Shown here piece by piece: positions 1-64,000 of a DNA stretch of 64,000 bases. Below the pieces are notes generated by a model. It saw only the letters and a program-made list of their open reading frames with translations. It had not been told where the DNA came from and did not search any database. The position numbers and the translations under genes are program-made. Origin of the DNA: Mayamaea pseudoterrestris (Eukaryota; Bacillariophyta; Bacillariophyceae; Sellaphorales; Sellaphoraceae); contig BROI01000010.1 of the NCBI GenBank assembly GCA_027923505.1, positions 868,001 to 932,000 of the forward strand, given 5' to 3'. Each line of letters starts with the position of its first letter. Position 1 is the first letter of the stretch.

Positions 1-394
1 AGCAGCGACCGCAGAATCCTCATGGTGGAACGAGGAAGTGTGATCGGAAGGTGCGAGATGGTTGATCATCGTGTCGTACTGGTTCACTTTCAGTATTTTG
101 AAATGAGTACAAGAAATGTGCCGTTCTTCATATGCCTCGGATACCTTTTATATATGCCTGAATTTTGTATACGATTTAAAGTAGAGTTTGGATCCCGCAG
201 GACCACTTTGTGACTCGTCCGGCGCGTGCATGTCTTCCGTCACGTGGCCTCGCCAAGTGAGAGGTGCGCTTGTTAATTGTCACCATGCCAATCGTTGCCT
301 CCAACCATTGACGCGATCAACGCATTGCATTCATTCGATCTTTATATTTTGGCTTGGAGGCAGAGAGAGTCTTTAAAATTCATTGTTACCAAGC
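1..394. other. Upstream region of the polyamine fusion gene
   Basis: No convincing gene. The stretch is moderately AT-rich, with short TATA-like tracts (for example around 150-160 and 342-350), and presumably holds the promoter and 5' leader of the gene that starts at 395. Open frames here are short and use non-ATG starts. Confidence 0.5.
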
Positions 395-3300
395 ATGAAG
401 AGTTTCTTGCTCGTTCTGCTGCTCTCGACAGTGACAGCGACTACAGTCGATCGACAAGATGTTGGTGTCGAGGCATCCGCTGCAATCCAAGGACTGCTGC
501 AGCAGGTTCGCTTCAAAGTCGCAAGTCTACTGGACAATGGAGCCAAAAGAGAAGCGATGAATGACAATGAAGGTCATGCGCAGGCGCTTATTGAATGGGT
601 TCGATCCAAAACCAAGGCGAATGTTTATGAGCATCTAGAAGCTCGGCCATCTTCGTCAGTGCAGCAGCAATATGCATTGTATGCAACAACTACCATTCCA
701 GCGAATACATTATTGTTTGAAATTCCGCAGGATCTCGTCATGACCCCGACTCGTATTGAGATTGATGACCGCGTTCAAGTGGAGTGGAATGATGATCATG
801 AATACAACTACGGTCACGTTACGCGCGATCATGGCGATACTATGGATGTTCACTTTGACGATGATTCCGTTCATTCACTTGAACGAAGCTTGATTGAACA
901 TGAAGCTTTTCCCGTCAATTGCGGAACCATTCAGCGACTAGTCCAAGAGATTCTTCTCGGCGACTCGAGCAAGTTTGCTCCTTATGTCAACTATTTAAAG
1001 AATCAACCACGTGGCCAGTTACCGGCTGATTGGAGCGAAGCAGGCCAGGATTTATTAAAAATGCTGATGGGATATGAAAGTAACAAAGAATTCGCTCTGC
1101 TTCCGCCGGAATCTTCCTTTGACTGGCTCAAAGAAGACTGGCGAGTCCGTTGCGGTCGACGCGGGGACGATGTTTCTAGTCTAGCATACTACACTTACGT
1201 GCAGCGAAGCTCTGACCAGGTTCTTGTTCCAGTACTCGATATGCTATTGCACTCAAATGCTCCTGATGAGCTGAATACGCGGACTGGACCTATTCGCAAT
1301 GGACGACGGCCAGTCAAGGTATTTTCCTCGCGCGAGATACAAGCAGGTGAAGCTTTGTACGCATCCTACAATCAATGCGCGGATTGCCAAAACAAAAACC
1401 ATATTGGCACGCCAGAACTGCTGCGTGAGCATGGCTTTGTGGAGGATTATCCGCAGCGTTGGATCTTGAGCGACGAAAATGTGGTATCCTTTGACCTGGT
1501 GCCTGAGACGATTGTTGGTATGGATGGAGCTACAATGAAGCAGATCTCGGTAAAATGGATTGATAAGCGGCCATCGCGAAAAAGTTTTGCCTATATGAAA
1601 AATCAGCTACAGCGACTGGCCGACTTTTGCGAAACGGAGCTTGTGTCGTTGGATCCGTCCATTCCTCCGCAAGAACTTGACGTGATTCTGCAATATTTGG
1701 ACGCCACCACGACGGCACTCTCACTTGCTATTAATGCATCGCCATCATCCCATACGTCTAGTATAGATTGTCGCGACACGAATACTTGCGATTTGGATCG
1801 CTTCGACCGATACGAGTCACTTGTTCCGAAGCAAGAGGTTTGGGGCGACGAGCGGCCAGCGACGTGCAACTCTAAGCGGGAGTATGTATTTAACACATGG
1901 GAAACAATTGACGAAGTCAATTCGCGCTATCAAGGAGTTACTTTCTCGGTGAATAATCAAATCAATGACATGTGCTTTGACCTTGACAACGTCGTGCAAA
2001 TATGCTCGAGCTATCGTCCCCACTATCACGAAATGATGGTTCACTTTACGGCGCGCTATCTTGATGAAGTCAAGCGAGTCGTCTTTGTCGGGGGCGGCGA
2101 TTCCATGCTACTCCATGAAATTGTCAAGTATCCGACCCTCGAAAAGGTGGTTGGCCTTGAACTGGATCAGCAAGTGACTCGAAGCTCTTTCAAGTACTTT
2201 GGAACACAGCCGCATTGGGACAATCCAAAGGTGGAGTGGTGGTTTGGAGACGCCACCAAAAGTTTACTCACGCTGCCAAAGGAATACTTTGGAAGCTTTG
2301 ATATGGTGCTAGTCGATTTATCCGAGACAGTCATGGCATTGTCGGTAACGGATGAACTTGACGTGATGGAGGCGCTCGCCTTGCTCATTAAACCAAATGG
2401 CATTCTCGTCAAGAACGAGTATATGTACATGCTCAGTCAAGCCGAGATTTTCAAACATACACTGCACGTTCACTGGTACCACGTTCCTGTTGTTTGTTCC
2501 CAGTCTCTCATTCTTGGAAGCAACGGCATCGACTTCATGCGAGGCAAGTACGTTGATCATGGAATTGACCATTTGTACGAACTTCTTGACGACAATAGTC
2601 TTCGGTATTCCATCGTACGCGATTACGAAAAGAATGAGACAGCACGACAGAACCAATGCAAGGACTATAATCCTATCCAAGAGACGCAGCTCCGAAGTCC
2701 AGGTATCTTAATGCTTGTTGACGTAGAAGGCTCAAGGATCGGCGGCGGCGATCTTAATATGCTTCAAGCTACAATTGTGAATGCCCTGTCAAAAGCCGGT
2801 CTATCGGTTGTCCCGAGCGTGGAGCCTTGGCAAGATGACGATAATGGTCTCGTGGCCATTTTGCTACGCGAAGGATATGTTGTCGCCCGAACGTGGGCGT
2901 CGGAAAGTGTTTGTTCCTTGGACATTCACCTATGGAGTAGTCTCGAGAAGCAAGAACCTGCAAAACAGAATATAATCACCGCTTTTGGCAGCAATCTTTC
3001 TTCTGCATATCGCATTGTTGCTGGTGGCATGTTTGGTGTTGGCTCTTGGAAAATCGACCAAGCTAAGAACGGTCCACATTTAAATGAACTTTGTACACCG
3101 CCGATAACCACGACCACACAACCACATAACTCGACAATGGATCCAATGGTCGTCGAAGCCGCTGTAAAGGAAAGCTTTGCAGCAATTCGTGAGAGCGATA
3201 TCAAGGTAGCAGTTCTCTGTCCGTACGAGGACTGCGGAGTCGTCTTTTCGCTCAAGCAGATTTCTATCGTGGGAGAAATCCTAGAACTACGAGCCTGCAA

Positions 3301-4297
3301 TAATGTCACCGACGGCGCCGACTTTGCCAACGAATCATCGGATATTCTTTTTGCTTGTGAGAAGGAGCTTCGACAGACTCTTGCCAATGCATCGGGAAAC
3401 AAAATTCGTGCCATTGTTATCGATCAACATGCGCCATATGCCCTTGGCCAAATTGTTCTCAAATTGTTTCGAAGCTCGATAAAGAACAAGCGATGGCTTT
3501 CGAGAGATATCCTCGTCGTCGCTCCGATTCTTGTGGCAAAGGATGCATGGAAAAAAGTGTTTGTCGAGACGTTTCGCCGTGATATTTATCTGGAGGAACC
3601 AGTATTCAACGCTGACGTTGTGTTTACTGACCCCACAAGCACGCTCACCATGGCGATTGCGTCCACTGGAAATACTTCTTTCTCTGCAACGCTTATTAAC
3701 ATGGCGGAGCAGATGGAGAATACCACAGGTGTCTTGTCCGAAATCAAGAGTCTTCGAGGTGGCGAATTCATCTTTCAGGATGATTTTATACCGGACCGTA
3801 ACTTTGTCCACGCAGACTATGATCGAGCTGATCCTTACAAACAATGGACGTCGCAGGAGCCCTTGGGCTTTCAGACTGTGTTTCAGCTCGAGCTATTGCC
3901 AAACGCCCGCAGCAAGTTGTCGGCTAGTCGCATAAGTGACATGACCATGGCGGCACTCGCGACTGCGAACCTGGAAAGCAGTGACGAGTACAACTGGAAG
4001 CAATGGGACCTTGCTTCATCGAGCAAGTCTGCCGATGGCGTATCCGCTGGTGATGGTTCTGTCATTACGGTCCTGTGGTCAGAAGGCAGTCTGGTGGTGG
4101 TTTGGGACGGCAAGATCCACGTTGACGTCAATCTCTTTATGTATGAGGAGGATTTTGACTTTGCCGATGCGTTTGTTGCGTCCTTCACAAACATGAAGAC
4201 TGTTTTACGCGACGAGCAACCTAGAGGCAAGGGTCGAGTGGTAAATTTTATGTTTGACCTACCAGATGCAGAGGAACAACCACGTTGGATGGCTTAA
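395..4297 (+). CDS. Secreted SET-Tudor-aminopropyltransferase-AdoMetDC-like fusion (long-chain polyamine family)
   Basis: Intronless, 1300 residues, starting at the ATG at 395, which begins a clear signal peptide (MKSFLLVLLLSTVTATT). In order: an LSMT-type SET domain from about residue 90, with a Tudor-like barrel inserted at about 125-175; SET core motifs DMLLHSN (282-288) and YASYNQC (322-328); a spermidine-synthase-like domain at about 500-720 with the nucleotide loop GGGD (566-569) and VDLSE (640-644) where the catalytic Asp region lies; an AdoMet-decarboxylase-like module at about 770-880; an unassigned region; and a second decarboxylase-like module at about 1220-1290. The Ser-His of the pyruvoyl self-cleavage motif (ESH) is absent from both: EGY at 826-828 and EGS at 1230-1232. 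Diatom proteins of this build, with inactive decarboxylase and a Tudor domain, have been proposed to modify silaffin lysines with methylated aminopropyl chains. Substrate and activity here are inference. Confidence 0.9.
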   Translation: MKSFLLVLLLSTVTATTVDRQDVGVEASAAIQGLLQQVRFKVASLLDNGAKREAMNDNEGHAQALIEWVRSKTKANVYEHLEARPSSSVQQQYALYATTTIPANTLLFEIPQDLVMTPTRIEIDDRVQVEWNDDHEYNYGHVTRDHGDTMDVHFDDDSVHSLERSLIEHEAFPVNCGTIQRLVQEILLGDSSKFAPYVNYLKNQPRGQLPADWSEAGQDLLKMLMGYESNKEFALLPPESSFDWLKEDWRVRCGRRGDDVSSLAYYTYVQRSSDQVLVPVLDMLLHSNAPDELNTRTGPIRNGRRPVKVFSSREIQAGEALYASYNQCADCQNKNHIGTPELLREHGFVEDYPQRWILSDENVVSFDLVPETIVGMDGATMKQISVKWIDKRPSRKSFAYMKNQLQRLADFCETELVSLDPSIPPQELDVILQYLDATTTALSLAINASPSSHTSSIDCRDTNTCDLDRFDRYESLVPKQEVWGDERPATCNSKREYVFNTWETIDEVNSRYQGVTFSVNNQINDMCFDLDNVVQICSSYRPHYHEMMVHFTARYLDEVKRVVFVGGGDSMLLHEIVKYPTLEKVVGLELDQQVTRSSFKYFGTQPHWDNPKVEWWFGDATKSLLTLPKEYFGSFDMVLVDLSETVMALSVTDELDVMEALALLIKPNGILVKNEYMYMLSQAEIFKHTLHVHWYHVPVVCSQSLILGSNGIDFMRGKYVDHGIDHLYELLDDNSLRYSIVRDYEKNETARQNQCKDYNPIQETQLRSPGILMLVDVEGSRIGGGDLNMLQATIVNALSKAGLSVVPSVEPWQDDDNGLVAILLREGYVVARTWASESVCSLDIHLWSSLEKQEPAKQNIITAFGSNLSSAYRIVAGGMFGVGSWKIDQAKNGPHLNELCTPPITTTTQPHNSTMDPMVVEAAVKESFAAIRESDIKVAVLCPYEDCGVVFSLKQISIVGEILELRACNNVTDGADFANESSDILFACEKELRQTLANASGNKIRAIVIDQHAPYALGQIVLKLFRSSIKNKRWLSRDILVVAPILVAKDAWKKVFVETFRRDIYLEEPVFNADVVFTDPTSTLTMAIASTGNTSFSATLINMAEQMENTTGVLSEIKSLRGGEFIFQDDFIPDRNFVHADYDRADPYKQWTSQEPLGFQTVFQLELLPNARSKLSASRISDMTMAALATANLESSDEYNWKQWDLASSSKSADGVSAGDGSVITVLWSEGSLVVVWDGKIHVDVNLFMYEEDFDFADAFVASFTNMKTVLRDEQPRGKGRVVNFMFDLPDAEEQPRWMA

Positions 4298-4392
4298 ATT
4301 TTTCAATCGTAGTTGTGATTAATTACATAAAAATTGTCAGTTTACTACTAATCTTTGTTAAAGTCTGCATATCATTCATTTGTAAATAAATT

Positions 4393-7141
4393 TTATAGAG
4401 GTTGCCGTCGCCAAGATGCAGATCGTCCGCTACTGTCAGGCGTGGCGGGTTCTGTTCCATAAATGTGTTGATGAAAATCTTCGCATTGCAACGCGGGAAG
4501 CGGAAAATGGGCATGTTCCATCAGATGAAGGCCGTCAGCGTCTGGACTAAATGCTGCCAAAGCCAGCCCGGATGTGGGTGGCGAAAGGAAGAAAGTTGAC
4601 TGGTAGTTACCGGCCCGTGTCTCTGGCGAGTAGAGTGGCAGGCTATATAAATCTTGTTGTGACGCCGCTGAAGAGGTCACTTTTGCAAGTGATCCTTGCC
4701 TTCGGAGAGGATGGACGACTTGATATCTAGCTCGAGCATCGTCGTGGCCAGTATGATTATAATCTGGATGTTGGCTCCACGGTGGCGTTGTTGGTCCAAG
4801 GTAGTGTTGAGACGCCGAGGCTGGTGGATGCCCATATTGACTATTGTATTCCGCAAAATATCCATCCGTCGTGTACCTCGGTGTCAGGCAGAGCTGGTCT
4901 GGAATGGTAAGCTTACTAATCTTGGGTGAGCTGTATGGTGGCCGAAGAGGAAGAGGCGACTGCGATGCAGGTCCAGACTTCGCTTTCTTGCTGGGTCGGG
5001 CGATTAATGAGGTGTCAGAAGGATGCGTCGGATACCAATGAGCATCGTGATAGCCGGAGGGTGGATAAGGAGCGCTCTCAAAACTAGTGGTAGCCGCATA
5101 CGGCAGTCTAAATGGATGCACATGGTCATGAAGTGAATTGGCGCGAGCCGAACTCGTCGCAGACGATCCGATTGATGAGCGGTGGTCGTCCACGTACCCA
5201 CCCTTGGCAGGAGACGACTCGCGCTTCGTTGCAACAGGAGTAGTAGACGCTTTGCGCTCGACGGCATTAGGTCGAATGAGAAAGACGTTGATGGCGCCGC
5301 AGACTTTTCCAGCAGACCGATTGTACGCAAGCCGACTGTTCAAAAACATTTGGTAGCGCCGAATACCGGCCTGCATGCCTTGCTCCGGATCAGGCACTTC
5401 CAAATTTGTCCCAACAGGAGACGTAATTCCAATTATATTATCCGTTCCGTATAATTCCAGACTTGTAATGTCGGAATAAGAAACGTACAAGTGCCTGCGA
5501 GCGTTCTCAGCACCGCTGACAAAAGCAGAAACGAGTTTCGGGCGTTCAGAAGAGGTGTCTATTGGATACTGAAACTGCTTGGACTGACGCGTAATATATG
5601 CCAGCATGTCATTCAAGTAGCGCTCTTCTTCCCGAAGCAAGTCGACTTCGCTCTGCAAATTTTCGACTTTGCCGGACACGCTGCCATCGTCAGTGTTATT
5701 TTCCGTCGTGGCTCGTATCGGCCCAGCCAGCCCGAGTCCATTCTTTGGCGGGCGCAAATTCCAAGCGATAAAGTTCTTTCCTTCCTTGGTAATTAACCCA
5801 ATTCCTTCCAGTACATTGGTAATATCGTAAATGCGCCGCTTTGGAACATTCAAATCCGCCGCGGCTTGGTTCAAATCGACTCTACGTCCCTGCGAGCAGC
5901 GCAACAATTGAACAAACCGCTGTGTCAAGAGTCCAAGCGACGAGTTTGCCCCGCCTGGTGTTCCAACTGAATGCAATGGACTAGAGCGATATGTTTGCGT
6001 GGATTGTTGTGTCAAATAGGAGTCCTGCGCCGGTGACGAATACAATGCACTCGAAGCGGATGGCGTCATGTCTGTTTCGGAAGACAGCGTCCGTGGAGGG
6101 GTTGGAACAATGCCAAGAGTAAGTAGTGTCATTGTAGGTGAATGGTGATGTGAGTGATCGCCAATGGAATTGCGAAAGGGAGACGATGATGGAGAATGGA
6201 CATGTGTATTGATAGGGTCGTCATGGAACGTTGGGTCGGAGGCGTTGCCGTCATGAACCAAAGATTCATCAACATAATGGTGAATGTCGGAATCACATTC
6301 AGTATTGTTTGTTTGCGTACATGTTTCATAAGGAGAATGAACCAGCAGGTTTTCGCATTTCGGGTTGACATAGTGTACCGTTGGAGTGAGAATGAAGCAT
6401 TTGAGAATGTTATTGGATCGTTTTTGGCGTCGAAAGGTTGATTGTGGAGGTGAGTCATCGGAATCATTACCAGCAGCATACATTACAGCGTAGAGAATGC
6501 GAGATAAGGAGGAATATGTAGAGAAGATTGAGTCGAATGCGAAAATCATTTGCATTTGCTTGCACAACGACAATGCGGACCACGGTTCGTGAACGCCAGC
6601 ACCAAAACCGCAGTTGAACGACATTTAATCGTTGCGTATTCGTTGCACCTCTCTCAATGATCCAACAGAGTCTCTTGCACCTCTTTCACGTACCTGGATT
6701 GGGACGATGTGCGAGTTGATGCTGCTGCGACCAAGACGATGGTGTTCGAAGCGGCGTCATTCCGATCTTGCGAGTGACATCAGGAGTAACACTCTGCGCC
6801 ATTAAATAAGCTGACGAATTGTGATGATAAGCATAGTGACGATGAACTGGTAGAGGAGGATGATGCATGTAATAGTGACGCTGATCGTGATGTTGCTGCA
6901 CCCTGTCGCCTCGATACATAAAAGAGGACTTGTATTCACACGGATGATGCATACTACCGGTAGTACATGGAAAGGAAGGATGACGATGCTGAGGAGCATT
7001 GTATGATTGCAAAGATTGGCGGCTCGCGGACGACAATGGCATGTCGGGAGCAGCTTGCTCTTCGTCCAGTCGTTCGTCTGCCCCTGCAAATGCAAGACTT
7101 TGCTCATCCTCCTTTGCCAAAGATTCCTTACAAGGCGACAT
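4393..7141 (-). CDS. E2F-family transcription factor
   Basis: Two exons, complement(4393..6071, 6694..7141), 708 residues, ATG at 7141. The junction joins AATCCAG|GTACGT to GAAACAG|ACATG in phase and gives a continuous protein. Residues 1-150 are rich in His, Gln and Pro. The winged-helix DNA-binding domain is at about 193-253 with the E2F/DP signature [17 protein letters not shown] short leucine-rich coiled coil for dimerising with DP follows (about 280-315), then a marked-box-like region (about 340-420) and a long, low-complexity, His/Ser/Pro-rich tail that may carry the activation region. Family role: G1/S transcription. There is one DNA-binding domain, so this is a canonical rather than an atypical E2F7/8 type. 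It converges on the polyamine fusion gene, 95 nt away. The intron (622 nt) is far longer than any other found here. Confidence 0.9.
6072..6693 (-). other. 622-nt E2F intron with a ~486-nt AG-free zone
   Basis: Donor GTACGT at 6693-6688 and acceptor CAG ending at 6072, read on the minus strand. Between 6073 and 6558 the plus strand has no CT dinucleotide, so the transcript has no AG until the acceptor. The first ~130 nt of the intron do contain AGs, which places the likely branch point upstream of 6559. The stretch also stays open in the downstream reading frame from 6624. Confidence 0.8.
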
Positions 7142-7534
7142 GGTAGGTGACAAGCTATCCTATCGACTTTTCAGCTGCATGCATCAATGTACTTTCGTTG
7201 CTTTGGTGCGTCCGCAAGTCCACCTCAAAGTCGATGGATGAAACGATCGTCCATGGCAGCAGCATTGGCTCGGAAGGTTCGAACGTCCAATGCGCCGAGT
7301 TTTGCAAATAGATATCTTGACACTTTCATATGAGTCATAGCGCCTCACAAATGACATTGTAGTGAGTATTCATGATTGCATGTCGACCCAAAGCCTTTGC
7401 TAGCGGTATGTACCGCTCCCCGGTACTACTCGTACATAACATACTTCACAAGCTAATGTACGAAACGAGACCGATATGTTCATACTCTTATGACCCCGGT
7501 TTTCGGGACTACCGGACTGTAGTGAATAGCAATC
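7142..7534. other. Intergenic region upstream of the E2F gene
   Basis: No gene seen. It lies between the E2F start and the 3' end of the Tudor-like gene, so it must hold the E2F promoter (minus strand) and the 3' end of the next transcript. A loose inverted repeat (GTATGTAC near 7407 and GTACATAAC near 7432) is present but not distinctive. Confidence 0.4.
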
Positions 7535-9251
7535 TTAGCGCACCCGAGCCTTTTTCTTGGCAGGCTCCATTGCTGCCGCCACAGCGGCCGCCACAGCCGA
7601 CGCCGCAGGTATAGCTACTTGCTTTTCGTCAATTAAACACTCCAGCAACTCATATTCCTCCACGTCTTGTGTCTGCAACAACAAGCTTGCATACTGATGG
7701 TGGGATTCCTCGGGAAACACGCAGTGGAATAGACGAGCAGGTTTGCCTGTGCGCTCGGAAACAAAGCCTGGAGCGCCAGCCTTGTCAATGTCTGTTTCGC
7801 TGATCCAACCAACCACCGTTCCTGTCGATAAAATGGATCGATTAGAAAACGAGAAAAAGGCAAGATATTACTCGAAACATGTAGCAGAATAGACAGTCGA
7901 TGCACAAAATCGCATACGCACCAACTTGCTCCACCGTCACAGTTCGACGGGCCGAAACCCTGTGCGTCGAAGTCCAAAACACTTTACGACCAAGGTACTC
8001 ATTGTCGGTTGTCCGCCATGGCGGATCTCCGCTAGAGCTTTGAGCCAAGGCGGCTTCGTACACTTCCAGAGCCTTTTTCTTGCTCGTATACGTGTCTCCT
8101 TCAGGTGATGTGATTTTAAACTTGTTATTCCCCGTCACTACGGCTGACCATCCTTCTCCCAAGCCAATAGCGGCTGCCGTCATTCGCGGATCTTTGCCTG
8201 TCGTCTCGCGGGGACGAATCAAGCGCTCATCGACGCCAGACTGCTTCGTCCGATCAGAGTAGTGCACTTGATAGACAAATCCCTGACTCGCCGAGTGGGT
8301 GGTGCGTCGTAGAACAGTCGCCTCCCACCATTCATCATTGTACAAAACTTGGACCTTGTCACCCTTTTGAAACAGTGGCTGTCGTGCCAGCAAGTGGCCG
8401 CCCGAGAAGTCAAACGGAGTCGACGATTCCGGATCCCACGACTTGGCCGCCTCCATGGCTGCCCCATGGTGGTAAAACATGTCGCAGTCCAGTGCTGGAT
8501 CACCAGCATAGATACGATCAACAATGCATGAATATGACTTGTGTGTATTTGACATGGTTGCAGTTTTCATCGGTGGTGACGGCAGCGTTACACTTTGAAA
8601 CTCCGTCGCGCTTTGCTTGCTCTCGTCGTTCGAGGTCATTTCTGCACCTCCGTCAGCATCAGCCTTGCCATTGGCAGCAAGTTGCTCGTGCTTCTTCTGT
8701 TCACTATCTTGGTCCATTGCAGCTTCTCCATGTTTAGTTGCCAGCGCTACAGGCGAGTGCGAAACTACCGGTCGTTGCGCTCGTGTTTCATCAAAGCCAT
8801 CCTTCGGTTCGCTTGCTTGCTTTTCCATTTGCTGTTCTCCTCCCCTGAATGCAGAGTGAGAATCGTCGCCAGCCTGTGATGCAACTACTGATGCTGACGC
8901 TGTCTCCGCTGACGCTTTCATAAACGGTTGCTGGTTTGGGCCTTGCACATAGACGGCTGTAGAATTGCCACTTTGGGCGTCAGCAGCATGTCCGATACGA
9001 CCCTCCTCCATAGTAGCCGCAACGGCTTGACTACAATCGACTGCAACTGCTTCTGAAAACTCCTTTTCAGCTTGGTAAGTTTCCGTTGCTGTCAAAGGAG
9101 CAAAGACTCGCTCAAGCGTCCGAACAACTCTCCAGCCGGGTGGATATCCAAGCGCCTCGGCCAACTGACACGCCTGTTTGTCGGTAACTGTAGGCTTTGG
9201 ATCCCATAAAGCCTTTCCGATGTAGTCGAGAACTGTTTGATGAGATGCCAT
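7535..9251 (-). CDS. Tudor/MBD-like putative chromatin protein
   Basis: Two exons, complement(7535..7821, 7922..9251), 538 residues; the 100-nt intron joins VEQVG to TVVGW in phase. The N-terminal ~55 residues form a compact, possibly helical block. Residues ~60-240 are low complexity, rich in Ala, Glu, Gln and Ser. Next come a Tudor/Agenet-like segment (KGDKVQVLYNDEWWEATVLR), then a block with the GW..TGNNKFKITSPEG..Y.SKKKALEVY pattern of methyl-CpG-binding-like folds, then a segment around SARRTVTVEQVGTVVGWISE. The C-terminus is an Ala-rich run and a basic KKKARVR tail that could be a nuclear signal. A role in reading chromatin marks is inferred from the domains only. It is divergent from TRM13, with 197 nt between the starts. 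Confidence 0.75.
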
Positions 9252-9448
9252 ACTGTCAAAAAACGAGCAGCGGAAAGCAAATCAATGGATACTGTAAAAC
9301 GCGACAAAGTAAGCGGCGCAGTTTCTCTCATGGTCGCGGGCGCCGCGCTGCGATAGCGTCACTGAACGTGACACAAAGCGGGAATGAAATTCTATTCGCT
9401 GAGTGCCGTTTGCGCGACGCCACAAATTCCTTTCCCATCATTGCGACC

Positions 9449-11135
9449 ATGGCGTCCTCGCCCAGCGTACAAGTGGCCGACACGAAGTTACGAGCTAAAA
9501 TCACTGACAAGCAGTTTCCATTGCCGGAGAATTGGGACAGATGCCATGCGTTTCTTCCCAAAAAAATGAAATATTGTCGTCAACTACCAGTATTTCCAGC
9601 CAAGAATGATGCAGCAATGTATTGCGGGAATCATTTCTGCTTGCTACAATCAATGGAAGCAGATACGGCATCAAGTAAGCGTGTTCCGTGTCCATTGGAT
9701 CCGACGCATACCGTCTTGGAACGATTGCTTGCGACGCATCTCAAGAAATGTCCAGCGGCGAAGCAGGCTAGGCGACAAGAAGAATCTTACTACTTTGCCC
9801 AAAACATCAACACTGGTGGAAGCGGAACACTGCATCGACAGTCATCCAAAGGGTCATTGGAGTGGGCGCAACAGGTAGCGCTGCGAGTACTGCAGGTGCA
9901 TCAACAAATATTCGCCATTGATGCTGCAACTACGCAGACGCAAGCGATTGATGCAGTTGATCCAACACTTGTTACACTTGCTGACATTTGCGCAGCTATA
10001 CCCACCATTGATTTGTCATTACACGAATACGAGTCTGGCCTAAATCGATCGCTCCAGGAATATCATGTTCGATCCGGGGGACCAAAGCATGTACATCAAC
10101 AGGCAAGTCTCGTTGGTCACTTGCGACAATGCGGTGCATTTGACAGGGACGAACGACACAAACAACACGTATCGACTAGATCGGGATCGAAAACAACAAT
10201 TCTAGAAGTGGGAGCTGGTCGCGGCATGACGGGCTTGGTGGTGGCTGGTGTCGCCGCAGCACTTGCAAAGGAAGCTACAGCGTCATCATCTTTACCTCGC
10301 GTCAAACTCGTCATGGTTGAACGCAACGGCTCCCGGAGCAAGGCCGATACCATTCTTCGAAAGGCATCCATGCTGAATGTCTCGGACAAGAGCTACATGG
10401 ATCTTGACATGGTCGACTATTCTCGGATACACTGCGATCTTTCTCATGTAAATATCGACAAGGTGTTAGAAAAGGAACACTCGCTCGATGGCAAGCTAAT
10501 TGTCGTTGCCAAACACTTGTGCGGCGTCGGGTAAGTGCAAGTCGAAAACTGTATTGATTGAAATGGCGTCTGTGTTTTAAAATTTGGTTTCTTTGTTTGT
10601 TGTAAGCACGGATCTGGCGCTGAAATCGATGGAACCTATCAAGGACCAAGTTTCCGCTTGCATTATGGCGACTTGCTGTCATGGAGCTTGTAGATGGAGT
10701 GACTACGTTGGGCGTGATTTTCTTTGTGCCGACATGGATGATCCCTCGCGCAACTTTGTTTTTGGATCGGCAGAGTTTGATCTGCTTTGTCATTGGAGCG
10801 GAGGAGCTGTTCATGTCGACAATTCTGAAATCAGCACAAGCTGTACTGCAGATCGACCGGATGTAAACAATGACTATCCAAACATAGCAACCAACGGTGA
10901 ATCTGTTGTTCTGGGTGTTACAAGGATAGTCGAATCATTAAACCTGCGATGCGGTCAGCAAGGACTAGGGAGGGCGTGCCAGCGGTTAATTGATTATGGA
11001 AGGTTAGGCTACATTCGCGACGTGCTTTACCCCAAAATGCATGATCGAGCAAAGCTTTTATACTATGTTTCATGCGATATATCCCCGCAGAATGCTGCCT
11101 TGGTAATTCGAACAAGCGATCGGTCACCACATTGA
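9449..11135 (+). CDS. TRM13: tRNA:m4X modification enzyme (TRM13 2'-O-methyltransferase)
   Basis: Two exons, 9449..10530 and 10607..11135 (76-nt intron), 536 residues. TRM13 makes the 2'-O-methyl mark at position 4 of the acceptor stem of certain tRNAs, using AdoMet. Visible parts: the N-terminal TRM13 CCCH zinc finger (about 30-70: C-x8-C, then YCGNHFC), the CHHC U11-48K-type finger (about 78-105: PCPLDPTHTV..HLKKCP), and the methyltransferase domain with motif I ILEVGAGRGMTGL near 250 and the family signature KHLCGVGTDLAL, split by the intron. The late part has CCHGACRW and the C-terminal LLYYVSCDISPQN block. Frame and splice phase agree with the family alignment. The ATG at 9449 precedes the first conserved block; upstream in-frame sequence lacks conservation. 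Confidence 0.93.
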
Positions 11136-11442
11136 TTCGAAAGTGACTGCTTGAACAAGTCGCCAGCGATATTTTTGGCGCAACAATCACTTTCAATAGA
11201 ATGCCAACTCGCCAGATACTTTAAAAACTACCAGTTAAGGACAGCTACAGCAAGTAAGTACGTTTCAGTTATGTAGGGCAAAGTGAACAAATTGGTAAGA
11301 ATATATCTTCGTTCGAAAACGTAAATCTCCGCAGTGTATCATAGTCATCTTGCCGACGCCCTTTTTTGGCGATACGAGCCAGCCGAGCCTGAAATCCGCA
11401 CCTCGTTTCGTTCGAGTAAAGTACGACCTGGCCACCTTCACC

Positions 11443-12321
11443 ATGAGTAACAACAGACTGCGATGTCTGCAAGTTATCTCAATAGTAGTTGCGCTAATGC
11501 AAAGTCGGAGTAGAGCACAAATAGATATTGTTCGGCGGAGGCTCGGCAGTAGTACTAGCTCGAGCAATAACAGCCGCAACAGGAACGGCTACAGATCCTC
11601 CTACAACAATCGCTACTACAATTCAGATAGCTCAGAGCAAAACTACTACAATGGTGCACGCGACTTTTCCGTATGTGATGACTCGGTGGTGAAAGTACTC
11701 GAGCTCTACATACTGTGTGACTCGCCATATACGTTCTACTATGGCAATGGAGCGAACCGACATTCGCCGGTGTGCAACTATGGAGATAGAATTTCCTTTG
11801 AAGTGCGATTTCAAGTCCAGGACGATATACAAGAGAACGAACCAATATATGCGACAATAGCATTATACGACGACCAGGGAAACTTCTTGTCGTCGACTGA
11901 TCCGACCAATCTTTGCAACGAGTACGTTGGCAGCGACTGCACGTATGCGGGCTACTACAAGTTTTCCTCGCGCATGCGACTGCCCTATCCATCATCAGAT
12001 GGAAGTTACACAGAGCGATTTCTTCCGCAAATGCATGTTGCCTTTTCCACAAGGGAAGACTCCGGCTATAACCTTGGCGCTATGAACATAGAATGTGATC
12101 AGTGGAATGACATCACAGACGGAGCAACATGGCTTGCAGACAGGCCGCAAAGGTCTCGAATGGAAGGACTAGTTTTGAACTACGGGATGCTTATACTATC
12201 GTGCACCATGCTAATGTCCTTGGCCTACTGTTTGTGGCGACAAGCCAGTCATCAACGAATGGCTAACGGGAACGCGAATTTACTGTTAGAGAGGCAAACC
12301 TGCTTCATTGCACTAGATTAA
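11443..12321 (+). CDS. Secreted type I membrane protein, tandem paralogue A
   Basis: Intronless, 292 residues. The ATG at 11443 starts a signal peptide (MSNNRLRCLQVISIVVAL). Then comes a Ser/Asn/Tyr-rich spacer (about 35-70), a luminal domain with paired cysteines (VCDDSVVKVLELYILCDSP, then YYGNGANRHSPVC), and one transmembrane helix near residues 245-265 followed by a short basic tail. It shares layout and key residues with the next gene, 412 nt downstream on the same strand, so the two arose by tandem duplication. Similar small secreted proteins occur in diatoms, but I do not know a function. Topology suggests a beta-rich ectodomain anchored in an endomembrane or the plasma membrane. Confidence 0.8.
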   Translation: MSNNRLRCLQVISIVVALMQSRSRAQIDIVRRRLGSSTSSSNNSRNRNGYRSSYNNRYYNSDSSEQNYYNGARDFSVCDDSVVKVLELYILCDSPYTFYYGNGANRHSPVCNYGDRISFEVRFQVQDDIQENEPIYATIALYDDQGNFLSSTDPTNLCNEYVGSDCTYAGYYKFSSRMRLPYPSSDGSYTERFLPQMHVAFSTREDSGYNLGAMNIECDQWNDITDGATWLADRPQRSRMEGLVLNYGMLILSCTMLMSLAYCLWRQASHQRMANGNANLLLERQTCFIALD

Positions 12322-12733
12322 ACGCATCCAGACTGCATATAACCCAATTGTACAGTATATAACTACATTGTCTTTCCTTGAATAGGTATTTGCATGTATG
12401 CATACAGTACGACGTCAATTGAATGCTGGAGTGTGCGGCACAGTAGCTAGGAAAGTAACCCGGTGTAGCAGCCGCCGGCCGAGTCGGCGAACGCGTTCGT
12501 CGCTCACATTATCGCCACTCACGAGAACGAGGTGCAACAAGGCAACAACAACAGTGAAAGTCCCAGCAACTCCCAAAAAAAGAGTTGATTTTACTGCATA
12601 GCGCGACGAACGATAGTACTGTTTGTTTGCGCCTCCGCTATTATTTTCATCGTCTCATAGCTTGCGTCGGTACAGAAGCAATAGCAGCAGGTTCATCAGT
12701 TCCCTCCAAGGTTCCGACGAATCGCAGCAAGCA

Positions 12734-13531
12734 ATGGCAAATCAACTTTTTATACGGCGGAGAGCACTATGCGTACTATATGCACTAGTAATCCTTGTAT
12801 CGTCCCGAGCTGATGATGGATTCCAGCAGTACAATAGGTTCACTGTCTGCGGAAACTCGGCAATCGAGGTGCAGGATCTATCCATAGTATGCGACAGTCC
12901 TGGCGCGTATTACTATGGAAGTAACAAATATCGGAACTCGGCCGACTGCCAAGGCGGCGACAAGGTCAAAATTAGCATTCAATTTTACCTGCAAGAAGCA
13001 TTGGAAGGTGATGCCTACGTAACAATCGAGGCAAAGGGCTACGGATCCGTCAGTAGTCACGTGCTGCATCAAGCCGAGTCGCTCTGCTCAATTTCATCAC
13101 TCAAGTCGCTTGAAAAGCAAAGCTGCGGATCAATTGGCTTGTATTCCATTCAAGAGCAATTTAGCTGGTCGGATAAAAATGATGAGTACGAGTATTCATT
13201 CACGCCCAAGCTCGTCGTCGGTTTTGCTTCCAATGCGAACAAACAAGTGTATGACCTCGGCGGTGCCAACACCAACTCATGTTCCGGTGACACGTTTACA
13301 AATTGGACTAAAGGTCTGCAAAAGTCAGCGGCAAACACTATCAAGACCTTTTTTGCAACCTTTGGGATCCTCCTGGGAGCTATTTTCGGGGTGCTTGTCG
13401 TTGGATGGTGCCTGATGCGGCAAGCGAATGCTAAACCAAAGGAATTCATTGTACAAGAGCCGACAGATGAAAATGAGTACCACAAAATGGCAATGATGGG
13501 GGATCAAATGAACAATTTGGTTGACATTTGA
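12734..13531 (+). CDS. Secreted type I membrane protein, tandem paralogue B
   Basis: Intronless, 265 residues, ATG at 12734 with a signal peptide ending near SSRAD. The luminal domain keeps the paralogue pattern: FTVCGNSAIEVQDLSIVCDS, YYGSNKYRNSADC, a middle segment with the CSISSLKS cysteine, FTPKLVVGF, and DLGGANTNSCSGDTFTNWT. One transmembrane helix follows (TFFATFGILLGAIFGVLVVG), then a cytosolic tail of about 40 residues. It lacks the Ser/Asn/Tyr spacer of paralogue A. Function is unknown; the conserved cysteines suggest disulfides in a secretory-pathway domain. Confidence 0.82.
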   Translation: MANQLFIRRRALCVLYALVILVSSRADDGFQQYNRFTVCGNSAIEVQDLSIVCDSPGAYYYGSNKYRNSADCQGGDKVKISIQFYLQEALEGDAYVTIEAKGYGSVSSHVLHQAESLCSISSLKSLEKQSCGSIGLYSIQEQFSWSDKNDEYEYSFTPKLVVGFASNANKQVYDLGGANTNSCSGDTFTNWTKGLQKSAANTIKTFFATFGILLGAIFGVLVVGWCLMRQANAKPKEFIVQEPTDENEYHKMAMMGDQMNNLVDI

Positions 13532-14367
13532 GTCGTTGGCAGGTGTCCGTACCGGTATCATACTTGGGCTTGCCGGCGATGCCTGTTTGCGATGCAGCTT
13601 CGATGTTTTGTAAACTGGTGAACATTTATATATAGCGCGTCTTAATCTTTCTTTCCCGTCATTGGCATTTATAAAACTGTATCTCCGTCGGCTTCGAATA
13701 ACAAGGGCACGCTGTGTTTCAAAGATATCCGTGTGCAGCAATAGGCAATGACTTGACAATCACGCCAGGTCGAACGTGGATGTACCGATTCCCTCAGTTG
13801 TACGGTAGTCTTGAATCTGGCAAATCAGAGTTTCAGTTGCCCCGCTACCTCATCGCACTTTCTACCACTGACAGACCCAACTCCATCCAGATCTCAAGCT
13901 ATGTATGTACGATTGTATCAATCAGCATCTGTAGATTGTAGTACATCATGCTGGCAAGGCTGATGGATCACTGGGGATTCCTGGACTATTCCAAAAAAGT
14001 ACGATAGCTAACATAAGTAATTCGTCGTTGACTGTGAGTGACAGTATGGTCAGACCCTGGTCACTTCATTCACGAACATGACGCGACTCCACTTACCGGC
14101 TTACTAATGCTCACCAAGCACTATACCTCGAGGAAGTGCAACGACTTGCCTGTCAAGCAATTACCTCTTGGTCGCTGTCGAAGGTGAGCATTGAATTGAG
14201 AGCAACAGTACAGGATCTAGCGAAATGGAATTTCGATTGCAGCCTGCTGATGCAAGCAATGAAACAGTAGCGTCAAGGAATTGCTCAAATTGCTCATTTT
14301 CTCACGCATTCTGGTCTTCCATCTTTACAGTCAAATAAGTACTTAGAATAAGTTAGTTGCAGTCATC
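13532..14367. other. 836-nt intergenic region upstream of L32e
   Basis: No supported gene. A short open frame at 13714-13941 has no domain or helix pattern. The last part before 14368 has a pyrimidine-rich tract ending TTTACAG (about 14318-14331) that could be the acceptor of a 5'-leader intron of the ribosomal protein gene. Confidence 0.4.
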
Positions 14368-14778
14368 ATGGCCGGTCCAGCTCCACTGAACAAAAAGACG
14401 ATTGTGAAGAAGCGAACAAAGAAGTTTGCTCGTCATCAAGCCGACTTGTTTATGCGCATTCGCGACTCTGGCTGGCGCAAACCCAAGGGAATTGATGGAC
14501 GCGTCCGTCGTCGTTTCAAGGGCGCATTACCCATGCCTTCGATTGGGTACGGATCCGATAAGGCAACCCGCAATATTCATCCTCATGGATTCAAGACTGT
14601 TGTTGTAGCCAATGTTTCCGAATTGGAAATGCTCATGATGCACAACCGAACGTATGCTGCGACTGTTGCGCACAGTGTGTCGAGTCGCGTCCGCAAGTTG
14701 ATTGTACAGCGGGCAGAGCAACTGGCGATTAGAGTCACAAATGGAGTTGCCAAGCTTAGAACTGAGGACGATGCTTAG
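14368..14778 (+). CDS. RPL32: 60S ribosomal protein L32 (eL32)
   Basis: Intronless coding region, 136 residues, the usual length. The sequence is the eL32 pattern throughout: [49 protein letters not shown], then [24 protein letters not shown] and the basic C-terminal block. It is a structural protein of the large cytosolic ribosomal subunit. The ATG context is TCATCATGG. It converges on the small conserved protein at 14879. Confidence 0.97.
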
Positions 14779-14878
14779 ATACTCGACGAATATAAGACAA
14801 ATACAGCAGCATGAGCACGATGTATGATTATACTAACGAGTGAATCGAAGTCATTGTTGCATTGTACTTTCTCGAACT

Positions 14879-15227
14879 TTATTCCATTGGTTGTAGCTTG
14901 TTTTCGTATTCGGGCCGGTCTTCCATGGACATTGATAGTGGAACGTGTATAGCTAATCGTTCCAAAATGGCATCCAGTTTGGCGTCCACTTGCTCGAGTC
15001 GATCCAAGGTCGCTTCGGCCATGCGTACCTGCGCAGCGTCACCCCGTTGACGCATTCGATGCTTTAGCTCCAACACAATCTCATCGACTCGTCGTTCGTC
15101 GCAGCCGCATCCCGGACTAATTGCTCCCAAAGCGGACTCGACTGAAACGCAGCAAAGGCAATTGCCTCGATCGACGCTTCCTAGTTCAGCATATGGACGT
15201 TTCGACGTATGAGTTCCGCACAAATCG
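14879..15227 (-). CDS. Small conserved cysteine-containing protein, 5' exon not resolved
   Basis: A C-terminal exon of about 116 codons. The open frame has no ATG upstream; it begins at a likely acceptor TTTCCATCAG|CGATTTG with exon start at 15227, so a first exon must lie further right. The core YAELGSVDRGNCLCCVSVES, then SPGCGCDERRVDEIVLELK, is a pattern I associate with a small conserved family in algae and stramenopiles without assigned function. The cysteines (CLCC, CGC) suggest lipidation or metal binding. The second half is a predicted amphipathic helix (RMAEATLDRLEQVDAKLDAI). Candidate first exons near 15510 or 15440 could not be confirmed. Confidence 0.65.
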
Positions 15228-16021
15228 CTGATGGAAATGTCGTAAAATAGTAGTAAAAGTGAGAGAAGATCGAAAGAACAGAGAGCATATTGGTAAACGA
15301 GCGAAACACAAGGTTCGTCGTCATTTGACAGAATACAGAATCACTCACTGACTACTCACTCGTCAGTCTTGGTCACCTCCTCTCGTCCAAAATAAATCTT
15401 CGTCCGATATGGAACTGAGCCAAACGTGCATAACACCGTGCTTAGCCAGAAACTGGAGGAAGTGAAATTAAACCGCAGGTCAGAAAGGAGTGCTGCTGCA
15501 ACATCTATTTTCTACAACGTTCGACATGTCATGAGAAGTGGACTGGGCGACTCACTATAAATTCGTACTGGCATCAATCTCCTTGTCTGGGATTGCTTCC
15601 ACCTTTTCACTGTTCATATCGTCCATGGTGTAACGTAACCAAGCTGTTCAAGATTGACTTAACAGTAAAGCACGCGCAAGTGTCACCATGGTGGAGTTGC
15701 AGTGAAATCGAGTGTCAAGTCTTAGCGGTAATCGTGTCGCAGCGTTTGTTTTCTGCACGCACGGCGAGCTTTGACACACGCCGGCATGCCATTGAAACGC
15801 ACATCAGCGATGCGCGCCTCGACCACGCGCTGCGAAAGAACATTGATCGGTTGAAACTCTTTCAGCGAAACAGTTCTTGTAACTGGATGCTTGACCCGCT
15901 TGTTAGCTACGGTTGAACAGTGAACTTGTTCTTCCATATATCCCTGTCAACTGAGGGTTGAAGAAGGGACGTGACAAGCAACGAGTCTACCACCACCGAC
16001 AATCATATCGCACATTGCACC
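15228..16021. other. Divergent intergenic region
   Basis: It lies between the small conserved protein (minus) and the TPR gene (plus). It probably contains the unresolved first exon of the former and both promoters. A 107-codon frame at 15593-15916 starts at a non-ATG codon and has no recognisable feature. Confidence 0.4.
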
Positions 16022-18310
16022 ATGGTATCGACGCGCAGCCGATCCACCGCAGCGAGTAGCTCGGGCAGCAGTCGCATGCCCATTGATGCGGAAGGACAAC
16101 GGGGAGCTAGAATGCAGCGAAGTAAAGATGAACCAGAAGTAGAAATTGACGGAAAGGTGGTTCTTTTTGGAAAGCCCGTACTGACAATTGAAGACGGAAT
16201 TAAACAAGAGGAGGATCAGGAAGGCAAAGCAGCGTCGCGGTCTACACATGAGTCAGTGCGCCCCGCAGATGATGATGACAAGCGTGATCCAGTGTTGGAA
16301 GCATTGGAAGAAAGAAAAGTGGACGATGCTAAAGTCGAGCTTAGCGGGTGCGGATGGAGCTTATGTGTCACGTCCGACAGGCCAGATGATGCGAAAACGA
16401 ACAGGGCTAATATTGGACCATTCGGTTGGTGTGGCTCTAGCTCGGAGGAATTACCTGTTGAGGAGCTAGCGGCGAAGATTGCCGTGCCAATGGAGACATG
16501 CAAAGACGACAATACGACTAATCCAGCCGTTGTCACAGCAGTTGTATCACCTCCTACAACAAACGTAGACTCGCCAACATGGACAGGCATGTTCGGATGG
16601 CCGTCATCGCCTTCCTCGCAACAAGATGGTACAGACAAGGGAGATGACGAATCGACAGTCGATGGTCGTCTATTTGGTGAGCTCAGGTCACTGCCTTCAA
16701 TAAATGGCGACGTGACAATTGACGGCAACAGCATTCAATCCACCGACTTTGATGGCCAAGACGACCATTTGCAATTCCATTCCGATTTCAACCAGAAGGT
16801 GCAAGACATTATCGTGAGCAAGGAAGCTTCTCCGGAGCGCATGGACCAATCGTCCTCTACAATCATGTATCGCCGACGCAGCGGAGCGGAAGAGATGAGT
16901 GCAAATAATCGACGACAAATGCTGATAAAGGAATTACGATCGGCGATCGCGACCTATGGACGGTTCGACCTTAAATGTGCAAATGTAAGCGCCGCTTTGG
17001 GTGATTTGCTCAGCGAGACGGATGAGCACGAGCAAGCAGTCAAGCTGCATAAGGATGCCGTTTCCATTTACTCGGTCAAGCTTGGCGATGATCATTCGAC
17101 TACGATTAACGCCAAGTTTCGCTTGGCGACAGTACTTACAGATGCCAAGGAGTTCGACGATGCCATTGCCACTTACTACAGCGTCATTGCCATGCGGCGG
17201 GCGCTCAAAGGCGACAAGGACCCATCCGTGGCGGAAGGACTTGCTCTCATGTCCCAGTGTCTCAAGCGCAATGGAGAGTACCAGCAAGCCATCAAGGAGC
17301 TCAAGAGAGCGCTCAAGATCTACAGAGAATCTCTCGGCGACTCGAACGATAATGTTGCGCGGACCGTGGATGAAATTGCATCACTTTATGTGACACTTGG
17401 TGATTTTGAAAAGTCGGCTGCCATTCTGGAGGAAGTCGTCAAACTCAAAGCAGCGACGCAGGGCATGCAAAGCAAGGCCGTCGCAGAAACTTTACTTAGT
17501 CTGGCCATGACGTACGAATGCTCCGAACAATTTACGCAGGCGATGAAGTCACTGAAGAAGGCTTACAAGGTTTATACAGAAATAGATGGCTATTCTTCGG
17601 AAGACGCTACATCAACTCTCAAGAAAATTGGGTTGCTGTACGAAGCCACTGGTGACTACAATAGGGCATCCATTGCATTTCTCGGAGTACTACGTGGACA
17701 AAAGATTCATCTTGGAGAAGACAGCCTACAAGTGGGCGAGACATACTGCAAGCTCGGTCATTCTCTGCGCCACACTGGACAGCTTGAGAAGGCGCTAAAG
17801 TGCATGAAAGAAGCTTTGCCCATTTTTGTCGGCAGAGGAGTCGAAATGCACGATGTGGAAAAGATCGCCGAGATTATGCATGAGATGGCTCTCATTTACA
17901 AGGAGAAGCGACATTTCAGTGAGGCTGCACGGATATTCAAGCAAGAGTTGTCCGTCAGGCGCAAAATTGGCCAACCTGAGTACCCTTGCATCGCTCGGAC
18001 GTTGAATCTCCTCGGCGTTACGGAGTTTGAAATGAGAAACAATAGCCGTGCACTCAAGTTTCTCGTTGAATCGTTGACTATTTACCAGCAGGAACGCAAC
18101 GGAATGAATATTGAATGCGCCGAAGTTCTCTATAATACCGGCTTAGTATTTAACTCGGTTCGAAACAGCAATCGAGCGCTAGAGGCCTTTACGGAGAGCC
18201 TTCGGATTTTCCGGGAACGAGGATTGTTGGAGAACGACTCGCGCATCGTTCAAACTGAGCATGAAATTTCAAAGATTCGGCAAAGCACCAACACACGCCA
18301 ACCAAGATGA
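16022..18310 (+). CDS. Kinesin-light-chain-like TPR protein
   Basis: Intronless, 762 residues, ATG at 16022 (earlier in-frame starts are GTG only). Residues 1-295 are predicted disordered, acidic and Ser/Thr-rich, with repeated Trp-containing short blocks (GWSLCV, FGWCGSS, MFGWPSS). From about 297 to 745 there are about ten 42-residue kinesin-light-chain-type TPR repeats, recognised by LG..H..T....LA..L....EFDDAI..Y..... and by AL.IYRESLG. Such arrays form superhelical protein-binding surfaces. There is no catalytic domain and no coiled-coil heptad region as in true kinesin light chains, so a motor-adaptor role is not shown. It is convergent with S19e across 494 nt. Confidence 0.85.
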   Translation: MVSTRSRSTAASSSGSSRMPIDAEGQRGARMQRSKDEPEVEIDGKVVLFGKPVLTIEDGIKQEEDQEGKAASRSTHESVRPADDDDKRDPVLEALEERKVDDAKVELSGCGWSLCVTSDRPDDAKTNRANIGPFGWCGSSSEELPVEELAAKIAVPMETCKDDNTTNPAVVTAVVSPPTTNVDSPTWTGMFGWPSSPSSQQDGTDKGDDESTVDGRLFGELRSLPSINGDVTIDGNSIQSTDFDGQDDHLQFHSDFNQKVQDIIVSKEASPERMDQSSSTIMYRRRSGAEEMSANNRRQMLIKELRSAIATYGRFDLKCANVSAALGDLLSETDEHEQAVKLHKDAVSIYSVKLGDDHSTTINAKFRLATVLTDAKEFDDAIATYYSVIAMRRALKGDKDPSVAEGLALMSQCLKRNGEYQQAIKELKRALKIYRESLGDSNDNVARTVDEIASLYVTLGDFEKSAAILEEVVKLKAATQGMQSKAVAETLLSLAMTYECSEQFTQAMKSLKKAYKVYTEIDGYSSEDATSTLKKIGLLYEATGDYNRASIAFLGVLRGQKIHLGEDSLQVGETYCKLGHSLRHTGQLEKALKCMKEALPIFVGRGVEMHDVEKIAEIMHEMALIYKEKRHFSEAARIFKQELSVRRKIGQPEYPCIARTLNLLGVTEFEMRNNSRALKFLVESLTIYQQERNGMNIECAEVLYNTGLVFNSVRNSNRALEAFTESLRIFRERGLLENDSRIVQTEHEISKIRQSTNTRQPR

Positions 18311-18804
18311 AGCAAGCAGCGCACTAACCCTCTAACCAGTTTACGCCTCATCCTTTAAAAAATGACTAGTTTGGATGATTACGCTCAATTATCTCGTGTT
18401 CCTACTTGTCCCAAAACCCGCCTATGTAATTACTACCATAACTTCACCGCGGGAAAAAACTGTACCAAGTTGTGACTATCCAGTGACTAAAATTGACGCT
18501 ACTTGTATTCTCGGACGACCAAACTCAAAGTCAGAAACTAAAGTAGCACACCTTTGTTATTGTTACGTCCACAGTTCTCCTATGGCCTACTTCGCATGCG
18601 ATTTGCTTGCTGGATTGATGCAGTCAAGCATAGTGCCTTCGACGTCATCCCACGGTAATACTTTTATCAGGACTGAATGGGAAATTGTCTCGACACACTA
18701 ACTTGTCTACTGTAGGTAGTTAACTGCAGTGTTTCGTATCATAGCATGTCAAGTAGAGAGGCTTTACAAAATAAGTGACTATGTCTGAGACTAATATTTG
18801 CTAT
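18311..18804. other. Convergent intergenic region
   Basis: Only the 3' ends of the TPR and S19e transcripts face each other here. No gene, repeat or RNA structure was recognised. Confidence 0.4.
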
Positions 18805-19254
18805 TTACTCTTCGTGTGTGCGAAAGACAGTTCCAGCGATTCGGTCCAAATCCTGCTGTCCCACCGTCGTCATTCTTCGTCCACCCGACGAAAGTGTTTC
18901 GCAAACCTTCATTTCGGTCAGCTGGGTCAAGACTGATCGAATGACTCCAGAACTGGCCTTTCGAAAGTGCTCCGACCGCGTCCCGTTCCGGTACGAGCCG
19001 CCGTACCACTTTTGCAGCTGACCGATTCCAATCCCTGGACGCAAGTATACTTTGCGAGCAATACTGGCCGCTCGAATGTAGTACCAGTCATCTCCGTATG
19101 GAGCAAGTTCCTTGGCGACGGACGTCTTGATCGTATCGGCCCAAACCGGAAGGTCAAACTTGTCAGAGTTCTTCAAGTGCTCGGCGTACGCCTTGATGAA
19201 ATCAGTCGCTGAAACGTCTCGGACGCATACTCCACGGGCTTCTTCGTCCGCCAT
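18805..19254 (-). CDS. RPS19: 40S ribosomal protein S19 (eS19)
   Basis: Intronless, 149 residues, normal length. Family signatures: VRDVSATDFIKAYAEHLK at the N-terminus, LPVWADTIKTSVAKELAPY, DDWYYIRAASIARKVYLRPG with the GIGQLQKWYGG block, SGVIRSVLTQL and the C-terminal GGRRMTTVGQQDLDRIA. It is part of the small cytosolic subunit head and needed for 18S rRNA maturation in other eukaryotes. ATG at 19254. Confidence 0.97.
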   Translation of the reverse strand: MADEEARGVCVRDVSATDFIKAYAEHLKNSDKFDLPVWADTIKTSVAKELAPYGDDWYYIRAASIARKVYLRPGIGIGQLQKWYGGSYRNGTRSEHFRKASSGVIRSVLTQLTEMKVCETLSSGGRRMTTVGQQDLDRIAGTVFRTHEE

Positions 19255-19774
19255 TTTAGATAGTCCTTATTACTGAAACAATGAGCAAAAACGGAATGTG
19301 AGCGGCGAGTGTGAAAGCGAAAACGATGGATTCAGCAAGCCGTCCTGCATCATCAATCTTTGCTTGCATTGACTGCATTCTAGATTCTCCTCGTTGATAG
19401 CCACTCTCTCACTTCTCTGTGATGCGCAGAAGACGCCAACATACCTAAATCACAAGCAGCAAGGCGAGAGAGCAACGAGTTGATGCAGACGACGAAGGAG
19501 CGGTTGAAGAACTTCAAGTAAGACCGGTAAGTTGAAAAGTCGTTCCGTTATTGATGTTTGAAAAGATTCATGTCGTTTCGGTACTAAGCCGCATTGCGAC
19601 CATGCGGAAAAACCTCGACGCCGGACACAACATCGAAGCTGCCACTAGCTCATCGGCTCATCCAATTCAGTTTTAAAAGTATGAGCAAAGCCATGAACAC
19701 TTGCTCTACTGGCTTGTTTGAATCGTGAAAGAGTAACATATCTGGGTGGCGGATAAATCCATTTTCTGAGCGTC
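19255..19774. other. Divergent promoter region of S19e and a coiled-coil gene
   Basis: 520 nt without a supported gene. It should carry the S19e promoter (minus) and that of the gene starting at 19775 (plus). No TATA box or repeat stands out. Confidence 0.4.
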
Positions 19775-21176
19775 ATGACGTCGTTGTCTTCGGCAAACGC
19801 AAAGCCAGACGCCTTCACGGACGCGGAGAACCGACGCATGTCTCTCTTTAATCGCTACGCGACGTTAGGAGATGAAGCCAGTGCCATGCGCAAGCGCCGG
19901 AAAGCTCTTGAGGAGGAGATGGAAGCAATTCAGAACAAGCAAGTTGCACTTGACCATGAACAAGTTCGACTTGGTCGAGCCGCGCAAGCGGCGCAAGCAT
20001 CGACGGAAACGTTTCACGGCAAGATTCGCAAGCTTCAAACAGAACATCAGCAAGTCAAGGACGCCATGGATGAAGTAACAATTGCTCGAGACGCGGTTCG
20101 TCGTCGGCGCGACAATATGCAAAGCGAAGGCCGCTTGGAGCGAATTAGATTTTTGGAGTTGTCCAGAGAATTTCGCGCCAGCTGCAAGCGTTTACGAGCG
20201 TCGGCCTTGGCTTGCGGTTTGGAGCAAGCATCAATGCAAGCGTACTTGGAGACGAATGGAGTAGACATTCACAGTCACGATCATGTCGACGACGATAAAG
20301 TCATGTTAGATGATGATGACTTGGATGACGACCCAGCAACCTGGAAGATCGAATCGAATGATAAAGAATTAGCTAAACGACTTGAAATATACACGAATAA
20401 GAAGCAATTCAACGACGAGGCGAGTGACAAGGTTCAGCGGGCAGAAGCTGCCAAGCAAGTCATTTGGAAGCAGCTTCAGAGTCGACAGGCGCAGGAGGAC
20501 AATTTACAAGGACAGGCCGAGCGCATTGCCAAGGATAACGCAGATTTGGAGCAACAGATTGAAGAAATGCAACGATTGACACGAGACGTCGAGCAGAAGA
20601 AGGCAAAGATGCTGCGACAACGTACGTATCACGTTCAAAAATTCAAGTATACATGTTTTGTTCGCGAGGTTGTTCCACCTTGTCAATGCGTATTTCCCTC
20701 GCTAAACGTCATCTTTCTTGATAGGATCCATTACGAACCCTTACGCACAAAAGAAGAATTCATCCGTGACGCCCTCTCCTGCGATGACGGCGCGCTTGGG
20801 TAACAGCGCAAAACGTTTCAACTGGTCTGCCACACACGGCAGTCAACGTGACGATCATGATGTTCGTTGCAGCATAAATACCCTGTCGGACGAGCAGCGG
20901 TACCACATTGAAAGCGTCGCTTTGGGAGCAAGCAGTGTCAGCTTATCGAGTCGCCACCAAACTGTTGGAGGAGGAAAACGACCTCGGCGCAACCAGACCT
21001 TTGGATCACGCCTACAGGTTGACGGTGATGCTCTACCAGCAGCGTTTAGCCAAGATATGGATGGAACAGCGACTCCGCAACGTGCGACGAGTGTCTTGGA
21101 TGACGACGACGATGATGACGATGATGATGGAGCGTTGGATTTTGTCGCATTTGGCGGCAAAAAATCGGCCAAGTGA
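19775..21176 (+). CDS. Coiled-coil protein of unknown function
   Basis: Two exons, 19775..20621 and 20725..21176 (103-nt intron, GTACGT donor and TTGATAG acceptor; MLRQ-R-SITNPY is restored in phase), 432 residues. Long heptad-rich helices cover residues ~20-130 and ~195-285, separated by an acidic Asp-rich stretch near 170-190. The second exon is basic and Ser/Thr-rich, with NPYAQKK just after the coil, and ends in a run of ten or more Asp before the tail GALDFVAFGGKKSAK. I do not recognise a family; a structural or cytoskeletal role is only a guess from the coiled coil. The Asp run is a GAT/GAC trinucleotide tract at about 21100-21132. Confidence 0.75.
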
Positions 21177-21297
21177 ATGAATTACTGTGCACTAATGATG
21201 GGCGTCTACCACAATTCGCTCAAAATACGTATCATAATTATAATCATGTATATCAATATGTATATATAAGACATGCTGCTAGTAAAATGTTGCTATC

Positions 21298-22479
21298 TCA
21301 TTCTTGCCGTGGGTATCCATTTCGATGAAGGAGTTCATCCAGCAAGTGCCGCCATTTGGCTCGTTTAGATGGTTCATCTGCTTGCACTGTTGTTGGTCGA
21401 TAACTCCAAAACTCGTCAAAGGCACTGCCTCCTTTGATGCCCATTTGGATAAGAATGCTTGATATGGGGTATATGAGTCGCGTAGAGGATGTGATGATGA
21501 CTTCCTCCCATTGGTCAACTTCGCTCAGCAAAATGGGAGACGGATCAAGTCGCAGTCCACAAGCTGGTGCGCATTCCAATACAAGGTTCCGCACGTACCC
21601 AGACAGGACATCATGTGGTGCAGTTCGAGGCGAACCATCTTTGTAGACGACCAGGACGTTGCTGGAGGAACCTTCCAAAAGCTCCATCTCGTTGTTTTGA
21701 AGCGGCCGTACCATGAGGACTTCTGCGACGCCGGCTGGCTTGTACGCAAGCGGCTGCTCCATCTGCTGTCGTAGACGCGTCCAGGAAGCAATTTTGCATT
21801 GTGCATTGTGGGATCGAGTTGGCATATGGTCGTCAATGGAAATATGGTGTTTGTCGTCGCAACGAGCTGCAATGGCGGCGACGATTGGCTGAACGGACGA
21901 TCGAACGAACATGGGTTTCGCCGTGCTGCAGGCATGTCCTCGAACGATAATTCCTGATAAGTTATCCAAAGACCACAATAGAGTCAATCGAATAAGCTGA
22001 ATTTCAACGTCATCATTGTTGCTATCCCTCTTATTAAAAGGCACATCGAGTAGGATTACGGAAGATTCGGCTTGAGCTAAAAGATGCTTGATTATGGTCC
22101 GCGACTGCTGCAAAGCTCGATCGAATGATACATTTTTGTATTTATCATTCAGCAATGCTCGGAATGAATTTTGCAGTCGATTTATATGGAATTCTTCGCC
22201 CCATATTCTCCATCTATCCTTCGAGTCTTGGTCGCTGCCATTCAGTATAAAATCGCAACGCATAGTGTCATAGGCTCCAGCTCCACCCTCGTCATCCAGT
22301 CTGTCTTCCTTGCGTTCCAAGTATTCCATCCAGCCTGGACTCGTTGTGATGTCAAGCGTGCGTCCGTCCATAATAATCCTCCAGGCAGTCACCTCCGAAA
22401 CAATCACCTCGTCGGACGCAGACGCAGCATCAATTTCCGCTACACAGCACCACCTAGACGCTGGATCATTCGACGTCAT
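21298..22479 (-). CDS. PLP fold-type IV aminotransferase-like protein
   Basis: Intronless, 393 residues, ATG at 22479. The C-terminal two thirds match the class IV aminotransferase / aminodeoxychorismate-lyase fold: CKIASWTRLRQQME carries the candidate PLP lysine; ELLEGSSSNVLVV is the LxEGxxSNxF motif; DGSPRTAPHDVLSGYVRNLVLE is the TAP..VLpGitR block; EVIITSSTRLIYPIS is the strand before the end of the domain. The N-terminal ~100 residues, with WRIIMDGRTLDITTSPGWMEYLE, are an extension of unknown role. Many plant and algal proteins of this type are annotated only as D-amino-acid aminotransferase-like, and the substrate cannot be read from the sequence. No transit peptide is obvious. It converges on the coiled-coil gene with 121 nt between. 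Confidence 0.82.
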   Translation of the reverse strand: MTSNDPASRWCCVAEIDAASASDEVIVSEVTAWRIIMDGRTLDITTSPGWMEYLERKEDRLDDEGGAGAYDTMRCDFILNGSDQDSKDRWRIWGEEFHINRLQNSFRALLNDKYKNVSFDRALQQSRTIIKHLLAQAESSVILLDVPFNKRDSNNDDVEIQLIRLTLLWSLDNLSGIIVRGHACSTAKPMFVRSSVQPIVAAIAARCDDKHHISIDDHMPTRSHNAQCKIASWTRLRQQMEQPLAYKPAGVAEVLMVRPLQNNEMELLEGSSSNVLVVYKDGSPRTAPHDVLSGYVRNLVLECAPACGLRLDPSPILLSEVDQWEEVIITSSTRLIYPISSILIQMGIKGGSAFDEFWSYRPTTVQADEPSKRAKWRHLLDELLHRNGYPRQE

Positions 22480-22764
22480 TTAGCAGTACACGATGAATGG
22501 TTCGCTTGGTTACCAGTTGCGCGGGACGGAATGTTCAAAGCTACCGGTATTTGTTACTGTCGAAGCAAGAGCTGCTGTTAGTTGGGCCGAGAAAGATCCG
22601 AAATCCCATCGAAAACGTGAAGGATCGCGATGCGACTCGCACATTTAGTACCGCTATGACGTGGTGAATGCGCCGATGCCCACTCGATCGCTGACGCGTG
22701 TGTTTAGCCTTTCCTCATCATTGTACCGCCAAGTCAACTACTATATCATATATATGCATAAACA

Positions 22765-25423
22765 ATGGAAGATCCAACTTTATTTGGTGTCGCTTTGACG
22801 ACGCATAGGGAGCATGCGACGGATCCCGCGTCAGACGTCTTTTACTTCCAACTTGAGCAAATCATTGCTGCCATTTCCATATGTTTCTTTCGAACAACAA
22901 TCACAGTCAAGGATGAGCCCTTGCCATTGCAAGTCTTCTTTTCGCTTCTGCTTGGCGTAATGGCATATCGAAAGGAGTCTTATGAGACCATTTGCGCCGT
23001 GGAGCTCTTTTCATACGCCCTACCGTTTCTACTCGGCCGATGGAAGAAAATGAAGGAGAAACCACCCATTGCAAAGACGCTGCAATGGATTGCAATTAGT
23101 GCCGCTTTTTCCTTCCTTCTAGCGCAAACGACGATTTCGGGAAAGCTGTTCAAGGCTTCTTCAATCGTGACGCCTCGATTCGTTACTGCAGCACTAAATA
23201 AACTCTTTCCCATTCAGGAAATGAAGGAGGCATATCGCATCATACAAACATTTTCGAATCCAGACATTCTTCGCAAGCAAGTCGGACACTTGCTATTTGT
23301 TACCTTTCACATACAAGCTGGCATGGGATATCTTGGAATTAACTTTCTGCGGACCGAGCAGGAGCGACGGAACCAGTTACTTCGAATGGACATGTACGGC
23401 GACGATCAACACGAAAACGCGAATGGAGGAGCTACCTCCATCACCAAGCAACAGCAAGCAACAAGAAGGGAGGCTCTCATGGAACGAGCGATCAACTTTA
23501 AACGCATGGCTGGTCCATTCATCATCTTTTCGGCTCTTCCGTACATGTTTCAAATTATACTTTACGGCAACATTAACAAATTCGCCTTTACGTGCTTCCA
23601 GCACGACATTCACCGCAACGTGCGGCTACACCAACTCTTTGACCATGACTCACACTTGACGGCAATGGCAATTGAGTCGTCCATGAGTCCGGAATGTACG
23701 TATTGTTGGCAGCCCCAGCTCTACTACGTCAGCGCACCTCTCACTTACATCGTTTCTTTCAACATGCATAGCCTACGCCAGGTCCATGAATAACGTTGTC
23801 AACACCGTATACGAACTCTTTAATCGCAAGATTTTTAGTCTTCCCAAGATCATGCTGCTCCCAACCGTCATGTCAAAGCAGCCACTCTTAGTGGCCAAGG
23901 TTTTCCCACTCATCATTGGATCCGACTGGCTCAAAGCCACGGTTGTTGCCTACATGACCAACAAGATTGAGCATCTGCAAAAAGAAACGCAGGAACTCCA
24001 AGGCATTCGTTCCAAAGTGGAAGCCTTTGACATTAAAAACGCGGAACTTTTGCAGCGAAGCGGATTGGGCGCCACGCAGTTTACCAGGAAGCGTTGGGAG
24101 GAAATGACGGTGAACATTCAGAATAGACTGGTCGTGCAGGACTTGATTTCGCGGTCCAAGGATTTCTTTTCCTTTATGCAGCGCAACTTTGTGTTCGTTG
24201 CACTCATTGACTGCGCGTTGGCCGACTTAATTGCGCTGTCAAGGATCACGGCCGCCGATACATTCGTATACTCGCGAGCATATGAGGACGCGATTGACAT
24301 GTTGCTCATGCGTAGTCGCGGTGAAGCCGAGTTGGCGAGGATGATGACCGAGATTGACAAATTGCAGGATCTAGCTGGCGTGTGGGAACGCAGTCGGGAT
24401 CGCAAGCTTTTACCATGTCGACTTGCATCGCCGGCGGAAGGAAAAAGCCTCGTAATTCGCAATTTACAATACAGTCGCGGCACGGCGCTTGCTAGAGCCG
24501 ATCATTTGGAGTTGCGTCCCGGCTTTTACGCTTTAACTGGCGGCAACGGTAGTGGGAAGAGCACGCTTTTTCGTCTACTGATGAGCTGCGAAACGAACGA
24601 AAAGAGTGTCGACTTGCCTTCGAGTATAAACCTTCTCACTCCAACAAGTGTTTTCACCGAGGAGGATGACATTGTCCGTGAGTCAAGCTGTGAGACTGAG
24701 CATGATATTCCGGTAATTCTTGAGGAAGTCAGCACGCGCTTGGCTTCTCAAGAAATTATTCTAGATATGGATGGGAAAGCGAGTGCCATAGCTGGTGCCG
24801 CATCAGGGAAACCGCGTGCGTTGAACGAGCTGCATCCGCGTTTATCAATTACAATGCCGTCATCGAGCGTGGTTGAGATCTCGCAAACGTTCTATTGGCC
24901 CCTACACAGCCGTCCCATTGACTGGATATACCACGAAGATGTGCTAGGCACTTGTACGCCAGCCGAACGGTTAGACCGAGCACGGGCGATTGCAGTGAAG
25001 CTGCAGGATCTAGAGTTTTTTCAAAAGTCTGCCACAAACTCGACGGAGGGCGACGAGGATGACTTGCTGGAGGGACTCATACGCGAACTTATCGATGAGA
25101 AGGATGACTGGTTTGGCGATCTTTCGGGTGGCCAGAAAAGTAAAGTCGAGCTTGTGCGCAAGGTCCTTCTGCACGACCGCTGTCCCGATGTGCTCTTGAT
25201 TGACGAGACAATGGCACCTTTGGATCCAACATCCAAGTCACTGGTCATGAGCAAGCTAAAAGCGTTTTGCAGGGACAGCGTTGTGATCGTCATTTACCAC
25301 ACAGATGTTGGCGTAGATAAGCAAGTCGAGGGTAAGACGGTGGAATGCATACCGTCCAACGACTTCTTTGACAGAAATATACACCTTGAGAAAGGTATTG
25401 TGCATGTGAGAGGGACATGCTAA
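22765..25423 (+). CDS. ABCD-like half ABC transporter (peroxisomal acyl-CoA type)
   Basis: Two exons, 22765..23695 and 23772..25423 (76-nt intron; MSPE-SYARSMNNV restored in phase), 860 residues. The N-terminal ~550 residues hold several hydrophobic segments and the ABC_membrane_2-like helix block (SYARSMNNVVNTVYELFNRK). The single nucleotide-binding domain has Walker A GGNGSGKST, a Q-loop region SQTFYWPLHSRPIDWIYH, signature LSGGQKSKVELVRK, Walker B DVLLIDETMAPLD with the catalytic Glu, and switch His in VIVIYHTD. Between Walker A and Q-loop there is an insertion of about 80-100 polar residues not found in typical ABCD proteins. Family members import very-long-chain acyl-CoA into peroxisomes as dimers; substrate here is inferred. 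Confidence 0.85.
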
Positions 25424-25469
25424 CTTTAGATCTATTTTGTTACTGTTAATGAACGTATCATTTCCAAAA

Positions 25470-28400
25470 TTAGCTCTCCGACGCATAGGTCTGGTTGCGG
25501 TTCGCCGCTGCAATCCGTCGCCTCAGTTCCGCGCGTTGTGCACGCTTTTCAGTCGCGGCCATGATTATTTCGGACGTCGGCTCATTCGAATTGGGCGCAG
25601 CTGACTGCTGTTGTGCGTCAAAGTGCCAAGGGATGAGCGGTGTCGCCCTCGAAACGGTCGGGTCCGGCGGCCAGTCGAAGAATCGATCCTTCTTGAATCT
25701 ACTATATGGGATGGCAACAGATCTGGGCTGAGTCCTGCGATTGGTCACGGATCCCAGCATCGTAGAGCAAAAGACGGGGCGATCGCCCTTCATCTCGACC
25801 GCGTCATCATCTTCCTCTTTCACCTCACGCGCTCCAAATTTTCGCTGCCAAAATGTTTTCTTTTGGGCATCCACCTTTGGCAGTTTAAACTCCCTTTCAT
25901 CAGGCTCGGCCACAACCGGCGCAGCATCACCGTATCCATAATCTACTGCATATCCAAGTCCAACGTCAGCTTCCTCCATTTCCTTTTTAAGCTTGGCTGC
26001 CTTTTCGTCGTCTTCTTTCTGTTTCTTCCTCATGGCTTTCTTCGCTAGGTAGACCCGGACAAACAGATTCTATGAACGGTCTTATGTTAGTCATTGTGTC
26101 TGAATATGTAGCTGGCAACAAAAAACGTTTCCAAGCATACATACCTGAGGACCCACGAGAGCAATGGTCAGAATAGAGAAGAAAGTTCGCCACGGAAACA
26201 TGATTAAAATGATACAAAGCGCACTCAGCGATATAAAGAGCCAAAAGGTCAAGTATGGATCGCGCCATGTTGCCAGGTGAAAGCTAATCCTCACAAAATA
26301 TATGGCGATTCGGATCATACGCATTAAAGGACCAAGGAAGGAAGACGCGATACGGTTAATAGGGTTGGCGCTGCGTTCGTTAAGACCGAGCAGCTTATCA
26401 AAGTCGTCCATCACTTGTTTCCTTGCAGCAGAGCCGCCGAGATTAGCTTCTGTTTGCTTGGGTTGGTCATAAGAAGGTGGCGGATGTATTAGTTCGACAG
26501 ATAATCCAAGCGAAACTTTGTGCAGCCTCGTCTCGACCTTCTTCAGATGCACTTGGGGCGGAGTCTTCGTCTTTCCTTTTGTATCAGTGTTCTGCGGAGG
26601 ACCGATTTTAAGTCGCTTTTTGTTCGCGTCGCGTTCAAACAGGCCAGCTTTTGGTGCTATGACTTCCACGTCGTCGTTCCTCGACTTGTTCTGGAGCTCC
26701 TCGTCCTCATCTTGAGGTTCGTCGTCCAGACCGTACATACCAGTATCCCCGGCCATGCCATCGCCCATGACAGTCTCCTCGTCTCCTTCACTCTCGTCGC
26801 TAGACTCGTCATCCTCTTCTTCGCCACCAGCCGCAACATCCGCTTGCGTTGGTGGTGCGGCCGAGTAATAAACCGACAAGCGACCATGCAGTCGCGTAGT
26901 ATTCTCCCCTGAACGACGAACAAATAGTTAAGTACAAGCAAGTGCGAGTAACAACAACCCAAAAATATGTTGTGTGGCATACCTTGTCGAGCCTTGCTGT
27001 TGGTGCTCGGTGCCAGCGCATCCTCAACGGCAAATTTGGGGTACGAGTCGCGCTCCGAAAAGGGAAATTCTCGATGATCATACTCGGTCACTTGCTCGTC
27101 GCCATCCTTACCATCCTTTTTTGGTGATGATCTTTCCTTGCTCTTGCGCTGTTTCGTCCGCTTGGCTATATAAGCCGGCTCCAAGCAAGGAAAGTCGCGA
27201 TCGGTGCGGTACACGAGTGCCTTGGTGATTTCCCAAAGCGTTACCGGCTTGTAACCCAAATTATAACCATCCCCGCGGACATAGTACTGATGATTTAATA
27301 TCAGTTGAATTAAAAGAAAGCCAACCCAGTACGGAGGAACCAGTCTCGCCGAACTCGCAAGGATGCAGTGCATTCCAGCAAAGAACATGTAGAAGGAAAC
27401 GAGTGGTCGCTCGTATAAAACGGCATCCAGCATCATTACCTTTGCCACTTGCCGAAGATTAAGCTGATAAAGGTTAAACTCCCGCATGGTAGCCCGAAAC
27501 GCCCCTCGTGTATATTTTCCAGGCAGATCAATACCGTGACAAGTGACTGCCACATTTCGAAACGTCTTTGGATCTGCGCACGGAACTGTCGGCTGTCCTT
27601 GGATCAATGGTGACGTTGTAACAATGCTCTTTGGATTCTTAAAGTATGAAATCACTGCTGCTCTCTCATTGAACCAGTGCAAACCAAAGCGCAAGCGAAC
27701 GACCCCTCGTGGTCGTCGGTCATAGATAAAGGTTGAATGTCGAAGCGGGAAAGTCACGTCATATTCCGTATCGGGTCGCAGGGCGGCAATGTCAATAACG
27801 ATGCGTCCACAGAACACGTCATTTTCCTTGTTTTTGCGGCTTTTGCAGTCAAAGACACCAACGTACACCTGCCACATGAAGAAAAAGCAAGCGTTCAGTG
27901 GATTGCTCGTACAACGCGCCCTCAACAATTAATATTTAACGTACCTGAGCATATGCATGGTTGATTGGAAATACAGCGCCTCGTTTTGATGCGCACGGCC
28001 ACATTGGCGATCGATATGACGCTACAACGTCAGTTCCAAATGCCATGTCGGCGCAAACAAAGTAGGCGCAAACGTCTGGTTTTGGACGTGCCAAACCGAT
28101 GCAGCCAAGCAACTCAATCTTAAAGGCTCCCAGACGACCATCACGCTGAGGTGTACCCCATGTTTTCTCTGTCGCCTTTGGAACATTTAATCCCCGATTC
28201 ACCTTGGTTGGTGGCTTAATGTATGTGGTGAGAAAGTCGAAGTGTTTGCTTGGCTTGAGTGAATCCTTATATATTTCCTCCTCCGTCATTTGCACCGGCT
28301 CATCAAAGCAGTGATATGGTCTCACGCGAAACTTGCGCTTGACAGGTTTGGCTGCACCAGTGAAGCCGCCGCTTCCGTGGTAAACCGAGTATCGAGCGCG

Positions 28401-29006
28401 TTCCCCAGGTGCGTGCAGCATGGGCACGGCGCTTAAATTGACGGCCGGAAACTCTGGAGGAAGCTGCGGTGGAGCACTTCGAGTACTGGAGCCGATACCA
28501 TCAAGTGAGAAATCGTTTCGAGCTCCATGATGCGCTGGAAAGGAATGCGCATGTGGCATGGGAGGCTTGTAATTTCGTCCGTTCTCGTACTTGTCGTTGC
28601 TGTTTGTGCTGTTATTGCTGTTGCTCTCCTTGGAAACATTTCGCTTCAAGCTTCTTCCACGAGGAAGATCATTTTCATCTTCACTTCTGCTATTGTTCTT
28701 GAATATTCCGCCAAATTTTCGCATCATATTGTTATTGATTGATGTGTTTGACTGCAAAGCAACGTAGGAATCAACGGATCTTCCTCGAGGACGATTTTTG
28801 GATTTCTTCAAACCTTCCTTCTGCTGCTTGGATTCGAGCAATGCGGAATCGTCCTTGGCAAATCCAACCTTTTTGCCTCCTCGCTTCGCCGCCTTGTTTA
28901 CATGATCATACTCGTCGGGCTCGTCGTCCTCAGATGAAGCAGCATCGCGCTTCTTGTTTCCAAACCGAAAGATTTTGGTGCGAGCTGCAGAAGACTCCAT
29001 GCTCAT
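25470..29006 (-). CDS. C2-domain multipass membrane protein
   Basis: Four exons, complement(25470..26069, 26145..26908, 26983..27868, 27945..29006), introns of 74-76 nt, 1103 residues. Residues ~1-180 are basic, Ser/Asn-rich and disordered. A conserved block FRVRPYHCFDEPVQMTEEEIY precedes a C2 domain at about 290-420 (GAFKIELLGCIGLARPKPDVCAYFVCAD, then VYVGVFD, FCGRIVIDIA). Hydrophobic helices lie at about 530-570 and at about 865-905 (LTFWLFISLSALCIILIMFP), with an acidic segment near 670-700 between. This resembles the C2 plus C-terminal membrane-anchor plan of MCTP proteins, which work at membrane contacts, and large C2/membrane proteins of oomycetes. The single C2 with few Asp ligands may bind lipid without calcium. 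Its 3' end is only 46 nt from the ABC gene. Confidence 0.82.
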
Positions 29007-29445
29007 CGCTGAGCTATTCGCGATGCGATGCGACGTACAACCTCACTGTTCCAGCAATCAATTCAGGTTCATTTCTTGATCGTCTCGTCCATTCAATAAA
29101 CTAGGTTGATCATGGAGTGGAGGTCGTGGAGTAACGAAAGATGATGTTGTGTGTGAGTGACAGCGTGACAGCCAACTCGGAGAATCCAAAAAATGTCTTC
29201 GAAATGACCATGACCAAGAAAGCGCTAACTTAGTACCCGAATGTTATGATACGAGTAAGGTACAAGTAGCAGCGACTCATACCAAACATTTGCACGATTA
29301 GCAACTGTAAATATTGATCTTTCTGGTTTAAGCAGAACTTATGTATCATTGTAGCCAGGTTGACGAAAGCAAAGTTGTTGTGCACGCTCATTATAGGACA
29401 CGTGATCCTTGCTCTTTACAATTTTATTCCGCATCCAAACAGAAT
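29007..29445. other. Intergenic region upstream of the C2 gene
   Basis: 439 nt between the C2 gene start and the 3' end of the kinase gene, both on the minus strand. No gene or repeat recognised; it presumably holds the C2 gene promoter and the kinase 3' untranslated region. Confidence 0.4.
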
Positions 29446-31494
29446 CTAGAGAGAAAGATCAGGAAGAGGAACGCGCGGTTTGCGAACGCGTCGGTAGCCA
29501 TAGTTGTAAAACTGGTCCAACGAGTTTTTTTGCACACGAGTCTTGCTTTCGCCACCATCCAATGGACTTCCATAGTCTTCAAACGTATCAAAGTTTTGCG
29601 TCACTCGCTGCACCAGCGGCTTGAAGCGGGAATCCGACTTGGGGCAGGTTCTGGTGAGGTGAAAGACGAAGACTTTCGTGAGCGAAGGGTCATATGCAAT
29701 TAGCCTTTCGAGGCAATTTAAGCCGCCGTACATAGCTGCCAAGACTTACTTTAGGTACTCCAACAGCTCCATAAAGTCACGACTGCCGCTTGGCAAAAGC
29801 GGACCAGGTCTATCGCGGATTCCTTCCCAGTCAAAGCCAGCAAACCAGGGGTGCTGCGCCACCTCTTTGAAGCCATTTTTAAAGTCGGCTCCATTCTGCG
29901 GCGATCCAATCCGACTCTCGGGTCCAGCCAGGAGGCGAGACAAAAAATCGATGCACTCAGGAGATAGCTTGTTCTTGGTGTCGGCAGGCATTTCCAAACA
30001 CTGTCGCCAGCGAAGAATCTTGCGGCACGTCGTCACTGGATCGTCGGCGTAAAATGGTGTGTATCCGACCAAGCACTCAAACATGATAACGCCCAATGAC
30101 CACCAGTCTACGGCGCATGTGTAGGAGAAACCGGATGCGCCATTCTGGGCAGCCAGGACTTCTGGACTGATATAGTCCGGTGTACCGACCGTCGAGAACG
30201 CCATCTGTGATGAAAGGCACGACTTTTTGAGTTTCGAGTGTAGTAGTATTGCTTGCAGCAGACGCATTCCGACTACAACATGAATCATACTTACCTCACG
30301 ACGTGTCTGCGGATCTGGTCGATTAGCTCCACCGTCAATGGACATGGCCATGGCATCGCTTTTATCGCGGTGCGTCGCGTCGCTCATCATGCCTCCGTCC
30401 ACAATCGCGTTGTTGAACCCCATGCTTTGGCCTTGCACCATACCTTGCTGACGAAGCATTGCCAAAACGACTTCTGGTTCTTCGTGAGGGATTGGATCTC
30501 CAACCTTTTTGCACAAGCCAAGATCCGTGAGTCTCAAATGACCACTAGCATCGAGTAGCATGTTGTCAGGTTTAATGTCTCTAGCATGGCGAACGGAAAG
30601 TGGTGAACGGATAAGAAGCATGAATAAAAAATGTACTACATCCCTCACCATATACATACCTATGAATGTATCCCAATGCATGAACACTGCTAATCGCTTG
30701 CGCTGCTTCACCCATGAAGAATCTAGTGGCAGCTTCCGGGAATGTATCTTCGCGAATGAGTAGACTCATGAGATCGCCGCCCGGCATAAACGCCATGACC
30801 ATATAGAGGTAATGCTCGTCAAAGAATGAATAGTACAAAGCTGTCAGCCATCGATTTGAATCTTCCGCTGCCGAAAGCGCTTCACGTTCCGCGTTAACGT
30901 GATGAACTTGGTTCTTGACAATCATCATGTCCTTCTTCATACTCTTGAGTGCGAATATTTGGCCAGCATACGAATCTGTGTGCTTGCCCCGTCGTCTTAC
31001 CAATCGAACCTCTCCAAAGGCGCCGCGACCAATCACTGCGAGTGATTCAAAGTCAGCGACGGAAATCTTTTTGCGACTTTCCTTTTGCACCAGAATTTCC
31101 TCGTGCTCAAGGGCACGTCGGAGCTCCTGCTTTTTCATTTCTGGTAATCCGATCATCTTGTGCTCCAGCTCCGTCTTGCGAACGTGTTTTTCGGTCTGTT
31201 GATCGAGATGGAAGGAAATGGAGAAATGGGAATGAGTGAATAAGTGACGACGTTCCGAGACAAGCATTAACGACGCGGTCATTCACACAAAATTCGACAT
31301 TTGCAGAGTCCATCTCCATTCAAATGATTCAATTAGTGCGGATCTTTCATGCCTCTTACTTGATGTTTTTTGAGGCCATGGTATCGCTGCGAAAGCAAGG
31401 CCTTGGCGCGGTTGGCTCGCTCCTCCATTTCCTTGTCAGCGGCAGCGACGGCATCCTCGTCCAACTGCGTACCCAAGCCGACTGGCTGCTGCAT
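29446..31494 (-). CDS. NDR/LATS-type AGC protein kinase
   Basis: Five exons, complement(29446..29650, 29750..30204, 30295..30580, 30660..31195, 31360..31494), 538 residues; every junction restores family sequence. Residues 10-95 are the basic N-terminal helix region that in NDR kinases binds MOB1. Kinase parts: [12 protein letters not shown] (100-111), Lys129, HRDIKPDN (223-230), DLG instead of DFG (243-245), activation site [15 protein letters not shown] with the NDR Ser at about 322, and [11 protein letters not shown]. An insertion of about 55 residues rich in Met, Gly and Asp sits between DLG and the activation site, where NDRs carry a basic auto-inhibitory insert. In the C-terminal hydrophobic motif FYNYGYRR, Gly (about 522) replaces the Thr phosphorylated by MST kinases. 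Expected roles are cell polarity and division. Confidence 0.92.
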
Positions 31495-31912
31495 GTTCAA
31501 CTAATTAAAATGTACGACACACAACAAGGAAGGTTGAAAACGATCCGTTTCCTTGCCTCATCATGGAAGGATCGCGAATGTTGCCACGCCGTCGGTCGCT
31601 GCTCTGTCGCGTCGCACCACGTTTTAAAAATGTTCTGTAGGCCGAAGTGTACTGCCAAAAACTTTGAAAAATTTCAAAGTTTTTGGCACTGTAGGCTATA
31701 TAGTAGTGGCAAAAACTTTGAAAATCAAAGTTTTTGGCACTGTCGACTTTAAAGTACTGTCAAGTACAGCTAACTGTTTTCATGATTGGCTTTCACTAAC
31801 AGTCATTTTTGTCGTAGCGCAACTAGCGACCATCCGCCAAGGCAGATCCGTCGCCCGACCACACGAGTCACCATGGAAATTTCCACTTTCGCATAGCTAC
31901 ATTCGCTTCGAC
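31495..31912. promoter_or_regulatory. Shared upstream region of kinase and p24 genes
   Basis: 418 nt between two divergent starts, so both promoters must lie here. It includes the double inverted repeat at 31653-31740. No other gene is supported; an open frame from 31664 runs into the p24 gene but begins with a non-ATG codon. Confidence 0.5.
31653..31740. repeat. Two tandem inverted repeats
   Basis: First: TGCCAAAAACTTTGAAA (31653-31669), spacer AA, and its exact reverse complement (31672-31688). Second: GTGGCAAAAACTTTGA (31706-31721), spacer AAA, and TCAAAGTTTTTGGCAC (31725-31740), 15 of 16 paired. Both are followed by CTGT and spaced about 51-54 bp apart, so one arose by duplication of the other. 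Four copies of CAAAAACTTTGA or its complement result. It could be a regulatory element or a small fold-back element. Confidence 0.9.
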
Positions 31913-32893
31913 ATGATGAAGTTAAACACCTCGTCTCTTGTATTACTAGTAACAATTTTGAACACTGTACATGCCCTTCCGCTACAAGTAGATGTCAATC
32001 AGCGAGGCTCCGAGTGTCTCTACGAGCAATTGAATGACAATGAATCCGTCACACTTTCGGCCTTTATACTGAATGGACCCGAGCTTCGAGCGACAGTCGC
32101 CTTTGATGGACCAGTAGCTCCTGCTGATATCACCTCCGGTGCTCAATTGAAGGAACATTTGGATCAGTTCGATCGAGGAAATTCGGTGCATCAAAAACAA
32201 AACGACGGCAAACTCGTCTTGTTTAGCGACGCGATCGACTTTGAGCATTTGAATATGGGCGACTTTGAACTCATGGAGGACGACGATGATTATATGGAAG
32301 ATGAGAATTCCTCGAGTGATCCAGAAGCAACTGCTCGGAAACGAGCCCAGCAGCGCAAGCGCTCGCTTGAAAAGCGGCAACACAAGGACCATCAATTGCA
32401 CAAGCAGCAACGCAAAGTGCGAGAGGAAGGAGTTGCTTTCCAAAAGACTTTTAAGGTGCAAGCAGCTGGCTGGTATCGATTCTGTATAAAAGCTACTTGG
32501 TACCAAGTTACCGCCGAGATTGATCTACGCAAGGAGAGTGAGTTTGGTGGCTTGAACGAGCACGGTCACGTTTGGACGTACGAGGAGAAGACCATGGCTG
32601 AGGAAGACAAGCTCATGGACGAGGATACAGCGTCGGAGGAAGGCATCAAGGACGAAGATTTCACGGCGACAAAGGATAAGCTTCGTACGCTACGTCGTCT
32701 CTTAGCCGACATTTCCAACAAGCAGCAGCAGGAGCGACATCGACTCATTGTGCATGCGGCAACGAATGAACATTCGCACTCTCGCATGGTACTTGGATCA
32801 CTGTTTGAGACGGTCTTGTTCATGATTGTTACGGGCGTTCAAGTCTGGACTATTCGGCGCTGGTTCAAGGGTGCGCCGGCGCTAGGCAGATAG
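31913..32893 (+). CDS. p24/emp24-type GOLD-domain cargo receptor
   Basis: Intronless, 326 residues, ATG at 31913 starting a signal peptide (MMKLNTSSLVLLVTILNTVHA). The GOLD domain has CLYEQLNDNESVT near the start and GWYRFCIKATWYQV near its end. A coiled coil follows, then one transmembrane helix and the short tail RRWFKGAPALGR. p24 proteins cycle between ER and Golgi and sort cargo into COPI/COPII vesicles. The family is normally 200-230 residues; the extra length is a charged insertion of about 70 residues inside the GOLD domain (first acidic DDDDYMEDE, then Lys/Arg/Gln-rich). The tail has aromatic residues but no classical KKXX end. Confidence 0.9.
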   Translation: MMKLNTSSLVLLVTILNTVHALPLQVDVNQRGSECLYEQLNDNESVTLSAFILNGPELRATVAFDGPVAPADITSGAQLKEHLDQFDRGNSVHQKQNDGKLVLFSDAIDFEHLNMGDFELMEDDDDYMEDENSSSDPEATARKRAQQRKRSLEKRQHKDHQLHKQQRKVREEGVAFQKTFKVQAAGWYRFCIKATWYQVTAEIDLRKESEFGGLNEHGHVWTYEEKTMAEEDKLMDEDTASEEGIKDEDFTATKDKLRTLRRLLADISNKQQQERHRLIVHAATNEHSHSRMVLGSLFETVLFMIVTGVQVWTIRRWFKGAPALGR

Positions 32894-33122
32894 AAATGGC
32901 AAGCGTAACCTACATAGTGCTGGAACAACGTGCAGTGTGCAGGTAGCTGAGTAGTTTCGTGTACATGCTGATACTGTAAAGTGACTCCAAAACAACAAAA
33001 GCGTTACAAAATCGTGTAGGAGCGAGTTAAATTGAAATTGACGCGGCAAGTGTTCTTCGTCCCATTCTCGAAATATACCAAAATGTCAAGTGACAATCTC
33101 CATAAAGCTGTAGTAAGTACCT

Positions 33123-33854
33123 TCAAAATCCTTCGTAGCTGCTGCTGCTTCCGTCGTTGCTACTACCGGTACTAGCAGCCGAAGACTGGCGTCTATGATG
33201 CATGCGAATGTGACTGGCCAAGAATGTAACGTCTGGATGGCATGGTCCGAGCAACTGCTGCTGTATCAAGAGAGCTTCCATTCGACATTGTAATCCACAG
33301 TCAGCTGCCTGTAGCTCGGCGCTTGAAGAGTAGTCCAATAGGTCCGCTAGAGAATGTTTCTTCGACTGCATCTCTGGCCGTTCTTCACAGTCGCTCTCGT
33401 AGCAAAGAATCGGAGCAAGGTGAGCTCTTTTCTGGCGAAGTATCGGAAGAGCTTGAGAGTCACATTGGTTCAGTTTGCTGTGAAACAAATCAGTTTCTTC
33501 TTGCGTAGAAGCTGCAGTAGTTTTTGAATCAAAAATGGAGCTACCGGAACTGCAAGTTGAGGAGGACGACGTTACCGAAAGCTTACGCGAGCGACCCTTG
33601 AGGTAAGTGACTGCGCGAGCCAAGGCATTCGCTGAGGCGTCCATGGTGCAAGGATCGTCGTCTAAAATCTTCTTGTCTCTTGGCGTATTTTCTTTATTGA
33701 CATCCACGAACAAATCGCTTACACTGAGACTGCTGCCATGCCAGGTTGCGTCATTCGTGAGCTTGTTGCTGCTTACGCTTCCTCCTCGAAATGTTGGGCG
33801 CGAAAGGTACGCCATCATCGACAGACGCTTCTTGCTGTGCATTGGATCTTTCAT
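33123..33854 (-). CDS. Small Ser-rich hypothetical protein
   Basis: Intronless as read, 243 residues from the ATG at 33854 (MKDPMHSKKRL); frames further upstream lack conservation and no better ATG context was found. Mostly predicted disordered with Ser runs (SVTSSSSTCSSGSS). One structured-looking piece near the C-terminus, RMEALLIQQQLLGPCHPDV followed by LASHIRMHHRR, has the look of a single TPR-like helix pair of the kind seen with G.xHPDV motifs. No function assigned. Confidence 0.6.
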   Translation of the reverse strand: MKDPMHSKKRLSMMAYLSRPTFRGGSVSSNKLTNDATWHGSSLSVSDLFVDVNKENTPRDKKILDDDPCTMDASANALARAVTYLKGRSRKLSVTSSSSTCSSGSSIFDSKTTAASTQEETDLFHSKLNQCDSQALPILRQKRAHLAPILCYESDCEERPEMQSKKHSLADLLDYSSSAELQAADCGLQCRMEALLIQQQLLGPCHPDVTFLASHIRMHHRRQSSAASTGSSNDGSSSSYEGF

Positions 33855-34280
33855 GCTTTGCTTGTCAAACTGTGAGAGCAATTGAGAGTGCAAGCATATA
33901 CGCAGGCTCTCCCTATGATATCTGGCTTGGTCGGGTCTCCTCTCTCCTCGCATGCGAGTGCAAGCGAAAGCGTTCGAAGAATTTCGCGGAACATTTGCCT
34001 TCGGGCAATGCTTGTTCTGCGTTCCGCGTGGGAAGCTGATTCGTCGAATGCAAGTGCAAGCAGTGACTGACGTGGTGCTGAAACTGCCGGCAGCACAAGC
34101 CGGAGTAAATAATGACACTATACATAGGAGTGACCAGCTGTTCTGTCGTATGGCTATTGGAACAGCAGGCGCGTGCGAGCAGCTTGCCGGTCCGTATCAT
34201 ATGCATCATACTACTCTACGAGTAGTACACTCCGTAAATTACTACCGGTATGCGACAATTTGATGAGACTATGAAAACCA
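33855..34280. other. Intergenic region with a small palindrome
   Basis: 426 nt between two minus-strand genes; no gene supported. TACTACTC (34209-34216) and GAGTAGTA (34220-34227) form a perfect 8-bp inverted repeat around a 3-nt loop. Confidence 0.45.
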
Positions 34281-35267
34281 CTATAGATGGAAATCTCCAG
34301 CGTGATGCCGCTTTGCCTTTATCAAGGCGTACTGCGCTCGAACCTTGCGTCGCATGAGCTCCATTTCTGCTTGCTCAGCTTGAACATCAGCTTCATCCAT
34401 GCCGGAATGATTGTTGGCAACATTCTTGGCTGCCTTTCGTGGTGTCGCCTTGCGAGGAAGCTGTTTGAAGGATGGAGGTCGCTCCGCTTGCTCGCCAAAT
34501 TGTACTTGCGTCTCCAAAGCTCGCTTGGCGTATGCTTGCTCGCCGGTGACCAATGTGTTGGAGACAGGATGTTTGTCGTCCATCTGATCGCCATTGTCTT
34601 CATCCTCTCCTCCAAACCGGTATGCATGTTGCAATCCTCCCTTCTTTGTCTTTTTCTTATTGTTCAAAAATTCTTTTTTTCGTTTACGCTTGTCAGGATT
34701 GTGGGCCTCCATGGTTTCCCGCCTGATGATCCGTCGGGTTTCGTTGGCGACGCGCTTGCGATACGCATTCTTGCTTTCGTGCTCCATGCGTGGCTGATGA
34801 ATACTTTTGGAGGGTTGTACTTGCTGCTCGAGTTTCAAAAGGCGATTGATAGACGTTTCCTCTTGTAAATTGTTGCTGGCGGGCCGAGTAGGCATTTGTG
34901 TCGGCGTACTTAAAGAATCATTGATTGCATGTGTGACGTTTGTTGCAGATGGAATCGACACGCGAATTATCTCATTGATTGGCTCGTCACTTCTACTCTT
35001 TTTGACGCTCCCCAGCAAGTCCTGCATGTTAAATTCGTCTCCATCAGCCGGAGGCGCATCAAAGGCTCGATCCGTAAACTTGTCAAGCTTTGTCTTTCGC
35101 TTTCGCTGCGCGCGGAGTTTCTCGGCAGTCCGACTTCGTTTCTTGGCTTTTCTGCCATCGTCTCCAATGCCCCACACTGTTTCTCCTCCAATTGTCTTTC
35201 GCTTATTGCCTCCTTTGGCGAACGGATCGCAAGCCTTGATCTTTTTGTAGCGGGCGACGCGTCCCAT
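34281..35267 (-). CDS. CCDC137-like nucleolar-type protein
   Basis: Intronless, 328 residues. The ATG at 35267 begins MGRVARYKKIKACDPFAKGG; the frame stays open upstream but that part is the overlapping promoter of the neighbour. The protein is very basic. The segment ESKNAYRKRVANETRRII followed by KRKRKKEFLNNKKKTKK has the pattern of the CCDC137 family (E..AYl.RV..ET...). Repeated Lys/Arg clusters are likely nuclear or nucleolar signals. The C-terminus is a charged helix (EQAEMELMRRKVRAQYALIKA). A ribosome-biogenesis link is inference from the basic composition. It shares a very short divergent promoter (145 nt) with the LYR gene. Confidence 0.72.
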   Translation of the reverse strand: MGRVARYKKIKACDPFAKGGNKRKTIGGETVWGIGDDGRKAKKRSRTAEKLRAQRKRKTKLDKFTDRAFDAPPADGDEFNMQDLLGSVKKSRSDEPINEIIRVSIPSATNVTHAINDSLSTPTQMPTRPASNNLQEETSINRLLKLEQQVQPSKSIHQPRMEHESKNAYRKRVANETRRIIRRETMEAHNPDKRKRKKEFLNNKKKTKKGGLQHAYRFGGEDEDNGDQMDDKHPVSNTLVTGEQAYAKRALETQVQFGEQAERPPSFKQLPRKATPRKAAKNVANNHSGMDEADVQAEQAEMELMRRKVRAQYALIKAKRHHAGDFHL

Positions 35268-35412
35268 GCTCGACTGCAGTAGTTCGAAAAATAATAATGG
35301 ATGGTCGATTGGTCGACGTCTAAAGGAATCGGAGCGGTACTCACACGACCGCGCCGTCGCGGTTCCACGCATCCGTGCCACGAACCTCGTGATGCGTCGA
35401 CATTCTGCGACC

Positions 35413-35823
35413 ATGACGACGCAAGCCGTTCGAAAGGTCTATCGTGAGCTACTCCGGCACGCTCAACACTCCAAAAACAATACATCATCGTTAACTGAAC
35501 TAAGGACAAAATTTCGAACGCCAGTTACTACTGACGATACGCTGGAAGACCGCTTGAAACAGGCCGAGTCACGCTTGGCCTTTCTCCGAATGACATCGGG
35601 TCGACGACGAAAAGTCAATAGCAGCAGTAATAACACTGGCAAGTGGATTTACAAGGACGGGGAGCGATTGGAAAATGTAAATGGAACGCTCCGAGATGGA
35701 CAGGGCCGCGTCGTGAGTAACTGGAGTGGAAGCAACTTGGATCCTGAAAGTATGACGACGCACCGAAAGCAACTTAACCGCATGGGATTTAAGAATAATG
35801 CGCATGCCAAGGGGTTCTTTTAA
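35413..35823 (+). CDS. LYR-motif (Complex1_LYR) mitochondrial protein
   Basis: Intronless, 136 residues from the ATG at 35413 (MTTQAVRKVYRELLRHAQ); another in-frame ATG lies at 35392. The start is the LYR fold: VRKVYRELLRHAQ, with VYR for LYR, then helices through SLTELRTKFR. LYR proteins are small mitochondrial matrix proteins that bind acyl-ACP and assist Fe-S delivery or assembly of respiratory complexes. The C-terminal half (KWIYKDGERLENVNGTLRDG and a tail ending NAHAKGFF) is an extension I cannot assign to a particular LYRM subfamily. Divergent from the CCDC137-like gene. Confidence 0.75.
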   Translation: MTTQAVRKVYRELLRHAQHSKNNTSSLTELRTKFRTPVTTDDTLEDRLKQAESRLAFLRMTSGRRRKVNSSSNNTGKWIYKDGERLENVNGTLRDGQGRVVSNWSGSNLDPESMTTHRKQLNRMGFKNNAHAKGFF

Positions 35824-35921
35824 TAAGTCGCAAAATTAAAGTGATGTATTCCAATTTATAACGACAACTTTTAACTAACGCAATAAACTTGAGCAAACAG
35901 CAGCGACATGCATGCGACAAA

Positions 35922-38095
35922 TCAGGGTCGACTACCAGTTGTAGCTTCATCAGTACCATCATTCGCCGCTGGACCAAAGATGCGCGTCCTCATGTGACGA
36001 AGCCTTTCACCAATACGACGTTTTGCCTTGTTGCCAAACCTTCGGCTCTCCGACTCGATGATAACGGGAATGGCAACGAGCGAAATCTTTACCGAAGGAT
36101 CCAGCGCCAAGGCGATGCCTTCCTCCACTTTGACGGCCAAGGCTGCCGAAATAAACGACGGGTTCATCATAACATGATGTTCGGCGGCTGCGCTACAAAT
36201 GTAGCTCTGTTAGAATGTATGCATGCATATGAGTCAAAGAAGAAAGAGGCGTCGGTGGATGAAGTTAGTAATCATGGAACATTGCTGCCTTTTTATCATT
36301 CGTTAAAGCCATGCGTTCACACATCAATACATGCACCATTCCAAGCACTCTTTTCGACTCACGATATATGTTCCAAGATGTTCCATCAGATAGTCCGGCG
36401 ACGAGGCTTGAACGGTCAACCATTCAATCTTGTCAATGAATCTTTCCTCGTCCAGCGCGCGATCACCCGACTGGCTCTGCCACAACCGCTGGTTGGAATC
36501 GTCAATCATGAGACGACCCGCCTTGCGGCCTTGCTTGCGAACAAAGGCGGCAAGTATATCGACAATCGTTTGATGGTCGTGGTCGTTGTACTCGGCGACA
36601 ATGCCAACGTCATACAAGACAAACTTTGGCTTCGGACCTAACGTTGTATTGATAGCAACGTTACCTAAAAGCAAATTAGAGGTAGACGTGTCAGCACATA
36701 CGAATAAAAATATTGCATCACCCCCAAATTTGCTAGTCTCTGGCGCATCGTTTATGCCACCCAAATGTGTAGCGTCCGCGAAAGTATAAACACTTCCAAT
36801 ATCCACTGCATGCTCTTTTTACCTCCGTGCAAATCACCGTGCATCATATTATCTAGAAATATCATTTTGCAGACAGCCCGAATTGCCGTCGTGCAAAGGG
36901 TGGTAAGTTGCGCCTGGTTGTGGGCGTTTTTCCGTGCGTACTCCAAGACGGGAACGCCTTCAACGAACGTTTCCACAAGCACATCCTTGGTAGCAGCATA
37001 CCCAGAAACTAGTTTGGGAAAGATGATATCGTCCTGGTTTGCAAAATTCTGATTGAACCTTTCCAAGTTTGCCGCCTCGGTGCGTAAGTCAAGCTGAAGT
37101 TTCAACAAGTCGGCAAACTCTTCGACTACGCCCTCCAGATTCAACCACTTCAAGTTCGAAAAGACGTCAAAAGGAAGCCACCTCGCCACGCGCACTGCAG
37201 CTCGCATCAAGTCCAAGTCAGCTTCCATGTCTGGCTCAGCGTTGGGATGCAGTACCTTGACGGCAACTGGTTTATTATTCTTGGCCGGAAGATATCCCTT
37301 GTAGACTTGTCCAATGCAGCCAGATCCAAGTATGTCACCAAGAGTTATTTTGCTCTCCCAATCGTCTCCAAAAGCTTGCTTCAAAACCTTTACTGTATGG
37401 GATTTGTGGTGCGGCGTCGTATGATCCTGCAATGCCGAAAAGACGGTGCAAAAGTCGTGCCCAAACAAGTCAGGTCTTGATCCAGCCCACTGCATGAGCT
37501 TAATAACAGCCGCTCCACTGTACTCAACGCACGATAGACAAAGTCTCAAGTACCAGCCTATGAATCCTTGTGCATGTTGCTTTTGAAGGTCTTGGGCGAG
37601 AAGAATTTCGTGCGCATCTAAATGTTCACACTCGTCGTTGGTGCTCGACTGCATCATGCGAGCAAGTGGATACAATATTGCCACGGGAGCAAGCGTTAAA
37701 CTGAGCTGAACAATTCGTTTCATCGCTCTCCAGTAGCGAATAATTGCCTTGCGAAGACGCTCCCACTTGCTCGCGTCAATGTGAAACGTTGGGGTTGAGA
37801 TTGAAGGTTGCTTCTGGCGCGTCGGATACGAAACAATGGCATGCTGCTCGCATCGAGTCGTTCTAATTAATTCATGACCGAAAGAAGCAACTGAATAGAC
37901 ACTCTCAATAGCAAGAGGAGCAATCCAAATATTATAGGAAGATGAAGATGATCGAACAGATGCTTGTGATGAAGATTCTCTGGTGGAGATACGTAGCGAG
38001 TTTGACGTAAGTGTTCGCCGACGTGCCGTACTCTGTCCCAAGCAGCCATTGTATCTTTTACTACAAGAATGGCGAATTAAACAAGCCACCGACAT
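35922..38095 (-). CDS. ADCK2-like UbiB-family atypical kinase
   Basis: Three exons, complement(35922..36206, 36363..36664, 36823..38095), introns 158 and 156 nt, 619 residues. An N-terminal mitochondrial-type extension (Arg/Ser-rich, first ~60 residues) and a hydrophobic helix precede the ABC1 domain. Motifs: KLMQWAGSRPDLF, where the family KxGQ reads KLMQ; FGDDW; the Ala-rich loop counterpart GSGCIGQVYKG; VAVKVLHP with the nucleotide-binding Lys; HGDLHGGN where relatives have HPGN; and LYDVG for the DFG. Spacing and the RPDLF..TPH..SH.....FGDDW string match ADCK2 better than COQ8. UbiB proteins act in coenzyme Q and lipid metabolism on mitochondrial or plastid membranes. It is followed by RFC5 on the same strand. 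Confidence 0.88.
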
Positions 38096-38351
38096 GCTGC
38101 TGCTCTGTGAGAAGTGATAAACGTGGTTCCAACCAAATCGCTACAAGCTCGCAAGTGTCTCGTGCTTGTCGCCCATGGTCGAATTGGTCGTCCATTGCAA
38201 TCGTGAAAAGGGTTCCGACGAGTACTCTCTACCATGTAGTGACGTGGACGCACGAACACAATGACGTTAATGCGATCTTACAATGTCGAAATTGACAGTA
38301 ACTACTGCGACTATGATGCCCCATACAAGAAGTGCATAGCTAAGGCTTGTC

Positions 38352-40068
38352 CTAGGCTTCTATTGAATGACGAGTCTTGACGAACACACCAACAAGCGAG
38401 GCAATCTGTAGACGCTCGTCCGTTCCATACGCCAGCCGATGCTCAACGTTACTCATACCGTCCAGGAGCATGGCGAGAGGAATCGAGTCCATGTCGAGGC
38501 TCGTCAATCGCTCCGTCAAATCCGTCAAAACGTCTACCAGCGCATAGCCCTTGAGCGTGCACATGGTAGTAATATCATCGCATGCCGCTTTGAAGTCTCC
38601 ATTCATCAAAAGGTTAAAAATTGTTTCAATGTCAGCTGGCAAAGGCGCACCCGACGTGAGATAAACTTGCGCCTCGTCAATGACATCGGCCGACATGGCT
38701 GTTGACTGTAATAGATTAAGGACCCGACGCATGTCTCCTCCACTCAGCGACAATATAGCATTGATTCCGTCTGGAGTCGTCTGGCAATGTTCCGCCGCTG
38801 CAATCTCCTCCAACCGTCCTTGAATATGGTCGCGCGCAAGTGGAGCGAACCTAAAGCGGGTGCAGCGACTCTGAAGGGCTGGAATGATTTTGGAAACGTA
38901 GTTGCAAATCATGCAAAAGCGAGTATTTTTGGTGTACTTTTCAATTATGCGACGGAGGGCGAACTGCGCATCGTTCGTCATTGCCTGTCGAAAGTGACGA
39001 GTGATGCATGGTGAGCAAGGAATTGCCAATTTATTGTAGACACACCATAATGTACAACTAGTGTGCGCTTACATCAGCCTCGTCGAGAATAATGAGCTTG
39101 ATTCCACTGCTAAACAGCTGCTTTGTCGCGGCGAACTCTTTGATTTCGTTACGAACGACCTGGCGAAAAGTTGGGAGGCGCGAGTGAGAAAGCAGTGTTA
39201 GTCGACAAGTGTAGGCATGCAACTCTATTGTCCGGTTTCGTCTGTTTCTTTCAACAGTACATACATCAATACCTCGAGCATCCGAAGCATTGAGCTCCAA
39301 CGTCATGGACTTGTACGCCTTGATTCCGTACATTCGCTTAGCGGCAGCAACAATGGTGGACGTCTTTCCTGCAAATGTGACACAGCAAGAGGCTTGAGTA
39401 AGTAACCTTTATGGCGAATGAAGTTATCATCCAAAGATCAGAACGAGCATCAAACGCACCTGTACCCGGCGGACCGTACCTGTAAATATAAACAAGATTA
39501 TGAATGGCAAGGGATGAAAGACACTGATTCGCATGGGCGCATTGAACGACGAGCGACGTTTACAAATCTCTTGCTCTTCCATAGACGAAACATGAAACAA
39601 TTTAACCAGAAAAAGCGTCAATCTTGCTTTCAATTGGCGCATTTTGAAACTTACAAAAGTAGATGAGGAAGATTGTCGCTGTCAATGAGGCTTGTCAAAA
39701 TGGAAACAATGTCGTCTTGTGCTACCAAATCTTCAAGCCTGCATTTGTTAAGAATATAAGACGCAAAAATGAACCATCAGTCAGTCAATATTCAAATACA
39801 AGTCAATTCATTCATTTACAGCATCGCTCGTATCATGAAACTCACTTTTCCGGTCGATACTTTTCAACCCATGGCAAGTTGGATCGATTGTCGCTTCCTG
39901 GATTCTTCGACGTGACAATCGGATCAACATCCATGGGAACTACTGTTTTGTCGTTACTTGTAACTGCTTCTGACATAACTTGTACGAAGAATCTCGAATG
40001 ATGGTTACAGTGATGTAGGCGACTTGCTTAGTCTTTGATCTACCTTGGGCAGGGCCAGATTTCGTCAT
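38352..40068 (-). CDS. RFC5: Replication factor C subunit 5 (yeast Rfc3 type)
   Basis: Seven exons, complement(38352..38984, 39073..39159, 39265..39368, 39460..39479, 39655..39738, 39846..39969, 40044..40068), 358 residues. All junctions keep phase and rebuild the RFC5 sequence: LPWVEKYRP, HLLLYGPPGTGKTSTI (Walker A, assembled from three exons), LELNASDARGIDVVRNEIKEF, LIILDEADAMTNDAQFALRR (Walker B), IPALQSRCTRFRF (SRC finger) and SGGDMRRVLNLLQST. It is a small subunit of the RFC clamp loader that puts PCNA on DNA. Exon 4 is 20 nt long. The start ATG at 40068 is the first with an adjacent donor; an in-frame ATG at 40095 is possible. Six introns contrast with mostly intronless neighbours. Confidence 0.95.
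39460..39479 (-). other. RFC5: 20-nt internal microexon of RFC5
   Basis: Flanked by TTTACAG before it and GTGCGT after it on the minus strand. It encodes most of YGPPGT of the Walker A motif; leaving it out would shift the frame and remove the ATP site, so it must be included. Confidence 0.85.
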
Positions 40069-40411
40069 GGTGACGAAAGGCGCGGCGGCGCGCATTGGTG
40101 GAAGGAAGCGTGTCGCATCAGTCGTGATGCGACAAAGGCTACTTGGCAACACCCAACACAATGAGTTTTAAAAGTCGTTGCATCGTCCGGTCGCAGGGCT
40201 GCATCTTTGCTGCGATTTTGCCAATTTATAGTCTTCCTTCTATTTCTGCCACACCAGCAGAGGCTAATTCAATCCCAAGCTTCAACAGACAAGTTTTGCA
40301 CTTTTATCATTTGAGATTACCCATCGGCCCATTATGGCCTGATTCTCGTCTCACTATTACCCTAATTTCCATCTACAGTAGCTGCATAGGCGGTAGCCAA
40401 GGAAATTATAT
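40069..40411. other. Intergenic region upstream of RFC5
   Basis: 343 nt between the RFC5 start and the MFS stop, both minus strand. No gene recognised; the RFC5 promoter must lie here. Confidence 0.4.
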
Positions 40412-42070
40412 TTATATCAGCGGAGAACTAGATGACCGCTCAGTATCATCCAATGCAAGACTCGTTCGCACTTCGCATCGTCCTCGCTTTGAGTTGGCTT
40501 CTGGCGGAAGCAAATGGGCGCAGTAAACGGCCACCAGGTACAAGCCAGCCGCTACAATAAACATGCTTCCTGGACCAAGAAAAGCTCCATCCTTGGTGTA
40601 ATGATAGACGAATCGAAGAGTCACAGGTCCGAGTGCCGATGCTAGCGCAGATAGCGAATACAAAGCCCCTTGGATGCGTCCCTGTTCAGATGCTTCAACA
40701 TTGTTTGCCTTGATAGCGGAAATAGTGGGAAACGACATGGCGCCAAAAGAGCTAATGGCCACGGCAACAAAAATGGCAGCCTTGGTTTTGGCAAGTCCGT
40801 AAATGACATTGTGGAGCGACCCGAGGCAAAAGCACAAGGTGACAATGTGCCGCTCTCCAATGAGGTCGTTCATCACCTTCAACACTACTCCCTGCACAAA
40901 AATGCCGAGAATGCCCATGATAAAGAACATGAGCGCAACGTCCTTGTCGTTGAACCCTAGTCGCTCTTCAATATAATAAATGAGCAAAGTTCGGTCGCCA
41001 CTCGAAACTAAACCACTGAAAAAGGCGAGGGCGCTAAGCAAACGAAACAATCGATTTCGGTTCAAAATACTCAGCTCGTAGACGGGTCGTCGAATTGCCC
41101 ACCAAACCTTCTGATTATTTGTTAAACCATCCACCATGTCTCGGCGTATCTGTCGAGCATCAGCAGCTTGAACAGGTGACAGCGTTTCTGGGAAGTAAAC
41201 GACCGTAATCACGAATCCAATTGAAACTAACACGAGTGCCAGCATGGACGTTCGCAAGTGACCTAGCACCATGGCTAGGGTTGGCGCCAAGGCAAATCCC
41301 AAAGAGAATCCAGCAATCAATAGTCCAAAGCTTGGAGCTCTCCACTTTTGAGGCATGACATCTGATAGGGACGATAATGCAACCGTGATCCAGTTAACCA
41401 AGCCCGTGGCCACGCCAGCTGCGTAGTACCAATTGGGACTCACCGACGCATCAAGCTGTATCCAGACGAGCGTCAGAGGCGAGAAAAGTGACAAGAAGAC
41501 TCCGAATACTAGAATTCCTTTGCGACCATATTCGTCACTCAATGATCCAATCAAGGAGCTTGAGAGAAACGTAATACCATTCCCGATAAGTTGCTCCATG
41601 GAAACAGCATTTTGAGCGTCGGCTGACCCTTGCAGACAAGCCAGTGGCTTTTCGTCTGATGCATAGTCGGCGCAGGAGACATCCCCATCGTAACCATCTA
41701 TATATGAATGAATCAGTGAATGAGAAAGGGACTGGCTCTCTACAAGGGTGCTGACACGGCAGACTGCATCGTGAGTCATACGACCGAAAATCATCAACTT
41801 ACAATGCAACCTCGCATATCGATCCGACATGACTGCAGGAACGACTCCAATGGTGGATCCAAATCCAAGCGCCAAGAGCATACAAAGCATGAGTATCTGC
41901 GGAGGTCCTTTGGATTTGACAAAGTCTCTCAGAAAGGATTCACTCACGTCACTCTCCAAAGGTTCCATTTCAGGAAGCTGATCAACGGATATTCTGGCAT
42001 GGTGAAGCTTTGCTTCGTCGTTGAACAATTCATCAGACTCATTGCAATGTTTGTGCAAGGGCGGTGGCAT
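40412..42070 (-). CDS. MFS transporter (MFSD14/TetA-like)
   Basis: Two exons, complement(40412..41697, 41803..42070), 517 residues. The 105-nt intron (donor GTAAGT, acceptor TATATAG) is a multiple of three without stop, so the unspliced frame also reads through; splicing gives RYARLHYGYDGDVSCAD. About twelve transmembrane helices. The MFS loop 2-3 motif is GSLSDEYGRKGILV, and a second copy-like motif follows the central loop (VVLKVMNDLIGERHIV). PET motif YFPETLSP ends the first half. The N-terminus is cytosolic with a His-rich start and an acidic stretch; the C-terminus is Ser-rich. The pattern fits the HIAT1/MFSD14 and tetracycline-exporter-like branch; the substrate is unknown. Confidence 0.88.
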   Translation of the reverse strand: MPPPLHKHCNESDELFNDEAKLHHARISVDQLPEMEPLESDVSESFLRDFVKSKGPPQILMLCMLLALGFGSTIGVVPAVMSDRYARLHCKLMIFGRMTHDAVCRVSTLVESQSLSHSLIHSYIDGYDGDVSCADYASDEKPLACLQGSADAQNAVSMEQLIGNGITFLSSSLIGSLSDEYGRKGILVFGVFLSLFSPLTLVWIQLDASVSPNWYYAAGVATGLVNWITVALSSLSDVMPQKWRAPSFGLLIAGFSLGFALAPTLAMVLGHLRTSMLALVLVSIGFVITVVYFPETLSPVQAADARQIRRDMVDGLTNNQKVWWAIRRPVYELSILNRNRLFRLLSALAFFSGLVSSGDRTLLIYYIEERLGFNDKDVALMFFIMGILGIFVQGVVLKVMNDLIGERHIVTLCFCLGSLHNVIYGLAKTKAAIFVAVAISSFGAMSFPTISAIKANNVEASEQGRIQGALYSLSALASALGPVTLRFVYHYTKDGAFLGPGSMFIVAAGLYLVAVYCAHLLPPEANSKRGRCEVRTSLALDDTERSSSSPLI

Positions 42071-42485
42071 GATCTATAATTTAGTCAGCGCGTGATTGTC
42101 GAGAGCGAGAGGGACGACGTGCGACGTGGTGGTTAATGCGTCAATGCAATGCGACAAGCTTCAAGTGCAAGCTCGTCCTTCGTCGCTGGGCGTTCACTGT
42201 TTTGTAAATTGAGTTACAGTATTCTTCTGTCTGTTCAACAATCTTACCAGCTTTGCTACAAGTACAGTATGTATGCTTCGAATCACATCGAACAAGATGG
42301 TGGAAGCCGGACTGATTCATCCGACGCGAATTCCCATCCGTATCGCAGCCTTGAGAACCAGTCAGACAAACAGTTGAAGCCAGTCGGACATAGCTGCATA
42401 ACCAGTCGGACTTTAACTGCAGTCGAAGATCCATCCATTCCACAATTCCGGCAGCGCACTTCGACCTGCCTTGCTCATTGTCAGC
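42071..42485. promoter_or_regulatory. Divergent upstream region of MFS and lipoyl-domain genes
   Basis: 415 nt separating two starts on opposite strands; no gene supported inside. Both promoters are expected here. Confidence 0.4.
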
Positions 42486-43524
42486 ATGAACTTGTTTAGC
42501 TCCTCCGTAAAAGTCCTGCGCAGAGTTGGATGGACTGCTGCCCAAGCGAATTCTCCGATCCGGCACCCTCGGTTCATTTCATCGACGAGAATACTTTTGG
42601 AAAAGAAGACGATTGTTGTTCCATCCATGGGAGACTCCATTACAGAGGTAACTGATAATGATTTTTCATGTATCGTATAAAGGTTTTGACGTTATTGGTA
42701 GTGCCTGACAAGCAGCTGGCAGCATGCTGCATACGGTTCGAGTAATACCAGGTGTTACGGACAAACACTACGTCTCACCATTGCCATTGTTGCGTCTTGC
42801 TCAGGGAACCATTGTCGAATGGACCGTACAAGTCGGACAGGCTGTCAAAACCGATGACGTTGTCGCGCTCGTTGAAACAGACAAGGTTACAGTTGAAATC
42901 AAAGCGCAAGTTGATGGAGTTTTGACGCAGCAGTTTGGGGCAGTGTACGTATTACTCGAACTATCTTGTTATTTACATAATACTTTATCAGCCGACAGAT
43001 CAGATTTGACCCATATTTGATGCCAATCATGCAGGGACGAGACGATAGAAGTTGGTGGCCCGCTTTATGAGGTTGAAACCGAAGGATTGGCCTCGGCCTC
43101 GGATGCCGCTTCTAAAGACACATTGGCGGCGGCTCCTGCAAAATCGCCTACCAAGGAGCCAGCATCTGCTGACAATGCAGCATCCAATGATTTGACGGCG
43201 CCCAGTGCATCCACTTCAAAGGATAACATTGCAATTACGACGGAGTCAAGCTCGTCATTGGCCTCGCGCGAACCGTCCATTCATTTCCTAGGAAAAGATG
43301 GATGGGCCGTTCGCAAGGCTGGTGTCGAGGAGCAAGCTTCTTTGGCTCAACAACAAGCAGCTGCTGCTAATACTGGTCCAGGCAAGCCACATGGCGTTAC
43401 GGTCATTCAGGATGATAAGGTGTGTCATCCAATGTATGGACGACCGCCATTTACCGACGAAGAAATGGAAGCGTTGCTTTGGGGTGGAGCCAATTTGGTT
43501 ACGGACTGGAAGATTAAGAATTGA
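42486..43524 (+). CDS. Lipoyl-domain protein with Kgd4/MRPS36-like C-terminus
   Basis: Three exons, 42486..42647, 42805..42944, 43035..43524 (introns 157 and 90 nt), 263 residues. Residues 1-38 look like a mitochondrial presequence (Arg/Ser-rich, no acidic residues). Residues ~41-117 are a lipoyl domain of the 2-oxoglutarate dehydrogenase E2 (DLST) kind, with the lipoylation site ETDKVTVEI at Lys81. An Ala/Ser/Thr-rich linker follows (~118-178). There is no E3-binding domain and no catalytic acyltransferase domain. Instead the end has IHFLGKDGWAVRK and then CHPMYGRPPFTDEEMEALLWGGA, which resembles Kgd4/MRPS36 (I.F.G.R....HP and EEl..i..GGA), the small subunit that links E3 to the E2 core. Role in that complex is inferred. 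Confidence 0.82.
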
Positions 43525-44357
43525 AATAGTATTCATTATCAGTCTACCTTTGGAATAGCATGTTGGAGGTGCACATGCCATCAGTCTATTAATGCGCCAA
43601 CGTGCTTGACAACGCCCCATGCCCCACTGACGAGACCGTTCACATCGCGCATCGCTCCCGGTGCATCTAGCGCGATGCGTCAATTGCGTGTTATGCCCGC
43701 GCCGCTCATTCACATGCTGGTGTAGACGACTGTCTCGTTGGTGTTCCTCCAACGCAGCTCCTCGCTAACGAGTTATTATGTTATACCTCGAGAGTCCATG
43801 GTCCATGAGTGCGTTGTCCATTTGTGTACTACTTCCACCACAGTGGGAGTAACCGAAGCACAGCCGTTGAGTATGCATACTTACTACTGCCAGGCATATA
43901 TAACTGAAAGTTTGTGTTGAAAGGACCTTCTATGTATTCTTAAGGGGCAATAATAATTTGTGCCGCCTATTTCGCCTGTGACGCCGTTGGACGAAGGTGC
44001 CCCGCCGCCAAAACTCGCTTGATCCGACCCAACAAACGCTCTCACACAATCGTTGGGCCTTGCACACTTTGCCTCTCAAGTCAGAGCAAGGGTGCGCTAT
44101 TGCTCGGAGCAAAAGACAAAGAAAAGAGTTCTATTAATCAGGACTGGGCAGGTATGAGCGCTACAGTTGATCCCGAGAGAAGGTGCAGTATTGTTGCATG
44201 CTGCACCTCGCACCTCGTAGGCTTGCTTCTTGCTTGATTACAATTTGTCGCTCCTCGTTGTATTCTAAATTGTGAGCGTCGCTTCCTCGTTGAACCTCTA
44301 TTCATCTCATACTTCTGTTTGTTTCAGCTTCTTTTTCTAGTGATCAGTGCATACATA
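43525..44357. other. 833-nt intergenic region
   Basis: Between two plus-strand genes. No coding region supported. TTTGTTTCAG at 44319-44328, 30 nt before the next start, could end a 5'-leader intron. Confidence 0.4.
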
Positions 44358-47300
44358 ATGAGAGCATCTTCTTTACACTTCGAGGATCGACATCCGAGAG
44401 GTGAACGTGCTGGTCTTGCTCGCAGCGGTTCGAGGGAAGAGGGATACGGCAGCAACCTTCATGACCGTGGTGGTCACCATCAATACATGCAGCAGCAACA
44501 GCCTCAGTATGGATATGAGCGGCCGGCCAAGAAGTCGTTTGCCTCGTCGCCACAGCAGCAGCCACGAAACCAATACCCCTCACAGTCAAGCTATCCACAT
44601 CCACCGCCACAGTATCCTCGTCACATGTCGTCGCCCAGGACTTCTCGAGGACTACAAGCTGTCGTAACTTCCTCCTTTAGCGAGGAGGAAACCATGCGCC
44701 ACAGAATGTTGTCTTCTGAAGAACATTACGAGACGCGCGAACGTGTTCATGAAATGGAACGAGAAAGTCATGATGAACGCGAGGAAGCCTATTATCACGA
44801 GTACAATGATGGATCAATGAGCACACAGAACCACCCTCATGCGTCCCCAGCGAGTCGTCAGCAGCAATACATTCAAAAGTCGTACTCCGCGGGCTACCAG
44901 AGCAAGGACGGGCCGCTCAAGCGAAGCTACTATCATCATTCGCATTTGAGTGAAGGTCCGTCAACAGCCGCAGTGATCGGCCAACTGCCTGCTGACTTTA
45001 TGCCTCCAGCACTACCACCCAAGCGGATCAAGATAAGCGGTGGGTCAGCAAATAGGGGCGAAATCATTGTCACGCCACGAACGCACCATCATCCGGAGTG
45101 GTATGCGCCTCAAGGATCATGGGAAGCCGAGCAAGATGCGTATTCCAACCTGAATCGACGAAACTCGCGATCATTTCCGCCGCAGCAGCAACCAGCATGG
45201 GCGTATCAGCAGCACACTCCGATGCGGCATCTTCGTGAACACGAATTGGAAAATGTTGTCGTCAGGCCGAAAATGTCGCAGCCTGTGGACGAGAGCGAGG
45301 AGCACCGGTCCTCAGCCTGGCAACCGATGGCTTCACCGCCGCCACAGCAGTGGGACGGTGCCTCGTCAAGAGTTTCGTTGCTGTCGCCACCAGTGTCTAC
45401 ATCAGCGCAAGGCTATCGCTACTGGGAAACAAGACAGGAACAAGCCTTGGATCATTCTCCGCGTGGGACTTTCGAGACACATCATCATCATCATTCGCAG
45501 GAGCATCTGCAACCACCACAGTATTACAACCCGAGTCGGCAGAGAGGTTTGAAAGACAAGATGCAGCTCGTCGTGGATGCAGCCGCCGCCACTGGGGACC
45601 ATATTCCAAGCGAGAATCGTGATGGCTTGTTTCTCCTCGCACTTCCACAGGATCGCGTCTCGTTGAGTGAAACACTTTGCGTCGTCCGAGAGGTACGTGT
45701 GACTGTTTGATAGGGTATTTGATCGTCGCGTGATATGTGACCAAACTAACATTGATTGATACGATGTAAAACAGAACATAGAAGTGTTTACAGCCTCGCA
45801 GGCAGATGTTGACGCCCCAGCGCCAGGCCGCAAGCATGCCGTTGTAGTCGGTCAGGTCGGCCTTCGCTGCATTCATTGCCGTTACACGACCAAATGCAGC
45901 GATCGGGTCAAGCGAGCTGTTTGCTACCCATCATCTATAAAGCGTATCTACCGCACAGTAATCGATATGAAGCTCGACCATTTCTCGCAATGCAAGTTCG
46001 TACCGGAAACTCTCAAATTTAAGCTCCAACAGTTAAAGTCTGTGCAGACGAGAAGTACTGGCACCACGATGCAATACTTTATTCGGGCTGCGCTCGCGCT
46101 GGGAATGGAGGACAGCTCGAATGGTGTGCGACTTGCCCATGGTATTAGCACTACTGACGATACCGATACGAAGAGCTCGCTCGGTTTAAGCTCGCCACAA
46201 ACAGACACCAACGGCCTGTCCCCGAGTTTAATCATTCACCGTACTGACTCAATTGGTTCCAGCCCTTCGGATGCGTCCAAGGCAAACGATTCTATGATGT
46301 CCGTGGAAAGCTTTGACAGCAACGGATGTCCTGACAGCATTGTTTCACTCGACAAATATTATGACGGCTGTGTTCCCCTATCGCTCCCAGAGGATCACAA
46401 TAACCTTAGTCCGTTGCGATGCTTCCTTCGTCAGCAGGTCTGCGCCTTCTCTGCGACAGAAGAGGACATTGCGGTCCGAGTCCCGACAACATTTTCCATA
46501 GCAGTTGGCCAAACTGGCATTGGCTGCATCCACTGTGTGCGATGTCCGCCAAAGCAACGGTCAAATCGAGCCGTCTGCTTCCCTTTCTCCATTGGTCGCA
46601 TCTACCAGTCTGTTGCGGACATTCAGCGCTTCCATTTCACTGAGTGCCGAAATCTCCCAAGTGATGTCAAGGAGAAATTTCTGGAACTCCAAAGTGCAAG
46701 TTCCAAGGGATCTAAAGGGCTTGCCACTCGTCAGTATTGGGTGGCATCGGCCCACAAGATTGGACTCGTTGATACAAGCCGAGGAATTCGGTTTGGCAGA
46801 GATCCATTGAAGCCGGAAGAGACTAAGGCGTTCTCGCTCGATATTCTAGCTCAGGCAGCCTTTTGTGTAACTACTGCTGACAAACCCATTGTGATCCCGG
46901 AAGACAAAGAAGCAATTGCAGAGTTCCTCTATGTTGTCATGGAGCAGTTGCAGCCCTGCCAATTCACCGAAGCTGACCGTAACAAGCGCCGCCTTAAAGA
47001 AGTTGGATGCACCGGAGTCGAATGCAAGCATTGTGCTGGTCAGGTGGACAGCCGAAAATTTTTTTGGTCGAGCGTGAGCGCTGTCGAGTCGAACTTTGTG
47101 TCCGTGCACACACATATGCTCGAATGTCGCATGGTTCCGGATAGCTTGAAGCAAAAACTAATTCATTTAAAATCATTACGAAAGGAGCAGACAGTTGCTT
47201 TGAAAACCGGTTCGCAAAAGGCTTTCTTCGCTCGGGTTTGGCAAAGACTTCACGATGACGACAACAGTTATCATCATGTCTTCGAGGGGGACGCATCACC

Positions 47301-47415
47301 TTCAACGTCAAAGACATCACATGCGGAGGAGGAAGACCGCGATGATGCTCCCTCTCGTGAAAATAAGGAGTTGGAGGAAATAGAAGAATACTGTGAGAAC
47401 GTAGTGGGCGTATAA
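44358..47415 (+). CDS. Protein with three Cys/His (putative zinc-binding) modules
   Basis: Two exons, 44358..45692 and 45775..47415 (82-nt intron), 991 residues. The first ~430 residues are disordered, rich in His, Gln, Pro, Tyr and Ser. Three copies of one module follow, about 110-120 residues each: CIHCR...RAVCYPSSIKRIYRTVIDMKLDHFSQC (about 460-570), CIHCV...RAVCFPFSIGRIYQSVADIQRFHFTEC (about 680-790), and a more divergent CKHCA...FFWSSVSAVESNFVSVHTHMLEC near 860-960. The C-x2-C...H-x4/5-C spacing suggests one zinc ion per module. Similar single modules occur in many diatom proteins without known function. A nucleic-acid-binding or regulatory role is only suggested by the metal site plus disordered N-terminus. 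Confidence 0.8.
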
Positions 47416-47702
47416 TTTCTATTCTTGAGCCTGCTTGAGTCGCTTTTCCTGCTCAAGCAAGGCGGCATAATTTCTAATATACATTAAAATGTCTGCGGGA
47501 GTTTGTAAAGCTTTTTTTATACATACTGGGCCATTAGTAAATGGCTAATGAGTAGTCAACAACGATTCAGCTGCTTGTATCGCTCATCACCACCATCCGC
47601 GGTACTTTCACGAGACGTTTCGGTCGAAGTGTTCATGCCGTCAGCGTCAATACTTTCCGTCCGGCTAAAAATAGCTCAATCTTGCTCTTTATGAGGCTTT
47701 GG

Positions 47703-49928
47703 TCAGTCTGTCGGTTCTTCGCGATAGGGAGTTCCGCCAACTGATCGCTGTGCAACCGATGGATGTGACCTCCAGTAGAAACCGGAAAGGCCACTGATCG
47801 TAGCTTCATTTGAGGACGCCAACTTGGACGCTCTCACATTGATTTTACTAGAGTGCCTTGACAAAACGTCCACGTACATAGTAGTGCCTTCTTCACTACC
47901 TATAGTATTCCAGTGTTGCGAGTGACGCCAAGGCTTCGATTGCGATGCGCCATTGGAATCGAACTTATCGATCAAATCCTTGATGCTTGAAAATGAAATG
48001 TTGGTGTGCTCTGATACGAGCGAGCTACCTACGTCAGACGCTGATGTTGCCTTGAGCTGTTTAATAGCGTGGTCGCCTCGCGATGTACGGGGCTCAAGCG
48101 CTTCTTGATAGTCATTCGCTGGGCAATGTATCGAGTCACGAGAGCAACTGTTCCATGACATTGAAGACAAGCTACTGCTTGTAGGCTGACGTGCCTCTGG
48201 ATGGTCGAATGGATATATTAACCTCTCCCGGCTGTTTGAAATCGTTTTCTTTTGATGTTGCGCCGTGACCGGCTTCGTATCTGACGTTTCAGGGTCGAGA
48301 TCTTTGGAACAATAAATGGATCTAACGTGGCTTACCGCACGAGCGGGAGGTAACGGTGTATGGTCTATAGTGGAAGAGATGTCGCTGCTCCATCGAACCT
48401 TATTCTGACGTCTGCTGATACAATCACCAATTGTCATTGAATGCCTGTGCAGGTCGGACATGTTGGTACTTTCACGTGGCCGCGGAGCACTCATGCTGTA
48501 ATTTTTCGATGACTTGCACGCAACTGGAGGTGGAATCGTCGAAGTGCGTGCATTCGATGATACCCTGGGTATTCGTGTGCCATTGTTCAGCGCTTGCGCC
48601 CGACCAAGGACTGATCTATTCAATAGTATAGCATTTGCTGGGTTCTGCCAGGTGCCGGGAGTTGATACCGATCGAACTCTTTTCACTTTATCCTCCTCAT
48701 CACACGTGTCAATGGATCGAAACAAATCCCGCTTGGAATAATGTGGTTGGGTCCGGGCTGGATCAATGCCCGGTGAGCTGCTCCGAAAATTATGCGATGG
48801 GCGGGTTTCACTAGCATGGAACAATAGTGGGAGCTGCAGCACGCGCTGATCATCGACCGTATCATCGGAATTGTGCCAGCGCATATGATGAAGAGTCTTT
48901 CGTCGTATGGCTGCTTCTTTGTCGTCATGATGCGTACATCGAAATGCTTTATATGCCGTTTCCAAACGGCGCTCAAGTTTTGGAGGTTCCACAAGCATGT
49001 AACGCATGGTCGGTGACGGTGATGCCGGCTCCACTGCATCTTGTTCAAGCAGTAAACTAACATCAGGACAGCAATTCAGATTGACTAATTCTCGCTGATC
49101 TCTCGAAAGAACCTGGTTGCTCTCGAGCTCGGCGATGGCCACATTGTGCAAATTTTGGACTACGCTGTTAACTCGACCCCAATCCTTCATCTCTATGGTC
49201 GTATCATTGTCCGTAGAGCTAGACTCTGATAAGATGGGCGGCGAAAGGTTGGAACTATGTGAAGCGTCGGAAAATGTAGCTTCTAGTTGTGGCAACACGA
49301 ACGGACGAATGCCTATGCGGTGCTCACCAACCGAGACGAGGTCATTGTCTTCGACATCGTCGTGCTCATCGCCACTATATTCACCTATACTGTCGCATGA
49401 GTCGGCATCCATCGTATTGACCTGTAATCCGCTAGAAGCGTTGGATGTTTCATCGTCAGTAAAAAAGGCGTCCGAAACGTCATCTTCCTTTTCATCGTCT
49501 TCGTTATTTTCATCCGCATCCTCCATCACGGCCGAAAGACAAGGCGCAACGCGAGTCGGCATCTTCTTTTTGTTGCTCCGCCTTGTCATGATTGGCAGTA
49601 ACTGCTCTTGAACGTCAAACTCTTGCTCCAAGCTGTCAAAGGCGACCAATGTGCTGCTCCAACTCTTCTCGTCAGTCTCTGCGACCATCTTGTTTGAGGC
49701 AGCTCCGCAGTTCAGCTTGGTTATGCGAAGCAGGAATTTCTGTCTACTTTTCGTTAATGCATCATCACTTGTTGTAATGCGCGCGGCGCGTCGGGGTCTC
49801 TGCTTCTCGAGGCTACGAGGCATCATCATCACCGTGGTTGAAACCGATGACGAAGGACTTTTCCCTTTCATTGTCACCTTCGACTTACGCTCAAGAAGCT
49901 GTTGCGGCACTAGCAACGACGGAAGCAT
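47703..49928 (-). CDS. Large disordered hypothetical protein
   Basis: Intronless, 741 residues from the ATG at 49928. Mostly Ser-, Arg- and Asp-rich and predicted disordered. Landmarks: a basic block RPRRAARITTSDDALTKSRQ near residue 50; an acidic block with repeated Asp/Glu (about 140-200); a short helical piece around LERRLETAYKAFRCTHHDDK (about 325-345), the best candidate for a folded segment; then Arg-Ser-rich sequence with several RXXS sites that kinases could use. I recognise no domain. The length without stops and codon use like the neighbours support a real gene. Confidence 0.65.
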   Translation of the reverse strand: MLPSLLVPQQLLERKSKVTMKGKSPSSSVSTTVMMMPRSLEKQRPRRAARITTSDDALTKSRQKFLLRITKLNCGAASNKMVAETDEKSWSSTLVAFDSLEQEFDVQEQLLPIMTRRSNKKKMPTRVAPCLSAVMEDADENNEDDEKEDDVSDAFFTDDETSNASSGLQVNTMDADSCDSIGEYSGDEHDDVEDNDLVSVGEHRIGIRPFVLPQLEATFSDASHSSNLSPPILSESSSTDNDTTIEMKDWGRVNSVVQNLHNVAIAELESNQVLSRDQRELVNLNCCPDVSLLLEQDAVEPASPSPTMRYMLVEPPKLERRLETAYKAFRCTHHDDKEAAIRRKTLHHMRWHNSDDTVDDQRVLQLPLLFHASETRPSHNFRSSSPGIDPARTQPHYSKRDLFRSIDTCDEEDKVKRVRSVSTPGTWQNPANAILLNRSVLGRAQALNNGTRIPRVSSNARTSTIPPPVACKSSKNYSMSAPRPRESTNMSDLHRHSMTIGDCISRRQNKVRWSSDISSTIDHTPLPPARAVSHVRSIYCSKDLDPETSDTKPVTAQHQKKTISNSRERLIYPFDHPEARQPTSSSLSSMSWNSCSRDSIHCPANDYQEALEPRTSRGDHAIKQLKATSASDVGSSLVSEHTNISFSSIKDLIDKFDSNGASQSKPWRHSQHWNTIGSEEGTTMYVDVLSRHSSKINVRASKLASSNEATISGLSGFYWRSHPSVAQRSVGGTPYREEPTD

Positions 49929-50410
49929 AGATGACAATTATTTGGTTGTAGTTGGGTAATAGATGGTAGATCCAAGAGGTGTGACAGAGACTCCTTCCAA
50001 CCGCAATCCATTCCGATTTGTTCCGTGAGATCAAATAGTTGAGTCGTCCGTTGAATATCCGGCTGCCTCGGATTCGGCCGTTTCAAAAATCTCAACGTCA
50101 TCAATCGGTACTCAAACTATCGCCTATTCATGCACTCGTGAAAACTGTCTATGGCTATAACAGAAAGATGCAGCGCTTGTGAAAACGTTACATTAAAGTG
50201 TAGATAGAATAGCTGTTTCGTGAAAAACTGCTACTTTTCATTTTTCCTGTTCCGTTGATCGACAACTTCCGATGGAGCTCGCTAGAAACCGCCGTGCAGC
50301 TGTTGCGCACTGACTGCTCGCTGGCTCTCGCACTTGCATACACCTCAGTATCGGATCACGACTTACTCTCAAGCAACAAGTCAAGCACTGTTTCCTCCTA
50401 CAAAGAAAGC
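49929..50410. promoter_or_regulatory. Divergent upstream region
   Basis: 482 nt between the disordered-protein gene and the J-domain gene. No gene supported; open frames begin with non-ATG codons. Confidence 0.4.
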
Positions 50411-52250
50411 ATGCGATACGATTTGTCATTTTTCCTTTGCTGCTGCAAATCCTTTCTCGGTTCCTCCTCAAAAAAGGACGAGGAGAATTTTTACGCCCTG
50501 CTGCAGATTGATTCCGACGCCTCGCCCGATGAAATCAAGCGGGCGTATAAACAGCAATCTTTAATCATGCATCCTGACAAGCTTGCGCAAAAAGGTCTCC
50601 AGCCGACTCCAGAAGACCATCTGAAGTTTACGCGCATGAAGGAAGCGTACGAAGTCCTGTCGGATCCGCACAAGCGCGAAACATACGACGCCATTGGAGA
50701 GCGAGGAATGAAATGGCTGGACGAGCCGTTCAGCATCGATCCCCAGGAATTAGCGCATAACTTTGCAACAAGTAGTGTTTTGGATCGGAGCAAAATATTT
50801 TTGATTTTTGTGGGAATTGCAGTCACCGTCTTGCTGCAACCAATACTAATTTGTCTGCATGTTGATGGAGCCTTTGGAGAGGACGCAAATTGGATGGCAA
50901 CACTGACTCCACTTTGGATATGGAATGTTTTTATTCTAATATACCATTCGAGAGTCATTGGTATGGGACCCATTCCAAAACCCGATCATGTTCCAGCGGA
51001 TGATTGGATAGATCCGCTTCCCATGCAAAAGCGCATTCTCTCCTGCGCTCGCTTCATTTTGCTTTTTCTTTTCGAGCTCCTGGCAGCACTTAAACTTGAT
51101 CAGGTGGTTTTTCTACCATGGACCTTTATATTTGTGCCGCTATACGTTTGGGAGGTCTCATCGCTTTACAAAAAGTTGCCATTGGCTCGCATGAGAATCG
51201 TTACAGTGGAAGACTTGGAGGCGGCCCTTGGCAAGCCTTTCTCGCAATTCTCATTCGCCGAAAAGGAACTTATTGCGAACAGATACTCGGTTGTCCCGTC
51301 GACAGAATCAGCCGAGTTTCTTGCTGCGCAGAAACTGAAAACAAGGGCTCGGCATGACATAGTTCAGTCAATGTTTAGGATCGCCTTTTGTGCCTGTTTA
51401 TTGGTCCGACTCGATTTGCACACCGACTGGAGCTGGTGGATAGTATTTTTACCACTGTGGGTTATGATGTTTCTGATATGCTACACTAATTGGCAAGCCT
51501 TTGCCGAAGTTCAACGCAAGGCGCACGAAAAGGATCCAAACTTGTTCGTGCCTTCGACCGATAATGGGGCTTCGCCCGACGTTGAGGCAGGATACGGAGC
51601 TGTTGCGACGGATGGAACGGCAACTTCTGAACAGACGCAGCAGCAAGCCCCGAAACTGTCCGACCAGGAGAAGGAGGAGCTCAGAGCGCAAGTCGTGGCA
51701 AGCAGCTCCAAACTCTGCAGCAAGTGTTGCTCGCTTGGATTCATATTGATTGTCGTTGTATTGTTTGTTGCCAAGTTACAGGGCGCCCACTATTCAGCCG
51801 TGTGGATTATCAGTCCATTTCTGCTCGTTGTAAGTGTCCATGAGTTGTGTGGAGTAGGTGCGCATATGGTATCTAACCATCGTTCCTCCACGAATGTACT
51901 GTTGCTTTCGACTACAGATAGGCTTGATTCTATTTATTCTTGGATGCGCCATTTTTGGCATTTCTGAAGTGCCTACGGACGGTATAGATTTTGACTTTGA
52001 ACCGTTTGGCACCGACAATAGTCGACAACAACCGAATACTGTGTATGCGGCCACCGACTCGCCTACGATGAGTGATCCAGTCTATATTCCGCCTCCGCCA
52101 CCAACGAATGAAAAAATAAATAGATTAAGTCCCATGGACAAGTCAGAGCATATAGTGGCCATATCTGTCGAAGATAATGCTGCTGCGGCCGTTGTGGCTA
52201 GTTTTAAGCCGGCAGAAACCTCAGACAAGGAGATCAACGAGCTGGATTAG
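50411..52250 (+). CDS. J-domain fused to TMEM185-like membrane domain
   Basis: Two exons, 50411..51829 and 51918..52250 (88-nt intron), 583 residues, ATG at 50411. A Cys-rich start (FFLCCCKSFLG) may be lipidated. The J-domain spans about 25-95 with HPDK at 54-57 and YEVLSDPHKRETYDAIG, so it can stimulate Hsp70. Then come about eight hydrophobic segments in which the phrase L.LD....W...F.PLW recurs (ILICLHVDGAF..TPLWIWN, LKLDQVVFLPWTFIFVPLYVWE, VRLDLHTDWSWWIVFLPLWVMM), the mark of the TMEM185 (Fragile-X-F-associated) family. The C-terminal ~90 residues are soluble and acidic. A chaperone docked to an endomembrane is likely; the client is unknown. Confidence 0.88.
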
Positions 52251-52359
52251 ATGTGTCGCCGTCACTCAGATCGCTCTTTATATATTATCAAGTGTTTAGA
52301 TAATTAATAACTTTATTGTTATATATTGTTCATGGACAGGCAAAAATGAAATGGAGCAA

Positions 52360-55300
52360 CTACCACCTTCGAGGCAAACGAATGCCTTCCTTCTCGCATA
52401 CGCCCTTAAATATATCGTCCAGTTGGTCAATCATCAATCTGTGTAAAGAATATGGGTAAGTGTGCTGTCCAATTAAAGACATGCAATCATCCGCGACGTA
52501 AACGCACCGAGCAAGCGCAGCAAATTCTGAATCGTCTTCGTTGTATGCAATGCAGTTGTCAAATATGAGCAGCAGATCCACTCGAAGTTGGTCAGCACTA
52601 TGATACCACGGCAAACGATCTTCGCGAATGGTACGAAAATCCATAGGCTCTTTAATTGTTTTTAGATAATCCTTGGCAACTTCTGGAAAAGCCTCTGCCA
52701 CCGGAACAGCAAATATTCCTTCCATATCTTCCGCCTCCTGGAATGGAAAGATACATGAGACGTAGTTTGATCGCCCATTCGGAAATTTTGTTCTAAACGT
52801 ACCAATTTGTCTAGGATGGCAGAGCCGACCGCCGTTATCTTCTTCTTGTCAAGAAAGGCCCATGATTTGCCGCGCGTCATTGCGGGAGCTGGTGAAGGAA
52901 TGGCAAATTTTAGACGTTTCGTTGCTCGATTTGAATTGTCTAAATAAAAACAACAAAATTTGTTAGTGTTAGCATTGTTATAATATAAGAAACCCATATC
53001 ATTCGCGGAGTATACGGCTTACCTGGCTTGTGTCTTTTCGGTGGTTCTGCCTCGTGCGATCCATCAGAGTCGCTGCCGTCTTGGCCTTCCTCGTCAAATT
53101 CTGACGACGACGGATCAACATATGACTTTTGCGTCATGCGCCTTCGACCAACAGCGCAATTTGGAGATGTTACTGCTTCTGGCTGCAACTGGCGGGCCGC
53201 TGCGTCGTTTCGGTGCAAGCGCGTGTTTGCTGCTCTTCCTTTCGTCCGTGTTACTGAGATAATACTATCCGAGCACTTCTCTTCGACTTCATCTCCACTT
53301 TCGTTAGAAGTGCGAGATGCAAATTTCGATCTCGATCGGAGAGTTGTAACAATACTTTTACGCGTGCGATGGACTCGCGTTTTGGATATGCTTTCTTTCT
53401 CCGAGTTTTCGCTGTCACTTTCCTCGACAACTTCCTCCTCGTCGCTGTCGTCATTTGCGCTATCCACTGCTGCCTGAGTGTAAGAAGTAGAAGACCCTAA
53501 TCGACCGCGAGAGGACACGGGTGATTTGTGAAAGCGCGTGCCTCGCTGTCTGTGTGTACTACTTTGACGAGAGCTTCCACTGACAGAACCATTCTCGCCT
53601 TCACTTTCACTGGTGTCGGATGCTTCATCACTATCGCTATTGTCCTCGTCAAGTTCATCGCTACTATTCAGCCGATGTTGATTCCGAAAAGGCGCTGCTC
53701 TCGGAGATGGCAAATCTACATCGCCCTCCGTATGATTAAGGGAAGTACTGCCGTGGCTTCGAAGGGCAACTGCACTTCGACGGCTAGCTTCTAATTGTCG
53801 ACTAGCTCGTCCGAGAGAATCAGCACCATGAGCCGGCTGCCGTACTTGTCTTCGAGAAGACGGTCTGCCACTGACTCTTTCTAAAGTGGTCCTATTCGTC
53901 GCATCTCCGCCTGCTCCCCTTAGTCTGCCATTTCGCATTGTTGATTGACGGGTATCGTCAATATCATGTTGACTGAAATTGTCGACAGTGGCGCTGCGAG
54001 CAGACCCCGTCCGACCCAAGCCCAATCGACTGCGCCCACCACCATGGCCAATCTGCCACAAACTTCCGTGCGCGTGGTCGTTCGCAGCCGCAGTGTCGTC
54101 AAACCTTCCAACCTGACGAGTTGAGCGACGGAGTCCACTACTTTCGTAACCTTGTTCACGTGACTGCTGACGCCTAGCGGCTCGGCTGCTCCTCCTACTT
54201 AATTGGGTCGCAGATGGCGGCGGCAAGGCAAAATCTTCCAGTATAGAGCGGTTGCGAACAGCTATGCGAATAGAACTTTCATTTCTTGTAGCTTCCGCTG
54301 GTATCGGTCCGGCCAAAAGTGAAGCATTCGCTGCAGCGACGGCACGAAAATGCGCCAAACATTCACGTTGCTCCTCCGACAACACCGTCTCTTCAAACTG
54401 CTTGACCATGTCATCAGCCAAACGTGTCATTGGATCATGATCTCCATTATACTTGGCACAATTATCGCGAATTAAACGAATGTCCGATACGAGGCTCAGG
54501 ATGCTCCCGTAATAACCAGCGGCAAGTCTTAGAGAAACAAAGCTTAGATCCATTGGAATTTCAACTCTAGTAGAATAGTCCGAATACTGAGTTTCGTCCA
54601 CTGGGCCTCCAAAAATGTGTTCGACTTGGTACTCGATTCCACTAGCGTTTGAAGAAGCCAACGTCAAAAGTTTCGTCAGCGCATCATGCGCTGTGTGCGC
54701 TTCTTCGTCACTGAGGCGTGGTCGACCGAAATTCCTTGGATCCGCGCCCACAAGAGTTATTTCCCAAGCACTGACTTTGTCTGTGTCGGAGCTACTCGCC
54801 CACGTTACCTCCAATGCGTCGAAACCACTTTCATTCAAATCGTCATCGTCAATAAGGCGCTCTATATGCCCTCGCCATGGCACAAACTCCTCGTCTTCCA
54901 TTGCCGTATTCGCAGTACTATCAGATCTATACATGGCCTCGATTTGGGGATGAGGAACCTCGTCTAAATGAGCTAGTGCGCCATCAACCAGTGCAGTACG
55001 TGCCATGAAGAGCTCAATAGGTATCAAATAATCCGGTTCATCATTTTCGAACAAGCTCACCTGTGCAACATGAAAAACTAGAATGAGGCATTTTTAATCT
55101 CAAAACACAACCGGATCGCGATGATGCATACCTCGAAGGAATGGCGAATCGTCGAACTTGCGAAAGCAGGGCAAAATACGCCCTCCTGCGACAACACTGG
55201 CAATCCTGTCACCTCCAGCGTGAGAACAGCAACAATGCTCTTACACCGAGTATTACTGTTTATGCAATAAAATTATTGAGCACCTTAGACGAACAAGGGC

Positions 55301-58300
55301 GAAAAAAGCGACAAAAAGGATCTCAATAAACTCACCCTCGCTTGTAATACGACTTAAAAGGAAATCGGTATCGCACATGACGTATACAACACTGCAAAAC
55401 TGGCCATGCTGCTCCTTCCGGCCAATTCTGCCATGGCGCTGAAAGACTCGGAAATGCAACAATCGTTTCTTGGTGTGCTCGTGGTATATAGACAACTGTG
55501 TCACCAAGCTGTGGCGAGTAGATTTTTGTGCCAGTGTACGACGAATCTCCTTCTGGGCGACGCAGCCAGGTCCTTGATAATGTGCGGGCTTCTCGCTCGC
55601 TTCCCATCCGGAAAAAGTATGTCTCGTAATCGCCTGCGAATGGTCCCGAAGGGTGATTGTTTGTGCTCATGTACTCGAGTACACCAGCGCCAGAATCGTC
55701 GTCGTCGTCATCGAAAGCCCTGCGTCCTGACCGTCGAGGGGCATTAGAATCGTGACTATCGTCATCATCGTCATTATGCTCGTCATCGTCAGAATCTTGC
55801 AAAATCGATAACCTTCCGAGTCTACCTGACGAACGCCGCTCTGAGCCAATAACAAAATCTTCATCGTCACCATCGGCGTCGTCGTCGTCAATCCCATCGT
55901 CGGGTAGATCATTAAAAGCATCTCCCCAACGCCAATTGCTCGACAGTCGACCGCTATTTCGAGGCGAGGAAGCTTGCGACACGCTCACCCTCCCGCCGAT
56001 CCCTCCCGTCGATGCCGCAACGGCGGTTGCACCAGATCCATCGCTGTGCAGCATGATGGCCGATTTCAAGTCGTATTGGCTGATTATATTGCCTCGAGAC
56101 AGATACTGAACCTGATACGATGCGCTTCTTCGTGCTAGCATCTGCATGCGAGTGCATCTAGCAGCTCGTTCTTCGAGCGGCAACGGGCCGACCATAGTTC
56201 GAAAGCTATCATTGACATAGTCGGGCCAAGAAACATCTCCATGCGCTCGGCGGACTCCTTTCGGCGCCAGGTGGGGCGGCAATCCTGATCCTCCCTCTAC
56301 ACAATATCCATGAGCATCATACTTCAAATCGTAGTAGTCGTTGCTGAAATATTGCTCTTTCATCCATCCAGGAGTTGTCCATTCCTGGACTGCTGATCTG
56401 ACCAGAGCACAATCAAAAAGGGACACTCGCCCGCTGTCGTCGGTTACAACAAGAGACGTTCCATCGGGAGAAAATGCCCCGTCCAGAAAACCACCAGTTT
56501 TCCCACAATCTTGCGCTTCGGCTGGACCAAAGTCGATCTTATTACTAAAAGTGAAAAAACAAGTACCTGCATCAGCATCCCACAGCTTCAGCACGCCGTC
56601 AGAACCAGCAGAGCAGAATATTGTCGAATCGGTAGGATGCGGAACGACCACTGGACACTGCATTGAGTGAGCTCCGTGGATACCAAGAAGACAATCACCA
56701 GTTCTGCTGTCCCAAATAAATAAGTACTGGGAACCAGCTGCAATTTTCGAGATGCGTTGCTTTATCGGTTCACACTGCGAAGTTACTATCTTAGAATCGT
56801 CGCAAACCCAAACAGCGACGTCGCAGGAAATAACAGATGTTCGAACCGGTCTCCGGCGAGGTCCATCCAGCACAGCTGTGGCAGTCGTCGATACTGGATG
56901 GGTAAGCTTGATAACAATATGCGTAGAAGTAACTTTCGTAACCTGAGGCGACGCTGGATCGGCATTCCAGGACCATATGCGTACAATACCATCCTTTTGA
57001 CTAGCTGAAAGAAGGCGATCGCCTCTTGATGAATAATGTAAATCTGTGACCGCACTAAAATGTCCCTTTAAATCGAGCAAATGGCGAGAATTCGTTACAC
57101 CTTCGCGAGCAGTCTGTAGTCGCCGACGTGTGTATCCTTCTTCTTCGTACAGATCAATTCCAAGGTGCTTCATGTCTACCTGCCGAATTCGCTCATCGTC
57201 TTCGTCCTTCCAAATGCGACATATCCCATCATCTGATCCAGTGGCAAAATGCCCACCATGCGGGCAACGGGCGACACATATAACCTTGATAGGTGAACGG
57301 CGCGCTCTTGTTCCCGGTCCAGCAAGTTGTTCTTCCAAGCTTGCTCCGTGACGCAACTTGTCCAATAGCTGCACTCCTTCGTCAAGTGCATCATTGGCTA
57401 CAAATTGACCAAGTTCGGCGAAGTCATTTTGTTGCTCCAGCACGGCACGAATCGGAGAGTCGTTCTCTCTGGGTGAGGGTGGTAAATGCGGAAAAGAATT
57501 GGATACACCAGCACCATTGTTCACAGCAGCTGCATCAATTAACGGTTCATCCAATCGGACAGGTAATGGGGGCAGTGGCGGCTCTGAAAATGCTCCATCA
57601 GCCGCGTCAGATAAAGCTGCAGGAGATGCTTGCAACTCTGCAGTCGTCTCGGTTAAGTTCAATTGATACTCAGGCCGCTTGCCAATGAAACGTCGATATC
57701 GTCTTAAGCACGCCTCACGAACATCCCAGCATCTGGCGTGCCCATCTGCCGCCGCCGTCACCAACCGATACGGCGTTGTTGTCGACCATGATACCATGTT
57801 GCAACCATCCTTGTGACCCCGCAATATTGCCACTGGACAACCATCTGTCAACCCCCAGATGCGGCAATCACCATCCTCCGATGCTGTTGCCAGAAATGCG
57901 TTGTCGGATGAAACGTCAATATCATTGATTACTCCGGCATGCCCACGCAAAGTGCAAACGAGAACTGCGCCGCGATGGAGGCTTGCATGATTTATTGTGT
58001 TGCCTTTTGGCCTTATATTTGCCCCCAAGCAAAATAACTTTGCAAGGTAGTCATCGGCACCCGTGATAAAGTATTGGCCCGTCCGATCGAACCGAAGACA
58101 AAAAACCGGGAATGCCAAATGCGTATTAATTGTTACTGCGTGAGAAAAGCGCGACTTGATGATAGCCAATCGATTCTCGCGCGCGACAGGCTGAGGGTTT
58201 ACGATGCCTATAGAGCGATAACCTTTGCGTCCATTAGGCCGAATAAGACCAGCTTGGCGTGCTAAAATGTTCCGAACAAGTGGATTGCCTAATTTGCCTG

Positions 58301-59582
58301 GCTCCAACGCCTCGGTAGCTAAATCTCGAAAGCAAGCAATAGAATGTTGCAGCACTACAAACATTTCACGTGCAGCAGCTTCCAAATTCACCAGCGCCAA
58401 TGCGTCCAACCTAATCGCAGGTTCAAGTATACCAAGCTGTCGTTCCAATTGCTGAATGACTCTATTTGAATTTTCCTCCGACTCCTTGACTTCATCCAGC
58501 AGTTTGAGTTTCGTAACCATGTCCGACTCACTTCCATCCATACTCAAAATGTTTCCACGCCGCTGTGCCAATAAGTTAAGCGTGTTGCGATGCATGGCAA
58601 TAGACTTGCGCAATGTTCGCCTCAATGTTTGGTTGCGCTGCAAATTGTTGCGTGCATTCAAAAACTCTCGGAGACTGTTCGCCGCAGTGGTGGATTGCGC
58701 GACAATATCTGAAACAAGAGTTACGGAACTAGCATTCTGTGTAGCAACGACAAAACCAGTGCCTGCTGGATTGTATCCTGCAGTAACTTTTCGCTGTCGA
58801 TTGCTGGCGAATCGAACGACCATTGGTCGCTGCAAGGCGCTCGCAACAAATGGTCCGTCCTTATCCAAATTGTCATGCGTTTCATCCTGTGCAATCGCAT
58901 CCAATAGTGTTCTACCCGACTCTGGATAATGTTTTGAGTGCTGAAATTGCTCTTGCGCCGCATCTAGTAAATGAATTGGTTTGGGAAGTGCTTGCTGACC
59001 GGAAACACTTCCGATCGTGGCCCCCTGCACCAATGATTCCAACTGATTTGCCGGCAAAGCTTTTGACCACTGACGCTTGGCATCCGCAAAAGTAGCTTTC
59101 CGGAACTGATGTTGTTGAGGCTCATCATTATCATCAACCATGTATTCGTTTTCGGAAGCGAATGACGACAAGTTTGGCTGAAAAGACATAAAGAGGTGAC
59201 ATGGTTAGCAAAGTGATCCGCGCCAAGTCTCATCACCTAAATTCCTTATGCTTACTCTCAATGCTGTTCCAAAGGCTCCCAAGGACGAAAAAGCGGCTGC
59301 AAGTTCCGATGCAGCGTGACGGATTCGAAGCAATGCTTGCTCATCCATTTCCGCTCGATTCGAATCACTGTCCCTTATTGCTGCTGCAGATGTTCCAGTC
59401 CTCCCTTCAGCTTGTTCATTGCTAGTGTTACTTGCACTTAGAGTCGTTCCATATTGAGCCAGCCAATTTGTTACAAGAAATGGAAGCTCCTGATCAATGT
59501 TCACCTGCACGGCCGACGGAAGAGTACTCGATGCAGCATGGCACGCCGAATTAACCTCTGACGTCTCGCCGCCCTCATCCAT
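52360..59582 (-). CDS. BRWD/PHIP-like WD40 and double-bromodomain protein
   Basis: Six exons, complement(52360..52737, 52803..52939, 53023..55077, 55132..55205, 55336..59177, 59256..59582), introns 54-130 nt, 2270 residues. An N-terminal helical part is followed from about residue 455 to 985 by some eight WD40 repeats (for example LRGHAGVINDIDVS..CRIWGL, LKGHFSAVTDLHYS..VRIWSW). The middle is acidic with long Asp runs. A first bromodomain lies at about 1540-1650 (YYGSILSLVSDIRLIRDNCAKYNGD), then a Ser/Arg/Glu-rich region, and a second bromodomain at the C-terminus (about 2140-2250, IFDNCIAYNEDDSEFA). Family members read acetyl-lysine and can act as CUL4 substrate receptors. Exon 3 is 74 nt; the 54-nt intron before exon 4 is the shortest seen here. 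Confidence 0.9.
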
Positions 59583-59931
59583 GATGAGTTTTTCCAAAGA
59601 TCCAAAGAAAGCTTGCAGCAATCACAATTTTCACAGTTGGTCGTATATGTTCGGTAACGATGATTCACAGTCAGCACGACCATAATGGCGGCGCAGCGAG
59701 TTCGAGGTTGGCTTCCTTCCATGTGTCGCACTGCGGATCAATGCGCGGACGTCCGTTTTAACTCTAATGACTCCCTGACACGCCATCGGGAGTTGAGTTA
59801 ATGCAGCTATCGGTACAGTATAAACCCAGCGACACTCTGGTCGAATGGACAATGACAGCAGACAGTAACTATGCTATATATACTACCAATAGGCACACTT
59901 TCGCAAAGCTTTGTCCTTGCAAAACATAACT
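59583..59931. other. Intergenic region upstream of the BRWD-like gene
   Basis: 349 nt between two minus-strand genes. No coding sequence or repeat recognised; it should contain the BRWD-like promoter. Confidence 0.4.
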
Positions 59932-61869
59932 TTATAATCCCTTGCGCAGCTCGTTCAATTCGCGCTTGATTGCTTTGGCTTGCTCAAATCGACGCTGACT
60001 CTCCTCCAAATGTCGCTCCTTCTCTCGAACAGTCAAGTAGGTGTCAAACTCTGCTCTCTTCTTGGCGCGAGCCGTACTACGTGGCTCGTAGCCGCTGCTG
60101 CTTGAACGGAACGACGTTGACTCATTCCGTGCTGTTGCTTCAGCAGTCGCATTGGGAAGCTCGTTCTCATTGCCGTTTGAGGAGGAAAACGGAGTTGAAA
60201 GCAATTTGACTCCCAGAAGAGAAGACACGGCAGAGGAAATACTTGCGGCACTCTGGCTTTGGGAAGTGTCGCAGGCATCGTCAGCTGTCGTCGCGGATGC
60301 AGGCACATTTTTACGACGTAAGCCCAACCGGGGCGACCAAGGCACCGTTGTCGGTCGAGTTGGGATGCGAGGAACACCCGAAGCGCCATTGGATCTTAAA
60401 GACTTTGGAATTGGCAAAGCTTTAAAACCAAAACTAGACTTTGAAGTTGGAGGCCTGGCTTTGACGCGCGGAGCATGCGACTGACCATTATCTGCCTCTT
60501 GCCGACGCGGACCCAATATGGGCGAGACTGGATCGGTAAATAGCCTCTTTGGCACCTTAGGTAGACCACTTAAACCACCACGACCAGCCAGTCCGGTAGT
60601 TTTTGGAAGAGGAAGGGCGGTGAACGATTTGACGGCGCCAGTCTCGGAAAGTGGTGCACCCAGACCCATGGACCGGTCAGATGGCCTTGTTAATCGTCGC
60701 AGTCCAAGAAGCGGGGAGTGAGGGACGGTAACTGGTCGTTTGTCCACTTTTGGAACGCCCAAACTCCCCGCCAAATCCAAATTTGGAGCTGGCCTCGCCT
60801 TGAATGTGTACGTGTTCGTAGCTTGCTGCTCCTTGTCCATCTCGTCCGGTTCGACCTCGTGTGGCGCACCATCATATTCAGATTGTCGACGCAGCATTCT
60901 CGCGGCCTCAATTCCTTGCCGATGACTCTTTTCCTTGGCAACCATATCATCTCGAGAATGTACGAGAGCCTTTTTACGTCGAAAGGCGGCTCCTCGAAGC
61001 CGATGTAGAAAGGCCAAGCTTGTCGCACCAAGTTCCTCCTGCGTCCGTGCAATTTCGTCGTCGCGAGCCGATCCAGTCGTCATGACGGACTCATCTACAG
61101 TGTCGAACTGTTCATGGTCTCCAAGTAAGTCAGCGTCCGCTTCATTGATAGCCATTGATTCAATTTCCCAATGAAGCTCTGGCGCTTCAAACTCTTGATC
61201 TGCTTCCACGACTTGCGAAAGGATGGCCTGCCGATGGCGAGTTTGTGAACTCTGGTCGTTTAAATCTTCGTCGAGCCTCTCATGAATGTTTTCTCGTCGT
61301 AACGACTCATGCGCAGTGCCATTTTCTTGGTTCCCTCCAGCAGAATGAAATGCGTCGCCACTACTGGTCGTCGATTCACCCGATACGGATGCTACATCTG
61401 GAGATACCGTCAAGAACCATTCTCCCATGTCGTGACTCGCTCGCAGCTCTCTCGAAAAGGCAATTGGACTGAGCAGGAGTTCGCTTCGATTTAACTGTAA
61501 GTTATCTTCGTTTGTTGCCGAATGAACGAGTCCTATCTTGCTTTCCACTGTGCTGCAATTCATCCACGATGCGCCGCTATTCTCGTGCGGACCAAGGGAC
61601 GTCGGCAGAATCTCACCATCGCTTTGCTCTACTCGTTTGCCGTTCAAGTCTTTGTCGTTACATCCGTAAATTAAGACAGTCTCAGGAAGATGCGCTCCAT
61701 CAGCCAGCAACGATGCATCAGCGATTGCATTGTTTTTAGACTCGTCATTTAGACTTTCGGGATTACATTGCCGCAAAATTTCCTTTCCGTCGTTTGGAAG
61801 TTCCATTGTTGAATCTGAATGCGTCTTTTTGCAAGTCTTACGGCGGTTTCGCCTCGATCGTTTCGCCAT
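59932..61869 (-). CDS. TPX2-like microtubule-associated protein
   Basis: Intronless, 645 residues, ATG at 61869 (MAKRSRRNRRKTCKK). The first ~330 residues are acidic and disordered. Three repeats follow: FKARPAPNLD..GVPKVDKRPVTVPHSPLLGLRR, FTALPLPKTT..GLPKVPKRLFTDPVSPILGPRR, FKALPIPKSL..GVPRIPTRPTTVPWSPRLGLRR (about 380-560). Each joins F-K-A-x-P-x-P to T-x-P-x-SP-x-LG-x-RR, strings typical of TPX2 and WVD2 proteins. The C-terminus, ARAKKRAEFDTYLTVREKE to ELNELRKGL, matches the charged TPX2 helix, and a similar charged helix precedes the first repeat. TPX2 proteins bundle microtubules and, in animals and plants, activate Aurora kinase; spindle function is inferred. Confidence 0.8.
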   Translation of the reverse strand: MAKRSRRNRRKTCKKTHSDSTMELPNDGKEILRQCNPESLNDESKNNAIADASLLADGAHLPETVLIYGCNDKDLNGKRVEQSDGEILPTSLGPHENSGASWMNCSTVESKIGLVHSATNEDNLQLNRSELLLSPIAFSRELRASHDMGEWFLTVSPDVASVSGESTTSSGDAFHSAGGNQENGTAHESLRRENIHERLDEDLNDQSSQTRHRQAILSQVVEADQEFEAPELHWEIESMAINEADADLLGDHEQFDTVDESVMTTGSARDDEIARTQEELGATSLAFLHRLRGAAFRRKKALVHSRDDMVAKEKSHRQGIEAARMLRRQSEYDGAPHEVEPDEMDKEQQATNTYTFKARPAPNLDLAGSLGVPKVDKRPVTVPHSPLLGLRRLTRPSDRSMGLGAPLSETGAVKSFTALPLPKTTGLAGRGGLSGLPKVPKRLFTDPVSPILGPRRQEADNGQSHAPRVKARPPTSKSSFGFKALPIPKSLRSNGASGVPRIPTRPTTVPWSPRLGLRRKNVPASATTADDACDTSQSQSAASISSAVSSLLGVKLLSTPFSSSNGNENELPNATAEATARNESTSFRSSSSGYEPRSTARAKKRAEFDTYLTVREKERHLEESQRRFEQAKAIKRELNELRKGL

Positions 61870-62106
61870 GGTCGATTTTTTGTTGTTGTGAGTGGTCGGC
61901 CGGCGACATGGCCGTTGCGATGCAATGTCGAACCGGTTCACGTTAAAATATTAGCTATTGGGAGAAGGCCAATAAGGGAGGATTGGCCAAATCTACTTGT
62001 ACCATTGTTTGTAATATGTACTAGTCAAATTATATTAACAAGCTATATATAAAAACAATTTACAATACCTAAAAAACTTGGCTGAAAAGGAAAAGCGAAT
62101 AGAATC

Positions 62107-62646
62107 TCATACCGACGAATGATGTCGCAGCGGCTTGTTACTTTTTGAAACTGCCGCGCCAGCCTCACAGTTTCGTGCACCTTTTGCAATTGCCATCGGT
62201 GAATAGCCGACCTTCTTTGCATTGACCATGCTGAGGCTAGAAGGATAAGTCTTGGTCTGTGGCAGCGTCAAAGCAAAGGAGGGTTCGATTTGGTGACTAT
62301 TGGTGACAGGTGAGTGACAGGTGACAGGGTGAGACATCAATTGATTCCTCCGTTCTCCGTTCGTCCCCAAAGAACAAATTGCATGATTGCTCTTCATCAT
62401 GAGACTCTTGCCCAGACACTTTGGTATATGAAGGAAGAAATTGTCAATCACAGATACCGGCGTTTTGCTGGTCTGTACCGACAGCCTTCGACTCGCTTTC
62501 CTTAAGGCTGACGTTTCATGACGACTCGTCGGAACGCAAATCGTTTGCTTCCATCGTTGAACGTTGATCGAGTCATGATTGCGATACAATTCTTGCTTGC
62601 TCACTAATTTAGTCAGTATGTGTTCAGGTTCAGGGATAACTAACAT
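62107..62646 (-). CDS. Doubtful hypothetical protein
   Basis: An ATG-started frame of 179 codons, without domain, signal peptide or compositional support. It sits head to head with the sulfotransferase-like gene (28 nt) and upstream of the TPX2-like gene, so it may be a chance frame inside a promoter region. A cluster of GGTGACAG repeats at 62302-62329 lies within it. Confidence 0.25.
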   Translation of the reverse strand: MLVIPEPEHILTKLVSKQELYRNHDSINVQRWKQTICVPTSRHETSALRKASRRLSVQTSKTPVSVIDNFFLHIPKCLGKSLMMKSNHAICSLGTNGERRNQLMSHPVTCHSPVTNSHQIEPSFALTLPQTKTYPSSLSMVNAKKVGYSPMAIAKGARNCEAGAAVSKSNKPLRHHSSV

Positions 62647-62674
62647 TCGCAGCTGCGCTGCGCAATGGCATACA

Positions 62675-64000
62675 ATGCCTTCATCTGGCGGCCGTTCTCG
62701 CCTCGTAGCGGCGGCTCAGTGTATACTTCTCTTAATTCTGCTAAACCTTTTCAGTATAACAACCTTGCGTCAATGGTCACCACTGCAAACTTACGAAAAA
62801 AATGCTGATGCATTACCACGAGAGATCATACTGCAAGAATTCCTCATAGACAACCCCAACTGCCAATATAAGACTATGTTGCTGCGTCAATATCAAGCAA
62901 TTGGCATCAATTTGACGAGAGAGCTTTGCGACGCGCTGCCGAAATGGTCCAAGGTTGTAAGACGACTCGGTGATCGACCATACATCTTGGGGCAAGAAAC
63001 CTGTGCGCGATATTGCCAACGCACTGTGGAGCGAGGAGGGTTGCCGACTATTCGAATCGCCGGCTTACCAAACGCGGCAATGGACATGATGATTGAACTG
63101 CTGCACTGGACTAGCCAAGCTAGCTCTGACCTCAATAGCTCGAACGACCTGCTCGTTCCATGGGGAGTGCATACGCCACTTTCGGCAGCCAGACGCTCCC
63201 GACAATTCGATGACTCCATCTTTACTTTGGTTCTCGTTCAAGATCCACTCCAATTTATGAATTCGCTTTGCAAAAACCCAGACACCTTGCAGTGGAACCG
63301 CGGAAAACATGGACGGTGTCCAAACCTTGTGCCGACGCTAGAGGAGCGCCAATCAAAGCGGGAAACAAACTTTGGCGTCAAGTTACCCATGACGCTTGAC
63401 AACAATCGAACTGCCTGGCGGCACTACCAAAGTATTGCCGATTATTGGGCTTCTTGGATTGAAGAATGGGTAACGGCAGACGTTCCTCGGTTGATTGTGA
63501 GGAGCGAAGATTTGTATATCTTTCCCGAGCAGGTAGCGCAAATTCTTACCGACTGCATTTGCACGAACAGCTCGTTGCGCCAAACACCTGCAAGAGTTGT
63601 CGAATCGTTGCTTAACATACAAAAGCTTAAGCAATTTACTTTGGCGAAACTCGACAACTCAGCGTTGAACTCAGCTGAGCTAATTCACCTTCAAACCACG
63701 TTAAAGTCTTCCATCATGAATGTCTTGCACTACGATGGTGTCGCCGACGGATCTTTCTTGTTGAAATACAAGAGTACGTCGCAGCGCTCGAGTTTGCATT
63801 CTCGCCGTTATTCGCGATGGGAAGCAAAATCGCAACAGGTGGACGGAAATCATTTAATTGAAGATGAGTTTATTTCAAAGTGCGAAAATGTTACTGTTTT
63901 TTTGTCGCAAAACTTACGCTGCGACAATAAGGTTTCCATGATCCAAGAGCTCGCATCAGCAGGAGTGTGCCCGGTGCCCGAATTTTGTGAAGTGCTTCCC
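62675..64000 (+). CDS. Sulfotransferase-like type II membrane protein (3' end beyond window)
   Basis: Open from the ATG at 62675 to the window edge, 442 codons visible, no intron. After a short basic start there is a signal anchor (about 12-28), so the bulk would be luminal. The region ~130-310 has the order of PAPS-dependent sulfotransferase-like proteins of algae: IRIAGLPNAAMD, VPWGVHTPLS, FTLVLVQDPLQFMNSLCKNP with a Trp soon after, RCPNLV, ADYWASWIEEWVTADVPRLIVRSEDLYIFPEQV. The usual 5' phosphate loop (PKxGTT-like) is not clear, and the 3' phosphate RDP reads QDP. Several N-glycosylation sites (NLT, NSS, NRT, NVT) fit Golgi location. The part after ~350 is unassigned and may start a second domain. 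Confidence 0.7.
   Translation, partial: MPSSGGRSRLVAAAQCILLLILLNLFSITTLRQWSPLQTYEKNADALPREIILQEFLIDNPNCQYKTMLLRQYQAIGINLTRELCDALPKWSKVVRRLGDRPYILGQETCARYCQRTVERGGLPTIRIAGLPNAAMDMMIELLHWTSQASSDLNSSNDLLVPWGVHTPLSAARRSRQFDDSIFTLVLVQDPLQFMNSLCKNPDTLQWNRGKHGRCPNLVPTLEERQSKRETNFGVKLPMTLDNNRTAWRHYQSIADYWASWIEEWVTADVPRLIVRSEDLYIFPEQVAQILTDCICTNSSLRQTPARVVESLLNIQKLKQFTLAKLDNSALNSAELIHLQTTLKSSIMNVLHYDGVADGSFLLKYKSTSQRSSLHSRRYSRWEAKSQQVDGNHLIEDEFISKCENVTVFLSQNLRCDNKVSMIQELASAGVCPVPEFCEVLP

Follow-up and report, generated by a model that had tools for sequence, protein, structure and literature searches.

Gene and Domain Organization

The gene described here occupies positions 395..4297 on the + strand of the window (the whole stretch of DNA analyzed, 64,000 nucleotides) and comprises an unbroken coding frame (395-4294, 1300 aa) closed by a stop codon at 4295-4297. 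As read from its sequence, the product is one large protein joining SET, aminopropyltransferase (APT) and inactive AdoMetDC-like parts. One full-length paralogue, 39% identical and encoded on contig C16, was found in the genome by a search scoring only the best candidates; it shows the same domain order and carries a Tudor-like insert at a different place.

The N-terminus (about residues 1-16; 395..442, + strand) is hydrophobic and, judged by hydropathy only, likely represents a signal peptide. Its 10-residue hydropathy maximum is 2.87, at residue 4, which agrees with the signal peptide claimed in the preliminary description; against this claim, an internal stretch at residue 1039 scores higher (3.12) and the N-terminus of the paralogue is less hydrophobic (maximum only 1.52). 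Cysteines are kept between the paralogues at 13 of 16 aligned positions, as compared with 39% overall identity (Trp 13/22, Pro 30/49, Gly 36/62), a pattern that suits a disulfide-bonded lumenal protein. The fusion protein is read as probably secreted or made in the secretory path.

SET Domain and Tudor-Like Insert

The SET domain (residues 93-326; 671..1372, + strand) is split by the Tudor-like insert and matches Pfam PF00856 with 25.4 bits (cut-off 22.4); the corresponding domain of the paralogue reaches 23.6 bits. Leu285-His286 (1247..1252, + strand) stand at the usual Asn-His position, where the paralogue has Ser-His, so that the Asn of the NH motif is gone in both proteins, while SYN is kept. 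Asn-His is present in all four of the other SET loci that were read. Searches of the PDB with the SET parts of both paralogues gave no matches.

The Tudor-like insert (residues 116-172; 740..910, + strand) appears as a gap in the pairwise alignment, being absent at the same place in the paralogue, and its assignment is based on a sequence pattern. The pattern is in favor of the embedded Tudor barrel proposed earlier. Against it, no Pfam family matched the insert over its cut-off (the best was TOBE_2, 13.7 bits, cut-off 21), and Foldseek returned no match at E <= 0.001 for a low-confidence model (pLDDT 57.7) built from an alignment with one other protein of the window; the 53BP1 Tudor domain was retrieved at E 1.4 and was not the top match. 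The structure prediction suggested as a check of the modules was run on this piece and on residues 765-1300, which were modelled without an alignment and reached a pLDDT of 37.8. Searched against its own genome, the insert found only itself at E <= 1, and that of the paralogue scored below the cut-off with Agenet (15.5 bits, cut-off 27).

AdoMetDC-Like Module and C-Terminal Regions

The AdoMetDC-like module A (residues 771-868; 2705..2998, + strand) was recognized by two comparisons: a Pfam match over residues 786-868 that lies under the cut-off (16.2 bits against 25) and a score of 17.5 bits to a profile of 16 AdoMetDC sequences, which none of 500 shuffles equalled. Against the assignment, hhalign gave a probability of only 36% (P 3.8e-4), and a genome-wide PF02675 search at E <= 0.001 found three other places, module A not being among the matches. 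The module aligns with class 1B AdoMetDC (SpeH, T. maritima) over about 95 residues; the Ser, His and Cys on which cleavage depends in these enzymes are all replaced in it. EGY (826-828; 2870..2878, + strand) replaces the ESH seen in intact copies of the same genome, as previously noted; the Ser of ESH, however, is not the self-cleaving one, which lies in the GVS motif. This catalytic Ser aligns with Val820, or with Leu819 under another gap placement, the catalytic His with Tyr828 and the catalytic Cys with Trp847. On this alignment module A is catalytically dead as a decarboxylase, and since all three positions are replaced it should not form a pyruvoyl group.

AdoMetDC of class 1B works as a dimer; in trypanosomatids, dead paralogues activate their partners. 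By analogy, the dead module might pair with the active AdoMetDC of other proteins and regulate it, the whole protein being a regulatory subunit; dead copies and copies with intact motifs do coexist in this genome. Such pairing is hypothetical, and the part best conserved between the paralogues is the APT domain (52% identity) and not module A (42%), so that this prozyme-like role is considered decidedly improbable.

Two regions follow module A. The middle region X (residues 905-1125; 3107..3769, + strand) has no Pfam match at E <= 1, and between residues 896 and 1130 the two paralogues share 27% identity; a second APT suspected there by eye was unsupported by profile scores and hhalign, which gave no support for an AdoMetDC in region X either. 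The C-terminal region B (residues 1165-1300; 3887..4294, + strand) also lacks a Pfam match at E <= 1 and shows 46% paralogue identity over 1131-1300. A further AdoMetDC module, suspected by eye in this part, was not supported (-0.2 bits, a score reached by 25 of 500 shuffles; hhalign probability 2%, P 0.022); the same stretch of the paralogue scores 2.5 bits to the AdoMetDC profile, with 0/500 shuffles as high. The fusion announced in the preliminary description therefore stands for SET, APT and one AdoMetDC-like module, but not for a second one.

Aminopropyltransferase Domain

The APT domain (residues 505-760; 1907..2674, + strand), also claimed earlier, is confirmed by Pfam (PF01564, 68.3 bits; Spermine_synth match over residues 543-684, E 8e-19), by PDB matches to spermidine synthases (from E 7.7e-14) and by hhalign (P 2.4e-23, probability 99.5). 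Its residues were compared by column counts with 24 other APT sequences. Both paralogues keep Gln535, Tyr544-His545-Glu546, GGGD (566-569), Glu589, Asp591, Asp619 and Asp641. The motif GGGDG reads GGGDS in both, with Ser570 in a column that holds Gly in 19 and Cys in 4 of the 24 sequences. In the gate loop DxxDP (2315..2326, + strand) Asp641 is kept and the second Asp is replaced by Glu644 in the 395..4297 copy, while both paralogues have Thr645 where 22/24 APTs have the gate Pro. Asn674 (Gln in 19/24, 3 gaps) and Val700 (Tyr or Phe in 20/24, 4 gaps) also occur in both, in a part that is harder to align.

By these comparisons the donor side is largely retained, including the catalytic Asp641 and with Ser570 as a departure, and the acceptor side is altered in both paralogues (Thr in place of Pro, with Asn for Gln and Val for Tyr/Phe as probable further changes). 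The domain resembles spermidine synthase and bacterial SpeE in its domain-wide sequence match, most dcAdoMet motifs and the catalytic Asp, and differs from them in being fused, in GGGDS, Thr645, probably Asn674 and Val700, and in the Glu644 of the 395..4297 copy. As its acceptor site departs from the customary set of DxxDP gate, Gln and aromatic residue, the protein is not classed as a spermidine synthase.

The altered residues are compatible with transfer to silaffins and equally with loss of activity; likewise, the features as a whole would fit an enzyme that works in the lumen on an uncommon amine, for instance a silaffin lysine, and activity loss fits too. The latter case would make the protein a pseudoenzyme deprived of all three activities, a scaffold binding methylated or polyamine-bearing silica proteins. 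This is congruent with the lost AdoMetDC catalytic residues, with the SET Asn missing from both paralogues and kept in the other SET loci read, and with the changes at Ser570, the gate loop and the acceptor residues; it is at odds with the retention of GGGD, Glu589, Asp619 and Asp641 in both paralogues and with the 52% identity of their APT domains, and is judged improbable.

Relatives were sought in prokaryote, virus and plasmid collections. The whole protein had no relatives among viral contigs and one locus in GTDB genomes, matching residues 504-606 only (both scans with two short patterns). Two records of the phage collection match within residues 481-760, and 13 plasmid records match, the best 5 of 13 all at residues 530-764. 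Viral scans with AdoMetDC and APT frames taken from the genome itself yielded 0 and 1 loci, the single locus matching over 28 residues that are not part of the APT domain.

Genome Context and Known Fusions

The silicon-transporter family PF03842 has 10 matches in the genome (best E 2e-197), which places it with a silicifier or kin, very probably a diatom by this gene content. Silicon transporters are reported from coccolithophores too (PMC4742977), so that the organism type to which the gene had been said to point holds as silicifier or kin, with diatom strongly indicated rather than proven. Two neighboring genes were scanned, neither of which is a silica gene.

In 2011, Michael reportedly described diatom AdoMetDC-APT-SET gene fusions, including a subclass with a non-functional AdoMetDC and, in one case, a Tudor domain. 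The present protein resembles these dead-AdoMetDC fusions in uniting SET, APT and a non-functional AdoMetDC, with a likely signal peptide; it differs from them in that two paralogues occur here, each of which has its Tudor-like insert in another position. By its sequence it is a fusion of this kind known from diatoms, and the kind itself is not new; new here are the APT donor and acceptor residues, the loss of the SET Asn and the Cys conservation in two paralogues.

Reviews citing Michael 2011 describe fusions of this kind. The function named in the preliminary description, transfer of aminopropyl chains to lysines of silaffins, which help to shape the glassy wall, is a proposal published in 2011 and paraphrased in PMC4483651. 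Among the literature matches listed, no experiment addresses aminopropyl transfer to silaffin lysines by these fusions. A 2012 review states that the details of silaffin polyamine modification were only starting to be elucidated (PMC3820600), and in 2025 the APT fusions of diatoms were still named among the subjects in need of study (PMC12803844). For diatom-specific SET protein methyltransferases, wall proteins or LCPA have been suggested as substrates (Nemoto 2020); the present protein shares with them a SET domain, in its case with an altered NH motif.

For related fusions with an active AdoMetDC, two reviews (PMC12029483, PMC3820600) give a role in LCPA synthesis, in which APT extends and SET N-methylates. 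Free long-chain polyamines rather than proteins could accordingly be the substrate here, with dcAdoMet coming from other AdoMetDC-APT proteins, and three loci of the genome do have a recognizable AdoMetDC beside an APT. These same loci, however, already cover such a role, and the acceptor side departs from that of ordinary polyamine-using APTs; this substrate is regarded as possible but unlikely.

Proposed Function

From the observed fusion, residue losses and retentions and silicon transporters we infer, with a probability of roughly 0.45, that the APT domain modifies unusual amine acceptors, that the SET domain methylates and that the dead module is structural or serves in docking; secretion and the dcAdoMet source are read in the same way. 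The APT domain would bind dcAdoMet, for which the cell's AdoMetDC-APT proteins would be the source, and add aminopropyl units to lysines of KXXK proteins (e.g., silaffins) or to polyamines already attached there; the SET domain would methylate adjacent lysines or the added amines; and the dead AdoMetDC module with its surrounding regions would form a structural or docking part with no decarboxylase role.

According to PMC3820600 and PMC4557024, the KXXK lysine pairs of silaffins carry aminopropyl units and dimethyl-lysine, modifications that could come from APT and SET, respectively. Longer polyamines were not observed on tpSil3 lysines, as PMC4557024 reports, so that long chains need not be the product of the fusion protein. 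Points for the proposed acceptor modification are the domain order, the paralogue, the donor residues kept, the acceptor side changed in both paralogues, the APT as the most conserved part, the cysteines and the silicon transporters. Points against it are Ser570 in the donor motif, the changed acceptor site, Glu644 and the lost SET Asn, which might as well reflect lost activity, a signal peptide judged by hydropathy only, tpSil3 without longer polyamines and neighbors that are not silica genes.

In a bolder and rather doubtful form, the APT fold may have turned into a secretory lysine aminopropyltransferase that, together with SET, modifies KXXK silica proteins with aminopropyl and dimethyl groups in alternation, while the dead AdoMetDC and the conserved C-terminal regions dock the substrate. 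The protein is a good candidate for an enzyme that loads polyamine units onto silaffin lysines. As one full-length paralogue was found, knocking out both copies together seems feasible, and the differing residues lend themselves to point tests.

Domain Organization of the Fusion Protein

The gene at 395-4297 (+ strand) is a real, well-bounded new case of the fusion kind described in 2011, to which it adds some detail. Its open frame runs uninterrupted for 1300 aa (395-4294, stop codon 4295-4297), and Pfam places a SET domain at residues 93-326 (25.4 bits, cut-off 22.4), Spermine_synth at residues 543-684 (E 8e-19) and AdoMet_dc at residues 786-868 (16.2 bits, below the cut-off of 25); spermidine synthases match the protein from E 7.7e-14 in a PDB search. 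The preliminary description had proposed a fusion of SET, aminopropyltransferase (APT) and AdoMetDC-like modules behind a signal peptide. SET, APT and one AdoMetDC-like module are retained here and a second such module is not. As for the signal peptide, residues 1 to ~16 are hydrophobic and signal-peptide-like by hydropathy alone, a stretch near residue 1039 exceeds them in hydropathy, and the N-terminus of the paralogue, a second gene of this kind on contig C16, is less hydrophobic.

The Decarboxylase-Like Module

The AdoMetDC profile comprised 16 sequences (12 of the 19 collected loci, plus two solved structures and two copies found in this genome), seven more distant loci falling outside the E-value limit. 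Module A (residues 771-868) of the window protein scored 17.5 bits and that of the paralogue 12.8, levels that none of 500 shuffles reached in either case; for the window module hhalign gave P 3.8e-4, yet a probability of 36% only. Region B (1165-1300) reached -0.2 bits (25/500 shuffles as high) and, in the paralogue, 2.5 bits (0/500), while region X (905-1125) was no better than shuffles (294/500 and 120/500 as high, respectively). One dead AdoMetDC module is thus supported in the window protein; a second is unsupported.

At the catalytic Ser, His and Cys positions (motifs GVS, ESH and TCG) the window protein carries Val820 (Leu819 with other gap placement), Tyr828 and Trp847, in agreement with the inactive decarboxylase proposed earlier. 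Elsewhere the genome holds three more AdoMetDC copies. Two of them, on C24 and at one C12 locus, have all three motifs; the third has GVT for GVS and lacks the Cys. This third copy, part of the AdoMetDC-APT fusion at L027:2780-4318 (- strand) on C12, is possibly on its way to inactivity.

Active Sites of the Aminopropyltransferase and SET Domains

The APT was compared with 24 sequences (21 from collected loci, two of this genome and one Plasmodium structure). It retains Gln535 (Gln in 20/24), YHE 544-546, GGGD 566-569, Glu589, Asp591, Asp619 and Asp641. Departures are Ser570 (Gly in 19/24, Cys in four), Glu644 (Asp in 22/24 and in the paralogue), Thr645 (Pro in 22/24), Asn674 (Gln in 19/24, three gaps) and Val700 (Tyr or Phe in 20/24, four gaps); columns beyond ~673 are harder to align, which leaves the last two with lower certainty than the changes in the gate loop. 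Glu644 alone is not shared with the paralogue, and Ser570, Thr645, Asn674 and Val700 are. As read from this alignment, the donor side is retained except for Ser570 and the acceptor side is rebuilt.

The SET domain lacks the Asn of the NH motif in both paralogues (Leu-His in the window protein, Ser-His in that of C16) and keeps the SYN motif and the GFVE end. The genome has 35 SET matches; four other loci, picked from the matches spanning the full profile, were inspected, and Asn-His is present in 4/4. By eye, NH is visible in the C12 frame and none in the C24 frame. Two equal-scoring SET matches ~1 kb apart on contig C2 (451833-452255 and 452847-453269) are apparently a tandem duplicate.

Paralogue and Tudor-Like Insert

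The C16 paralogue (1361 aa) is 39% identical with the same domain order, and its SET match (23.6 bits) is over the cut-off and its AdoMet_dc match (22.3 bits) below. Identity is 52% in APT, 46% in B, 42% in A, 41% in SET-C and 27% in X. Of the aligned Cys of the window protein, 13/16 are conserved, compared with 39% of all aligned positions (Trp 13/22, Pro 30/49, Gly 36/62), a level that would suit a disulfide-bonded lumenal protein. The Tudor-like insert (residues 116-172) lies within SET in the window protein and within the C-terminal region in the paralogue; given these different places it was either gained twice or moved, the pieces being too short to choose.

Possible Function

The 2011 abstract by Michael is said to report diatom fusions including a dead AdoMetDC, with a Tudor domain in one case. 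That work is cited, in passages of four later papers, for AdoMetDC-APT fusions, histone-methyltransferase fusions or aminopropyl-chain transfer to silaffins (PMC6356823, PMC12029483, PMC3820600, PMC4483651). The two lysines of a silaffin KXXK pair are described as differently modified, one bearing aminopropyl units and its partner being dimethylated (PMC3820600, PMC4557024). A lumenal protein combining an acceptor-altered APT with SET could make both marks, with the aminopropyl donor dcAdoMet supplied from elsewhere, its natural source being the loci with intact AdoMetDC motifs; such a role would fit the APT and SET of the window protein. The same facts would fit a pseudoenzyme, a regulatory subunit or a protein whose targets are free polyamines. 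Among the matches listed in literature searches, in the portions available, no published experiment testing the function of such fusions was found. Excerpts elsewhere mention 32 APT fusions in Nitzschia inconspicua, diatom fusions being said to need study (PMC12803844, 2025); upregulation of one AdoMetDC-APT fusion when aluminium is added, with a suggested link to more silicification (PMC12533330); and 12 salinity-inhibited SET-domain genes in Skeletonema, where silicon content was also lower (PMC11554505). The main text of a silicon-shift transcriptome study (PMC5501833) has neither words starting with "spermi" nor "methyltransferase", and so lends no support.

Related Loci in the Genome

The genome (30.6 Mb, 41 contigs) holds, besides the window gene, nine Spermine_synth and three AdoMet_dc stretches by profile search (E <= 0.001 for the latter, at which the window's own module was not among the matches). 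AdoMetDC and APT share a single open frame at two C12 loci and occupy two adjoining frames at C24, where a fusion is assumed. A weak SET match occurs downstream in the C24 APT frame (16.1 bits) and another in an additional frame at one C12 locus (19.5 bits), both below the cut-off of 22.4; the downstream frame inspected at the other C12 locus has none. Two near-identical standalone APT gene copies ~438 kb apart on contig C3 (L028 and L029), alike also in the flanking open frames on both sides, are either an artefact of the assembly or the product of a segmental duplication that took place recently.

The silicon-transporter family gave 10 matches (best E 2e-197), six of them long and three of these six standing in tandem in one 1445-aa open frame at C1:2970661-2974680 (L018-L020); one of 14 control genomes gave a match, below the cut-off. 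Silicon transporters are reported from coccolithophores too, according to the title of PMC4742977; taken together with the AdoMetDC/APT fusions, the matches make a diatom very probable.

Near the fusion gene, the window encodes an E2F transcription factor at 4393-6624 (- strand; E2F_TDP 84.6 bits, E2F_CC-MB 46.7 bits, both over cut-offs) and, at 7842-9251 (- strand), a protein whose residues 297-348 resemble an Agenet domain weakly (16 bits, cut-off 27) and share 31% identity with the Tudor-like insert.
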